Below are positions 1 to 64,000 of a stretch of 64,000 nt of DNA, one piece after another. Each line of letters opens with the position of its first letter. Positions within the stretch are counted from its first letter, which is position 1. A model generated the notes under the pieces. That model saw nothing but the letters and a program-made list of their open reading frames with translations, was not told the DNA's origin and ran no database searches. Made by a program: the position numbers and the translations under genes. The DNA comes from Undaria pinnatifida (taxonomy: Eukaryota > Sar > Phaeophyceae > Laminariales > Alariaceae), in the NCBI GenBank assembly GCA_012845835.1, contig JABAKD010000023.1, forward strand, positions 13,098,862-13,162,861, given 5' to 3'.

Positions 1-117
1 AAGAAAATTTCCCTGCGACTTTAAACATGTGTGTGCTGGGGGGGGGGGCTCGGAATCACGAAACTGACATGTACCATGCTCGAGGATAACAATCCGATAC
101 GACACTTGGGCGACCGG
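1..117 (-). mobile_element. SINE-1 fragment, cut by window edge
   Basis: This is the tRNA-related 5' half of SINE-1, read on the minus strand. It aligns with the copies at 11.6, 24.1 and 48.7 kb through the block holding ACGAAACTGAC and GGGCGACCGG. It is more diverged than they are, with a G-tract inside, so it is probably older. The 3' half would lie to the left of the window. Confidence 0.6.
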
Positions 118-244
118 GCTACAAGTACCAGGGTCAACGGAGTGACGCGAGGACATCAAGAATTTTCATCACTCCGTGCACGACTTCAGTAAAGCCCGTT
201 TTTTCCAAGATAAAGAATGATATATAAAAAATAATTCGGAAAGG

Positions 245-556
245 TCAGAGCAAACATAAAAGAGGCACAGGAAGGGTCGGAGCAAACATCGCAACAAGGG
301 GCGGCAAACCAGGAGACTTCACGGAAACCAATTCGCTGCTGCAACCATCAATGAGGTCGCGATTCCAAGAGTACAAGAATGCAGGGGAAAGCACAAAGGT
401 CAGAGTAAACGTTAAAACAAGCAAATCTAGAGCAAATATGCTAGCAAGGTGCGACAAGCCAGGACGTTTGTTGTAGACCATCGCCCTGATACAAGTATCG
501 CTGTAATCAAGATTCCAGGAGTGCAGAAGTACCGGAAAACATAAACACAGATTTAG
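245..556. repeat. Two-copy tandem repeat, about 150-bp period
   Basis: Two diverged units follow each other. Both contain GGTC(A/G)GAG(C/T)AAAC and GATTCCA(A/G)GAGT at matching places. The period is 150 bp, so the minus-strand frame is open through both units and gives two related 50-residue peptides, each with an SWN motif. I do not recognise the peptide. The open frame is more easily explained by the period being a multiple of three than by a gene. Confidence 0.5.
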
Positions 557-1009
557 AGTGCTATTGGTGAGGTCGGGGGTGAAAGAATGAATCATAATCA
601 GAAAAATTCGGTGAAACAGCCGCCGAAAACGCCAGACGAGTGCCCGGTTTGTAACAGAGGAGAGGTAAAACGTCTCAACAACACTGCGGTTGCTGTTAAT
701 TCCGCTGTAGCGCCGACTTCAAAAGCAGAAGACGCGAGCAACGCTAGAGAAAATAAAAAGCATACCACCGAACGTGGCGCCTTGAGCTTGACACGTAGAC
801 AAGGAAAAAAGAAAAACCAGAGCAATTACGCGAAGAGATAGGCGAGTCGAACATTGATTATATCATGGTCCAGATGTTCACATTTTATTACCTCGTACCT
901 GGTACAAACGTGACTGCCGATGTAGTTGCGATGTCAACGCTGGAACAGACAAGTTTAGACCGAGGACGTCTTTTTAACCTGTTTCAAAATTTTTTTCTAA
1001 ATGCGACAG
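557..1009. other. No recognised feature
   Basis: A short open frame runs from 587 to 841 on the plus strand and is rich in Lys, Asn and Arg. It has no motif that I recognise and is overlapped by an equally open minus-strand frame. I see no splice-bounded exon or repeat match here. Confidence 0.4.
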
Positions 1010-1090
1010 GATTTGAGTTCGATAACATCAGGATCGATACTCATGTTTGCAAGCTGCATGATGGTCGGCCGCTCGGAGGTTGTGTTACAA
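1010..1090 (-). repeat. Diverged family E 3'-end segment
   Basis: The stretch with GATACTCATGTTTGCAAGCTG is an old relative of the family E terminal block, which reads CGAAACTCATCTTTGCAAGC in younger copies. Divergence is high, so this is an ancient copy or a relative of family E. Confidence 0.45.
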
Positions 1091-1938
1091 GTACGTATAT
1101 GTTCAACTAGTGGCTTAATCTATGGATGAACGAAAGGGAGAACGTGGGCCAAACTGAATGACTAGCAGGTAGTAACGTCGAGGAGTACGAGGTGAATGCT
1201 CACAGCGGCAATTTTTACTGCAGAAATATTACAATTGTGAGAAAAGCCTGCAGGCAGCGAGCAGCGACCATGTTACGGCTCAGGGAGACACAGCAGTCGA
1301 AGAAACACATCGGAGTAGTATCCTAAACGTGCAGAAAGTGGTGGTGTTAAGGGCGACGAACACTCCTTGAAGTTTTCGGCAATTTATGTTTGGACGGGGC
1401 TACATTGAGAGGATTTCATGGAGACAGAGGAAGTCGGAATAATTAATTGTTTGTTGCTCTCAGCAGTTCTGCCAGTGGAATAAATGCATGTGTAGCTTGT
1501 TGGGGGTAAGGGCTAGCCAGGGGGGCAACAGAAATACTGGATGGATAATCTGAAAAAGGATATGTCGGTCTTCGAAAATAAAATTCGAAGGGTGGCGAAA
1601 GGCTGCTCAAGAGGCTGGCAGATGGTTTCGACGAGCAGAGGAGGGAGCCGAGTTGTTCTTGCGGAATAGGCATGAAACGGAGAGACGCAAAGCTGCAGAG
1701 CGACGCGCAAAGGCTTCGGCAGCGGCATCCACCGTCGGCATCCTTAAGCGGCCGGGAGGAGGGGGAAGGGCGGTGGGGGAGGGAGGAAAGGGGGAAGGGG
1801 GGCGGAGGGGGGAAGGGGAGGGGAGGAAGGAGGGGGGATATATATAGTCTAGATGGGGGGAAAGGGGGGGCGTCATGCCCATGACACTGAAGTCTGGGCC
1901 TGGCCATCACCGTCTTGAAAGTTGTGGGCCTTCCAATA
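1091..1938. other. Unassigned; purine tract and possible SINE-2 tail
   Basis: Positions 1740-1860 are a G-rich purine tract. It keeps frames open on both strands and explains the overlapping proline-rich and glycine-rich open frames. Around 1640-1675, GCCGAGTTGTTCT and the following bases resemble the 3' end of SINE-2 at 30.5 kb, so an old SINE-2 fragment is possible. No gene is supported. Confidence 0.35.
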
Positions 1939-2602
1939 GCCGTCACAAGATAGCATAAGACCGCCCTGACTTCTTCGCCATGTTGCGTCCTCTGACCAGT
2001 GTCATTGATGATGCACTTGATACCCTCGATGAGCCCAATGCCGTCTTGAGTCAGTTCCCAGGGTCTGCTAGTACTTCAAAGTATGACATTTTTTTTTTTT
2101 TCCTTCTTTCCTTGCTTCCTATTCTTGTCTTGTCTTTTCTTGCTTGTCTCTTGTTTTGTTTCCTTTCCTTTCCTCTTTTCGTTTTCCTTTTTTATTTGCT
2201 TTCTCACCTCTTTTTCTTTTCTTTTCTTCCCTATAACTTCTTTGTGTCTTTTTTCCGGTTGACTTTCGTCTGACGTGCGTATTCGTAGCGATAGATATTA
2301 CGTGTAATATGTTCGTGGTAGTCTTTATTGGGTGGCAAGCGGTAGATTAATAGTCGGTTTTTCCAGGCGCGAGTTATGAGACGTATGCACCGGCCTGGAC
2401 CTGGCACATCGTAGACTGACTCCCGATTTCACTTTTATATGCTTTTGGTGGATGCATGAATTGCGTCAGCTGTGATATATGCGTGTACCACCTTGGGTTG
2501 TCTGTGTATTCCCCTGGGGTATTCTTCAGCTCCAGAGTGACTGGAGCCTGTCCTGTGACCACGGAATTGATTATGCGAGATAATGTGAGAACAACAACAA
2601 CT
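1939..2602 (+). mobile_element. Family A retroposon, near full length
   Basis: It starts at GCCGTCACAAGATAGC and ends in an AACAACAACAA tail. It matches the copy at 9139-9780 along its whole length. The order is a head of about 150 bp, a T/C-rich stretch (about 2090-2260), a middle block, then a perfect 7-bp stem GCTCCAG/CTGGAGC with a 5-nt loop near 2527-2545, then the tail. No RT or other coding part is visible. Non-autonomous retroposition is inferred from the constant tailed 3' end and the 5'-shortened copies elsewhere. Confidence 0.65.
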
Positions 2603-3331
2603 TATACTTTTATTCATTTGGGCAGCGCGTGGCATGCCCACATTAAAGCGCATGCCTAAAACATCCGAACGACAACGAACATGATGCGTGGGCTCATTGC
2701 TTGCAAACCTCAAATCCAAGCCTAGTAGTACAAGTACAGGCAGACGGGCTGACTGTCGAAGTCAAAGGCAAAAGAAGACGAACCAAATCCTACATCCAAC
2801 GCCAGCAGTGTCACCCACTTCAATTCAACAACCATAAACCGTGAAAATATCGCCACCCTCTTCTTCTGCGGACAAGTAGTGCAAAATTAGACCTCGTACA
2901 CTCGTGAAACACCTGCCAAACCATCGACCTCTTGGCACTTTTGCCGGAAGTCTGTGGGACAACGGTCACTGTGACCGGTGTGCCGTTGCTCGAGCGGAGT
3001 GCGGTGGCTCCGAGACCGCCAAGCTGCAGCAAAATACGCCCGTCAGCAGCCGGTGTGGCTGCAGCACCATCGCGACCTCCGCCGGAACCACCTCCGGCCG
3101 AAGGAATCACTCCGTCAGATCAAATCACCCCACTAGCACCACTGCCGGAGCCATCACCAACGTAATTCGACCTCGCTCATGGCTGGTTACCATCGATCAC
3201 GCGTGTTATGGTTTTGCTTGGTATTTTCAGCGCGCGCGGGTGCTTTTCCGCTCTAACGAAAAAGAAGACAAATATTGTTCCTGGTCCAAAGAGAGAAACA
3301 TTCATCAGACATACAATTGTAATAAATAAGG
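2603..3331. other. No recognised feature
   Basis: Overlapping frames are open on both strands around 2820-3330 (Gly/Ala/Pro-rich). None has a recognisable domain or convincing splice boundaries. I assign nothing here. Confidence 0.35.
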
Positions 3332-3996
3332 ACTATCTTTTTGCGATTATTTTTGGTGCTTTTTTTTAGTTTTGAGGATCCAGAACAAACTGCATGAGAA
3401 ATTCAGGTCGTCCATTATGGCTTCTGATCTATATTGGTAGTTCTTGATTTCACGTTTTATTTGCCAAATATTTTTAATATCTGGGACGTACACTATCGTC
3501 GGCGACGTTAGGTCACCAACTCCTGCGCTGCTGTATCTGCTGCTGTTACCGCTTGCTGTCTCTGCTGCTGTGTTGCTGCTGCTGTGGTGGTTTTCATGGT
3601 AGAAGTGCTGCGGCGGTGTCGTTAGTGTGAGGACGAAGACCTGTCTCGCACACAACAAGCGCGATATGCTGTCGTCGTAGGTGCTTTTGTGCGATGGGCG
3701 ACGAGTACAGAAAACACGCATCATACAAGAACCGGGGACAGAGTAGGCAGTGGGGACATGTGTTATATGGTATATACGAGGTGTTAATAGTATCCAAAAG
3801 TCAAATAATTCTATTTCAAGAGCCGTTATTTCTGGGCCCAGAAAACACCAAATCCGCTGATTTCTGGTCACGATATTTTTGGAACCCAGATATAACGATG
3901 ATTTACGGTCCCACAATAGGTTGTCCATATGTTTGGCGTCGGAAATTTCTATTTAAGAGGGATATTATCACTCGAAATATTTCCCTCAATAATAGT
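3332..3996 (-). mobile_element. Element D, copy without SINE insertion
   Basis: This is the reverse complement of the D copy at 11354-12354, minus the SINE-1 that interrupts that copy. The ends read ACTATC and AATAGT, a short imperfect inverted repeat also seen at the other copy (ACTATT/AATAGT). The interior has a repeated CCCAGAAATAA-type motif, CAG/CTG-rich sequence and a conserved GGTGACCTAACGTCG block. No protein is recognised. A non-autonomous DNA element is one reading; no clear target duplication was found. Confidence 0.55.
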
Positions 3997-4437
3997 AGAT
4001 CTCGGAACAAGAATACAAAAACACAAAAACATGTGTAATTGCCAAAAATAATGTATAGTCGTTACGTGATATTTGACCCTGAGGCTGGGCCATCGAAATG
4101 GACCGCCTCACCTACTAGCGTAGATGGTCATACCGATTTTACGGGTTTAAGGTAGTCCAGTCAATTGTACCTTGCCGTACTGCAATTGGGAACTGTACGT
4201 TTGCGCGGTGTTTAATCGGGTGCTTACGAGAAACCACAGAAGTAGCACGGCCATTGTTTAAATGGGAACGGGTCGACGCGATTTGCGACGGAACGGTTTG
4301 GATGGGAACAGTAATCGCCATTCGTCACGGCAAGGTTACCCAAGTGAGCCCCGAACATTTGCATGGAGGTGGGAAAGGGTGGACGCACAACACCACAGGC
4401 TGACCAAAGAAAAGGTCGAAGAAAAAAAATTAGGCCA

Positions 4438-4526
4438 TTAACCCGTTCACAACTGGAAACCCGTTTTTGAACACAAAAATACTTGGATTTAGTACAGGGA
4501 GGGGTTCGGGGGGTCCAGAAGGGTTG
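4438..4526 (-). mobile_element. MITE-G copy
   Basis: This 89-bp element begins TTAACCCGTTC and ends AGAAGGGTTGA, so its ends are inverted repeats. The same element occurs at 30791-30862, 30868-30961 and 41908-41998. The shared interior includes CACAACTGGAAACC and TTTAGTA next to a GGGAGGGGTT run. A short TIR element of this size with no coding capacity fits a MITE. Confidence 0.55.
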
Positions 4527-4719
4527 AAAAAATATAATGAAAAAGAAAATAGATCATAAATCCGAGGGTACCGTCTCGCGCGACTGAGGGTCCGGTGGTA
4601 GCATATGCGAGGACTTCCCCTCGTAGGTTTGGAGTGCGTTTGTCCACAATGCAATAATAGCCCCTTTGTTGTCACACGGGGAATACGTGCCATGCCATCG
4701 GCCATGGACCTTCCCGTTC

Positions 4720-4852
4720 GTATCACAAGATCGCAAGAGCTCACACGTAACGGCAATAATGACATATTGAACTCCCGAAAAAAACATCTCCAACCATTCT
4801 ATATACGTGTGGTAAATTGCCCGATGATACGACCACAGCGGTACAGCACCCT
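4720..4852 (-). repeat. Downstream LTR remnant of the Ty3 fossil
   Basis: It aligns with 7882-8017 through ATTGAACTCCCGA and ACGACCACAGCGGTA in the same order and orientation, about 3.17 kb apart. Divergence is substantial. The outer boundary is uncertain. Confidence 0.5.
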
Positions 4853-7800
4853 ACAGAAGCCCATCTCGGGCTACCAACCACAAGTTGGCTCAGACCGAGT
4901 GGCTTTGAAAAACATAGCTGTCCGAAAGTTGGTAAAGGGGAAAATAATAAAAATCGTGGTGAGTTTGACGACGACCCAAGATCTACCACGTTTACTGGCC
5001 GTAAACAACGACTGTTCAGCAGCCGCGTCGTCACCAATGAGTCCTCAAGCAAATCCGTCACCACACGTCACACCTCAAATTGGGCATTCAACTCGCCGAA
5101 ACCCAGGCCACACATGGAATGTGTATTTCAGTACAACAAGCACCCGTAAAACGGAATCATCAACCCCGGACATGCTCTGCCCATACACTGCCTCGGCGAT
5201 GATTCGCCAGCTGCGGCTGCATCAGGAGCTACCAGCGCCCAGCCCAAAACTCGAGGGAAGAAAAGGAGGAATTCAAAACTCAGACAAACAGAATACCAAC
5301 AACTCAAAATCCAAGACCCCCCACAAAACCTCGACATGATAAAAACGAAGCCCATACAGCGTACGAGTCTCCACTTCAGATCCGTCTTCAGTCGCAGCGG
5401 CTCAAGCTCTTTTCGCAGCACGGCCGTGGGGCCACAAAACACGCGGGCATCGGCTCCGAGGTGCTTTCCGCCTCTTCCGGCCCTTCCCAGGCCACCTTGA
5501 CGACAAACTCGTCGTCCCCACCGAGTTGCGGTCGCGGCAAGATTCGGCCGCACTCCACGGTAGGCGACTGCGTTCAGTTGGGGGCTTCGCCCGCACCACT
5601 CTTGACCTTGAATGAAACCGGACCGCCGCAGGCTTCTTGCATGCAGGGTGGTTACCCAACAACGGCCGGCAGAACAAGTCAACGTTAAGTGCGAAAACCG
5701 ATGTCGCGCAGGATCATGGCGCATTTCGGCGGGGTGCCATGGTCAACAGCGTTATCGACAGCCGTTTGCAACACGCCCACACGATCCCGCATTTCCATCT
5801 CAGACCTTTAGAGTATCATCGGTCGCTGAGACGGCAGCGTCAGTGCGACCTCACCGTCCACGTCGCCTGACCCGTCGCCGTCGCGCACGAATGCTGTGAC
5901 AGCCATCGCTGCTCGCAGCAAAGCACCAGCGTCGGGCTCGCCCACATGAATAGCCGTATGCTCAATCCAATGGCCACCTTGACGCCCTTGTACCTTCAGT
6001 ACAGAGGCCTTGAGCTGCGCCATGACGTCGACGCCGAGCTCATCTCCCAGCGTCTTCCACTCGGCGATAACCACATCCCCTCTCCGAGGGAGTACGATAA
6101 ACGGAAGGGTAAATTGGACTGGTCCCCATGGCGAAACAGTCGTTAAGCCGAGCGGACACGATGGCGTGTCAACATCACATTGCCGGCCCAACGACGTCAT
6201 CACACGCGCATGCCCAACAAACGCCTGTGTTAACGCGGTTAGCGTCATCCCCGGCGGTCTCATCGGGGCCGGTATCAGCTCATCGGACATTGCAGTGGTG
6301 CTTGAACCAAAATCCATGAGCACCTTGACCTCAGCAGCCGCGGAAGAACCGGGAACAGCAAGGCGCCCGTGGAGAGGCTGGGTCAGGCCCTGAACATGCT
6401 GTGTGATCTCTACCGGATCCACAATCGTGTCATCACATCTGCCATGCTGCACGTCCGCGACACGTGCGGAATAAAATGTGATGGAATCTCCCTGTCACTG
6501 CTGTGAAGCGGTTGCCCCTGGCTGCACCGGACCAGAGTGAAGAGTTGGTTTTGCATTCTGTGGCCTAGCGCTTTGGGAATCCTGGTTCTGCACCGTCTCG
6601 GTGAGCAAGTTTGCACTGGTGGCATTTTTTCCCTCGGCACGCGAATACAGACGTAGTCATCGTCATACTGCATAGACGCTTCAGGCTCAACAGGGTCGGT
6701 CTTGGTAACCACCGATTTTGAGGCGGTCTGGTACCCACTAGAGCTCGAGATGCAGGGGGAATCCCACTTGTCTTGCTCCACGGGCGTGCTGAGCGGGACC
6801 GTGTGCGGAGTGCTGCTGCTGTGTAGGGGTCTGGCCGTGGCTCTGGCCATGGACGCCTTACCCCGCCTTAATCTGGTGACTTTGGAGGCAGTCCCACTGC
6901 TCGTGTCTCTGCATGCCACGTCCCAAACATTCGTTGTTGTCGTACCGACGATCCCGCTCTGCCTTCACACCAGCAGCCTTGGCATTCTCGCGCGAGTCGT
7001 GCAAATCAGCAATCCCGTGCGTCTTGGTCCTCGCAGCAGGCATCGACCTAGCGTCACGCCGTTTTGCTGTTCGTCAACGTTCAGCATCTTTGGCCTCGAC
7101 TACAGCTTTGTCCCCCCCGTTGCTGCTTGGCAATAATGTTGAACAACGCGCAAGGGTCATCCGTCACGAAAACGAAACGCCTCTTGCTTTCCACCTTGCG
7201 GCGAAACTCGAGTGGCTCGATTTCCGCCGCTTTCGCCTCGACCAGCACCTTGCCATGCCTGAGCGTGTAATCCCGAACGTCGGGCTTCACCGCCTCGGTG
7301 AGCCCGCTGTCAGCGACGTATTTCCGCAGGGCACGCTTTTTTTTTGTGAACACCCTGTTATCCACCGGCACGCTGGCATCGACCTTCAGCTTACGGAATA
7401 TCTGGCGGCCAAAATCCACATCACTCATCTACCGCATGTAAACGTCAGCAAACCGTTTGATCTCATGCATTACCTCATCCTCGGAGAGGTCGACCAGGGA
7501 TTTGCCGACGTTGAACCGATCAGTCACATTCATTTGGGTCGCCGACCGAATCTACCAGCTCTCGCCTCCTCGGCAGCACCCTGTCTCCTCCACCAACGTT
7601 TGTGATATGCATCTGTTGCTCGCACTCCGAGTACGCATCAAGAAATTCGCGCATACCGTCGAAGGTAACCACATCACCAACCAGGCTAGGCGGCCTGTTT
7701 CCTCCTACCGCCACCTTGGCTCGGCCTCCACCTCTCGGGTCGCCCCAACTTGCAGAATGGACTCCGCCAGCGTCATGCGCTCGCGCTCCTCTTGCTGCTA

Positions 7801-7881
7801 TAGGGTATTTTCCCATTGCTTTGGGTTGATGTCCAACAACAACATGCAAAGCGCTGCCTTCCGGCCCCCGAGAAAAAAAAT

Positions 7882-8017
7882 GATCACGTATTTGGCAGTA
7901 ACGAGAACTTACAAAAAACGCCAATAGCGACAATTGAACTCCCGATAAAATGTATCCGACCATTAAATGCAGGAAAAAATGCCCACTGGCACGACCACAG
8001 CGGTAATACTCCAAAAA
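7882..8017 (-). repeat. Upstream LTR remnant of the Ty3 fossil
   Basis: This is the partner of the repeat at 4720-4852. On the minus strand it ends in GTGATCA next to the Gag-like region. A family E copy starts about 30 bp beyond its outer edge. Confidence 0.5.
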
Positions 8018-8046
8018 CAAACGTAAATATCTATATTACAAAAATA

Positions 8047-8730
8047 ACAATACGCTCCAGCTGTGATACTCCGATCGGGCGTATAACTGGGTGTGTGTCC
8101 TCATTGAGGGTATAGGTCGGCGACTATCCTTGGGACGACAGTGTAGCTAGTACCCGGGTCAAGAGGGTAATGTTAGTCAGTCTGTGCGCGGAAACTATAA
8201 AACCCGTTTTAGGGAGGGGACAAAATTAGACAGCTGTGGAAGGAAACGCATCAGTTCATCAAGTGTATCCTGCAAATCGTATAACTGGTGAGGGGTGGGA
8301 GGAGTGAAGGGCGTGAGGGCCTGGGTTTGAACAAGAGGGAGCGGGGGGAACCCAAACTGTGAGCGGAAGCTATAAAAAATTCAAGGTTACAAATGTGACA
8401 GTTATGGAAGGAATGCATCAGTTTATCATGTATATCCTGTAAGTCGTACAACCAGTGAGGAGAAGGCGGAGTGTTCGAAGGGGTGGGGGGGGGAGGGATT
8501 TTCAGACAGCTTTAGGTCGCATATATGTATGGGGTTTGTTATACGCGTGGTGCTAAGTGTAAGCGGTGGAGCGGGTGGTGGGGACGGAGGGGGCGTAGGG
8601 GAGAGGGAGGGGCGGGGGGGTTAATTGGAGGTACAGTATGGATGGCTAAAAAGATAATGAGGTGATATCAACTGCGTGGTCATGGTTATTACTCTGGCAG
8701 ATTTCGATTTGAGGTGGGGCGTAACGTTCT
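8047..8730 (-). mobile_element. Family E copy, G-tract rich
   Basis: It contains the family E blocks ATACTCCGATCGGGCGTAT, GTCGGCGACT, GTCAGTCTGTGCGCGGAAAC and the CAGTTTATCA/CCTGTAAGTCGTA pair. It ends in the block with GGTGATATCAACTGCGTGG. Part of the usual 3'-terminal block is not present. The minus orientation places the constant 3' end at the low coordinate. Confidence 0.6.
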
Positions 8731-9138
8731 ATGTGCGGCAACGAAAATACCAGAGGGATGCGATATGGAACAACGATCTTAGTACGATATACGGGATAAG
8801 CGGATAGCATTCGACGACAGGCAACGATACATACATGGATCAATCGACCGCACGACGGGCCGTAATGACAGCGAAGAACAGCTGTGACGACAGGGAATAA
8901 TAGCTCCGACGGAAGGACAACATGTAGACTAATATGACATGAAGAATTTATCTGCAACAGTTTCTTGGTATGATTCCACAAAAAAAAAAGATTTCCACCC
9001 ATCTACATTCAACACAACCAATGTCCGTGGCCATGACCCCTGGAGAACAACAGCAAAAGAGACGAGCTCTGTGAGCTCCGTGGTCACAAGCTAGACAGAG
9101 ATACGAGTACCCGCTGTGAATGCAGAAAAAAAACACTT
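8731..9138. other. No recognised feature
   Basis: This is a stretch between family E and family A copies. Minus-strand open frames here have no recognised motif. Confidence 0.4.
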
Positions 9139-9780
9139 GGCCGTCACAAGATAGCGTAAGAACGCCCTGACTTATTTGCCATGTTGTGTTCTCTCCCAAG
9201 CGCCATTGATGATGCACTTGATACCCTCTATTGAGACAAATAAATGCCGTCTTCAGTCAGTTCCTAGGGTCTGCTAGTATGACTTTTTTTTTTTTTCTCC
9301 TTTCCTTCCTTCCTCTTCTTGTGTTATTTCTTGGTTTTCGTGTCTTTTCTTCTCCTTCCTTTCCTCTTCCATTTTTCTAATTCTTGTCATTTATTTCCTT
9401 TCCTTTATCTTCTTTTCTTTTACTTGTTTCTAATTCTCAATTGACTTGCGTCTGCCGTGCGTGTGCGTAGTGATAGGTACTACGTGCAATGCATACTTCG
9501 TCATATTTTTTTGGTGGCAAGCGGTATAGTCGGTTTTTCCAGGCGCGAGTAGTGAGACGTATCCACCAGCATGGACCCGGCACATCGTAGGCTGACTCCC
9601 GATCCCACTTTTATATGTTTCTGGTGGAGGCATGAACTGCGCTAGCTGTGATATATGCGTGTACAACATTTGGTTTGTTTGTGTTTTTCCCTGGGGTGCT
9701 CCTCAGCTCCAGAGTTACTGGAGCCTGTCCTGTGACCACGGATTCGATCACGCGAGTTGATGTGAAAACAACAACAACAA
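9139..9780 (+). mobile_element. Family A retroposon, near full length
   Basis: The second long copy runs from GGCCGTCACAAGATAGC to the AACAACAACAA tail at 9770-9780. The stem GCTCCAG/CTGGAGC is intact near 9709-9727 with loop AGTTA instead of AGTGA, so the pairing is kept while the loop changes. The T/C-rich interior is at about 9285-9440. Upstream of 9139 all similarity to the 1.9-kb copy stops, which fixes the 5' edge. Confidence 0.65.
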
Positions 9781-10351
9781 GCATGCATGTACACGAACCA
9801 GATACATATATTTGAGTGCAGGTGGGTGTGATAATCACATTCCAGTGTTGACGTTGAAAAAAAAAACTAAAAATTATTTCATCAAGCTAGAAAAAGGCCA
9901 GATTCATTCCGGCATGCTTTTGGTTGTGTTTGCGGTCAACGAATCGCAGAAAAGGCGTACACGGCCTCCATGTCACAGGCGGGGAGCGGGGAGGCAGCAT
10001 CAAATTTAGAAGTTATACATCGTCCGGTAGCACTTATTTATGGACTCACGGTCAGGGACAGGCCCAGCACAACACCATCGGACAAACAGCAGCACAGCAG
10101 CGGGGGTTTCTGCGCAGTAGCATCACAGCAGCCGCTGCCGCAGCAGCAGCAGCAGAGGCGGGGGCAGGGACGGAGGTGGCGGTGGCCATGGCCCCGCCAG
10201 ATGAGTTGCGGCACAGCAGATCGGCTCGGCCTGGCTCGATCACCACGATCACAGCAACAACAGAAGGGAATGTTTTTTCAATAGTTTTTTAGAAACAAAC
10301 GAGCGCATGAGACCCCAACCGCAGCCGCAGCACAATAGTCGCCGCCGCCGC

Positions 10352-10393
<42 letters not shown>

Positions 10394-10967
10394 ACGGCGG
10401 CGGCGGCCGTGCGGCGTGGGTGGCTGTGGCGGTGGAGGCTTCGGCGACGGCGTTATGGTATACCGACGGTGATTTGAAAAATCTGCACCGGATAAGACGT
10501 CACGCAGCAGCAGAGAACCAGGCCAAATCGCAGAGAGCGCGGGAGCGCTGGTTCACTAGCACCTACCCCTGAGGTTGCGCGCACGCGCCATGCTTCCCCA
10601 GTTACCCTTCGTGCCTCCGCATCAAGCTTGGGTTGTGTCTACCGCTGCCAAGCACAGCACACAGCGAGCAGTGTCTGCTGTGTGCTGCCGTGTGGGTTGT
10701 GCCCTCATGCTCTCTGATTGTTGTGCCGTTGTGCCTGGAGAGCAATGGCGTCAAGCTCGGTATTTGTAAGCCAATCGTATGAGCTGGTCGTCATTGATGG
10801 AAGTTCACTCAAAAATCAAAAATCGTTCACTTATTAAATCGGAATCTTGTTGCCGTTTTGGGGCATATTCTTCCTTCAAAGTTCGCTCGGCAATTATTTT
10901 TGAAGGGATTTTTTTTTTAATTATTTCAACGCAAACACTATAGTGTAGTCTAATAAAAAAGGAAATA
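9781..10967. other. Unassigned, CAG/GCA-rich stretch
   Basis: GCA/CAG runs lie at about 10136-10158 and 10345-10390. They keep several frames open with Gln, Ala and Ser runs. Similar CAG-rich sequence occurs in element D and at 20.3-20.5 and 35.4-35.9 kb. No gene is supported. Confidence 0.4.
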
Positions 10968-11353
10968 CACTCCAGCTGTGAGATCGGAGATTTTGTCGAA
11001 ACTCATATTTGCAAGCTGTGTGTGATACTCCGATCGCGCGTATTAGAGGTTGTGTGTCCTCATTAAGGACATAGGTCGGCGACTCCCCTCGCAACTACAG
11101 CAGTGCAGCTATCAGGGTCGACAGGGTGATGCTAGTCAGTCTGTGCGCGGAAATTAGAAAACCCTTTTTTGAGGCGGACAAAATCTGACAGCTGTGGAAA
11201 CAAAGGCATCAGTTTATCAAGTGAATCGTGTGAGTCGGGTGACCGGTGAGGGGAAAGGGGAGTTTGTACGGACGTGGGGGCCTGGGTTTGACCAAGAGGG
11301 AGCGGGGGGGGGGGTGGGGGGGGCGGGACGGGCGGGGCATATATATATATCCA

Positions 11354-12354
11354 ACTATTATGCGAAATATTTTCAGCGATTATTTCCCGCTTTAACAGGG
11401 ATCTCCGACGCCAAAACTAAAAACCATCCACTATGGGAGCAGAAATCATCGTTATTTCTGGGTTCAGAAATAATCGACGCCAGAAATCAGCGGATTTGGT
11501 GATTTCTGAGCCCAGAAATGCCAGCTCTTCAAACCCCTCAGAACTGGGATTAATTGACTCTGGGATACTTTTTATTTCCTTTTCCACACACATCTACTTT
11601 TCAGCTTCTCACGTGTCGTCCCTTTCTCCCCCCCCGGTTCTTGCCTTCAACATTTATCACGTATAGGGTTCACAGCGATCCCAATGTTGGTCGATTTTTC
11701 ATCGAGCGTTGCTAACTCACGCTCTCGCGCTTTCCGCAAGTCAATTTGTGCGGAAGAAAAAGTCCCCACGAATTTATGCGAACATGCACTCGGGGGGATT
11801 CGAACTCACGAAACTGACCTATACCGGGTTCGAGGACAATCTGATACGCCACCTGGGCGACCGGCTGTGGGGCGATACTACCTCGTACCAAGTGTCGCAT
11901 GTCACCACACTGCCGGAACTTTACCTGGTATGATACCTGTCTGCTGTACACGTCACCCATCACCTACCACAAAGAATCACAAAGACACCCACGACAGCAT
12001 ACCGCCCTTGTTGTGTGCGAGACAGAGCTTCGTCCTCACACAAACGCGACAGCAACAGCACCACCACCATCGAAACCACCACAGGCACACCACACCACCA
12101 CGGCAGCCGCAGCACAGCAGCAGCACAGCAGAAGAGGCGGTGGTGACCTAACGTCGTCGGCGACAGTGTACGCGCCAGATTTCAAAAATAAAGGAAAACG
12201 GCAAAACAAGACCTACCAATTCAAAATAAAACCACTTACTTTCTAAAAATCAGAAGCCTTAAAGGACGCCCCTATTTCTGTTGCAGATATTTCTGGAGCC
12301 TTAAAACTTCAGTACAAAAGAAAATCGCAAGAAATAATCGATCAAAAAAATAGT
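11354..12354 (+). mobile_element. Element D carrying a SINE-1 insertion
   Basis: Ends are ACTATT and AATAGT. Apart from positions 11570-11873 it is collinear with 3332-3996 on the opposite strand, sharing GAAATCAGCGGATTTGGTG, the CAG-rich part and GGTGACCTAACGTCGTCGG. It interrupts a family E copy, so it inserted after that E copy was in place. I recognise no coding sequence. Confidence 0.6.
11570..11873 (-). mobile_element. SINE-1, full length, with target duplication
   Basis: This is a 304-bp element. On the minus strand the 5' part is tRNA-like, with a B-box-like GAGTTCGAATCCCCC. It is followed by a tRNA-unrelated body and an A-rich 3' end. It is flanked by GATACT at 11564-11569 and 11874-11879. 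The second D copy (3332-3996) has a single GATACT at the matching point, so both the empty site and the 6-bp duplication are visible. Retroposition by a LINE partner is the known mechanism for such elements; the partner is not seen here. Confidence 0.8.
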
Positions 12355-13182
12355 AGGCCTAAGGGGGTAAATCTGACGGTTTTGGAGATCGTACAACCAG
12401 TGAAGAGAGGGCGGAGCGTTCGAGGGCGTGGGGATGGTGATGTGGGCGGGGGGCGAAAGTTTTTTTTGCACAACGTCTTTAAGTCGCACAAATGTAGGCG
12501 TTTGCTATACGCGTGATGCCAGGTCTAGGGTGATCGTGCGGGTGGTGGGGAAGGAGGGGGCGTTGGGGCGCAGGGGGGTGGGGGTAAATTGCAGCAGCGG
12601 CATGGATGGCTCTAGAAAGATGACGAGTTGATATCAAGTGCGTGGAGGTGTTTATTACTTGATTTCGATGTTGGGTGGGGGGTTTGAGCAACAGGGGGCG
12701 GGAAATAAAAAAACAAGAAAAAAGAAGAAGGGAAAAGAAAAAAAAATAGGGGGGGGGGGTGGGGGTGAAGGGTTTTGATGAGGTTTTGGTCACTTATAAT
12801 ATAAAAATACAGTCGAGCTGTGAGATCGAAGATTTTGTTGAAAGTCATCTTCTCAATCACATAGTTGAAATACCAACGTACCAGGTACGACAACACAACA
12901 AAGCAAGCAGGTATTAAAAAAAGAAAATATCGAGAAAAAGATGAAAAAAAACTTAGCGTTGATGCTCTTAAATTGGGTATCGTACGTACACAAAGGCAAA
13001 CTTTTTGCAGGGTCAGAAGTGTCACCGTCGGTACCGCAGTCTAACCGCACCTACTGATGGCTTTGTGGTCGAAATATAGGAAGTTCGTAGCATGGGATAT
13101 TTCGACCAGCGTCGAACAGGAGAGGAGAGGGGTGTTGACCTCTTACAAGTAGTGTTGTATTGTTGGGGTACTTTTTGCTTAC

Positions 13183-13629
13183 CTCCACGTCGAAATCATC
13201 CACACGTTCATCGAACCACTGCTGCAGCCGATACGGCCAAGCGCACTCATTGCCCTTCTTTCGTTGAGGAGTCACGCACTGATGGCCATAGGTCACGCTG
13301 CCACCCAAGACCACCACCTTCAAGGTCCCCCTATCTCGTGCCCGCTGGAAGGCCCGGTGCATGCCGAGATCGCTGGTGGGGTACCTATTCGCTGAACGCA
13401 CAAACATCTCATCCGTGAGAGGGTATGCCTCAAACTGAAGAGGATCTGGATGGAAGCAGCCTAGCTCGTGACGGCCGTCTGTTTTCCAGCATGGTGGCTC
13501 TTGTTCATCGAATTGAATGCCTAGCTCCGGGGTTTTGGCAGTGTCAACTTGTTTGGTTGACAAGGCTACGCTGGCGACAACGACGGCTCCCAGAATGAGA
13601 GGCGCCACGGCCGATGCCAGCAGTCGCAT
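13183..13629 (-). CDS. SGNH/GDSL-hydrolase-like protein, first exon fragment
   Basis: I chose the ATG at 13629 because it begins a good signal anchor (MRLLASAVAPLILGAVVVASVAL). The frame gives 149 codons. After a luminal stretch with CWKTDGRHELGCF comes LKVVVLGGSVTYGHQC near residues 108-123, which matches block I of SGNH hydrolases (GxSxTxG, with the nucleophile Ser), then CAWPYRLQQWFDERVDDFDVE. The frame stops at a GTAAGC donor at 13182-13177, in phase 0. Later blocks (Gly, Asn, the DxxH) would be in further exons, which I cannot find down to the family E copy. The gene may have a long intron or be cut. An upstream exon is possible, since TTTCTCCCAGCAG just before the start looks like an acceptor. 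The substrate cannot be told; an extracellular or Golgi glycan/ester role is inference. Confidence 0.5.
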
Positions 13630-14031
13630 CGCCAGCTCCTTCCTGCTGGGAGAAAGTAGAAGAGGAATATTGCACGGGTTGTGTGAAGGCAGGTGTCTCT
13701 GTGTTTGTGCTGTGTACTGGACTACACAGCATTCGGAGCAACACGGAACACACACATTGATTGGTGGTACTTATTAGGCTTACCCCATAAGTGTGCCACA
13801 AATTCAAAGTAATTTCTAGCTGAAAGCGAGGGTCAGAAACGGTCACGAATGCTCAGAAAAAGAGGGACATAACAAAAGGACCATCTCCACTAGATTTTGA
13901 AAAAAAAATATGTCCAAACACGTCAGCTGTGAGTTCGATAGAATTCAGCGACTTGATGTCGATACACATGCAATCTCCGTGGTACATACACCTGATTTTG
14001 ACTACGCATCATCATTATTGTCGTGGGCAGC

Positions 14032-14115
14032 TGTTAAGGTATTAGTGGGGTATTAGTCCGTTTGACCACTTGCAACTGGTTAACCAATAGCTTACCCAAA
14101 CTAAGCCTTATAACA
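14032..14115 (-). mobile_element. Solo LTR of the TRIM family
   Basis: This 84-bp repeat begins TGTTAAGG and ends ATAACA, like the TRIM ends at 18.3 and 37.4 kb. It is flanked by CAGC at 14028-14031 and 14116-14119, a 4-bp target duplication. With no internal region, it is best read as the product of recombination between the two LTRs of one insertion. Confidence 0.8.
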
Positions 14116-14284
14116 CAGCACACAAACGTGATAGAGTTCCCCTGAAAATTTCATTCATGTCTAGACTACTGTTTCTTTGTTTGTTTCTGTGCGTCCCATA
14201 CAATATCTTCGCGCTCCTCTTGTGCATTCTTCCAGTACTAACTCAGATCCGGGGTACACGTAGCGGGCCCTTCTTCCCTCTCCC

Positions 14285-14467
14285 CACTGCTGTGTTTTTT
14301 CCCGGTGGTAATCCTCAGCTCCAGAGTGACCAGAGCCTGTCCTGTGACCACGGACTTGATAATGTGAGAACAACAACAATTTACAGTAGTGTGACGTATG
14401 CACCTTTGTGACCACGGACTCTAGATTTTTTCACAAGAGTTAATGTGAGAAGAAAACAACAACAACC
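14285..14467 (+). mobile_element. Two 5'-truncated family A copies in series
   Basis: One copy ends at the GAGAACAACAACAA tail near 14381. A shorter one (about 14405-14467) holds only GACCACGGACT onward and ends AACAACAACAACC. Both keep the 3' end and lose 5' sequence, as expected of truncated retroposons. The first has the stem-loop with paired and unpaired changes. Confidence 0.6.
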
Positions 14468-14626
14468 TGGCACACTCCCAATTTTACTTTGTATTTGTTC
14501 ATGGCGGAGGCATGAATTGCGCCATCTGTGATCTATGCGTGTATGTACCACCTTTGGTCTGTTCGCGTTTTCCCCCTGGGGTGTTGTTCAGCTCCAGAGC
14601 GACTGGAGCCCGTCCTGTGACCACTG
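14468..14626 (+). mobile_element. 5'-truncated family A copy
   Basis: The family A 3' half includes TGGCGGAGGCATGAATTGCG and the GCTCCAG/CTGGAGC stem at about 14590-14608 (loop AGCGA). It runs directly into the very long (AAC)n tract, which is therefore its tail. Confidence 0.65.
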
Positions 14627-14991
<365 letters not shown>

Positions 14992-14992
14992 A

Positions 14993-15176
14993 GCTTGCCT
15001 TACGCTATACCTACAATGGGACCCGAAGGGTGCGCCAGCTAGCGTTGGGCTGCCAAAGCAACTGAGTGAAATCGACACACGACGCGTATGAAAATACGTG
15101 AAAGTGTGGTGAGCTAAAGCTTTATTTTTCCCCATCCGCCGGAGGATTAAAAAAAATAAAAAATAAAAAATATAAC
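14993..15176 (+). mobile_element. Family F retroposon
   Basis: It runs from CTTACGCTATACCTAC through GGTGCGCCAGCTAGCG, ACACGACGCGTATG and CCCATCCGCCGGAGG to an A-rich tail (15146-15176). It shares these with copies at 17.35, 20.66, 21.79 and 63.8 kb. The A-rich 3' tail in every copy points to retroposition. No tRNA-like box is obvious. Confidence 0.65.
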
Positions 15177-15179
15177 ACA

Positions 15180-15245
15180 CTCCAGCTATGAGATCAAGGA
15201 TTTGGTCGATACTGATGTTCGCAGCAATGTGTGTGATCTTCCGAT
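15180..15245 (-). repeat. Family E 3'-end segment, 5'-truncated
   Basis: Only the terminal block is present (CACTCCAGCTATGAGATCAAG...GTGTGATCTTCCGATCGAG). It abuts the family F tail. It is diverged from young copies at about one base in six. Confidence 0.55.
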
Positions 15246-15274
15246 CGAGAGAATAATTGAGCATCTTTCGTCCC

Positions 15275-15370
15275 CAGTCGACTCCTCTGGTCAAATTGTA
15301 CCTACGATATAGTACCCACGCTGCATTAAAGAATTAGATATTGAAATTATCACCACGGTGACATTCTAGT
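15275..15370 (-). mobile_element. SINE-2 fragment, diverged
   Basis: TTGTACCTACGATATAG and ATTATCACCACGGTG align in order with the SINE-2 copy at 28822-29055. It is the middle portion only. Confidence 0.4.
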
Positions 15371-15842
15371 GGTCCGCCCGTATAATTTCACACCTATATG
15401 TTCATCACGCGAACAATATTCAAGCGTATTTTACGGTTTACCTGACTGGACTTCAGGACGGCATGATGATGATTTAAAAATAGGTCTAACCCGTCTATCC
15501 CCCTGTCAGATAACAGGTCTCGGATGAACCTCATGAGGAAATTCCAATATATTTTCATATATTTTTCCCGTCTTTTTCAGCTCTATTTCTTTTTTCGTTC
15601 TCTTCTTTCATGTCTATTCTTGTTTTTTTTGTAACCAATTGGCTTGGTCTTGAGGGCTTATGCTAAGAGATAAGCACCACTTGCAACGTAAATATTTTGT
15701 AGTCGAACGTGGTAGTCTTTCCTGGTTTGTAAAACTGGTTTGTAAGTGGTGTACAAGTACCAGTAGACGTTTTTTTTCAAGCGAGAGTAGGGCGACGTAC
15801 GTATGTACCAGTATGGACCTACTGATATGTTATCATAAAAAT
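15371..15842. other. No recognised gene; possible old family A trace
   Basis: A T/C-rich stretch near 15585-15630 and GGTAGTCTTTCCTGG near 15710 recall the family A middle part, but alignment is too poor to annotate. Nothing else is supported. Confidence 0.3.
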
Positions 15843-15844
15843 AT

Positions 15845-16390
15845 AAATGCACTCCAGCTGTGACATCATGTTTTTTGTCGAAACTCATCCTTGCAAGCTG
15901 TGTGTGATACTCTGATCGCACGTATCGCACGTATATCGTATGTATGTAGGGGCTCGCTATACGCGTGGCTTTAGCTAGGTCTAGGTGATCGTGCAGGTGG
16001 TGGGCAAGGAGGGGGGGCGTTGGAGGGAGGGGGTAGGAATGAATGAAAACTACGTTATGAATGAGGAGAAAGAAAATGACCTGTTATCAATTGCGTAGAA
16101 GTGTTTATTACTCTGGCCGATTTCGATTGTAGGTGGGGCGTTTGAAAAAAAAGGCCGGGACAAAAAAAAGGGGGCGGGGGGGGAGCGTCGGAATTGAATT
16201 GGAGCTACAAGTACGGCATGGATGGCTCGAAAGATCATGAGGTAACGTAAGCTGGCTGGTACGAGTAATGTTTACTACTCTGGCAGATTTTGATTCTAGG
16301 TGGGGGGTTTGAACAAGAGGGATCGGGGGGGGGGGGGAAGGGGGTGGCTGGGGGGGGCGGGACAAATCTGACGGTCGTACAAGTACAAGT
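15845..16390 (-). mobile_element. Family E copy with internal duplication
   Basis: It starts with the constant block (GCACTCCAGCTGTGACATC) and then has TATACGCGTGG...GGTCTAGGTGATCGTGC. The sub-block running from the CATGGATGGCTCGAAAGAT-type motif to TTTGAACAAGAGG occurs twice (about 16050-16160 and 16215-16330). G-tracts separate the blocks. Sub-block duplication is a general feature of this family. Confidence 0.55.
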
Positions 16391-16709
16391 AGCAAGAAGA
16401 CATCCGTTTAAAGCACCTGCCTGGTATTGTTCATTATTATTGTAGAAGATTTATTTGATGTTAGAAAGGCGTCGTATGCGACACAATCTTCAGGTGTGGA
16501 AAACAACTTGTTGAAGCTTCACAATTCGTTTTTGTACTGCGCATTGATCGCGAGATAGAATATTTCATTAGATGGGTTCATCCACGTAGTTGCCATTATT
16601 TTCTGACATCGCTAATTATCTGAAAGAGATACCTATTGCAAAATACAACGGGCGAGGAGACGTTGTCATGCAATGTCACCAACATTGAGCACGAGAGGGA
16701 GAAGAAGTT
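16391..16709. other. No recognised feature
   Basis: About 320 bp between family E and a diverged family A copy. No repeat or coding match was recognised. Confidence 0.4.
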
Positions 16710-16930
16710 CATCGTAGGCTGGCTCCCGATCAATTCCAATATTAATAATATTCTTTTGGCGGAGGCATGAATAACGTCGGCAATTATGTATGTGTGAACC
16801 ACTACCTGTTCGTTTTATCATGTGTGACGTTTTTTTCTTTCCTGGGGTGATCCATTTCAGAGTGGCTGGACCCTGTCCTGTGCCCACGTAGTACTCGACT
16901 GTGCAAGGTAATGTTTTAACAACATGGTTT
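16710..16930 (+). mobile_element. Old family A copy, 3' half
   Basis: ATCGTAGGCTGGCTCCCGATC, GGCGGAGGCATGAAT and CTGGACCCTGTCCTGTG match family A in order, ending GTAATGTTTTAACAACAT. The stem-loop has decayed (TTTCAGAGTGGCTGGA). It is clearly older than the copies at 2, 9 and 20.8 kb. Confidence 0.5.
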
Positions 16931-17350
16931 GTTAAAAAAAAGACGACAGCGGAAGAGAATTGAGAGGTAGCAGCGACACAGAGATGAAAACGACACCACC
17001 AGCAGATATAAGGATGTATCCACAAAAACAGCTTCAAATAGGCGTAAGCTTCACAAGCCCTTGGTCTCTTTCTCACAACTCGACAGGCCAAAAGCGGTGA
17101 GTAGTCTGTGTTGTTTTCATGTTATGATATTCTATTGTTATCAACAAAGCGGTGGAGACGGCAGTCAAACGAAATTAGATGCAACTAGACGTGAAAAAAA
17201 ACAAAACTGCCCAATGTCATTGGGAATACTACGTGAGATAAAGATGAAGGCAAGGATAACACCGGGTGAGACGAAAGGACACCGTGGGACACCGTATACA
17301 ACTGCAGCTTGCGCTGCCAGGGTTGTAACGAAGACCACTGATAGGGACAG
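16931..17350. other. No recognised feature
   Basis: Open frames on both strands lack recognisable domains. No repeat family was matched here. Confidence 0.4.
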
Positions 17351-17524
17351 CTTACGCTATACCTACAGTGGGATCGGAAGGGTGCGCCAGCTGGCGTTGG
17401 GCTGCGAAAGCAACTGAGTTAAATCGATACACGACGCGTTTGGAAATACGTGGAAGTGTGGTGAGCTAAAGCTTTTTTTTTCCCCATCCACAGGAGGTTG
17501 GAAAAAAATGAAAATAAAAAATAA
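17351..17524 (+). mobile_element. Family F retroposon
   Basis: CTTACGCTATACCTACAGTG to an A-rich tail (GGAAAAAAATGAAAATAAAA). It carries GGTGCGCCAGCTGGCG, whose CGCCAGCTGGCG is a perfect 12-bp palindrome. It is not preceded by AAC repeats, so family F also moves on its own. Confidence 0.65.
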
Positions 17525-17751
17525 AGGACACCTACCACCTGTGACCACGGCTTTTGCATTTGTTAGTATCACAGTAGTAGTACCAGTAACATGATGTATT
17601 GGGCATAAACACCATTATCAAAAAGTTGACTTGGATACGAGGGGAAGGAAAAGCAGACTCGAGAAAGGCTGTCGTACGGGCACCCTGGTATTTCGGGTTT
17701 ACAGGCAGAAATATATAACAACAGTAGACGGGCGAAATTTCGCGTTTTTTT

Positions 17752-17870
17752 TTCCATGTTGTTGTCGTTCTCACATAAACTCGCACAACCAAGTCCGTGG
17801 TCACAGGACAGGCTCCAGTCACTCTGGAGCTGAGGAATACCCCAGAGAAAAAGCACAAACAAATCAAAAC
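17752..17870 (-). mobile_element. 5'-truncated family A copy
   Basis: On the minus strand it contains the stem GCTCCAG/CTGGAGC, CCTGTCCTGTGACCACGG and a short tail (GTTGTTGTCGTTCTCAC on the plus strand). Directly after it, at about 17885-17990, lies an old relative of the family E terminal block. Confidence 0.55.
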
Positions 17871-17994
17871 TCACTCATATAGTATATTACGAGTACTGTA
17901 CCAACAACGCAGGTGGCAAAGATGATTATTGATTGACCTAAAATTCGTCAAACTCACGGCTGACGTCCTTGAAAATTAGTTATAAAATCAAAGG

Positions 17995-18177
17995 TGGCAC
18001 ACGCATACATCACAGCTGACGAAATTCATGCTTCCACCAGAAACATATAAAAGTGAAATCGGGAGTCAGTCTACGATGTGCCAGGTCCATACTGGTGCAT
18101 ACGTCTCACTACTGGCGCCTGAACAAACCGACTACACTGCTTGCCACCCAAGATAGACTACGACGTATACATATATA
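17995..18177 (-). mobile_element. Family A copy, part left of a family E insertion
   Basis: It matches 20930-21080 (ATCACAGCTGACG, AACATATAAAAGTGAAATCG, TTGCCACCCAAG). It is interrupted at ATATATA (18171-18177) by family E and continues after 19379. The intact order is visible in the copy at 20801-21225. Confidence 0.65.
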
Positions 18178-18305
18178 CACGCACAGGATATCACCTCATT
18201 ATCTTTCGAGAGCCATCCATGCCGCTGTGTTTCCCCCCTCCCCCCCCCCCCCACGCCTCGAACGCCCCCTTCTTCCCCATCACCCGCACCTTCGCCTAGA
18301 CCTAG

Positions 18306-18679
18306 TGTTAAGGAATTTAGTGGGGTATTAGTCCGTTTGACCACTTGCAAAAGGTTAACCAATAGCTTACACAAACTAAGCCTTATAACACTCTCCCCCC
18401 CTGAAACGGCGGGATAGCAGGTCGGCCGAATATACGGGCGGACCTGTCAATTACCCAAGCCGTTTCATTTCCTGGGGTTACCGGGGAGAGTATTTTCCAA
18501 GTTCGACATGGGGAAATCTGAAAAGTTTATTATTGTGTATGGTGGGGATCGAACCCACGACCCAAAAAACCCATGGTCTGTCGACGACGCCATTTGTTAA
18601 GGAATTTAGTGGGGTATTAGTCCGTTTGACAACTTGCAAAAGGTTAACCAATAGCTTACACAAACTAAGCCTTATAACA
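18306..18679 (-). mobile_element. TRIM with tRNA-like interior, looks whole
   Basis: This is a 374-bp element with two 85-bp terminal repeats (18306-18390 and 18595-18679) that differ at about one position, so the insertion is recent. The ends are TGTTA...TAACA. It is flanked by CTAG at 18302-18305 and 18680-18683, and the empty site is visible in the family E copy near 22355. On the minus strand a purine tract (GGGGGGGAGAG) precedes the 3' repeat. The interior has a T-arm-like hairpin GTGGG/CCCAC around TTCGATC. It has no coding capacity, so it depends on an LTR element elsewhere for its enzymes. Confidence 0.85.
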
Positions 18680-18718
18680 CTAGCACCACACGTATAACAA
18701 ACCCCTCACCTAAAGCCC

Positions 18719-18772
18719 TCCCCCCCCCCCCCGCCCCCCCCCCCCGCCCCCCCCCCCCCCCCCTCCCCCCCC
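18719..18772 (+). repeat. Poly-C tract inside family E
   Basis: A nearly pure C run of about 50 bp. Other such runs are at 18925-18985, 19070-19085, 22148-22178, 22605-22660 and 22740-22760, all at the same block boundaries of family E. Confidence 0.85.
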
Positions 18773-19378
18773 AACCCATCCCAACCCCACCTTCTCGAAC
18801 ACTCCACCCTCTCTTTACTCACTGATTGTACGACTTACCCCAGGATATACATGATAAACTGATGTATTATTTCCAAAAATGTCACAGTTATCTCCTCAAA
18901 ACAATGTATAGTTTCCAGGCACATATTGAGCTGCCCCCCCCCCCCCCCGCCCCAACTCCCCCCCCCGCCCCAACTCCCCCCCCCCCGCCCCCAATAATAT
19001 ACTGGTGCCAAAACCGTCAGATTTATCCCCTCGAAAGGATTTATAGCTTACAGGCACAAATTGCCCCTTTCCCCCCCCCCCCCGCCCCCCTCCAAACCCG
19101 CTCGCTTTTGATCAAAACCAGGCCCCCCTCTCCCTTCACAGCTGTCAGATTTTGTCCCCCTCACAAACGGGTTTTATAGTTTCCGCGCACAGACTGACTA
19201 AAATCATCCTGTTGACCCTGATAGCTACACTGTAGTTGTAAGGGGAGTCGCCGACCTATATTCTTAATGAGGACACACAACTCGTAATGCGCGCGATCGG
19301 AGTATCACAAACAGCTTGCAAAGATGAGTTTCGACGAAATCTTCGATCTCACAGCTGGAGTGTATTTTAATTTTTATA

Positions 19379-19600
19379 ATATATATTGCACGTAGTACCC
19401 ATCACTACGCATACGCACGACAGACGAAAGTCATTTTTATAGAAGAAACAAAGAAAAAAAAGGGGATTATGGAAAGAGAAGAAAAAATAAAGACATGGAA
19501 GCGAGAAAAACCGAAAAAAGTTGCTGATGAAGAAGAAAAGACAAGAAAAGGAAGAAAATACAAGACAAGAGGAAGCAAGGAGAGTAAGGAGAAAAATAAA
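19379..19600 (-). mobile_element. Family A copy, part right of the family E insertion
   Basis: It continues the copy that starts at 17995: GCACGTAGTACC, GCATACGCACGACAG, then the purine-rich stretch that is the complement of the T/C interior (about 19440-19600). The right edge is not sharp. Confidence 0.6.
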
Positions 19601-20655
19601 GAGAAGAAATGTCAAACTAGCAATCCCTGCGAAGGAACTGACCAATCAATGTAGGATAGCGGGATTTTTGGTACGAGGTAACAATTTAGAAACTGAAAGT
19701 TCCACATGAATATGAGGCCAAGAGGACAACGAAGTGTCAGATGTCAGCCAGAACCAGTACCGCTGTGTGAAGCGTGGGATCGTCGGTGCAGCTGAGTAGC
19801 AAAGGAGAGGTAGCTAACGGGCGTGGGCCTGCACGAGCTGAAGACGACCTTGGCACCGGGCAAGGAACGTCAGGGGTCGTCAAGATTTGTTTTTTTTGTT
19901 ATTTTCAGGAAACGGGGCGGCAGCGGGAAGCGGCGAAGAGGTCCACAAGACCAAACGACGGTAAAGTGCGCCGGAATATAACTCGCTAACCTGGGCAGGT
20001 CGAGTAGAAGCGCGCAGTGCTCGCAAGGTGTTGGACAACAGGATCGCGACGGATCTCACGCGCGGTCGGGTAGGGGAAAGCACGGGTCGGGTTGGGGTAG
20101 TCGCATCTCACCAACCAGGGACAGTAGGGTGGTCGTACGTCGCCAGACAGGATAGGCATCACGAGCAGACCTGTTCAACGCAACATGTCTCGCCCCTTAT
20201 CACGACGATTTTTTTTCCAAAGCGGAATTTCGAGACCCCCTATCGGCGGGTGGAAGGTGTTTGTATCGGCAGCAGGCAGGGGCGGGACGGGATAACTGGC
20301 AGCTCACAGATTTTGGTGGGCCATCTATAGCGTCTACGAGGTAGGCACAGCGCCGCAGCATCAGCAGCAGGGGTGGGCACAGCGTCGGCCGAATCGCGCG
20401 GACGCACAACCGGAGCAGCAGCAGGGCGAGGCACCACAGCGACAAGGGGCGTCAATAGTGGGGGGGGGGGGGGTACATCAATAACAATAGCAGCAGCAGC
20501 AGCAACGGCCCTGGTGGGCACCGAAGCAGCCTTACAGCGGGGCCTGGGTAGCAGCCGGATAGTCAGATTGAGAGTCTTGACACGTATGTGTCAGTGTTTT
20601 CTCGCACGTATACGTATACGTACGCTCACTACAGATCACAGTTGTTGTTGTTGTT
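19601..20655. other. Unassigned; CAG-rich part
   Basis: There are CAGCAG runs around 20355-20420 and 20490-20510, and a G-tract at 20461-20472. Overlapping frames are open on both strands because of the triplet composition. No domain or splice-bounded exon is recognised. Confidence 0.4.
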
Positions 20656-20800
20656 GTTTTTTTTTTTTTTTTTTTTTTTATCTTCCGGCGGATGGGGAAA
20701 AATAAAGCTTTAGCTCACCACACTTCCGCGTATTTTCATACGCGTCGTGTGTCGATTTAACTCAGTTGCTTTCGCAGCCCAACGCTAGCTGGCGCACCAG
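20656..20800 (-). mobile_element. Family F retroposon
   Basis: The tail is a T-run (20656-20680 on the plus strand) preceded by GTTGTTG repeats. The body has CCGGCGGATGGGG, ACGCGTCGTGTGTCG and AGCCCAACGCTAGC. In transcript orientation it follows directly on the AAC tail of a family A copy, the same arrangement as at 14.6-15.2 kb. Confidence 0.65.
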
Positions 20801-21225
20801 TTGTTGTTGTTGTTCTCACATTAACTCGCATAATCAAGTCCGTGGTCACAGGACAGGCTCCAGTCACTCTGGAGCTGAGGAATACCCCAAGGAAAAACAC
20901 GCACAACCCAAGGTGGTACACGCATATATCACAGCTGACGCAATTCATGCCTCCACTAGAAACATATAAAAGTGAAATCGGGAGTCAGTCGACGATGTCC
21001 CAGGTCCAGGCCGGTGCATACGTCTCACTACTCACGCCTGGAGAAAACACATATTCCGATTGCCACCCAAGTAAGACTACCACGTATATATTACACGTAG
21101 TATCTATCACTCCGCATACGCACGACAGGCATAAGTCAATTGGAGAAAAAGAAACAAAGGGAAGATAAGAAGACAAAGGAAAGGAAAGAAAAGAGAAGAA
21201 AAAATAATCAAGACGAAAAATAACT
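20801..21225 (-). mobile_element. Family A copy
   Basis: On the minus strand it runs from the purine/pyrimidine-rich interior (21140-21225) through the block around TATATATTA to the stem GCTCCAG/CTGGAGC and the tail at 20801-20815. It is the best intact reference for the site where family E inserted in the 18-kb copy. Confidence 0.65.
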
Positions 21226-21589
21226 CTACCTGGTACGTACATTTTATGGAGGGTGGGTAAGTTGCTTTACCAGCTATTGTTGTTCATACTATACGCGTAC
21301 CGCTTAGGTTTGTCGCCCCGCGCCGGGTAGGCAGGTAATTTTAGGACGACTACAATAAGCGTTCATCTTGTCACGCATCGGGTTCTCTAACTCGCGTGGA
21401 GTTCATCGAATCGCTGTACGAATGTACTAGGTATTGGTCTCCCTACGTACATCGGAGATACATACCTCGTATAGTCGGCATAACCCCTTGTCTGGGTTAT
21501 TTGTAGGCTGTTATCACGTCGTCAACAGATTGGTCAAAACTTTTTACTGTACCCAGTTATACGCGCGATTGGATTTTGTTTTAGATCCT
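21226..21589. other. No recognised feature
   Basis: No repeat family or coding exon is recognised in this stretch of about 360 bp. Confidence 0.4.
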
Positions 21590-21665
21590 CCATGGAGTAT
21601 CACACACAGCTTGCAAGGATGAGTTTCGACAAAATCTTCGATCTCACAGCGGGAGTGTATTTTTA
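21590..21665 (+). repeat. Family E 3'-end segment, 5'-truncated
   Basis: It contains only the constant terminal block, from GGAGTATCACACACAGC to GGGAGTGTATTTT. It is very close to the young copies. Confidence 0.65.
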
Positions 21666-21786
21666 GTTCTTGATAATGGACATGGTGGAGTTTCTTTGGG
21701 CGGGGGAGGAGAGAAGGACAGGAGGAGGGGATGGAGGGGGGAAGGCGGGGGCGGGGGCGAGGAGAGGGGGGGGGGTGAAGTACCGG

Positions 21787-21927
21787 GCGTTGGGCTGCGA
21801 AGGCAACTGAGATAAATCGACACACGACGCGTTAGGAAATACGTGGAAGTGTGGTGATCTAGAGCTTTATTTTTCCCCATCCGCCGGAGGATGAAAATAA
21901 AAAAATAATATAAAATAAAATAAAATT
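21787..21927 (+). mobile_element. 5'-truncated family F copy
   Basis: It begins inside the family at GGGCGTTGGGCTGCGAAGG and ends in a long A-rich tail (AATAAAATAAAAT). Loss of the 5' part with the tail kept supports retroposition. Confidence 0.6.
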
Positions 21928-21994
21928 TCTGGCGTAAAATTAGGAAAAATTCATGTGAATAATTTGGCCGGCGGCGGGGGGTGGGGGGGGTAGA

Positions 21995-23125
21995 CGAGTT
22001 GATACATATATTTTGAACGCCCCCTCTTTTCCGACCACCTGCACGATCGCCTAGACCTAGCACCACGCGTATAACAAGCTGCTACATATCTTTGATCTCA
22101 CAGCCGAAGTGTATTTGAATATTATTTGTGACCTAAACCTCCTAAAAAATCTCCCCCCCCCCCCCCCCCCCCCCCCTCTTGCTCTCCCTTACTCAAACGC
22201 CCCACCAAATATCGAAATCCGCCACATTAATAAACACTTCACGCACAGGATATCACCTCATTATCTTTCGAGAGCCATCCATGCCGCTGTGCCCCCCCCC
22301 CCCCCCCCCCGCCTCGAACGCCCCCTTCTTCCCCATCACCCGCACCATCGCCTAGACCTAGCACCACACGTATAACAAACCCCTCACATAAAGCCCTTCC
22401 TCCCCCCCGACCCCCCCCGCCCCCACACCCCCCACCTCCCCCCCAACCCATCCCAACCCCACCCCCTCGAACACTCCACCCTCTCTTTACTGACTGATTG
22501 TACGGCTTACCCCAGGATATACGTGATAAACTGATGTATTATTTCCAAAACCGTCACATTTATCCCCTCAAAATAATGTATAGTTTCCAGGCACATATTG
22601 AGCTGCCCCCCCCGCCCCTCCCCCCCCCCCCCCCCCGCCCCAACCACCCCCCCCCCGCCCCCAATAATATACTGGTGCCAAAACCGTCAGATTTTATCCC
22701 TCGAAAGGATTCATTGCTTACATGCACAAATTGCCCCCTTCCCCCCCCCCCCCCCCCCTCCAAACCCGCTCGCTCTTGATCAAAACCAGGCCCCCACGTC
22801 CTTCAAAACTCCGCCCCACCCCTCTCACCGGTTATTCGACTTACAAGATTCACTTGATAAAAGGATACATTTCCCTTCACAGCTGTCAGATTTTGTCCCC
22901 CTCAGAAACGGGTTTTATAGTTTCCGCGCACAGACTGACTAAAATCATCCTGTTGACCCTGATAGCTACACTGTAGTTGCAAGGGGAGTCGCCGACCTAT
23001 ATCCCTAATGAGGACACAGAACTCGTAATGCGCGCGATCGGAGTATCACACACAGCTTGCAATGATGAGTTTCGACGAAATCTTCGATCTCACAGCTGGA
23101 GTGTATTTTCATTTTTTATAATATA
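21995..23125 (+). mobile_element. Family E, longest uninterrupted copy
   Basis: It includes a terminal-type block near 22084-22135, then blocks separated by C-tracts: ...GCCACATTAATAAACACTTC, the GGATATCACCTCATTATC block, CGCCTAGACCTAGCACCAC (empty TRIM site), GATATACGTGATAAACTG and GTCGCCGACC. The constant 3' block ends near 23125. Several blocks are repeats of one another, for example CCGTCACATTTATCCC and CCGTCAGATTTTATCCC. No protein is recognised. Confidence 0.65.
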
Positions 23126-24108
23126 TTTTGAGCGGGATATTTTGAGCGGGACATGGTCAACCAGCTACATTTGCACAGGTTTTTGCAGGGGACAGTGAGG
23201 GGGGTGGAGGACAAAGTACTGGGCGCAAATATTATCAGAGATTATATAGTCCACATATATAGTATGGCAGCGGGGGGGGGGGGCAGGGACGGGGAGTGGA
23301 CGGACGTGGGGAAGCGGGGCGGGGGGGGCTGGGGGGGTAGATGAGTTTGTATATACTATTCGGGAGGTGGGGGTAGGATAGGGTGTGTGTAGAGAAGCTG
23401 ATATATTTTTTATTGACTCATTTATGTATATATTTGGTGTGAGGTCTTGGTCAAACTGAGATGCACATATATTGTTTGGCAGGAGAGGGGGGTGGGAGGA
23501 GAGAGCAGGGGCAGGGGGGGCGGGGGGAGGGACGACGACCGGGAAAAAGAAGGGAGGGAGGACGGTGGAAGAGGAGTTCATATATATATTTTTGGCGGGG
23601 CGGGGTGGGAGAAGAGAGGGGGCTTGGGGAGGAGAGGGGTTTCACATATATTGCCGTCGGAGTATCACACACAGCTTGCAAAGATGAGTCTCGACAAAAT
23701 CTTCGATCTCACAGGTGGAATGTATTTCTATTTTATGAGATAATGTATTGTTTTCTTCGTGGGGATTGGTCAACCGCATACATACATATAATTTTCAGCA
23801 GGAGAGGGGGGAAGGGGCGCGGGGGGGTGTACCGGGGGAGGAGGGGGAGGGCGATGGGGGGGGGGAAGCGTGGGAAAGGATTTCATATATTTATTATTTC
23901 GGCGGGGCGAGGTGGGGGAGGAGATGCGGGTGAGTAGGAGAGGGGTTTACGTATAGAATATATTGTAATATATATATGAATTCCTCGCCTCCCTCCCCCC
24001 TCCTCACCCCCCCCCCCACCCCCTACCCCCACCCCCACCCCCCACCCCTACCCCCCCCTGTCCTCTGCCAAAAACCTTCATGTAAAAATCCGTTTGACAA
24101 CTCCCCCC
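23126..24108. repeat. G/C-tract-rich stretch with a short family E 3' end
   Basis: Long G-rich blocks (23265-23340, 23480-23640, 23810-23935) alternate with TATATA segments. A C-rich block lies at 23980-24060. A 5'-truncated family E terminal block is at about 23645-23735 (plus). The open frames here are Gly/Arg-rich or Pro-rich artefacts of the tracts. Confidence 0.55.
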
Positions 24109-24424
24109 GAAATAAATTTCTGTGTTTTTCACACACATATACTTTCCAGCTTCTGGACAAGTCGTGGTCACATGTGTCGTCGCGTCTCGTCCGCTGCTCT
24201 CGCCTTCAAATTTTATCGCGCATGGGGTTCAGCAGTCCCACTGCTTGTCGATTTTTCATCGAGTGTTGCTAGCTCACTCTTTCGCGCTCTCCGCAAGTTA
24301 ATTTGTGCGCGAGAAAAAGTCCCCACGGATATATACGAGTATGCACTCGGGGGGATTCGAACTCACGAAACTGACCAATACCAGAGTCGAGGATAACCTG
24401 ATACGCCACCGGGGCGACTGGCTA
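24109..24424 (-). mobile_element. SINE-1, near full length
   Basis: It matches 11570-11873 along its length (TCGATTTTTCATCGAG, GGGGGATTCGAACTCACG, GATACGCCACC). The minus-strand B-box-like element is GAGTTCGAATCC. The target duplication was not certain. Confidence 0.7.
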
Positions 24425-24699
24425 CTACAATATATTACACCAAGGATATGAACCCCTTTCCTTCCCCCCCCCCTGCTGCGGCACGAAACCTTCTGCTGCT
24501 GGTGCTGCTGCTGCTGTAGGCGGAGCGCGAGGACATGCAACAGCAGCAAGAGAGACAACTCTTCGTGAGGATGCCATGGGTAGTGTTGGAGTGACGGGAC
24601 GCTGGGGAGCCGATGTTCCTGTCGAGGTTGGCCCAGCAAGGGGTCAGCCAGACCGGCCAATGGGGGCTGGAGAAAGGGGGTCATACCCCGTCGGTGAGT

Positions 24700-27600
24700 T
24701 GGGAGTAGGATGTGATATGCCTCTGTCTATACGATTAGCCCGCAAACATACCGCTGCCTCACAATTTAGCGGGGAAAAGCCCGGATTCATTGCCTGGACC
24801 AGAAACGCCAGGTACGACGAGAAAGAAACATGTTTCCAATCTTATTCTGTGTCGCATCCACCCTAGTACGTTCCCGTAGGAGAATTATGTACCGACAACT
24901 CGGTACTTGTCGGAAGGGGGTCAAACCGCGAAAGAGTACACATACACGCAATCGCGTGGAGTTTCTTGTCGACGGCTCTAAAGAGAAAAAATGATAAGAG
25001 TATCTTACACAGGTGCACATCACCGAGAGAAGCGTGGGACGCGATCCCCGCGTGGTACGGCCCTCAAACGACGGGTGCCAAATCCGACCTCTCCCGCCGC
25101 CTCCATGTTTAAAAGAGAGCGCCAGGGAGTAACCCTTTAAAGGAGATGGGCAGGATCGAAGATCTTGCCGCAGAAAAGCGCACAGCAGCAATGACCCTCG
25201 ATGACCACATGCTGCACACAAACTTCATTGACGCTCTGCCTGCCGAATACGAGGTGGAGGCAAAGAGCCTTGCACCTCGTGACAGTATCGGCCGCGATGA
25301 CGTCATCAAGGCTGTACGATAACGGCATCAGCGACTTCCTGAAAGCAGGAAGAAGGGGTCCAATGCTAGCCCTGCCGGCCATGCTATGTTCGCCGGCGGC
25401 GGCGATGGTGGTCACAGAAAAGGGGCCGCGGGCGGTGCCTACGGGAAAGATGGAGGCCGCGGTAAAGGGAAAGGTGGACGTCGGGGACGACAAGGACGCG
25501 GCGATAAAGGCACCAACGAGGACATTGGTGGCTCGGCCGCGGCTGCCAACGGTGATGGCAGCAGCCCCAAAGCCGCCGATGGTGGTACCTCCGAAGTGAG
25601 ATGCCACACGTGTGGCAAGAAGGGCAATTGGAGGATTGACTGCACGGAGGAGCTATGCAGCAGATACTACGGACGGGGGCACGCTGCTGATGTCTGCCCC
25701 ACGGCGAAAGAGGAAGCTGTGCCGGCGGCGTCGGACGACGATGATGACTAAGATACGGTCGAGGCTTCATTTTTTAAGGCCAGAGAGACAGCCGAGTGCA
25801 GTAGTGTTTGGGGCAGAAAAGGGGAAGGGGAGTCAGCATGGCAGGTAGGGGATGAGGCCTGGCTTTGCGACAGTGGAGCGTCTACTCACACGACGCCTTC
25901 CGCAGATGGCATAGTCAACTACAGAGAGTACAATTCAAAACGGAGCATTGCTGACGGCTCAACCCGCGAGATCGAAGGATACGGTGATATATCTTTCGAT
26001 CCGGAAACGGTCTCGTACAAGTAACGCTGGCGAATGTTGCGCACGTGTCAGACCTCCGATACCATCTTTGTTCCCTACCCACTCTCGTGAAGCACGGTTA
26101 CACTTGTGAACGAGGTCCCGCAGAGATTGTAGTCAAGCTCAAGTCTGACCGTTCGATCGTGTTTCCGTTGACCAGGAACCTGTGCAGCCTTTACCGCAAC
26201 CGGGTCGACTGCAGCACTGAGGGAAATTCCTGTGCTGTACTCGCCTCGGGAAGACTGCTAAACGAACCCGTTGTCAAAATGAACGACTACCACTGCGCGG
26301 CCCGACACCGCCACGAGGGGCTGCTCCGAAAGACCGCGGAGTAGCACGGGACCGTCCTCCTGGAAAAGCTGCTGGTGTTCGACGGGTTCTCCATCACGAA
26401 GGGTCTCCGCATAGGTATAAAGCAGTCCACACACACTCGAGCATGTAAGAAGCTCGGGAGGGTTTGTGTGGGATTGAATGGACCTAAGTTGGTCAAGTTT
26501 CACGGTGGAAAGCGGTATACTATTTTCGTGCGCGACGATATTTCACGGTATACGTGGGTGAACTTTGTGCGCCGCCACAAATCCGACGCCGCGTAAACGT
26601 TCGATCTGTTCCTCTCGGGTACTCCTGCACATAATGTCCGTTCACAGGTGGTGACCGTCCGATCCGATGAGGGCGGTGAATTTTGCGGGGGGGAGTTTGG
26701 CGACCCTATGTGGACCGCGATGCATTAAGCAAGAATTCACCACGGCCGACAGTCCCTAATTCAATGGAGTAGCCCTACCGCGCGCTAGGTTTGATTGAGA
26801 CGGCCGCAATGGCGGGTCCAATCCACGCTCGTGAGCTCTTTCCCAGAGCGCAATTGCCGGCAACTGAATCCTTGTGGGCTTAAGCGTCGCACTGGGCGTG
26901 CGATGCTTTGAACCGCACGCCAACGTCCGCGAACCACGTAAACAAGTCGCCGTACGAGATGTGGTACGGCGCCGCAACCCCCCCCCCCCCCGGCAGTGTT
27001 TCTACCTTTTCTCAAGCCCAGCTACTGCAAGGTGAAGAAAAAAAGCAAATCTCAGGCGAAAGCACAGGAGTGTTTTCGTTTGGACCCCGCGCCTAACCAC
27101 TCCCCAATATGGCGTACGAGAGTGCTGACCAAACACCGTACTCTGCTTATCACGCGTCATGTCACCTGGCAGCGTGTGTCAGCTTCACCCAGATGCATGA
27201 CCTCCTGTCCCGGAAAGAGGGTGGGTCTGCGGTCGACGACGATAGCACGTAAGATCGAGGTGAGGCGGGGGGGGTGATGGACGAGAAGGACGAAAGTCTG
27301 GCTCGCCTGACCGACCTCCACGTGGCGTCGGGGTTTGGTCTGTTCGCGTCCTTGCGGGAGCGCTCACAGAGGACACCTGCTGCCGGGGATGCCGGCGATC
27401 TGCACGCGTGCGTGCAGGAGCGCTCACAAGAGGCACCTGTCGCCGGCGATGCTATCGACGGAACAGCCGAGACGTTGGACTCGTCTCAAGGCGGCGAGGT
27501 GGACGCCTCCTCGGTCCCGGCAGGTAGGGCTGAAACCGACTCAGACGCATCAGCAGCCTCTAGCACCGACCAAGGGAATTGCGAAGATCGCCCCCGCGGT

Positions 27601-28793
27601 CCTGTCGGGGAGGGCAGCTCTCGAGCTCAGTAGCTGGGGACGGCTACCTCCGACGGTAATGGGCCGTACCTGGAGTCAAAGGCAACACCTGCAGGACAAA
27701 TCTGCTCAACGTCAGCGTGTGATCGAGGACGCCATGTCTGCGGCGGTGCAAAATGAGCAAAGTCTCAAGAGTTTTCATGTTAGACGATGCACAAGCTTTT
27801 GACTTTTGTAAGAGGTTCGGGGTTGGATCTGACTTCATACAGCGATGCCGACTACGCCGATAAGTCGAACGACAGGCGGTCGGTGTCGGCTACGGAAATT
27901 ACCTTGGGCCGTGATGCCGTCAGTTGGGCAAGTAGCACGAAGCGGCGCGTTGCGTTGCCTACAGCAGAAGCAGAGTATGTAGCCCTGGGTGAAGGTGTTA
28001 AGGAGGCTCTGTTTACGGGGGCGGCTTTATCGTGTATTTGTCCACAGCTAACCGGATCGTGCGTCCGAGCTTTCGAAGATTATCAGGGGGGCATAGCACT
28101 GGCTGAGGACGCTCTTAGTTCTTCGCGGAGCAAGCACATAGATGTGCGGTTCGATTTTTACCGAGAGCTACTTTGTGCAAAGAAAATTGGCATTCAATTC
28201 GTTGCTTCGAAAGAGCAGCACACGGATTTTTTGGACGAAATCCCTTGCTGCGACCCCTATTTAATATCACCGTAAGTTTTTGTTGAACCTACCGTTGGGT
28301 GATGAGCAAGGGGTGCGAGCATTATTCGATGAGTACCATGTTTTAGTCATGCGAGGAAGTACTTGTTAGGCCGCCGCCCCACGCTACTTTGAGGGGTATG
28401 GGTGAGTAGGGCGCTACTTGGCATCTTAGTTTTCGTCCATGGTAACGTTTGAATGCGGCCATTGTTACGATCACAATGGTTTGGATGATGTAAGACATAC
28501 AGAGGGGGTTTTGACCCCGTGACCGGGTTTCCTCCTGCGGGAATGTCGTTGACTGTTTTTTAGTCCTAGCTTGTTGTTTTGGAAGCCTGTTCGGTCTCGC
28601 CACTGCTGTCAAGAGCCCGAGGGAGGTTGCGTACATATCTGTCGGCGTTCTTATGCAATTTTTCTCTTGAGAGGAAAGCTGCAGCACTCCGCTTTCTGCT
28701 CCTCCTCTCCTCTCTGTCCTTCATTACAACGAAGATAACAACACTCATCAGACCACGAGGCGGTCGAGTATCCAGGCTTCGACTTTAAGAACA
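24700..28793 (+). mobile_element. Fossil Ty1/copia retrotransposon
   Basis: Parts recognised in order are these. A UBN2-type Gag with LIHTNFIDALPAEYEVE-like sequence (about 25.0-25.3 kb). A Gly/Lys-rich basic stretch and a zinc knuckle with CHTCGKKGNWRIDC (about 25.6 kb). Protease with LCDSGAS (about 25.87 kb). Integrase parts with a GAG-pre-integrase-like His/Cys region and the core strand (about 26.3-26.6 kb). A Ser/Asp/Ala-rich linker (27.3-27.6 kb). Copia RNase H with SDADYADKSNDRRS and the AEYVAL motif (27.8-28.25 kb). The order Gag, protease, integrase, RNase H is copia. It is clearly broken, with probably ten or so breaks, and old. Confidence 0.75.
28364..28793 (+). repeat. Putative 3' LTR of the copia fossil
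   Basis: About 430 bp beginning TGTTAGGCC and ending AAGAACA, placed about 90 bp after the RNase H part. It has a pyrimidine-rich stretch near its end. I could not recognise a partner repeat to the left of the Gag region, so the LTR call rests on position and TG...CA ends. Confidence 0.4.
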
Positions 28794-28821
28794 CCCCCCT
28801 CCGCAATGCGGTACGTACCGG

Positions 28822-29055
28822 CTTTTTTCTCGCGAGAGCAATCCAGCATTTTCTTCCCTTGTCGAATTGTACCTACGCACGCTGTTAGGCGCTCTTAGCA
28901 GTTGATCCGTTTTTTAATTTTTGCAAACGAAGTAAAAATATCACCCCGCGGTGGGAATCGAAGTCATGGACCAACGTTACTAATGGTAGTATTATCAGTA
29001 TCTTTCGAGGGTAATCACTCCTGGCACACACAAGACCATCGGGGCGACCGGGTAT
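28822..29055 (-). mobile_element. SINE-2, tRNA-derived
   Basis: On the minus strand it starts near GGTCGCCCCGATGGTCTTG (A-box-like), has CGATTCCCACC where a B box is expected, then AATTCGACAAGGGAAG and a TCTCGCGAGAAAAAAG 3' end. It aligns with 30325-30570 over its whole length. Confidence 0.6.
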
Positions 29056-29370
29056 GATACAAAAAACAAAAAACAACGTATATCATACGTACGTAATACA
29101 TAAGATACCCTACTGGTAACATAGAGAACAACCGCATTTATTTCGCAGCTGAATAGTCTGTCGTTATTCTACAGACGACCAATCCGATCAGGCTGGGATA
29201 CAATATATCAACAACGATAATAGTACCAGATAATAAGCATTCACTTGGATTATCAACAACAGCGACTCGGTGAATGTAGGTCGTACATCTTCTTGTTGTT
29301 TCTCGCGTTGGTAGTTGGGCTGCCTGCTGCATCCCCCTACGAACTGGGGTACTAGACTATACATATATAT

Positions 29371-30140
29371 ATCCTTAATGAGGACACACAACTCGTAATG
29401 CGATTATAAAAATTAAAATACACTCCAGCTGTGAGATCGAAGATTTCGTCGAAACTCATCTTTGCAAGCTGTGTGTGATACTCCGATCGCGCGTATTACG
29501 AGTTGTGTGTCCTCATTAAGGATATAGGTCGGCGACTCCCCTTGCAACTACAGTGTAGCTATCAGGGTCAACAGGGTGATGTTAGGCAGTCTGTGCGCGG
29601 AAACTAAAAAACCCGTTTCTGAGGGGAACACAATCTGACAGCTGTGGAAGGAAATGCATCAGTTTATCAAGTGAATCCTGTAAGTCGTATAACTGGTGAG
29701 AGGAGGGCGGAGTTTTTATGGGCGTGAGGGCTCGGGTTTGATCAAAAGGGAGCGGGGTTGGATGGGGGGGGAAAGGGAAGGGCGGGGCAAGTCAATTTGT
29801 GCGTGGAAACTATACATCCTTCAAAGGGATAAATCTTACGGTTTTGGGGGAAAAAAATGAATAAATGAAAATGCACCTGTTTATCATGGGGGGGGGTGGT
29901 TGGAGCGGGGGCGGGGCGGGTGGAGCAGCTTAATCTGTGCGTGGAAACTATACATTATTTTAAGGGGATAAATGTGCCGGGTTTTGGAAAGAATGCGCCA
30001 GTTTATCATATATATCCTGTAAGTCGTACAACCAGTGAGTAGAGGGCGGAGTGTTCGAGGGGGTGGGGGTGGGGTTGGGTGGGGAGGCGGGTGGTGGGGG
30101 AGGGGGGAGTTTTTTTTCGTCAGGTTTAGCTCACATAATA
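29371..30140 (-). mobile_element. Family E copy with an inverted terminal piece
   Basis: The main part runs on the minus strand from the constant block at 29408 through the usual blocks to about 30140. Just outside its 3' end, 29371-29402 is a plus-strand piece of the same family. It forms a perfect inverted repeat of about 31 bp with 29495-29526, around a loop of some 90 bp. Confidence 0.65.
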
Positions 30141-30234
30141 TGTTCATTTATATATATATATATGAATATGGATGGACACGTACGTGCTGAAACATCGACG
30201 TAGTAGCACACATATATATACGCAAAGTTATTCG

Positions 30235-30300
30235 CGCGAACAGGGCATCAAACAGCTTGCAAAGATGAGTTGGACGAAATCTTCGATCTCACGAGCTATT
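30235..30300 (+). repeat. Family E 3'-end segment
   Basis: CAGCTTGCAAAGATGAGTT and ACGAAATCTTCGATCTCAC are kept, and the final bases differ. It is short, as expected of a 5'-truncated copy. Confidence 0.5.
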
Positions 30301-30324
30301 ACCATACTTCGAAGAATAGTAAGT

Positions 30325-30570
30325 AGCTGCCCCCGTGGTCTTGTAGTGGTTACCCTCGAACATTACTAGCCTTGGTCCTTTGGTTTGGTTCCCACCGTGG
30401 TGAGATTTCACTGTTATATTTGCAAAAACGCTAAAAACAAAAAGAGGATCAACCGCTGAGAGCGCCTCGCAGCGGGGGTAGGTACAATTCGAGGCGAGTC
30501 GACGAGGGAAGAAAATGCCGAGTTGTTCTCGCGATAAAAATGATGAAAAAAAGATAAAAATGAAAATGAA
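30325..30570 (+). mobile_element. SINE-2, tRNA-derived, near full length
   Basis: A-box-like GTGGTCTTGTAGTGGTTACC and B-box-like GGTTCCCACC are about 40 bp apart. The body has GGATCAACCGCTGAGAGCGC and TAGGTACAATTCG. The 3' end is GTTCTCGCGATAAAAATG followed by A-rich sequence. Comparison with 28822-29055 fixes both ends approximately. Confidence 0.65.
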
Positions 30571-30790
30571 GGCAGGTACCGCCGTGGTGGGGAGGGGAGA
30601 GGAAGGCCCGCTATTTGACCCCAGTTCTGAGTTACGACTGGAGGGGAGGGCGATGGCAGTAGAAGGCAGTAAACGGGATGAAGAAAATATTATTATGCAA
30701 AGAGTATTTTTTTATTTTCCGCAATGATGGAGGCCGTTCGAGAAGCACGTTTTGCTGGAAACGCCTCTCCTCAATGAATGGTGGGACTTC

Positions 30791-30961
30791 TTAAAACCTT
30801 TAGAACTGGATACCTTTTGGGGGACAAATTTACTTGAAATCAGTGTAGGGAGGGATTTTGGGACTTCTTAATCCCTTCATTCAGAGCTCCCGAACCCCTC
30901 CCAATACTAAATCCAACTAATTTTGTCACCAAAAACAGGTTTCCAGTTGTAAAGGGGTTAA
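30791..30961. mobile_element. Two MITE-G copies head to head
   Basis: A minus copy (30791-30862) and a plus copy (30868-30961) are separated by about 5 bp. The plus copy has TTAATCCCTTCA...TGTAAAGGGGTTA, with inverted ends, and ACTAAATCCAACTAA inside. Each is about 70-95 bp. Confidence 0.55.
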
Positions 30962-33900
30962 CCCCTACCACGCAGAACAGTCGGAGACTTATTTATTGGT
31001 GGATGTTCTTTCCTTATCTCGTAACTTTTTGTGCCTTTTAAATAATACTGTAACTACGCTGCTTTTGTATATGTACGCCATGTTGTGGGTTAACGGGAAG
31101 TGCTTTCCTTGTGTATCAACGTCGTCAGCGTTTGGGAGAGATACGTATTGATATTTTCTGGGGAGAGCGGCAGAAAATGAAAAGAAGGGGGCATCCTTAC
31201 CGTGCTTTGCATGCATCGCTCTATGTATCCACCACCACACCACGGCCAGGATGCTGGTTTTAGCTGAGGGCCGTATTTTCCCCTTTCATCACTCCTGCCC
31301 CATTTTTCGTCCTTTTCCTTCGCTTTTCTCTTTGCCCTTCATGTTCCCTCTTTGTGCACCGTTGGAGGTTATTGAAGCAGTATACCACCGAATGGACGAA
31401 TATAGGGCGGGAAATATTGGACGAACCAGGCGGGTATCAATCCTCTAGTATTTGCATCCGGAATCCAGCCCGGGTGCTGCCCCTACGCTGGCTGAGACAT
31501 GTATGTGTGTGTGCTCTTCAAAACAAACCTACATTTCCACCCTCAAGAAATTCTTCGCAAGCAGTGTGTCCGTGATGTTGCCCCACAGAAAGACAAGCTA
31601 TGTCGTCGCAAACTGCGAGAAAGAGATGTTCTATACCTGGTACGTACGATATACGCATTGCAAACACAGCAAGGCGATTCGGCCATGCAGTCAGTGCTAA
31701 AGGTCCGCCTGCTGAAAGAACGAAGTGATTCAGAGCGATCCTTTTGTACCATTCAATGTATAGGCGGGGGGCGTAATATGGACCCTCAACGCGAGTCCCT
31801 GTGACGGGGTCCGAACGACGCACGTAGATGTTGATCGGCGGCTGGTTGGCTGCCAGATTCAGCCGGACCACACACCAAGGTCTGTCTTGTACGCCAAAAT
31901 CTCCAGAAGATGAAACGCGAAAGCATAAAAAAAGCCATCCGGAAAACAGTGGCTCCTCGTCGCGGGGGCAGTGGTACGGCAGAAAGAGGGGCAATTACCC
32001 AGTCCGACGATTTTTATTTTTGAATAGCCGGCAGAAAAAATCTGGGACCAGGTGGGGTGCCCGACATCTGGCTAAGGACCCTTAGAGGCGACGTCACCGT
32101 CTTTTTAACAGCCGAAAAATTCATGGAAATTTATTGAGGCAGTTGGGAGACAACCCCTTCTCCGGGTCCGTGAGAAAAGACGGCGGGCAAGTTTTACCGG
32201 GAGGTTATCGACGCATCCGCACGATTTATGGTCAGGTGAACGATTCATGGCCAGTTAAGCAGCCCAACGTTCAGGGCCAGGAGGCACGCAGGCGAAGAGA
32301 ACACCAGCTCGGAGCGCAACGCAAAACGCATGATTGACGCACAAGGCGACAGTGGTGTGTAAGGAGTCATGAAACTGCCGCTGCTACTGCGGTAGAAGAA
32401 AGCTAGGAAGGGATAGCAGAAGGCCTAGCTCCGCAACAGGGCTACTAATAATAGGTAGAACATACCAGTATACCATTAACCTCAAGCTATTGAAACTACC
32501 TTAAGCCTTGTGTTTCGTTCATGTTCTTGTTCTTGTTATCTGGATGTCTTCGGGTAGACCTCTCGGCTCGGGGGTACAGTGTGCAGTGTCCGCCGACAAT
32601 GCGGTACTACCGCCGCCGCCATGAAGGTTCAAGCATAACAGGTTGTCCCCATCTTCTATTAATCCCTGTATTCCTTTCCTTCGTCCCTAGTCTAGTTCTA
32701 TATTAATATATTTTCTCTTTTGCCTTTCTTTGCACGTCCTGTTTTTCTTTCGGGTACTCTTGGGGGCAGTTGTGAAGACGATGTATGTACCGTATGCATG
32801 GACACTCCCGACGAAGATGCAGGAGCAGGAAGTAGAGCACATGCCTAGCAGCAATGACTCAAATCCTTCACCTATAGTAATTCCCCTCGGAACCCTATGT
32901 TTGCTCCAGGACAGGCTGAGGGGTGTCGCCGGTTTCGTTGCTGCGTCGTTCTTGCGAAACATTTAGAAACCGTGTTATCTGTTCAGTCAACGGGCGACGA
33001 TGGCGATATTGTCACCACTATTGCTGTCCTCATGAACAGTGCGCAGGTGATTGACCACACGCGGCAATGCTTCTTCAGTCGCGTTTGGCATCGAACGCTG
33101 TTGCTACCCGCATTCTGGTTGGATGGCGTCATGCGCTGTGTGTTGCTTGCTGACCGCGTGTTGTGGTTTGTTTTCCATTCTCGTAGTTTTTTTTCACTTT
33201 GCGTATTCGTCCCACCATTCAGTTGCTACCTGAGATGTGTTGAACTAATCGTCCAATAATTTAAAGAATATTCTGCCATTAGGCACCCAGAGTCACTCCG
33301 GCGATTGTTCTAAAGCCGGCAAAGAAATATTTAGGACCCCCTCTGACGTATAGACTTATGCAAGAAAATACAACTGGTTAGTGTAGGAGGATAGGAGAAG
33401 TAAGCGACAGACGTCCGCACGAGATAAGAACGAAACGAGCTACCCGCGGAAACGCGGACAAAATGAAAAAAAAAAAAGAAACCAGGGACGACCAAATCTC
33501 CCCATCGAGGGGGTTCGCTGCAGTTCCTTTAGGAGTATTTTTCCAGGACAACTTCCAACGAACGGGAGGAGGCGAGAAAAAAAAAAAGCACAGAATTTGT
33601 TGCCCGCTGTTTGTGTTGAAAGTCCTACCCAGTTTGTGTTTAGCGTTGGCTCTGTTCCCGGCCCGACACGTCCCGGCTAAATACCGTGCAGCTGTATGCA
33701 GTACTACTGTAGAAGTGACAAGGAAGTTGACTTAAAGGTTGAACAAGGCCCAGCGCTGCGATGAATTGCAGCCTCTGAAAAATTCAGCTGCACCAAAAGT
33801 GTGTTACCATACAACATAACAAGAACAAGGAACAAGGCACTGGGCCTGCCTCGACACCCGAAAGGTAATACAACAGGGGCGCTCGATTGTCGTGCGTGCA

Positions 33901-34186
33901 CACTCAAATGTCTGGTCGTGATAATAAGAATATTACTGAGTCGTATAAAATACTACTTGGCCGCAATGCACCGCTTATTCTACAGGACGGGTGCGTATAT
34001 ATTAAATAGTACGTACCCTGAAAAGAAGAATGGAGGGCCTCCCAGAAAAATGACAAATCAAAGAAACAATCCATCCATGCTCGAATTAGCAAACGAAAGC
34101 ACAGACTGACAAAATACGCTCAAGTCGACTCTAAACTAGACCAAAAAAATACCTACGAGTAAAGAAAAAATATCAACACCAACCAT
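30962..34186. other. No supported feature
   Basis: Several open frames of 60-160 codons occur, for example 31499-31804 plus and 31518-31994 minus. They overlap each other on both strands and show no domain I recognise. No member of the repeat families defined elsewhere is seen. Degenerate transposon or gene remains are possible but not shown. Confidence 0.35.
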
Positions 34187-34385
34187 TAGTCTAGTCTATT
34201 AATAGTGGAGAAAAACTAAATATATAGACTAGTCTATACACGTACATAGAATAGGACCCCTCCAATTAAGAACAAACTGACCCACGAAGTCTAGTCTAGT
34301 ATATTACAAGTACCAACAACGCAGCTTGCAAAAGATGAGTATTGACCCTAAATCCGTCGAACTCACAGCTGTGGGTCCTAAAAAT
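34187..34385. repeat. TAGTCTA palindrome cluster and old family E-like end
   Basis: TAGTCTAGTCTATTAATAG, then TAGACTAGTCTA (a perfect 12-bp palindrome) near 34223-34236, then GTCTAGTCTAGTATATTAC near 34291. About 34310-34385 is an old relative of the family E terminal block (GCTTGCAAAAGATGAG...GAACTCACAGCTGTG). Confidence 0.5.
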
Positions 34386-35392
34386 GTGTTTATACTGTGA
34401 AATACACATAGTAGTGGCAGCAGTTACCCACATCGGGGAGTACACACAAAAACATACAAAATTATTGGGTCTGGTCGAAGTGGTGCCTTTATATACAGAT
34501 TTGGTGAGATTTTTTTGGTGCATCCGTAGATGCGGTGCGTATACCTCGTAGGGTTAATCTTTGTGGCCGTCCTGATGCGCGAAACAGCATCATCATTGCA
34601 TCGTCCAGTTTTTAGGGAGCCGAGATCTCCGGTGGGGTGCTGAGTCCACATGAAGAAAGCACGAAAAAAACGGTGCGCGACCACAGCAGTGGGTATGAAC
34701 ACGAAAAATACATGGTAACCGTATTGCTCGTCAAGACGGGCCATGTTGTGCGATTAGTATGGGCCCGTACACTGCTGTCCTGATTCGGGGTGCAACGACA
34801 TCGTCAGCGCCCAATGCCCGGTACTTGCGAAGCTATGCCAAACAAACGCTAATCAACCAGCCGTCGCGAAGTCAAGTGGCACGTACGTGCACGGATTTCT
34901 TTATTTGCACGGAAATTCAATAGCGAATTATGTAATATGTCGGCTCCCTATTTGCAGGTCCGCACAAAAATACCGTTACGCTGCCCAGACCAACCCGACC
35001 CCAGACCTGACCCTCTGACCCTGACCCTGACGCTATCTATCTGCAAACCCTAACCCTAGCTTCATCCCAACCCATCGGGGGGCTCGAGGTCTGATCTTGA
35101 GGTCTGATCTCGAGGCCGGCAGGGGCAGTATTGCGTTTACTTGCAAAACTGAAAACCTTGCCCGTACGTGCAATTTTAAACGCCTGATCCTAATCAACAG
35201 GGGCGGCAACGGCGGGCGACGGTAAGAGGGGACAGCGGCAGGGGCAAAGCTGCAGCAACACAAAAAATTAGACACACGCTGTATGCTAATCTTCCAACAT
35301 AAACAAAAACATCTTAGTCGAACCCCCATATGTTCCGAGACATGTCGGGACTGCGATGCCAAAACGGTTCAAACACAGAACAGAATCACAAT

Positions 35393-35430
<38 letters not shown>

Positions 35431-36774
35431 GCGGCCCAACAGACAACAGAGGCAGCGACAGCAGCAGGTCAAATATACACGCAGCATCAGCTAACTAAGG
35501 TAGAGGCAGGGACAGGGTCGCCCAGACATATAGCTGCTGCTCGGGATAGGTAGAATGTGAAGGAGAGGAGGTGGCAGTGGTGGTGTAGAAGGCTACACAG
35601 ACGCAGACGATTTTCAGTAGCAACAGCAGCAGCGGCTATCGGCAGATTTCTTGTGGTTGATACTTTGCGAGATTATTTACCGGTGTTTACCGTTCCAGAA
35701 CAGAAAAATAACACCAGCACCACACACAGCCGCACAACCAGCAGCAGCTAACAACAGGCGGAGCTCCGGTATGTACAACAGCACAACCAGAACAAGCGGC
35801 CGAGATAGCAGCGGCTGAAGTAGCAGCAGCGAATGCCGCAGCAGCGGTAGCAGCGGCAACAGGGGCTTAGAAAGAGATAAGGGCCAAGGCAGCGCTCTAG
35901 GATAGAACAAAACCTGGCTGGTCGGCCAATAAGGGCACTACAGGCAATAATGTAAAGGTCTTGTACATACTGTCAATGGTATATAGCGGTCTTCATGCTC
36001 CGGACATTGCGCGTGTGATACTCGCAATCAACGCGGATTTATACTTATCTCGGCATAATTGAAGACCAGTACTGTAATCCCACACCTACTACCGATGCGA
36101 AGCGTACCTTTGATTGCCCCAGCGACGCCCGTCAGAGTCACTTGTATCAAGCTTCACACCGATTTCCCGAGCAGTGCTTCCCCGCCCCAGCATCTCCACG
36201 GTAGGATTCTCAGTGTCACCGGAAGCACGCCCCAATAGCACGGATAAGATGTCGATGTCGGGTGGGGCTTCGTCCAAGCTCGGTGAAAAGAGCTACATGC
36301 ATGTCACCTAGGTAACATTTAAAAAATACTTGTAACCTCGAAACATGAACATATTTTTCTATTTGCCGGGCAGGCATTTTCTATAAGGGTGGGTTTGCCC
36401 ATTTCTAGTCTACCGGTACCTTTTGACCTTTTTGCACGCGGACGTTATTCTCGTGATATGTGTGCAGTGTGCGCACCATGTGTCCTCCACCGCCTTGAAT
36501 ACGCCAAACCACGGCCGCGAGAACACGTAGACCGTTGTAATCCTTACAAGCTATGTCGAACGAATACGGCTCATCGGTCGAGTTGCCCTGCATGCTCGTC
36601 CGGGGTATATATATGAGGTGTTTGCTACGGTGTCCGAAAGTACGGGAGTAGCATTTTTCACGTACGTGCGGCTGACGTCACTGGCATTATACGGTCCGAC
36701 CGCATACTCGTCAAATGTTATACGGTACCATCCCCCACATACAAAAGAATGAGCCCAAACAAGGAACACTTAGC
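34386..36774. other. Unassigned; CAG run and telomere-like pair
   Basis: (CAG)n/(GCA)n at about 35391-35431, with more GCA-rich sequence up to 35870. AACCCTAACCCTAG at 35046-35059 is two telomere-like units next to degenerate CTGACC repeats (34998-35030), too short to call a telomere remnant. No gene was recognised. Confidence 0.4.
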
Positions 36775-36870
36775 ATGTAGTCTAGTCTATATGTGAACAT
36801 AACACACCTTCCACGGAAAACGGCTTTGATCATCTAGTCTACAATCTACTATTAATAGACTAGTCTACAG
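36775..36870. repeat. TAGTCTA palindrome cluster
   Basis: It contains TAGTCTAGTCTATATG, CTAGTCTACAATCTAC and CTATTAATAGACTAGTCTAC. CTATTAATAG and TAGACTAGTCTA are both perfect palindromes. The same two palindromes are paired at 34.19-34.24 kb. Confidence 0.5.
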
Positions 36871-37402
36871 TAGTAGGTCCTGTATCGGACGTAGTGGGAT
36901 GTTCTGCAAGAAGACCTGGACATACAAATTATTATCCAACTAACTCGGGTTCAACCAGGCCCAACGGCATTGCCTTTGGTAGACCGTGCAGAGCGTACAG
37001 ACGCCAGCCGGCAAGATGATCTACTGGTGTAGACTATACGATTTACACATGATGTCATCCGGATGTCCCCAGAAAGGTTCAGGTAACGAAGCGAGCGAAG
37101 AATCATTGATGCCGTGTCGGCCGTGTGAAACATTCCCTTACGTCGGGGGCTTTGTAAGAAATCGGGCAGCTAGCTGAATCAGATGTATGTGCTCAGGTAT
37201 GTGTGCAGGACACACCACCAGTTCTCAGCCATATCCAGACTGGGCTGCGCACTCTACTGAACACAGCCATGCTATGGTGTCCGTTGCATCTACTTGGGGG
37301 TATGTATGTTATCACAGCAGGGATCAGCCCTTTAAACGGACAGAGAAAACTCGGCAATAGGTAGGCTTTGGTGTACATCGAAGGCGCGAGGTAGACGCCG
37401 TA
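36871..37402. other. No recognised feature
   Basis: No exon or repeat match was seen in the 530 bp before the TRIM. Confidence 0.4.
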
Positions 37403-37813
37403 TGTTTTAAGTCTTAGTTTTGGTAAGCTATTGGTTATCCTTTTGCAAGTGGTCAAACGGACTAATACCCCACTAATACCTTAACAAATGGCCAAACGGA
37501 CTAATACCCCACTAATACCTTAACAAATGGCGTCGTCGACAGACCATGGGTTTTCGGGTCGTGGGTTCGATCCCCACCGTCCACAATAATAAACTTTTCA
37601 GACTTTCCCCATGTCGAACTTGAAAAATACTCTTCCTGGTATCCCCAGGGAATGAAACGGCTTGGGTAAATGACAGGTCCGCCCGTGTATCCGGCCGACC
37701 TGCTATCCCGCCGTTTTAGGGGGGGAGAGTGTTATAAGGCTTAGTTTGGGTAAGCTATTGGTTAACCTATTGCAAGTGGTCAAACGGACTAATACCCCAC
37801 TAATACCTTAACA
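37403..37813 (+). mobile_element. TRIM with tRNA-like interior, looks whole
   Basis: Terminal repeats are 37403-37486 and 37730-37813 (84 bp each, TGTT...AACA), flanked by CGTA on both sides (37399-37402 and 37814-37817). The end of the left repeat is duplicated once more (37487-37525). The interior starts AATGGCGTCGTCGACAG and has a perfect T-arm-like hairpin at 37561-37577 (GTGGG, loop TTCGATC, CCCAC). It ends with a purine tract AGGGGGGGAGAG directly before the right repeat. It has no coding capacity. The repeats differ moderately, so it is older than the 18.3-kb copy. Confidence 0.8.
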
Positions 37814-38843
37814 CGTACCCGCCAGCGAGCACCGACAAGCCTTTAAGGAGGTGGCAGCGGGGGCGGAAATGGGGGCTTGCACGCTGGTTCAGGATTAGCA
37901 CGTGTTGTGTTTGGTTGACACGCGCTCGCTGAGATAGAGGTAGCACGATTTCGGCGGATCGTTTTCGTCAATAACCGAGCGACAGTCAACCCACAACCAT
38001 TTTTGTGTGTTTCATCTAATGGTAGAGTGAGTAAGTGGGGTGCTAACCCTGAAAGGTTCATTGTGTGAGTTATCGTGTATCTGCTGACGACGTGGGGACC
38101 GCAAGGAACCAAAAGGGGGGCAACTCTAAAGAAGCAACAGCGGGGCTCCTCCACCTAGAAAACTAGTTCGCACTTATTTTCTTTTATTGTACTACATACA
38201 GCAGTTTTCGTTGAGTACCTAGGCCACACGATGTTACACGCATGATGCTTCACAGGCAGGCGTCGTCTGTAAGATGGATGAGTTTAAGGGAATACATATA
38301 GACTAGTCTATGCACGTCTTTGCTCGATGTTGTTCGTCGTGTAGTCTAGCACTTTTGATTTCCCGAGAATCTGAATGAGTTTCCGGTTTCGAGGTGTGTA
38401 GTCTAGAGTTTTACAAGTTAACATTATTACTTAAGTCGGGTTCCGAGCTGAAGCCTAATATTTTTCACGAGTTTGTCAGAACTCGGCAAGGACAAAGTTT
38501 CGAGCTCTGAAAATTTGCACACATTTCCGCTAGGTCATCATGGGGATCACGAAAATATATACTCCGGAGTATTTTTTTTCATGTTTTTGGCCATCATCGT
38601 GGTTGTGAGTTACTCACGAATAAGTAGGTAAAACTGAGGGAAAGTCGCATCCGCGGCCCCCCCGAGGAAATTTCAAACCCCTCCGAATCGTACCAAGTGT
38701 TCAGATCAATGAGGTAATTTTGGGGTGGAGATCACGAGTCTGTCGTTAGATTTTTGATCTGGATCGATTTGACTTTGATACAGCTCCGCGACGTTATTCA
38801 TGTGCGAAAAGTGGGCGGAAAGCTGAGATTTACTTGGGAATAC
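37814..38843. other. Mostly unassigned; TAGTCTA motifs
   Basis: TAGACTAGTCTA near 38300 and GTAGTCTAG near 38340 and 38399 belong to the palindrome family. ATACTCCGGAGTAT near 38560 is a perfect palindrome, nearly repeated at 58033. No gene is supported. Confidence 0.4.
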
Positions 38844-39047
38844 TGTTAAGATACGGCCTCGAAAGGCCTGTAGGTATCCGAATTTGAGATCAATTGGATG
38901 GGTTTCGTATGATAAGGTTGGCGGTTTATATTCGGGGAAGTTAGGAATTAGATCGGAGGCGCGCGCCTCCGATCTCAGAAGCTATCCCGGGCTCTGATGG
39001 AAACGAATAAAGCTACATCTCTACGAAGGAACGAAAGTGAGTACTCT
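38844..39047 (+). repeat. 204-bp direct repeat, left copy, with 24-bp palindrome
   Basis: It begins TGTTAAGATACGG and is almost identical to 39483-39686 (about five differences over 204 bp). The 24 bp at 38953-38976 are a perfect palindrome centred on GGCGCGCC. A second hairpin, GGCCT/AGGCC, lies near the start. Confidence 0.8.
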
Positions 39048-39482
39048 AACCCCTCGCCTTGCCGATGGCCCGCGGGAGGTTTTTTGCATGACTTCTCCCT
39101 TGTGTTAGCGCCTGTGTTCCTCTCCATATCGACGAGGGCTCGCCTCGCCATAGTACTTTTTCTGTGGTTGGTTTACCGCAGAGCCTTTACTGCCCCCCCC
39201 GCCACACCGGCGGCATGCGGCAGGTTCTAGAGCCTTTTCTGCCCCCCCCGCCACACCGGCGGCATGCGGCTGGTTTTTGATGGGTGACTATTGCCTTGCT
39301 GTAGGGTCTGCTTTTCTTTCTACTGCTTTTCTTCGCGTGTTCCTGGCTCCATAGCCAGACGGTTAGAGGTGTGGGAGTGGGGTTTGAGGAGCCGCATCTT
39401 CGACTCATGGTCTAGTTCGTAGAACCGGAGTTTCCCCGAATCTCCCATATTTCTGCATATGCGACTCATCAGGGTGGGCTAG
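39048..39482 (+). other. Sequence between the 204-bp repeats
   Basis: It holds a two-copy tandem repeat of about 50 bp (about 39180-39275, with GCCACACCGGCGGCATGCGG in each). At 39356-39400 there is a weak tRNA-like stretch, TAGCCAGACGGTTAGAG followed by CTTCGACTC. No protein was recognised. Confidence 0.45.
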
Positions 39483-39686
39483 TGTTAAGATACGGCCTCG
39501 AAAGGCCTGTAGGTATCCGAATTTGAGATCATTTGGATGGGTTTCGTATGATAAGGTTGGCGGTTTAAATTCGGGGAAGTTAGGAATTAGATCGGAGGCA
39601 CGCGCCTCCGATCTCAGAAGCTATCCCGGGCTCTGGTGGAAACGAATATAGCTACATCTCTACGAAGGAACGAAAGTGAGTACTCT
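39483..39686 (+). repeat. 204-bp direct repeat, right copy
   Basis: Partner of 38844-39047, in the same orientation, 639 bp away. The palindrome has one mismatched centre base here. The repeats could be LTR-like ends of a small element or a recent segmental duplication. The outer end lacks the usual CA and no target duplication was seen. Confidence 0.75.
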
Positions 39687-40325
39687 CCGAGGACCTGCTC
39701 AATTGGCAGACCTGCAGGGGGCACTCTGAGTCCCCCACCTTTAATTTCACAATACGCTGAAATATCTTCTTTCTTTCGAGGAAAACGTTCCATAGGTGGA
39801 TTATTAGAGGTCTGTAAACTTCCACTTTGGGTCATTTTAGGGTGGGAAACACGAAAATACCATCAGAATGTACCTGTTTGGCTTCGCAGTGACGGTAGAG
39901 CTGTTCAAAAACTGGCCTCTTAGTTAAGGGAATCCCATATTTCCTGGGATTTTTTGTTCTCGGTTCCCACCTCAAGTTTTTGTCGGAACAATCTTCTGAG
40001 TGGCTCTACCCCCCCTAATTCGGCCAAGCGGAAGCGATTGCCGTCGATTTCAAAACAACCGAGCTCAGGAACATGGAGAAAAAAAAAGTTCGGGCCGAAG
40101 GTGAACTTTGTTTTTCGGGAACTTTTTTTCCAAAATACTATCAACGTCGTTTTTGGCCGTTTGAGAACGAACTGCGAAGTCGTTTTTTTTTTTTTCCCTC
40201 TCCGAGGTGGGAAAGGCGATTCGGCTTTAGCTCGGAACCCGCCACAGTGTAGTTAATCGCCTCACACAACTTTGGTCCACCAACACCACCGCGTAGGAGG
40301 CGTCATCGTCGGTTCATTTTACTGC
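39687..40325. other. No recognised feature
   Basis: Unassigned sequence with a T-run at 40186-40196. No repeat or exon was recognised. Confidence 0.4.
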
Positions 40326-40740
40326 TATTATAAGACTTGTATTTTTGATTGGGTAGACCATTGGATAGTAGTGTTTGGCAAGTAGTCAAACGTGGACTAT
40401 TACCCTCTGACTCCATAACAAATGGCGTCGTCGACAGACGGTGGGTTTCTGGATCGTTGGTTCGAATCCTACCATCCACAAGCAATACAAGATTCAACAT
40501 TTTTTTTTCAGTTGCCGTTTGTCGAACTTTGAAAATCTCCCCTATATACCACATGGAAATCAAACGGCTTGGATATTTACACGTCCGCCGGTATATAATA
40601 TCCGACCGACCGGCAACCCCGACGTTTCATGGGGGGGCGAGTGTTATGAGTAGAGTATAATAAGGCTTAGGTTAATTAGGCAATTAATTGGTAAACGTTT
40701 CGAAAGTGGTCAAATTACTCTATTGCCCTTAAATTCCTCA
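40326..40740 (+). mobile_element. Old diverged TRIM with tRNA-like interior
   Basis: Terminal repeats are about 40326-40420 and 40642-40740. Between them, AATGGCGTCGTCGACAGAC follows the left repeat, and GGGGGGGCGAG precedes the right one. The B-box-like GGTTCGAATCC at 40459-40469 is an exact match to the RNA polymerase III consensus, although the terminal repeats have diverged greatly. This is the oldest of the four TRIM loci in the window. Confidence 0.7.
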
Positions 40741-41861
40741 AGATCACTACCATGGTCCTCCGTTATAGCATGATAACTACATACAACTATTTCGTATAAC
40801 GTACAGGACACCTACTATTACTGCTACTGTAACATGCAACGGGGCCATCTTGTGCGAACACCAAGCTGACGTCTACGACGACAGGGTGCATGACCAAAAG
40901 TAATCAGGAGCATTCACATGTATGTGATAAAGTTACGCCCGCTCATGATTGAAAATTCCCTTCTTAAACAGCGATCGTAGTTCACATTTGCCGACTCCAG
41001 GAAGACCTTTTTATGAGGGTGATACACATACCAGAAACGCATCGAGCATAGCTCCATAAACATACCACCCCGTCGGCTTCCCTCTCCCGCGCCCTGCTCT
41101 AGGCACCCCTTTAGGAGGATACCTTTCGGAGGCGTTTTTCGGCAGTGTCTCGGGGTTTCTCTCGCGAGTGACTCTCCCCTGTCCCTTTTCGGTCTTCTAA
41201 AGCCTTCGTGCTGCTTTGGGTTTGTTTGCGATGTACATACATCAGAAATAGAACGGTTAGCTACGGTATTACGGTGCGGTGCGCCAAATAAATCGCCCGA
41301 CCGTGTGCGAGTACGTCAGATCCAGTTGGGAAAAAGGAGGTACTACCAACAACCGTAGATTCGCTATTTGGTCCAATGAGTGTTGGAACTGTAACAATAC
41401 CGTGATAAACACCCCCGGTGACACCAGGTAAGATTCTACGAACGAGGTGCACGAATCTTGATACTTGGGCTGCTAGCTCGAGGGGTTCTATATCTCACTG
41501 AGTAGCAATGTTCGAGTAAAACAAATGTGCTCCCTGATGAACAACGACATGGTCTAGGCACGCGTGCAATATATGTGTAACAATAAAAAGTTGCAACAAC
41601 ACAAGAAGAACATCGTTTTCACGAATTTGGTTTTTTAAGTAGCTCCGTCGTTGAAAAATATTACGCCAGAACGTGCATCAATTGGCACACCTGCGTATAC
41701 TACCATCGTAGCCCGTTTTCGACAGCTTTAAGATCGAGACATTCACCTGTCACCGTGATGGTCATTTCTAGCGGGAATGGCCGTGTGTCGTGAATTCAAC
41801 CGAACTAACAAGAGAAGCACGGGGCACAACTTATGGGTCTAAGGACGCATGCTACGCTGGA

Positions 41862-42240
41862 GGTGCACCACTTTTCCTTTGAACTTTCTCGATTCGAAAG
41901 CTTAGACCTAACCCCTTTAGAGCCCCCAAACCGCTCCCCATATACTAAATCCAAGTAAGTATGTCCCCCAAAAGGGGTTTCCAGTCGTGAAGGGGTTAAG
42001 ATCTCTCCCAAAAACTCTTTCGGAGAAAAACAAAACTGCTACTACGACGAGTGGAAGAAAGATCCCATGGACTAGACTAGACGCACAAACAAGGCGAGAC
42101 TCACGCACAAAAATGTCTGTTTCTCACCATTATGGGTTCAGGAGGTCTGTCATCCGGAAAACCGTTCATTGCAGCAGAAAAGTCCTGCGTCTCTATCATA
42201 GCATGCGTTTAAGGATGAACAAAAGGTTCCGTGTAGCGGC
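41862..42240 (+). repeat. Module M2 with a MITE-G inside
   Basis: GGTGCACCACTTTTCC, then MITE-G at 41908-41998, then AGATCTCTCCCAAAAAC, ATCCCATGGACTAGAC and TCATAGCATGCGTTT. The uninterrupted form is seen at 58745 (GGAGCTTAAGACCTCTCTC). Confidence 0.6.
41908..41998 (+). mobile_element. MITE-G inserted in module M2
   Basis: A 91-bp element with TAACCCCTT and AAGGGGTTA as perfect 9-bp inverted ends. TTA near 41902-41904 and at the right edge may be the target duplication, judged against the uninterrupted TTAAGA of the other M2 copies. Confidence 0.65.
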
Positions 42241-42489
42241 CGGCTGACGCCGCCGCGCCCCCCCCTCCTCGCGCAGGGAAGATTTTATGCTAAAATGTCA
42301 ACGTGGCAGGAAATAGAGGACCCTATATTTTGTGCAACTGACTACTATCGATTTTGTAGAACTACTTGCAGAGCTGATGGCCACGTGCTTCTTGGCTTCG
42401 TGCTTGTTAGTTACAGCATCACGTTTTAATTGGCAGTACCGGTGATTTTTGCGAAATATAGAACGGGGTAAGGGCCAAGACGGAGGACA

Positions 42490-42740
42490 ATCAATGATTC
42501 ACTCATTCACGATAGCCACCCTGCCTCCCAAAAAAAAACATGTTCTGCGACAAACGTTTCATGTCTGCTCGACACGAGGAAGAATGGAAAATCTGTCTTC
42601 GTGTGTCTGCTTGCTTGCAATGGACTATTAAACGAGACGTGAGGGTGGCAAGGAGCACCTTGTTTGAGAAGATACCGACGCTATCATGGGAGCTGGTTTA
42701 GAAATCCACGATATCCCGTTGAAGATGAGTTGGGGAGGGT
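42490..42740 (+). repeat. Module M1
   Basis: CACGATAGCCACC, ACAAACGTTTCATG, CTGCTCGACACGAGGAAG, GGGAGCTGGTTT and a GTTGGGGAGG stretch match other M1 copies in order. Overlapping open frames on both strands are explained by the module. Confidence 0.5.
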
Positions 42741-44179
42741 GCCGTAGGAAGACTCCAACAATCAGAAAAAGCTGAAGAACGAGTACAAACGTGCATATAT
42801 ATACCGGCACCTGGTACATGGTACCTCGAACGATACCTGTCACTGTGTTTCAGAAAGAGCGCGCTGCGAAGCACGGCACGGTATCGAAACGCAGGAAAAA
42901 ACGTGGCAACGCGCACAGCACCGTACGACGCTGCGCTGCCCGCTGCTGAGAGAGGCCAATATAGCAGAGCCGAGCTGAGCTGGCAGCAATTATTATGGTT
43001 CAGCAACGTAGTGCTTAGCATTTACACACGTGTCACTCTGGTGTTGTGTTCCTCGGTGCGGCTGGATGAGACTCCGTCAAATCGAACCTGGGATGTACGA
43101 ATGCGAAAGTATACAAAACAGCAGCCAGAACGGCACAGCCTGGCAGAGCACCACAAAGAATCGCACTGCATGGCAGGGCACGACACCTCACGGCACCACA
43201 CGGCGCTTCTCTGCTGAGGTAGCGCTAGGGTGCTGCCCTGAGCTAAGCTCCGCTAAACTTTGACCTGGTGTAGTCTAATGGGGTGCTTCGAAAACAACGC
43301 GAAAAAATAAGTAAAAGGCAAGGATTGAACGTGCAACATACGACGTCCTTCAGGTAGGAACTCTTTGGAGAGATCTGCTACGTGCATCTGAGCCCGCCTA
43401 TCGGTCAGGAAAGGAGAACCTCATAATGCTAGCGTGTGAACAAGGAAAAACAGTGGAGGTTTCTCAGGTAATCGATATTTGTTAGTAGTTATATGTGGAA
43501 GGCCGCGCACCATCGATGTGTTTATTGAAAGAAACCTCAAAGGTTTCTGTTCCGGATGTGGTCCCATCGAAGTCCCGGGAACGAAAAGCAAGCTAAAAGG
43601 GGAGCGAAGGGAAACGCTCCATTGTTGTTTGAGATCGAAGATGAAAAAACGGCCAACGCAGGATCTGCCTGGCAAATATCACAGAGCACCTTGGATAAGT
43701 TCATTGCTTAGTACAAGCTTTCGAATGGTGTTTTAGTTGTACAGAACACCCGGGGATGTCGCAAATTGATCAAGAGAGATACAAACAAGTCTCTTGAAAT
43801 AAAAAACGTCACTACTGGCCACCGCGCACGTTACTCGGCACGTAACACTGACCAATCCATACAAGTTTCTATGTTTATCTATATCTACACACCAACATCA
43901 GATGTAGTGCGCAGAGTTAGTTTCAGGTGCACCATGCTCGACCTGTTGAGCCCAGGTTGTGTCAGTGTCATTGCAGTGCTGTGTACTGTACAGGGCGCAG
44001 GCCTAACACGATACCGTATGTCCACAACTTGTTTGATACCGAACGTGCTTTCCGCACTGATATTTGATCACACACCCTAAGTTAAGGGCAGCGGTGAAAT
44101 GACGACAGCTGATGACGTTAATGCCGCACACATATCCATGTTGACCATTCTTATATTTTATCAGTCGTTCTACGGTAGT

Positions 44180-44420
44180 CCCCCCCCCCAACATTTCTTT
44201 AACGAAATCGCCGGTTTCAAAACCAACTCCCGGCCGTGTCTGCTGAAATCCGCTGTCCCTCGACACCCTCTCCGACGTCATCGATCGATAGACTTTTTTT
44301 TGCACACAAGAAAATATAAGGATACTTTTTTCTTAATAGTATCCTTCCTTGTGTCGATCAGCCATGAAAGGTTCTTTAAAGAAAAGCGCTGGTTTTTGGG
44401 GGGGGCTATCGTAGAGTAAG
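44180..44420 (-). repeat. Module M1, inverted
   Basis: Read on the minus strand: CTACGATAGCCCCC, CCTTTCATGGCTGATCGACACAAGG, then GGTTTTGAAACCGGCGATTTCG and TTGGGGGGG. It is the only clearly inverted M1 copy. Confidence 0.55.
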
Positions 44421-44467
44421 TATAATTATAGAGTAAGGGGTAGCGTTCCACCACGGCGGGCATGCCC

Positions 44468-44507
44468 TTCCACCTCCTCCTCCTCCTCCTCCTCCTCCTC
44501 CTCCTGC
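44468..44507 (+). repeat. (CTC)n microsatellite
   Basis: About 12 CTC units after CACCTC. It gives poly-Leu or poly-Arg frames on the two strands, with no gene needed to explain them. Confidence 0.85.
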
Positions 44508-46929
44508 TCTTCTTGTTGCAGAAAATTGGCAATGCCCTTGCAATTTTATTCAAGAATTTTCAATACGTGTTCCTGGCCGACCCACGTAAATATTTTGTGG
44601 ATACATTGATTGTCTATTTCATGCCTCTAAAAAGTCGACCAAGGCCACCAACGAACGGTAGGGGGATTACTTTTAAAACGCTTGTTTTTGGCAGTGGCTC
44701 GCAGCCACATCCGCGCGAGTTACCCACCCAGTGGTCCTTCCCGGCGGTGTTGATCTTTCAATCGCAGCTTGTTTTGTTCTAGTGTTTTTTATCAAGGCTT
44801 CGCTAAGGAAGGGGTACTCCCAATTTTGAGTAGATGGCCACTCTTGCGAGTGAGATTAGTCTGTGCACCTCACTGACCAAAAACGCTTTTTTTGGCTATT
44901 ATTTTTGTTTACGGCAGCGTAGATAAATAACCATCTTTTGCCGTGTATAAGTGTCAAGAAAGACCAACAGTGATAGCGAAAGAAAGAAGAGAAAGCCTAT
45001 TGTGACCGCAAGGAACAGGGGAGTCACTGGCGCGAGTGACACCGAGCCACTCAAACAAAAAGTGCCCCAAACAAAGGGGGTCTAAAAACAAGATAACCCC
45101 CCTGTCGTACCGTAAAGTTAGTTCGTGTTTTACTATAGATCTGCGTCCGCAATTGAATGGTTAACGCTTCGCGGCGCCTAAACAAGTCAACCGGTTTTAT
45201 AGGGTCATCTTGTCCATGGGGCACAGAGAGTAGTAAGGCGAGTGTGTGGCGTAAATACGGTAGTGAAACGACGGAGGACGCCCCTTTCCGTAGATAGCCG
45301 TGTTCGGTAGGGAAACCGGAAAATGAACCAAATCAAGTTGTTCAGTGCGTGCCATCCATTCGCATGAAAATGGCGCACATGCTACGTCAGATGCACTGTG
45401 AGATGCAATGTCAGACGCTACGTCAGATGCAATGTCAGATGTGAGAACACACGCCACGGTAGGTGTTAACTTTACTTTTGGCGCGCGTTTTTGTAGCAAC
45501 ATGGGGTCGCTCAGGGCAGGAGTGACGCCCCTGTTCCTTGAGCGGTCGTTGACCTTCGTGGTGTTTGTACTTTTCGATATGCACGTCCCAGAATAAGAAG
45601 CGTGGCTACACTGCGCCAAAACAAACCTCCTTAATCGTTTTTTTTGCCAGTAAGGAGGTACGAAGTCACTCGTGCGAGCACTGTGTTGGCTCAGATTTGA
45701 TTATGGCGAAAATGGGAATATCCCCCCCGCCGTAGCCTTCGCGTGATTTTTTTTTCTCCGATGTTCCTCCTAGTCTAGACTATATTGAAGACGATTTTCT
45801 CTCAACGTTGATACCGGGGAACACAAAAGTGCAATATCGATGTAAAAGTTTCAATGGCCTAGGCTAGCTATGTGAATAATAATAAAACGAAAAAAACGGC
45901 CCGAAAAACAAAGATCGAAAATGTGACCAATTTTTGATAAAAACCTCGCCGCTCAAAACTCGTTCTAGATACCAAAAAAATGTGCTACCTCTAGACTACT
46001 ATCGTCACGGTGAAATTAAGCGTGGCGGGTGATAAACAATGGAAAATATTAGTCCGACCAAGGCTGGTGGGCTACCGGGTTTGAGCCACTCACTCGAGTG
46101 ACTCTGAACCACACGCACCTGAGTGACTCTGAGCCACACACACGAGCGACTCTGTACATACCATTCCAAAAACGAAGCCTTATGCCTATTGTTTGCCGCG
46201 CTTGTAGCAAATCATTCCGTGGCGGGTTCGTGTTTCAAAATTATACCAACAGCACGACATGTTATGATCGTCAAGACCAAGGCTATGACGTGGCAGATTC
46301 TTCATATTTCCACTAGCATGTTTGAGCCAGCCACCACTACCACCAGTTGTTGACTTCCGTACCTCACCGACTCCTCCTGTTTGGCGCAGCGTAGCTATCC
46401 ATCCCATATTGCGGCTTCTTACTTGCGGCAAATATTTAATCAGTACCAAAGATAAAGAAAGCAAAGGTGAACAGGAGGACGATTACTCCTTGGGACAGCG
46501 AGTGTCCCCGGGTCCGCTGCTGAAGAAGGCACCAAACCTCTCAACCTCGGAGCGTACAGCCTCAAAAACCTCTCAACCTCTCAAGCGACGTGGGGGTTCA
46601 CTCACCCACGCGCGAGTGACGCCGGCACTCGAATGAACGAGGCAGAGGCGTCCTACGATAGGTAGGTACAGGGTAGCACCTTTCGGCCGAAGGAAACGTT
46701 TTTCTAGGACTGATGTCGGAAAACTTCCTTGACCGAAAATTGTTGAAAAACTGTGTTTGTTTTCGTATTATTCTCGCAGTGTACCTCGGGTGGTGTCAGA
46801 TTTTTCATCCTGTTTGTAGCACTTTCGTATTCCTTCAAAACACTTTCAAGGAGAGGTCGCAAGTTTCCCCAAGTTGAGAGCACCTTTGAACAAAAGTTGT
46901 GCACCTCTATCGTAGCACACGTCGACACC

Positions 46930-47410
46930 AGAACGGACCCCCCAACCATAAGATCGACGATCTAACGGTTACCTTTCGACGATCGTTTAGGGTTGCTTTT
47001 TGGACGATCTTAGAGTTGCATTTTAAACGATCGAATAAGGGTTGCTTTTGGATGATCTTACGGTGGTTACCGTTCGACGATCCTCTAGGGTTACGTTCTC
47101 GACGATCTTACAGTTACTTTTTCGGCGATCTTACGGTTACTTTTGGACGATCTCGGAGTTACTGTATTGGACGATTGTAGGGACAGGTTTCGACGATCTG
47201 TTGGAGACACGTTTCGACGATCTTTTGAGGACACGTTTGGATTATCTTGGGGTTACTTTTGGACGATGTTGGAGTTACTTTTGGACGATCTTCGGGTTAC
47301 TTTTGGACGATCTTGCGGCTATTTTACGACGATCTTCGGGTTATTTTTGGACGATCTTACGGTTACTTTTGAACGATCTTACGGTTACTTTTGCACGATC
47401 TTAGGGTTTT
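46930..47410 (+). repeat. 22-bp minisatellite, about 20 diverged units
   Basis: The typical unit is GGTTACTTTTGGACGATCTT plus two bases; late units are exactly 22 bp apart and earlier ones vary. Because 22 is not a multiple of three, successive units rotate through all frames. No unit has a stop on the plus strand, so three long overlapping frames result. Confidence 0.85.
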
Positions 47411-47969
47411 TGTTTTTGCACAATTTGTTTCTCGTTAATTTCGAGGTGTCTTCTTGATCGAATATAATCACAACCACGCGTGCCACGACTGAGGTTTACG
47501 ACCACGCTAACCCTTTTTGCTAGGTTCCTCAGTTTGTTAGATTGCGATATCTCCAAACCAATGATTCAGATGGAAAACGATAAATCTGCTAGCATGTGAA
47601 ACTTCCGGTCGCCTAGGCTAACAAAGTAGAAGCATGCAAAAGAAAAGGTCTGTTTAGAACTGACCATTTGGGGTTTAGGAACCTCCTCATTTGGAAACTC
47701 TTTCACTCAGCCGAATATATATATATCCTACCTCTATATCGTAGCACGCACAGAATGTCAAACATGTTTTACTCAATCTGAATACCTTTCGTTCGTGGGC
47801 GATGTATTGGGCCATCCTGACACACTTGCGGTTTCCTCAGCAAAGGGGGGGTCAGGCATGAAACTCCTCGCTATAAGAAGTGTAGAGCGCGTCGGAGTAA
47901 AAACGGCAAACCTCTACGGTGAGGATGCGCCAACGTTTGATTGTACGATCTAGCCCCCTCACGAAATCA

Positions 47970-48505
47970 GCGATACTTTACAACGAACGTTTCATTTGCT
48001 GCTTGACACCAACCAGGAAATTTCAATGAGAACGATGTCATCATCATATAATTTATTATTTCAACGGGACCACCGAACGATGACGTCAGAATGGCAACTG
48101 GTAGCAATTTTCGGCAGGTACGGCCTGAAATTGGTTTCGAAACCGCTGAATTTGATTGAAGAAATGTTGGGGGAGCTAGCGTTGGGAGACACCGACCCCC
48201 GAGGGATTTCGAGTAGTAGAGACGCGCGGCTGATTCTATGATAGACCGCCCCCCAAAACAACAGCAATTTTTCTTCTAACAATGACCGTTTCGCGGCTGC
48301 TCAAAACGACAAGAAGAGAAGCTATGAAATCTTTTTAGTAATGTACTTTCTTGTTCACGAAAGAATATCGACCGATGCCGTCCCTGGGTGGCACGGGGCA
48401 CCGTATCTCAGGAGATACTATCGATATCATAGGGGCTGGTTTCAAAACCGGCGATTTCGGTAGTTAAAGGTTGGTTGGGGAAGCTAACGTAGAACGACTC
48501 GCGCG
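47970..48505 (+). repeat. Two module M1 copies in tandem
   Basis: 47970-48240 and 48243-48505. Both have an ACGTTTC-like start, GACGTCAGAATGGC or GATGCCGTC in the middle, then TTTCGAAACCG or TTTCAAAACCGGCGATTTCGG, and end near GCGCG(C/G)..CTATGATAGA. Confidence 0.55.
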
Positions 48506-48734
48506 TGCTATGATAGAGGTGCCCGACTCTTTTTGCCTAGCCCATCACTTTCGGAACTTAAGACACGTCCTTCTTGACCCAGAAACTGGTTCGATAAAAC
48601 GTATAGCTGCTGACGTGTGGATGAAAAACCCTGTGGCCTAGGTGCACAACGAGAATCACGAAACAAAACACAGCATTTTTCCGACGATTTTTGGTTGAGA
48701 AGCGGTCGTCACCGTCACGACCCAGAGTACCATA
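48506..48734 (+). repeat. Module M2, cut by SINE-1
   Basis: GATAGAGGTGCCCGACTC, GAACTTAAGACACGTCC, GGCCTAGGTGCACAACGAG and TTTCCGACGATTTTTGG are in the M2 order. It stops at 48734 where SINE-1 begins. Confidence 0.55.
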
Positions 48735-49047
48735 GCCGGTCGCCACGGTGGCGTTTTAGGTTATCCTCGAGCCCGGTACAGGTCAGCTTCGTGCGTTCGA
48801 GCCCCGCCGAGTGCATAGTCTCGTATAGATCTGTTGGGAATTTTTCATGTGCACAAATTGACTTGCGGAAAGCGCGAGAGCGCGAGTTAGCAACAATCGA
48901 TGGAACATCGAGAGCAGCAGTGGGATTGCAAAACCATCGTATGCGAAATGAAAAATTGAAGGCAAGAACCGGGGGGAAGAAGGGACGAGACCTGTGACCA
49001 CGGCTTGTCCACAAGCTGGGAAATAAAAGCGTGAGAAAAAAAAAGAA
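48735..49047 (+). mobile_element. SINE-1, plus strand, near full length
   Basis: It starts GCCGGTCGCCACGGTGGCG (A-box-like) with B-box-like GCGTTCGAGCCCCGCC about 45 bp on. The body has GACTTGCGGAAAGCGCGAG and CAACAATCGATGGAAC, and it ends with CAAGCTGGGAAATAAAAGC and an A-run. Confidence 0.75.
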
Positions 49048-49084
49048 AGGGAGGGATAATATGTATTTTTACGGCATATTTTTT

Positions 49085-49270
49085 CAGTAGCCCGGAGTCA
49101 ATCGCGCGAGTGACATATTCCCTGTTCTGTTACGGTCTTGAGCTCGCTTTTTTATTTTTTGATTGGCGATATGAACCCGCAGCGCAACAATTGGCCACGC
49201 TGCGCCAGGCACATCGCGTAAAGTATTTTCGTCCGTGAGGTATTACAGGGAACCTCGTGCGAGTATGATA
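49085..49270 (+). repeat. Module M3 pair
   Basis: First element: CAATCGCGCGAGTGAC followed by TCCCTGTTCTGTTACGGTC. The second, about 150 bp later: GTCCGTGAGGTATTACAGG and CTCGTGCGAG. The same spacing is seen at 56.93/57.09, 59.10/59.24 and 60.26/60.40 kb. Confidence 0.5.
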
Positions 49271-49332
49271 TACGATAACAAACGATAAGATACGATAGTA
49301 TACGATAGTATACGATAATATATAATAGCTCA
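49265..49332 (+). repeat. TACGATA minisatellite
   Basis: Repeats of about 10 bp with the core TACGATAGTA (GATATACGATAAC, AAGATACGATAG, TATACGATAG). They are related to the CTACGATAG word that marks module borders in this region. Confidence 0.7.
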
Positions 49333-49619
49333 CAATACAAGGTTCACTTGATAAAAGGATACATTTCCCTTCACAGCTGTCAGATTTTGTCCCCCTCAGA
49401 AACGGGTTCTCTAGTTTCCGCGCACAGACTGACTAAAATCATCCTGTTGACCCTGATAGCTACACTGTGGTTGTAACGGGAGTCGCCGACCTATATCCTC
49501 AATGAGGACACACAACTCGTAACGCGCGCGATCGGAGTATCACACACAGCTTGCAAAGATGAGTTTCGACGAAATCTTCGACCTCACACAGCTGGAGTGT
49601 ATTTTCATTTTTTATAATA
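49333..49619 (+). mobile_element. 5'-truncated family E with 11-bp target duplication
   Basis: It is flanked by ATAATAGCTCA at 49322-49332 and 49620-49630, a perfect 11-bp duplication. It begins inside the family (AAGGTTCACTTGATAAAAGG) and ends with the constant 3' block and TTTTTTATAAT. It is nearly identical to the end of the copy at 22-23.1 kb. The long duplication plus 5' truncation is the hallmark of target-primed reverse transcription. Confidence 0.85.
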
Positions 49620-52600
49620 ATAATAGCTCAAACCCATCATTGAAAAATGGGGTATCGTAGCCTTGGTCTCACTCAGGAGACAGACTTGCCGAAAAAAGGT
49701 ATACCTCTAGACTACTCCATTGTAGCACAAGCCTAGAATCTAGTGCAGGCCAAATGCCACGTACGGTTGGGGTGTACTTTCTTTCTTCTACAGTTACAGT
49801 GGTTGAGCTAACACATCATACTCGCACGAGTGACACTGCGTCTCACTGAACAACCGGAGTTCTGTAAGCTTGTTTGACGCACCGTAACTGACCACCCCTT
49901 CTTCGCAGTTTCAATTTGAAAAACCCAAAGAGAATTAAACCCCAACATTGGAAAGGAAGGGAGAGGTCACTCGTGCGAATGCCTCTACTCGCACGGCAGA
50001 AACAGCCCATGAAAAAAAAGTCTTTTCCGTAGCCTCGGCCTCCCTCCTTCATTCCACGTAGTGAAACCCTCACACGGTTCCTGGGGCTCCGTGCTCCTGA
50101 TGTCTGCGTTGTCGATGATATCCAGAGCAGCCTTGCTCCTCGGCGTCGGCGTTAGGAAGCTTGCCTGTCGATTCACTTTCATTTTCAGCGGACTTTAATA
50201 ACTGAGAAAAGTCCAGAGTATCCGCAATCCCATTATGAACTGTCTAGCTGCGTTAGTAGTGTCGTTTTGCGTTCATATTGGGCTCTATGAGCATTTTTTT
50301 TTATGTTGTTCGTGTAGACTATTTTATGGGGTAATTCGAAAATCTTTTTACGAGAAATCGATTTGGAGTGGATGTTAAATCCACACGCACGAAGAAAAAA
50401 GGAATGCCCAACGACTCCATACTCCAACAACACGGAGTAGACACACACACAAAAAGAGAAAACAGAGCTATCATTTCCAAGAAATGATATCCAAATTCCA
50501 TGATAACCAGAGCGTTGCGTGAAGTCTGCCGAATAATCGCGACGGTAAATTTTTCAACCTTGTTTTTTTCGTCGTTAACCCGCCGTCTTTCCTGTCTGCC
50601 ACCTTGCAACAGAGTGTGTGGGTCAGCTTGTTCTGTTTTTTTGCTCCAACGGCTGCCCAACCGACGACATTTCTTTCACGGTACAGCCTGCGTCGCGCCT
50701 GTCACCCGCGAAGTGCGCAAGAGCTCAGTCGACACACGTGTTGTAAATAGTAGGCGACTGGGGCCTGTGTGCGTGCAAATAGCGTCGAAATCGTGCCTAG
50801 GCTACCGCAGGGGAATCAATTGTTTTTCTACCTTTACTCCAATCTGGCTCGTGTTTGCTCGCGCGAGTGACCCCCCTCTGCCCTGCCAGCTTGAGCTTTA
50901 CTGCTGACGGGAGGGTGCTGACGCGGGCGACGATAGGGAGGAAGTAGCACAATTCGTTAAAAGTGGTTTCTGAATGACAGGACTTCGTGACCCAAATTAA
51001 TCGGAAATATCATATCATATTAGTATCATAATAGTATCAAAATAGTATACTCTAGTTGAATAAAAGAATAATAATGATAAGCCATTGTGTTTTTTGCATT
51101 ATTCTTGTTGTTGTGTACCCAGGCCATACCATCATTTCTCATCCGGTGGATGTTTGATTTATCTGCAAAAATATTCCCTTGCACAAAAAAATGTGGTGCA
51201 CCTCTATCGAACACGCGTCTCCAGCAATAAAAATAGACTAGTCTATACATTATTTGACTAGTCGATGCTATTGTATATTACCTATGCCATTCTTTCCGCC
51301 ATGAAATTATCAGGTACATCCCAACCACACTTAATTATGAATCAACAAGAATATTATTTGTCAGCGAGGTACAGAGGAGTCACTCGTGCGAGTGGTGAAA
51401 TCCCGGCAAATGGCACCACCACCACCATGATGATGACGATGACGATGGGAGTACCCCCCACAGGTAACCGTAGCCTTGGCCCTAGCTAGAATACATTGGT
51501 GGCGTCCTCATGCGCACGGTGTGATTGCTGCGTTGCACATGAGACAACATTGAAATTGGCAGTCGCACTGGCCAGGTGTGTGTGTTCTGGGACCCTGACT
51601 GGCTATATTGTTTGTGCTTTGCTTTCGTTAGTTGACCTGTCAAAGATGCCTGCTTGGTTCGTCACCGCTAGAATAGCTAGCAACGTCGGTATGCAACCCA
51701 AAAAATATGGAATCAGTACGGTCAGCCATAGAATACACGGCAATCGGACCCTGACCGTCCAAAACGATGACGGGTAAGATGAGATTCATTAGTCGTCGGT
51801 GTCGGCGCGTTTTTGCCTTTTACTGTAACGATCGGGTGCTACGATAGCGACGTAGGACAGGGTTTAGACAGTTGTTCCACTCAACGACGGGGGTCATGAA
51901 GCGAAATTCGTCGCAACGTCATTCTCGTTGTATTGTCAATTTTCTTCTTGAACACGTACGATAGGTGCCACCGTTTTTTCAGTCGGATCGGATGCTTTAA
52001 AAAGTTATCTCGATTCAATTCGATATTTATTTGTGTGAGGCTATAACCTAACACGCCAGGAGCCTCAGACAAAGTAGGAGCATCTCCACTGTAAAAGCTA
52101 TTACCACGTGAAATTCACCTTTACACGCGTAATTTTCTCGGTATTTGTTTGCGTGTAACCAGACACGCTATGAATTCAAACCAAGTCAAGCCACAGCCAT
52201 CTCCTGGGGACATTGGGCGTCATAGACTGATCAGAAAATGTATTAGGATGTGGATATTTTTAGAGTTATCCGCGATCATACCTAGGAGTTACATCGAAAA
52301 AGGTGTTACAGTAGTAGTAGGCGCATTTAACAATAATACATAAAACAACTACCGAGTAGTAAGCAAAACGAGCGAAAAGACGCGTCAGTGTCCCTGGCTA
52401 GCCCCGACCGATGTGATATTAAAATCGACCGTAGAAAAGTGCACCACCCGTCAGGTGTGCTCCCTTGACCCGCGAAAACCGGTGACTCGTTGCTGTTATA
52501 AGGCTTACGTTGTGCTCTTTAGTCGCTCGCAAGATACCGGAGTGGTAGCGATCAAAGCATATAGACTAAGTTGATGACGCATGCAGTGTCACACCGTGTA

Positions 52601-53191
52601 GTCTATATCTCGAGGAATTGGAGCATAAATCCCGTGAAGCTAATAATGTGGGGCGTCATCTCTCTTGTTTTCCTGCCGCTCTAGCTTCGTTCAGGTTCCA
52701 TGTAACTAAGTGCTCGTCTTTTCCTGTGTTTAACTAAGGTGTTATTATAATGATGATGCGGTCTCTGACGGTGGCTGCGTCGGGCGAAAACAACTTAAAC
52801 TACCTATGTGCTGTCGGAGGAATAGAAGAGCGTTTGATACGAACCCATCTATTACCTGGAAGCATTTGCGCAGATGGCCGTTTACTCATTCTTGACAAGA
52901 GGAACCACCAAAAAAACTCAGTCCGTACAAATTTTTCGGTCAGTCCTCTGCCCGTAGCTACACTTCATAAAGTATCCTACACGATCATACACTCCGAAGA
53001 CGTTGGGGGTACGTAGTTATCGAAGGAACACGGACTTTAGTGTCTTCTTTTCTCGCACCAGCAAGGTCTTGTTCGTTTAACGCGAAGAGTGAGCTTGCCT
53101 CTCCTAGTCAGTAATCTGTGTTCTTCCCTCAAACTGGCCGCGAGAAGAACGTGAGGGAACAACGACCACCAGGTAGCGAAGTACTTCGACA

Positions 53192-53497
53192 ATGACCGGC
53201 AGCGATACCTCGGGAGGGAGAATGCTTGGGAGGTTTCTATATGTCTCCTTCGTTGGGTGGGCCCTCACTCTGTCTTGCCTCGCCACCAACCTAACAGAGA
53301 GCAGGCCGCAGAATATATATATCGATGAGGCCGAAGGGGGCGGACTTCCGGACGTGCATGATATCCTACAAGCGCAGTGGCGACGAGTTGAACCCGGAGG
53401 GGACTCGAAAGAGGCATCATTGGTGAAGCGTAGAAGGGAGCTCTATTCTTTTTCGGGCGTGGAAGAATCTACCATACTTTTCCTTCACGTCTTCAAG
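53192..53497 (+). CDS. Sulfotransferase-like protein, first exon
   Basis: The ATG at 53192 opens 102 codons. Residues about 12-33 form a signal anchor (LGRFLYVSFVGWALTLSCLATNL) and suggest a type II membrane protein. A polar, charged luminal stem follows (ESRPQNIYIDEAEGGGLPDVHD...), then the end STILFLHVFK. That last segment matches the beta strand leading into the 5'-PSB (PAPS) loop of Golgi sulfotransferases, usually FLHVPKTGGTS. The frame meets GTAACC directly after the Lys codon, in phase 0, so a splice would supply the loop. I could not find the next exon within the following kilobase. Glycan sulfation in the Golgi is inferred. It could also be a gene fragment caught between repeats. Confidence 0.45.
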
Positions 53498-55219
53498 GTA
53501 ACCTCGTCAGCGAGCATTGTGAAATTGTTGACGTTTCGGATACTGCTCCGCTATATATAGTTTGTTGTCCACTGTGAGTTCAACTGTTATCCTGGTTTTG
53601 TTCTGTCTCACCCTTCCAAATGGTTGACCACTTCGTCTGTGCTCTGTTAATCCCTCGAGAGGATAAGTACCCAGCTCGATGTTGGTGTCGCTCGGTCGAA
53701 TTATCTGTAGAGAATGCACTGCCCAACCCCACGATGCCACGGACCAAAAAGCGGTGCATTGTCGTGTCCATGTAGATCGCAGCACACATTTGGAGAACCC
53801 CAAGGCAGTTATGAAAAACAAAGGTTGTGGTATGCGACACTAATAATAATAATATCCAAGGCTTTTAACGTCCGGTCGTACTTCGTGTATCCTCCTCCTC
53901 TCATCTTTGGTCAAAATTCGAACGAAATACGCTAGACGACTGCTGCTGCGCCGATATTGCTGGTTAGCCCACGGGTGTAGCGAGTGCCAGTAGCTAACGC
54001 ACAACATCTTGCGTCATTATGACTAACGATGGCGGATCAATCCCGCGTCCCCAGAGGCCAGGGCTGCGGTGTTGTAGTATCATACCCCATATTTTTTGCC
54101 CTTTCACCTCTCGCGCGAGTGACTCTGTACCTCATGGAAATAATACATGAAACTTCATCTAGTGATTTCGTCTTTGGGCTGCTTGGGCTACCCTTCCATG
54201 ATTGGGGGGGGGTTGCTGTCGTAAAATTTAGCCAGAGCACTCCGAACGATGATCATCACAAAGAAACGGGTGTTACTCGCGCAGCTGACCGAGCCATTTT
54301 AAAATGGAGAACGCCAACAAAAGGACCCTCTTACCAGACCCCCCCCCTACCGAAGCCTGTAGCCTGTAGCCTGTAGCCTGTAGCCTGGAAAGGGGGCAGG
54401 GTTTTTTTCTTGTTGGTGGTTCATACCATACCGTAACTCCGACATCGAAATTCCATGTACACGTGATGTGACAATCGTAGCCAGTGAGCCATCCCACCGG
54501 CGACGACGCTCCGCCTTTAAGGTGGAACCATTGTCACCGGTTGAGTCGCCAACGTTTGGAACTAGATACATACATTGATATGAATGTTTTACGATAATAA
54601 TGAGTGATTTAGGACCAACGCGCAAGACGAAAGCTATTAAGTAGCTGGGTCATATTGTTGTTTTAAGACCTAGGTCCTGTTTAAAATCCCAGAGGCTCAG
54701 GGTCACACGCTGTTCCTGGACATCGTAGACATTCGGCCTATCTGTGTGAAAATAATTTTGTGAAATTGAACCCAATCAATGTGGGATAGTTATCTTCTCC
54801 TCGGCGCCAAGAAAAATCAGCTACTCACGTCGTGGGTTGGTCAGTGAGGTACAAAGTCACTTGTGCGAGCATGATATGGTAGCTCCGATCGGGCAGGGGA
54901 AAACGGGGTGAATCACGTACCGTACGTATCCTAGATCGTAGAGTATACGTTAGCCGGGTTGCACGAAGGATTGGTTTCCAAGTCATTCTTTGAGCGAGAT
55001 GTAAATATAACCCCTCCCTGATGTTTGATGTTCGGAAAAAAGAATGGGTTCTGGCGCACCTCCAGAGTGGGAGGACTCGCCTTACACATAAATGGAATAA
55101 ATGGATCAAGGCGCCAGCAGCAGACGATAGTAGGTACCTACGGTCGCAAAGCGTTTGAGCTTGGAACGTTTTCTGTAAATATTTCAGCTTCTTGACCAAC
55201 TTTATACTAGAAAAAAATA

Positions 55220-55420
55220 TATCATGAAACTCTAAACGCGTTCTTCTACGATAGAGGTACCCATCAGTTTTGGTGTGTGTGTGAAATATTATGATTTCCG
55301 TATGACCGGGCTCCATGACCCAAACTCGTCGGGAAACGATCATTTTCTGTTTACCTAGACAATTGGATTTCGTCATGCGCGCTAAAAAGCAGGTTTTTTT
55401 TTTTCGGTCCAAATCGGTCT
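55220..55420 (-). repeat. Module M2, inverted
   Basis: On the minus strand: GTCTAGGTAAACAGAAAATG, TTTCCCGACGAGTTTGGG, GGAGCCCGGTCAT, ACCAAAACTGATGGG and CCTCTATCGTAG, in M2 order. This accounts for part of the 195-codon minus-strand frame at 54825-55412, which I therefore do not call a gene. Confidence 0.5.
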
Positions 55421-56299
55421 TCGGGACGAGGAAACCTCAGAAAAAGAAATTGTTGGTGCACCTCTATCCTAGCGCGCGTCTTTTAGCGTTCTTATCTTTC
55501 TAGCTCCTTTACACAAACTTTTTACCGAAAAGACAATAATATGTGTTTCTAGCTACACAGTACGTAGTACGTGTATTTGTGTTCCTGAAATATATATGCC
55601 AATTTCAATTAGGGTACCGACCAAAGGTGAAGGCCAAGGATGCCTGTAGGGAGAGGCCAAGGGTGAAGGTGAAGGGTCAAGTTGTGCAGGACACGTTTGG
55701 CGGTGGCTTGGAATCACTCGCGCGAGTGACCGCCCCCCGTTTCTCAACGATCTCACGCTTTCGTGTGCCCTTCTAGTGCAGTTTGCGATACAAATCTGCA
55801 AGATATTGGTAGAGGCTAAGCGGCGGCAAAAAAATCGCCCACACCACAGTGTAATTGTGTCCGTGAAGGAGGAATATTGAGAGTCTTTCGTGCTTGCGGT
55901 AAATACCCGATCTTGAAAATGGGTGTGAACCCTCCTATCATCGTAGTCTTGGTGTGGGCAGCAGCAGCCTTTTTTCCCACACTTAAAACGCTCTCGGATT
56001 TGGTGGCAAGGAATCCAAGAACTACAGGTCTTCTACGTGGCGCACGTCCCCGAAAACAAAAGCAGCACCTTTCCGTAGCACATGCTTTTGTTAACGCTTC
56101 TGTATTGACGGGGTTGCGTAAGCTTTATCTAGTAACAGGTAGTGAGTGTCGACGACGGCTGCCTAGGGTAAGCGGCGGGCATGTTAACACATACATGGTA
56201 ATAACCCCCTTCTTCGCCCTAGCGGGTTTGAGGTACTCGCACGAGTTACTCCGTACCACGCTAACGAATAATGCAGTCTGAAATAGATGTCTCGCACAT

Positions 56300-56370
56300 T
56301 TCCCCTAAAATGTTTTCGGATGAAATGTTTTTGGGTGAAACGTTTTCGGATGAAATGTTTTCGGTTCCTA
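56300..56370 (+). repeat. 17-bp minisatellite, four units
   Basis: Units of the type TTCGGATGAAATGTTT recur four times with small changes. No coding role is evident. Confidence 0.65.
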
Positions 56371-56462
56371 AACCCACAATCAATTGTCGTCAAAAAAAAA
56401 AACACGAGTGATTTGATTTTTGCATGATTTTCGTTTTGTACCTCCTGGGACATACATACATT

Positions 56463-56600
56463 ATAAAAAATGAAAATACACTCCAGCTGTGAGATCGAAG
56501 ATTTCGTCGAAACTCATCTTTGCAAGCTGTGTGTGATACTCCGATCGCGCGCATTACGAGTTGTGTGTCCTCATTAAGGATATAGGTCGGCGACTATATA
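56463..56600 (-). mobile_element. Short 5'-truncated family E copy
   Basis: It begins TTATAAAAAATGAAAATACAC (constant 3' end) and stops after GGATATAGGTCGGCGACT. It is almost identical to the young copies at 29.4 and 49.3 kb. The target duplication is unclear in AT-rich flanks. Confidence 0.7.
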
Positions 56601-57589
56601 TGACTATTATATATGATTATTTTGATTATTTATCCGCACACACACGGGTGCAGTTTTGTAATTCCCCAAACCAGTTTTTTTTGGGACGATTCTTGAGCTC
56701 CAAAATGGTTTCGCCTCTCTCTGAAAAAAAAGTGGTTTCTCACCGCTATCGTTGTAAGACACGTCATTTTCTTTTCGCCAACTCGCATTTGGCGCAGAGG
56801 GAGCTTGTCCGTCCTTTGCGGAAGAGTAAGTGTAAGGAGCTCAAAGAACAAGGCTGCTGAAGGGGCGGGGGGGGGATGGGGGGGCGGGGGGGGGGCTTTT
56901 GGGAACGTTTCTGTCCATCCAGTGAATCGGGGTCAATCGCGCGAATGACCCCCCTGCTCATTGCGGTCATTGGCTAGTCTAATCGTGCGTGCCGTTTAAC
57001 ATTCTCGATTTTTTTTCGAACAAGATATGGCTAGCTACGCGGCACCAAAATAACCGCCAAACAAACGTGATTTTGTCAGATCGAGGTACAGAGAGAGTCA
57101 CGCGCGCGAGGTACCGATGGAAACCCGGTCGTAAAAACTGAGGGTATTAACATCCCCCCCCCCCCCCCTATGAGCTTTGATCCTCAAACGTTTAACGCAC
57201 CGCGAATCAAACAGGCGACCACTCACGCGAGAGACTCTGAGCCACTGAAAAAAAAAAGTAATACAAATAATACCGTAGCCCGGGTGTGTCGTTGAAATTT
57301 CGTTCTGTGGTTTTGCAATTACTTTTCGTTGCGGGATATCTAGGCCATAGGATTATCGGTCGGACATGGCACTTTTTTTTCCCGTCTCAGAGTCGTCACC
57401 GTTTGATTGGGATAGAGGTCTAACATGCATGTCGAATACATGTCGAATGCATGTCGAATACGTGTCGAATACATGGGTCGAATTAATGGAACCCCCCACG
57501 AGCGAGAAGCGTCAGCAGAACTGGTTCTATTATGGAACTGTAGCACCTGTAAAACGTCTGACTGATTCCAGAAAGTCTATTACAGTCGC

Positions 57590-57720
57590 CTCCCCAAAAG
57601 CAGCGTGTTGTCATTAACAAACGTTCCATGGCTACTTGACAAGATGAAGGATGCTGTGAAATACATGCCTTCTTAGACTATGTATAGTATTGTTTTAGGA
57701 AGGACTATCGACCGATGGCA
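57590..57720 (+). repeat. Module M1
   Basis: CCTCCCCAAAAGCAGCG, ACAAACGTTCCATGGCTAC and GGACTATCGACCGATGGCATC match other M1 copies. The 3' part is lost or diverged. Confidence 0.45.
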
Positions 57721-58744
57721 TCTGGGTAGCAAGGAAGACCACCAATTTTCAGCAGATAAGGCCGGTGGAGCATGGTTCAGAGCTGAAAGATACTGTAAAG
57801 CTATATTTGGAAACGATACATCCCATGGGAATGTAGAATCTTACTAGGCCTGCGGATCAGCAGCAAAAATAACGGTATATCCGAAACGTGTGCTGCTTCA
57901 GTCACGCGGTGCCGCGGCAGAGGTGGACGCGTTCTACGATAGAGTTGGCGTTGTTTACCATGGTCCGACCTTAATATCCCGAAATGGTTGGACCTGCGTG
58001 ATCTCGGGTGAACATGTCCCCTTTGGTTGAGCCTTGTATTCTAGTACTCCGGAGTATATATTTTTATATCCCGCACGTCATCTCGAATACGGCAACAACC
58101 GAGGGATGGTCTGCAGATAGATTATCGAGATCGGCATCTGTTCGAGGCTGTAGATCAGATGTATCATAAAAATGTATATGGGTAAGAAGAGGCTGTAAAT
58201 GTCGCATGATGCACACGAAGCCCTGTTCACCTAACCCAGCTACAGATTTCCAGAACAAAGGAAAAGACTGTCAAAGGTTGGCAATCGAACCAACTGTTGT
58301 TTCGAGATTAAACTTCGGATGCTTAGTTGGTTCATACCTGTGTGGTTGAAGAATTGGAAGTGATTCATTTCTCACCAACTAGCTGGCAGTTTTGGTTGAT
58401 CGCCGCAGAATTGGCTACACCAAGTAAATCCAGCTAGGGACGATGCTCGCAAACCACAGGTATAACATGCGACGAGCAGACAGTCGTGCTGTTGTTAATA
58501 ACTGGCCGACCATTGCTGGGCCGGGTATATGTTCGAGGAGAACATCTGTTTAACCCCATGATCTTATAGTCCAGTCTATATGGGCGCGAAAACCGCAAAG
58601 CAACGAGTGGGGTTACACTCGCCGATCGTACCCGTAAGTAACCCCAAACAACATTCTGTCAAAATAGTCACCAAAAATGCAACCTTCTCTTTGCCATAGC
58701 CACAGCCCTCGTCGTCACCGAAACAGGTTTCGAGGGATGAGTCC

Positions 58745-59010
58745 TACGATACAGGTGCATCATTTTATTTTATTTTTTCACGGCGAGGGGTTCTCAATTT
58801 AGGAGCTTAAGACCTCTCTCAAAAACCGATTTGAACAAAAAAAAAACTGCTGACAGCCCCAGGATGAAAAATCTCATGGCCTAGGTACAGGACAAGAATC
58901 ACGCAAAAAAAGTAATGCGTATTTCCGACGAGTTTTGAATGAAGAGCCCCGTCATTTCACCCGAAAAAACTTCAGACCAAAACTGCCACGTTCATCGTAG
59001 CATGCGTCTT
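58745..59010 (+). repeat. Module M2
   Basis: ACGATACAGGTGCATCA, GGAGCTTAAGACCTCTCTC, TCATGGCCTAGGTACAGG, ATTTCCGACGAGTTTTG and TCGTAGCATGCGTC, in order. It is the most complete M2 copy and the reference for the MITE-G empty site. Confidence 0.6.
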
Positions 59011-59094
59011 TGCAGAAGACCAAAGCTACCACGGTATCATGAGAGGGTTAGGTTATGTTGCTTTTTTTTGCAGGTTTTGTTTTGCAGCGGCTCT

Positions 59095-59270
59095 CTGGTT
59101 CACTCGCGCGCGTGAGCTCCCTGTTCCTTGCCGTCATAGGCTTTAGTTCGTGCTGTTGATATTCTACATAGTATTCCTCAAGAGGACATCTGGTTAGCTA
59201 GGTTGCGCGGCATTTACCACTTGACGTGTCTTGGTCCGTGAGGTACAGAGTCACTTGCGCGAGTGTGTTA
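59095..59270 (+). repeat. Module M3 pair
   Basis: CACTCGCGCGCGTGAGCTCC then, about 140 bp on, GTGAGGTACAGAGTCACTTG and CGCGAGTGTG. Each is built on an ACTCGCGCGAGT-type inverted repeat. Confidence 0.55.
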
Positions 59271-60017
59271 GCTCCGACCAGGTAGTTTAAAATGGTGGGC
59301 GGGGGGGGTACGGCCTACAGGAGCCTTGCTCAGAACATGATACCTGTATCATATTGGTACGACGACGACACTCTACGGCAAAGACGCCCGTCATTGGGTA
59401 GTCGTCTCCTTCGCGTTGACGACACCAACTCCTGCATTGGATCGTAGCATGCGTCTTACGGAGATGCGCAATATGTGCTGATCAAATTCAAATATTGAAC
59501 TACTTACTTCACGAATCAGCTGCATGTGACGCGCTTCGACCAAAACGTGTTTCGCTAAACTCTCCTTGGCAAGCGTTTGCATGTGATGTTTCGATCGAGC
59601 CTGTTCGTGGCGTGTGTACACACTCCCGTGGAAGATTCAGGTCGGTGACTCCTCAGCAAATGCCAGGGTCAACAGCAAGACTAAGACGTTCAGCCTTGTT
59701 GTGGTCACGGAAACTGCATAACTCAAATTCAAGGGGGGCCAGAGCAGGCATGTGTGGAATTCGGTATGCATAAATCAAGTAATAATGATAGTGTGAGTGA
59801 AATTGGTCTACTTGGGTTCACCGAGTTTCTACGCAGGTGATACTTCCTTCGAAGTCCCCTGAATATGTGGCAGACCAGCGGAGGTCCAGCCCATATGCCT
59901 GATGCTCGGGTTGTTATATGCTCGTTCATATAAAACACTTGGTATGACATGATAAACGTAGGTATGGCGGGGGTCCCTGTAGGCCTTGCGAAGGTCCGCC
60001 ACCTGAGGAGCGCTGTA

Positions 60018-60090
60018 CCTGACTCTACCTGGCTTTACCTGACTTTACCTGACTTTACCTGACTCTGCTTACTACCTGATTCTACCTGAC
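60018..60090 (+). repeat. CTTTACCTGA minisatellite
   Basis: About seven units of roughly 10 bp (CTCTACCTGG, CTTTACCTGA and variants). Confidence 0.75.
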
Positions 60091-60254
60091 GAGCCGCGCC
60101 ACGGCAAAGGTCGAGGTCTCTCGCCTTTCTAAATCAGGCGCGTGCTTCTATGGAGGTGGCACCTTTTGTCTGAAATATTTTCTGAGTGACGCGACTCCGG
60201 TACGCTACGATAGGATACGGTAGGGGGGTCATTTTTGGGTCCGTTTTTGCAGTG

Positions 60255-60435
60255 GCTCGGCGTCACTCGCGCGAGTAACCCCTTTGTTCCTCTGCGGTGT
60301 TAGGTTTTCTTGATATAGGATATAACAACCAAATCAATCCGCAACGGAATATTTATCTTCGCTGCCCCCGAAAAACTCGCCTAAAGCATTCTTGTCCGTG
60401 AGTTGCTGAGTCATTCGTGCGAGTGGCTCAATTGC
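60255..60435 (+). repeat. Module M3 pair
   Basis: GGCGTCACTCGCGCGAGTAAC followed by CCCTTTGTTCCTCTGCGG, then GTCCGTGAGTTGCTGAGTC and ATTCGTGCGAGTGG about 145 bp later. Confidence 0.55.
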
Positions 60436-60475
60436 GGTAATAATATTGGGAGGGTCCCCCCTACCGTAGCCTTGG

Positions 60476-60880
60476 TCAAGCTACGATAGGCTACCAGAGA
60501 CTACGAAAGGCTACGATAGGCTACGGTAAGCTACGGTAAGCTACGGTAGGCTACGAAAGGCTACGTTAGGCCACGATAGATTACGATAGGCTACGATAGG
60601 CCACGATAGGCCACGATAGGCTACGATAGGGTACAGTAGGCTACGATAGGCTACGGTAGGCTACGATAGGCTATGACATGCTACGATAGGCTGCGATAGG
60701 CCACGATAGACCACAATAGGCCTCGACATACGAGGGTAGGCTGCGATGGGCTACCGTAAGCCACGATAGGCTACGGTCGACTACGGTAGGATACGATAGG
60801 CGGCGACAGGCTACGATAGGCTACGGTAGGCCACTATGGGAAAATACGCTTCGGTAGGCTACGATAGGCTACGATAGAGG
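60476..60880 (+). repeat. CTACGATAGG minisatellite, about 40 units
   Basis: Ten-bp units CTACGATAGG with variants (CTACGGTAGG, CCACGATAGG, CTACGAAAGG). The same word occurs singly at the borders of M1 and M2 across 41-63 kb, so this block may be a local expansion of a module border. It sits between an M3 pair and an M2 copy. Confidence 0.9.
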
Positions 60881-61125
60881 TGCACCATGTTTTCCTGAGA
60901 TTTCCTCAATTTGGGAGCTTAAGACATGTTCTTATTTACTCTAAAATGTGATTTTGGATAAAACAAAAAAAGCTACCGGATGAATCATCGCACGGTCTAG
61001 ATACTCGACGAGAATCGTTCAAGACGTAGTGACATGTTTCCGACTGTTTTTTGGTTGAGAAGCCTCGACATTCAGAACGTACTTGAGATGAAAAGTGCCA
61101 TCAAGGTCTCTATTTTGTAGCATGC
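60881..61125 (+). repeat. Module M2
   Basis: CGATAGAGGTGCACCATG, GGGAGCTTAAGACATG, CACGGTCTAGATACTCGACG, TTTCCGACTGTTTTTTGG and TTTTGTAGCATGCGG, in order. Confidence 0.6.
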
Positions 61126-61364
61126 GGCAACCGTTAACCGTCGAAAATCGAATCTGTATGCCTAGGCCATCTCTTTCTGTTGTCTTACCAGTTTTCTTAC
61201 ACCCAGTATGTCTCAGGGCGTTTTTACTGGCCAAGGGACTCAACCAGTGGGTATCTCGCGGGTCGGGTCGGATCGTCCGGTCAGGATGTGTTCGAAGAAA
61301 TCTCATGCGTTGGGTTGGGTCGGGTCGGGTCGGATCGAGAGCCCGAAAGCGGACTGATTCTACG

Positions 61365-61645
61365 ATAGCCTCCCCCAGAACCAGCAGTTTTTTTTCAACG
61401 AACGTTTCAAATCACTCATCAATCATCAATCATCAATCATGAATCATGGCTGCTCGACACAAGGAAGGATGCAATTGAAACCAAAGCATCCATAGATTTT
61501 CTTGTTTGCAAAGGCCTATCGATCGTCGACGTCGGGGTGTCGAGGGACATCGCATTTCAGGAGATGCGACCGGAAGCTGGTTTAAAAACCGGCGATTTCG
61601 TTAAAGAAAAGTTGGGAGGGGGGAAGATTACCGTAGAACGACTCA
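61365..61645 (+). repeat. Module M1, most complete copy
   Basis: TCTACGATAGCCTCCCCC, AACGAACGTTTCAAATC, CATGGCTGCTCGACACAAGG, CCTATCGATCGTCGACG, GGTTTAAAAACCGGCGATTTCG, TTGGGAGGGGG and CCGTAGAACGACTC. A small ATCATCA repeat (61415-61447) sits inside it. Confidence 0.6.
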
Positions 61646-62989
61646 GCGTTTAGTTCACCATGGGCCGAGGCGGGTCGGAAAGGGTCGAGACCGTTCTTCC
61701 TGGCCGGACTCGACCCGTAAAAAGCCCAGCTATTTTTGGTTCCGGAGACAGAAAAGAAGAGCCCGTCAGATGAAGAAAGTTCAGGAACACAATGAAGAAT
61801 GGTGCATCTATCTCCATGCCGTAGGTAGCATGTGTCTCACGCCAGAGCCGACTCTGAGAGAACGCCAAGCAAGTTTCAAGCAATTCCATGAACAACCCAC
61901 ACGCGTGCTGCGTGCGGTAGATAGACACTTACTTATACTACGCATCCGGTAGATAGAGGTGCACATATTATTTTCCCATGCCGAGTTATTTCGGGCGATG
62001 TTGGTATCGAGCTCCATCATGTTGGAAGAGCTCAGACACTTTCTGCTGTACCTACCCTTTCCGTGAGATGATTGGGAGGATTCTTGCTCTTGCCGCTCAC
62101 GTGACGACCGCGCTTACCTGTAACGTCAAACCCAAAGACAGAAAACAACTGATTCCGAAACGCCTGAATGTACAACCCCGCGAACAAACCCGTATGCCTC
62201 AGGCATACATACGCATTCCATCATGTATTTATACATGTGTATTTTATATAATTTTTATAATATATTGTTATAAAAAGGAGTTGAAATTCGACTGCTGTTG
62301 TTTGACCTTTTGTTCACACCAAGCCAAATAGCCAAGGAATGGTACACCATATCGCTACCGCTGCAATTGTCGGTGGCAGTAGTAGTAACATTCATTTAGG
62401 AGCAATATATATATATGTGTTGGATTGACGGCCTATGCGAAATCTCGATCGTACCGCGTGTCGTTGGCGGTAGCACTTTATAGCTAGACATCGTTTATGG
62501 AATGACGGCGAGCTCCTTAACAAATATCCCAACTCCTTCGTCTGGATGTCATTCTCGATCGAAAGGCAATATGGTTGTCTTTTCTACCTGCTGTAGCCCG
62601 TGGGTTTGTTTGCGTTTTCCCGGGCGACCAAGTATATTTCTGAATATCAGTTTTTGGTGGGTGTACTACAGTGAAACGCTCCTCCTGTAAAACCAATCGT
62701 GTATATCATGTGGTATAGTCTATACCTCTACCAATTATCTTTGCCATTCGAGCCACATAGATAGTCTATACATGCATTCAGTAGCTCCGATAATTCACAC
62801 AGATGGTCTTCACGTTTGGATTAACCCCCGTGCACCACCACCTACTACCATTACACGTGCCGAATGCTCCTATTCGTCTTTGCCTCTGTCCCACCTATAC
62901 CCGCCCCCATCGCCTCGTCCGTCATACCGCTACATTACACTACACTACACTACACTAAAGGCTAGTCTTTACGATAGACTACACTGGCG

Positions 62990-63205
62990 CATTCCAGAGC
63001 CGTCATATTGTGTCCCCCTCAAAAGCAGATTGGTTACTATCGCCCTGTTGATCCTGGTACAAGCCACTTCTTTTGAGAGGTCGCCGACGTTCATCCTTGG
63101 TGAGGATACACATCTAGTTCGGCGCACGATCGGAGTAGTAGTACCGGACACAGCTTGCAAATATGAGTTTCGACGCTACCTACGATCTCGCACCTACCTG
63201 GCTTA
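62990..63205 (+). mobile_element. Diverged family E 3' portion
   Basis: TGTGTCCCCCTCA, CCTGTTGATCCTGG, GGTCGCCGACGTTCATCC, CACGATCGGAGTAG and AGCTTGCAAATATGAGTTTCG follow the family E order. It is older than the 49.3 and 56.5 kb copies. The open frame 62772-63224 runs through it and is not a gene call. Confidence 0.55.
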
Positions 63206-63404
63206 CACTAAGGTATTCCAATAGTAGTGTATAATAGCTGTATGTATGGTGAAGTGCGGTGTGGTGCATCAATTCCCCTCACGTGACGCTATCACAAAAA
63301 AAAACCTTGTGATGAGAATTGGGTGGGGGGATAAACTCCCTTTTGAGCCCCAGATCCCCTCTCCATATTAACTTCCAGTAGGCTTGTCCTTTGACTGAAT
63401 CTAC

Positions 63405-63660
63405 GAGAGCGCCCTCCGAAACGCAGCGTTTTCCTTCGACGAGCGTTTTGTGGCTGCTCTACACGAGTAACGGTGTTATGAAAAAACTGTCTTCGCGTAC
63501 GTTGTGTCTTTTTTTAAACCACTGTCGAACGATGACGTGGGCGTGGCAAAGGGCCGCCGTGTTCCAGGAGTTACGGTCGGTATCGTATCGTGTGTGATAG
63601 GGTTTCAAAACCGGCGATTTCGTTATGAAAAGATTGACGGGGATACGTTAGAACGACCGC
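63405..63660 (+). repeat. Module M1
   Basis: ATCTACGAGAGCGCCC, GACGAGCGTTTTGTGGCTGC, GAACGATGACGTGG, GGTTTCAAAACCGGCGATTTCG and GTTAGAACGACCG. A partial MITE-G-like stretch (about 63330-63400) lies just before it. Confidence 0.55.
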
Positions 63661-63804
63661 GTGCCGTTACCAAACATTTGCAAGCTGAACAACTGCCGTC
63701 TCTGTGGAATGACGGGCCCGTCATGATATATCCGCGAGAGAACAACAGCGGCCGTTCACGTATAGAAACAAACACCACCCGCTTGAGTTTGAAGTAGGTT
63801 ATAG

Positions 63805-63988
63805 TAATTTTTTTATTTACTTTTTTTTGTTATCCTCCGGCGGATGGGGTGGGAAAAATTTAGCTCAAGCTCAACCCACTTCCACGTATGTTCATACGCG
63901 TCGTGTGTCGATTTAACTCAGTCGCTGTCGCAGCCCAACGCTTGCTGGCGCACCCTTCGGATTCCACTGCTGTAGTGATAGCGTGAGC
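63805..63988 (-). mobile_element. Family F retroposon, full length
   Basis: On the minus strand it runs from AGCTCACGCTATCACTAC through GGTGCGCCAGCAAGCG and ACACGACGCGTATGA to GCCGGAGGATAAC and an A-rich tail. It lies at the right edge of the module array. Confidence 0.65.
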
Positions 63989-64000
63989 TGACCCTATCAA

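Follow-up and report, generated by a model that had tools for sequence, protein, structure and literature searches.

A TRIM family of Undaria pinnatifida, probably new, with a probably tRNA-derived fragment beside its candidate primer-binding site

The 64-kb stretch of Undaria pinnatifida DNA analysed here, referred to as the window, contains a TRIM with a T-arm fragment adjoining its candidate primer-binding site (PBS) and an otherwise ordinary appearance. It probably represents a new TRIM family with a probably tRNA-derived fragment beside the PBS; no earlier description of the family was found in literature searches. The family in the window consists of three full copies (A, B and C) and one solo LTR (Table 1), and no further copies were detected with BLAST at E up to 0.01 or with an nhmmer profile at E up to 1. 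As there are only three full copies and two of them are alike, every statement on conservation given below is weak. We consider it likely that the elements use a tRNA primer at the PBS and that the T-arm fragment is a PBS-side signal or a relic and not a replicative Pol III promoter.

Table 1. Positions of the TRIM copies, their parts and the empty site in the window.
Feature	Position	Strand	Remarks
Element A, whole	37403-37813	+	411 bp; LTRs TGTT...AACA
A, 5' LTR	37403-37486	+	84 bp; TGTT...AACA
A, A-box-like site TGGTCAAACGG in 5' LTR	37450-37460	+	8/8 specified bases
A, 39-bp tandem duplication of the LTR 3' part	37487-37525	+	at the LTR/PBS junction
A, second A-box-like site TGGCCAAACGG	37489-37499	+	within the tandem duplication
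A, presumed PBS TGGCGTCGTCGACAGACC	37528-37545	+	by position and TGG start; "tRNA 5' half" of the preliminary description
A, T-arm-like hairpin GTGGG-TTCGATC-CCCAC	37561-37577	+	B-box motif inside at 37564-37574
A, purine tract	37719-37729	+	ahead of the 3' LTR
A, 3' LTR	37730-37813	+	84 bp; TSD CGTA at 37399-37402 and 37814-37817
Element B, whole	18306-18679	-	374 bp; TSD CTAG at 18302-18305 and 18680-18683
B, LTRs	18306-18390 and 18595-18679	-	85 bp; TGTT...AACA
B, candidate PBS	18575-18592	-	
B, T arm	18542-18558	-	
B, six-T run	18564-18569	-	sense strand; between PBS and B box
B, purine tract	18391-18401	-	
Empty site of B	22202-22572 (about)	+	uninterrupted repeat copy
Element C, whole	40327-40745	+	diverged (~70% alike); ends approximate; no TSD seen
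C, candidate PBS	40423-40440	+	
C, B box	40459-40469	+	
C, nine-T run	40500-40508	+	downstream of the B box
Solo LTR	14032-14115	-	84 bp; TSD CAGC at 14028-14031 and 14116-14119

The LTR pairs, target-site duplications (TSDs), empty site, purine tract and solo LTR give the family the anatomy of a TRIM. Direct terminal repeats at three loci, a 4-bp target duplication where intact and a purine tract before the 3' repeat had been claimed in the preliminary description, and all of these were recovered. The LTR pairs of A and B measured 84/84 and 85/85 bp, respectively, and the lengths of A and B, 411 and 374 bp, are below 1 kb. Duplications of 4 bp were found at all three loci with clean ends (CGTA at A, CTAG at B and CAGC at the solo LTR); none was seen at C, the ends of which are uncertain. 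A purine tract closes the interior; it reads GGGGGGGAGAG in elements A and B, and GGGGGGGCGAG in C. No coding capacity was seen in the copies. The solo LTR was absent from the earlier list and is an addition to it. The 5' and 3' LTRs of A differ at 5 positions over 84 bp and those of B at 1 position over 85 bp, B having the most alike LTRs among the copies. The tandem duplication in A reads CAAATGG versus CAAGTGG at its junction, and its origin would suit slippage in reverse transcription.

The flanks of B, put together with a single CTAG, were aligned with the uninterrupted repeat copy at 88% (337/383). The insertion point in this sister repeat reads GACCTAGCACC, where CTAG is present once. 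The empty sister site with a single CTAG indicates that B moved as one unit, including the T-arm fragment. The repeat family concerned has long C runs and is found at 18144-19388 (the copy which hosts and is interrupted by B), 22202-23130 and 29403-30107 and in shorter pieces, the longest pieces being 75-84% alike across 700 bases.

The candidate PBS, TGGCGTCGTCGAC, starts 2 nt past the 5' LTR, or in A past the duplicated piece of the LTR. Its first bases, TGG, are complementary to the CCA end of a tRNA. Together with four further bases TGGCGTCGTCGAC is exact in 3/3 copies, and the longest interior run unchanged in C, 19 nt, contains it. TGGCGTCGTCGACAGAC is exact in all three copies, and a search of the window with up to 3 mismatches resulted in only these 3 matches, compared with 0.13 expected. 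In C, 1 of the 18 PBS bases was changed versus 48/171 (A-C) and 41/170 (B-C) in the rest of the interior with the B box left out. By its position, TGG start and conservation, TGGCGTCGTCGAC thus sits and behaves like a PBS and is taken as a candidate site. The same bases had been read as a tRNA 5' half. Scored against the A-box consensus TRGYNNARNNGG, TGGCGTCGTCGAC matches 6/8 specified bases, a score equalled or beaten by 38-45% of shuffles of the 72 upstream bases (38.5, 42.5 and 44.9%). At shuffle level, the score was rejected as support for a tRNA and for an A box at the PBS, and the reading of the interior as starting like the 5' half of a tRNA was not sustained.

The complement of the PBS, GUCGACGACGCCA, is compatible with CCA preceded by a G discriminator; its end, ...GACGCCA, presumably resembles that of some eukaryotic tRNA-Asn. 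A primer paired along all 18 nt would meet, opposite tRNA position 61, a base that does not suit the usual C61. A possible kinship of the 3' flank of the T arm with the acceptor strand implied by the PBS, considered by eye, was dropped as weak. The literature search with the PBS letters yielded one unrelated paper.

The B-box/T-arm motif is real and poorly explained by chance alone. The B box GGTTCGANNCC was matched in 3/3 copies, including the most diverged one, where it had been said to be still exact, and these are its only 3 matches in the window, against 0.60 expected on both strands. For one interior and the sense strand, the chance expectation is about 0.001 before allowing for motif choice; the three copies are related and hence are not independent matches. 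The T-arm-like hairpin noted earlier in the interior was also verified, with 5/5 stem pairs and a 7-nt loop in A and B and, from the alignment, 4/5 pairs in C, where T-T replaces a G-C pair. When C was compared with A or B, 0/9 specified B-box bases and both free positions were changed. At the rate of the interior, nine unchanged bases have P values of 0.05 and 0.08; of the equally shaped windows that avoid the PBS, 5/172 and 10/171 were just as unchanged, the B box being one of them. The invariant run of the B box is 7 nt, while runs of 11, 10 and 7 nt occur elsewhere in the interior outside the PBS, the two longer ones being AAACGGCTTGG and TGTCGAACTT. Judged by these comparisons, the B box appears conserved barely more than its surroundings, if at all.

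No tRNA was found in the window by ARAGORN, nor by Rfam at gathering scores. Under permissive Rfam settings, A gave two sub-threshold matches to tmRNA models anchored on the T arm (E 0.012 and 0.078), a match between the opposite strand of the T-arm region and a plastid model (E 4.3), and an unrelated match (E 0.54); B gave two sub-threshold tmRNA matches, also anchored on the T arm (E 0.095 and 1.5), and C gave none. With ARAGORN set to 80% of its threshold, no match was obtained with A and B and one with C. The latter, a tRNA-Trp call, was rejected: it extends into the LTR, and shuffles do likewise, those keeping the T arm resulting in sense-strand matches in 123, 216 and 262 of 501 parsed blocks (25-52%). 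At 60% of the threshold one antisense match each was obtained in A and B and two matches in C, and 178/200 shuffles of A also matched. A full tRNA hidden in the element was not found by ARAGORN or Rfam, the relaxed matches being reproduced by shuffles. Apart from the T arm, no tRNA-like part of the element could be demonstrated with these two programs.

Exact PBS and LTR patterns resulted in 0 matches in viral contigs and 0 in prokaryote genome contigs, collections from which the window's own genome was possibly excluded. A looser pattern matched five viral contigs, three of them near-identical; by eye none was TRIM-like around the match, and the matches were ascribed to chance. No related autonomous element was found in the window by DNA comparison, and a Pfam scan of 15 of the 98 ORFs (at least 110 aa) for retrotransposon domains gave one weak match, unrelated to retrotransposons. 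The ORF at 5808-6494 (-) contains LMDFGSST, which by eye is like an aspartyl protease active site, and perhaps belongs to a decayed retroelement; it had no Pfam match. The ORF at 13051-13770 (-) weakly matches Non-GDSL lipase-like, with E 0.0014 and a score under the curated cut-off; it has 18 database matches, itself among them.

Other repeats were also recorded in the window. A SINE-like family of ~300 bp with a tRNA-type head is located at 1-122, 11580-11870 and 24117-24424 (all -) and at 48733-49048 (+). Its B box AGTTCGAATCC was matched in the 11.6-kb and 24.4-kb copies; ARAGORN at 80% gave a sense-strand match in the head of 3/4 copies, a count without shuffle control, and in the one copy scanned with Rfam no tRNA was found. 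Two direct repeats of 207 bp (38841-39047 and 39480-39686), 97% alike and with starts 639 bp apart, may be a second small element or a duplication. Each holds a long palindrome, GATCGGAGGCGCGCGCCTCCGATC in the first and a version altered at a single base in the second. The arms do not end in CA, a target duplication was not seen, and permissive Rfam gave one match (E 3.4). An ACA trinucleotide repeat of ~122 units occupies 14627-14992.

Pol III transcription of the family and its being a SINE chimera are unproven. In the preliminary description, the interior was likened to the head of a tRNA-derived SINE, which suggested Pol III transcription or a chimera of SINE and LTR modes; in such a chimera, the PBS would supply the A box and the B box would follow it. 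The TRIM-type nature and a B-box/T-arm motif beyond chance have stood, whereas the tRNA 5' half and the SINE head with an A box at the PBS have not. The reality of the B box and the presence in the same window of SINE-like copies with a tRNA-type head, whose B-box context TCGTGAGTTCGA by eye resembles the TRIM's TCGTGGGTTCGA, are consistent with such a chimera. However, the A box is at shuffle level and accounted for by the PBS, six T precede the B box in B, and ARAGORN and Rfam revealed no tRNA signal beyond the T arm. In addition, transcription from a type 2 promoter begins some 10-20 bp before the A box. An A box at the PBS would therefore place the RNA start at the very end of the 5' LTR, and the RNA would miss most of this LTR, including the R region, which is needed for the first strand transfer. 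The chimera is thus considered very improbable. A promoter split between the A-box-like TGGTCAAACGG in the LTR (base 48) and the B box in the interior would start near LTR base 30, keep the R region and give a replicable RNA, that is, a TRIMp3 with a divided promoter; the B box lies 76-114 bp past the A box, or 75 bp from the duplicated site of A. This layout is favoured by the 8/8 match that A and C have in their 5' LTRs (the site of C lies at LTR base 57, its loop is two bases longer and it contains a permitted R change), by the 7/8 match in the 5' LTR of B with an intact site in its 3' LTR, and by the B box kept in 3/3 copies. On the other hand, in a scan where loop length was allowed to vary, 43, 45 and 47 of 1000 shuffled upstream segments (4.3-4.7%) had a perfect A box and 538, 488 and 485 of 1000 had one of 7/8; as 7/8 is reached by about half of the shuffles, the site of B says nothing, and in the 3' LTR of C the GG of the site is lost in the alignment. 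The T runs, six T between the PBS and the B box in B and nine T behind it in C, also speak against a Pol III promoter, A having runs of only four. In budding yeast, Pol III is hardly paused by T4 and is blocked by runs of at least nine T, T6 being its commonest terminator though an incompletely efficient one (PMC9278858); in S. pombe, termination is about 90% at five T and next to nil at four (PMC4982682). The run lengths were judged by these yeast rules, from which those of the host may differ, and the A-box and T-run tests were chosen, as the spacing was examined, after the sequence had been seen. A promoter split across the LTR boundary is not described in the accessible portions of PMC10886601 and PMC6934838 or in the titles and the openings of abstracts from the literature searches, and we regard it as improbable in this family.

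A role of the T arm as RNA structure, in which a hairpin with a palindromic loop beside the PBS would serve dimerization, packaging or primer placement and would resemble a tRNA through mimicry or convergence, is rather unlikely. The loop contains the palindrome TCGA (by eye; TTCGAA in C), the PBS contains the six-base palindrome GTCGAC in 3/3 copies, and precedents exist: as stated in the available text of PMC5454406 and PMC9315659, Ty1 RNA dimerization is started by kissing loops and LysRS binds beside the HIV-1 PBS. In contrast, the minimum-energy fold contains the T-arm hairpin in A only and not in B or C, the 60-nt stretches of the three copies fold no better than shuffles (z 1.33, 0.30 and -0.96), the sole varying stem pair is broken in C and not compensated, and the six-base loop palindrome is limited to C. 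It is possible, though doubtful, that the T arm is a chance occurrence or a dead relic with no role at all. The invariant runs found elsewhere outside the PBS, which equal or exceed that of the B box, agree with this, but the low chance expectation per interior, stated before allowing for motif choice, and the fact that C, the most diverged copy, retains each of the nine specified bases do not. In favour of a TRIM with a tRNA primer at the PBS were counted the LTR pairs, the TSDs, the empty site, the purine tract, the solo LTR and the position, TGG start and conservation of the PBS, as well as the A-box score at shuffle level, the lack of tRNA matches beyond the T arm and the T runs of B and C. 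Counted against it were the misfit at tRNA position 61 under full pairing, the nine unchanged bases in C, which hint at a kept B box, the expectation of ~0.001 per interior, the T runs of A, which at four are weak in yeasts, and the better A-box match in the LTR.

For such a tRNA-primed TRIM, the following course of replication may be proposed. TATAAG is present at LTR bases 4-9 in 4/5 LTRs of A, B and the solo copy, and the RNA would arise from the 5' LTR, Pol II being the simplest candidate and this motif having a putative role. The non-coding element would be moved by the proteins of an autonomous LTR retrotransposon, none of which was seen in the window. A host tRNA would prime reverse transcription at TGGCGTCGTCGAC, the plus strand would begin at the purine tract, and integration would yield the 4-bp duplications, which were observed together with the empty site. 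The T-arm/B-box fragment is situated ~15 nt past the PBS in tRNA-sense orientation. It probably derives from a tRNA, either through a reverse transcriptase that jumped to a packaged tRNA or by way of a tRNA-derived SINE; if used, it would be a PBS-side RNA signal, and otherwise a relic.

The family resembles known TRIMs: it is shorter than 1 kb, has short direct LTRs, a motif in PBS position, a purine tract, TSDs and a solo LTR, and shows no coding capacity. It differs from them in carrying a T-arm/B-box fragment just past the candidate PBS and in its LTRs of 84-85 bp, which are slightly under the usual 100-250 bp. With tRNA-derived SINEs the B box is shared, whereas the LTRs, the fixed 4-bp TSD and the purine tract are not; a SINE head has A and B boxes, while here only the B box was found and the A box is at shuffle level. 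TRIMs with a tRNA promoter are an idea already in print: in the available text of Kojima 2024 (PMC10886601), Helenus comprises TRIMs with tRNA-like boxes A and B in their LTRs from fungi, animals and a plant, with lengths of 311-1263 bp and, in animals, 4-bp TSDs, and TRIMs with Pol III promoters are named TRIMp3, Cassandra being called the only validated case. The present family is similar to Helenus in its probably tRNA-derived sequence, its length and, as in animal Helenus, its 4-bp TSDs; in contrast, its B box is interior, which places it outside Helenus as defined, no A box is established and the LTR holds an A-box-like site only. Cassandra also has a Pol III-type motif inside a TRIM, but as described in the accessible part of PMC10886601 that motif is 5S rRNA, lies in the LTR and has its transcription shown, none of which applies here. 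In the interiors of bivalve TRIMs, short tRNA similarities were reported in the available portion of PMC6934838, in which no canonical PBS is identified; short tRNA-similar stretches are common to both, whereas in the present family the motif in PBS position is the best-kept piece.

The TRIM family adds to a known kind of element, and it is the T-arm/B-box fragment beside the PBS that could matter. If constrained, this fragment would be either a Pol III promoter laid out unlike those of Cassandra and Helenus or a tRNA-like element by the PBS.
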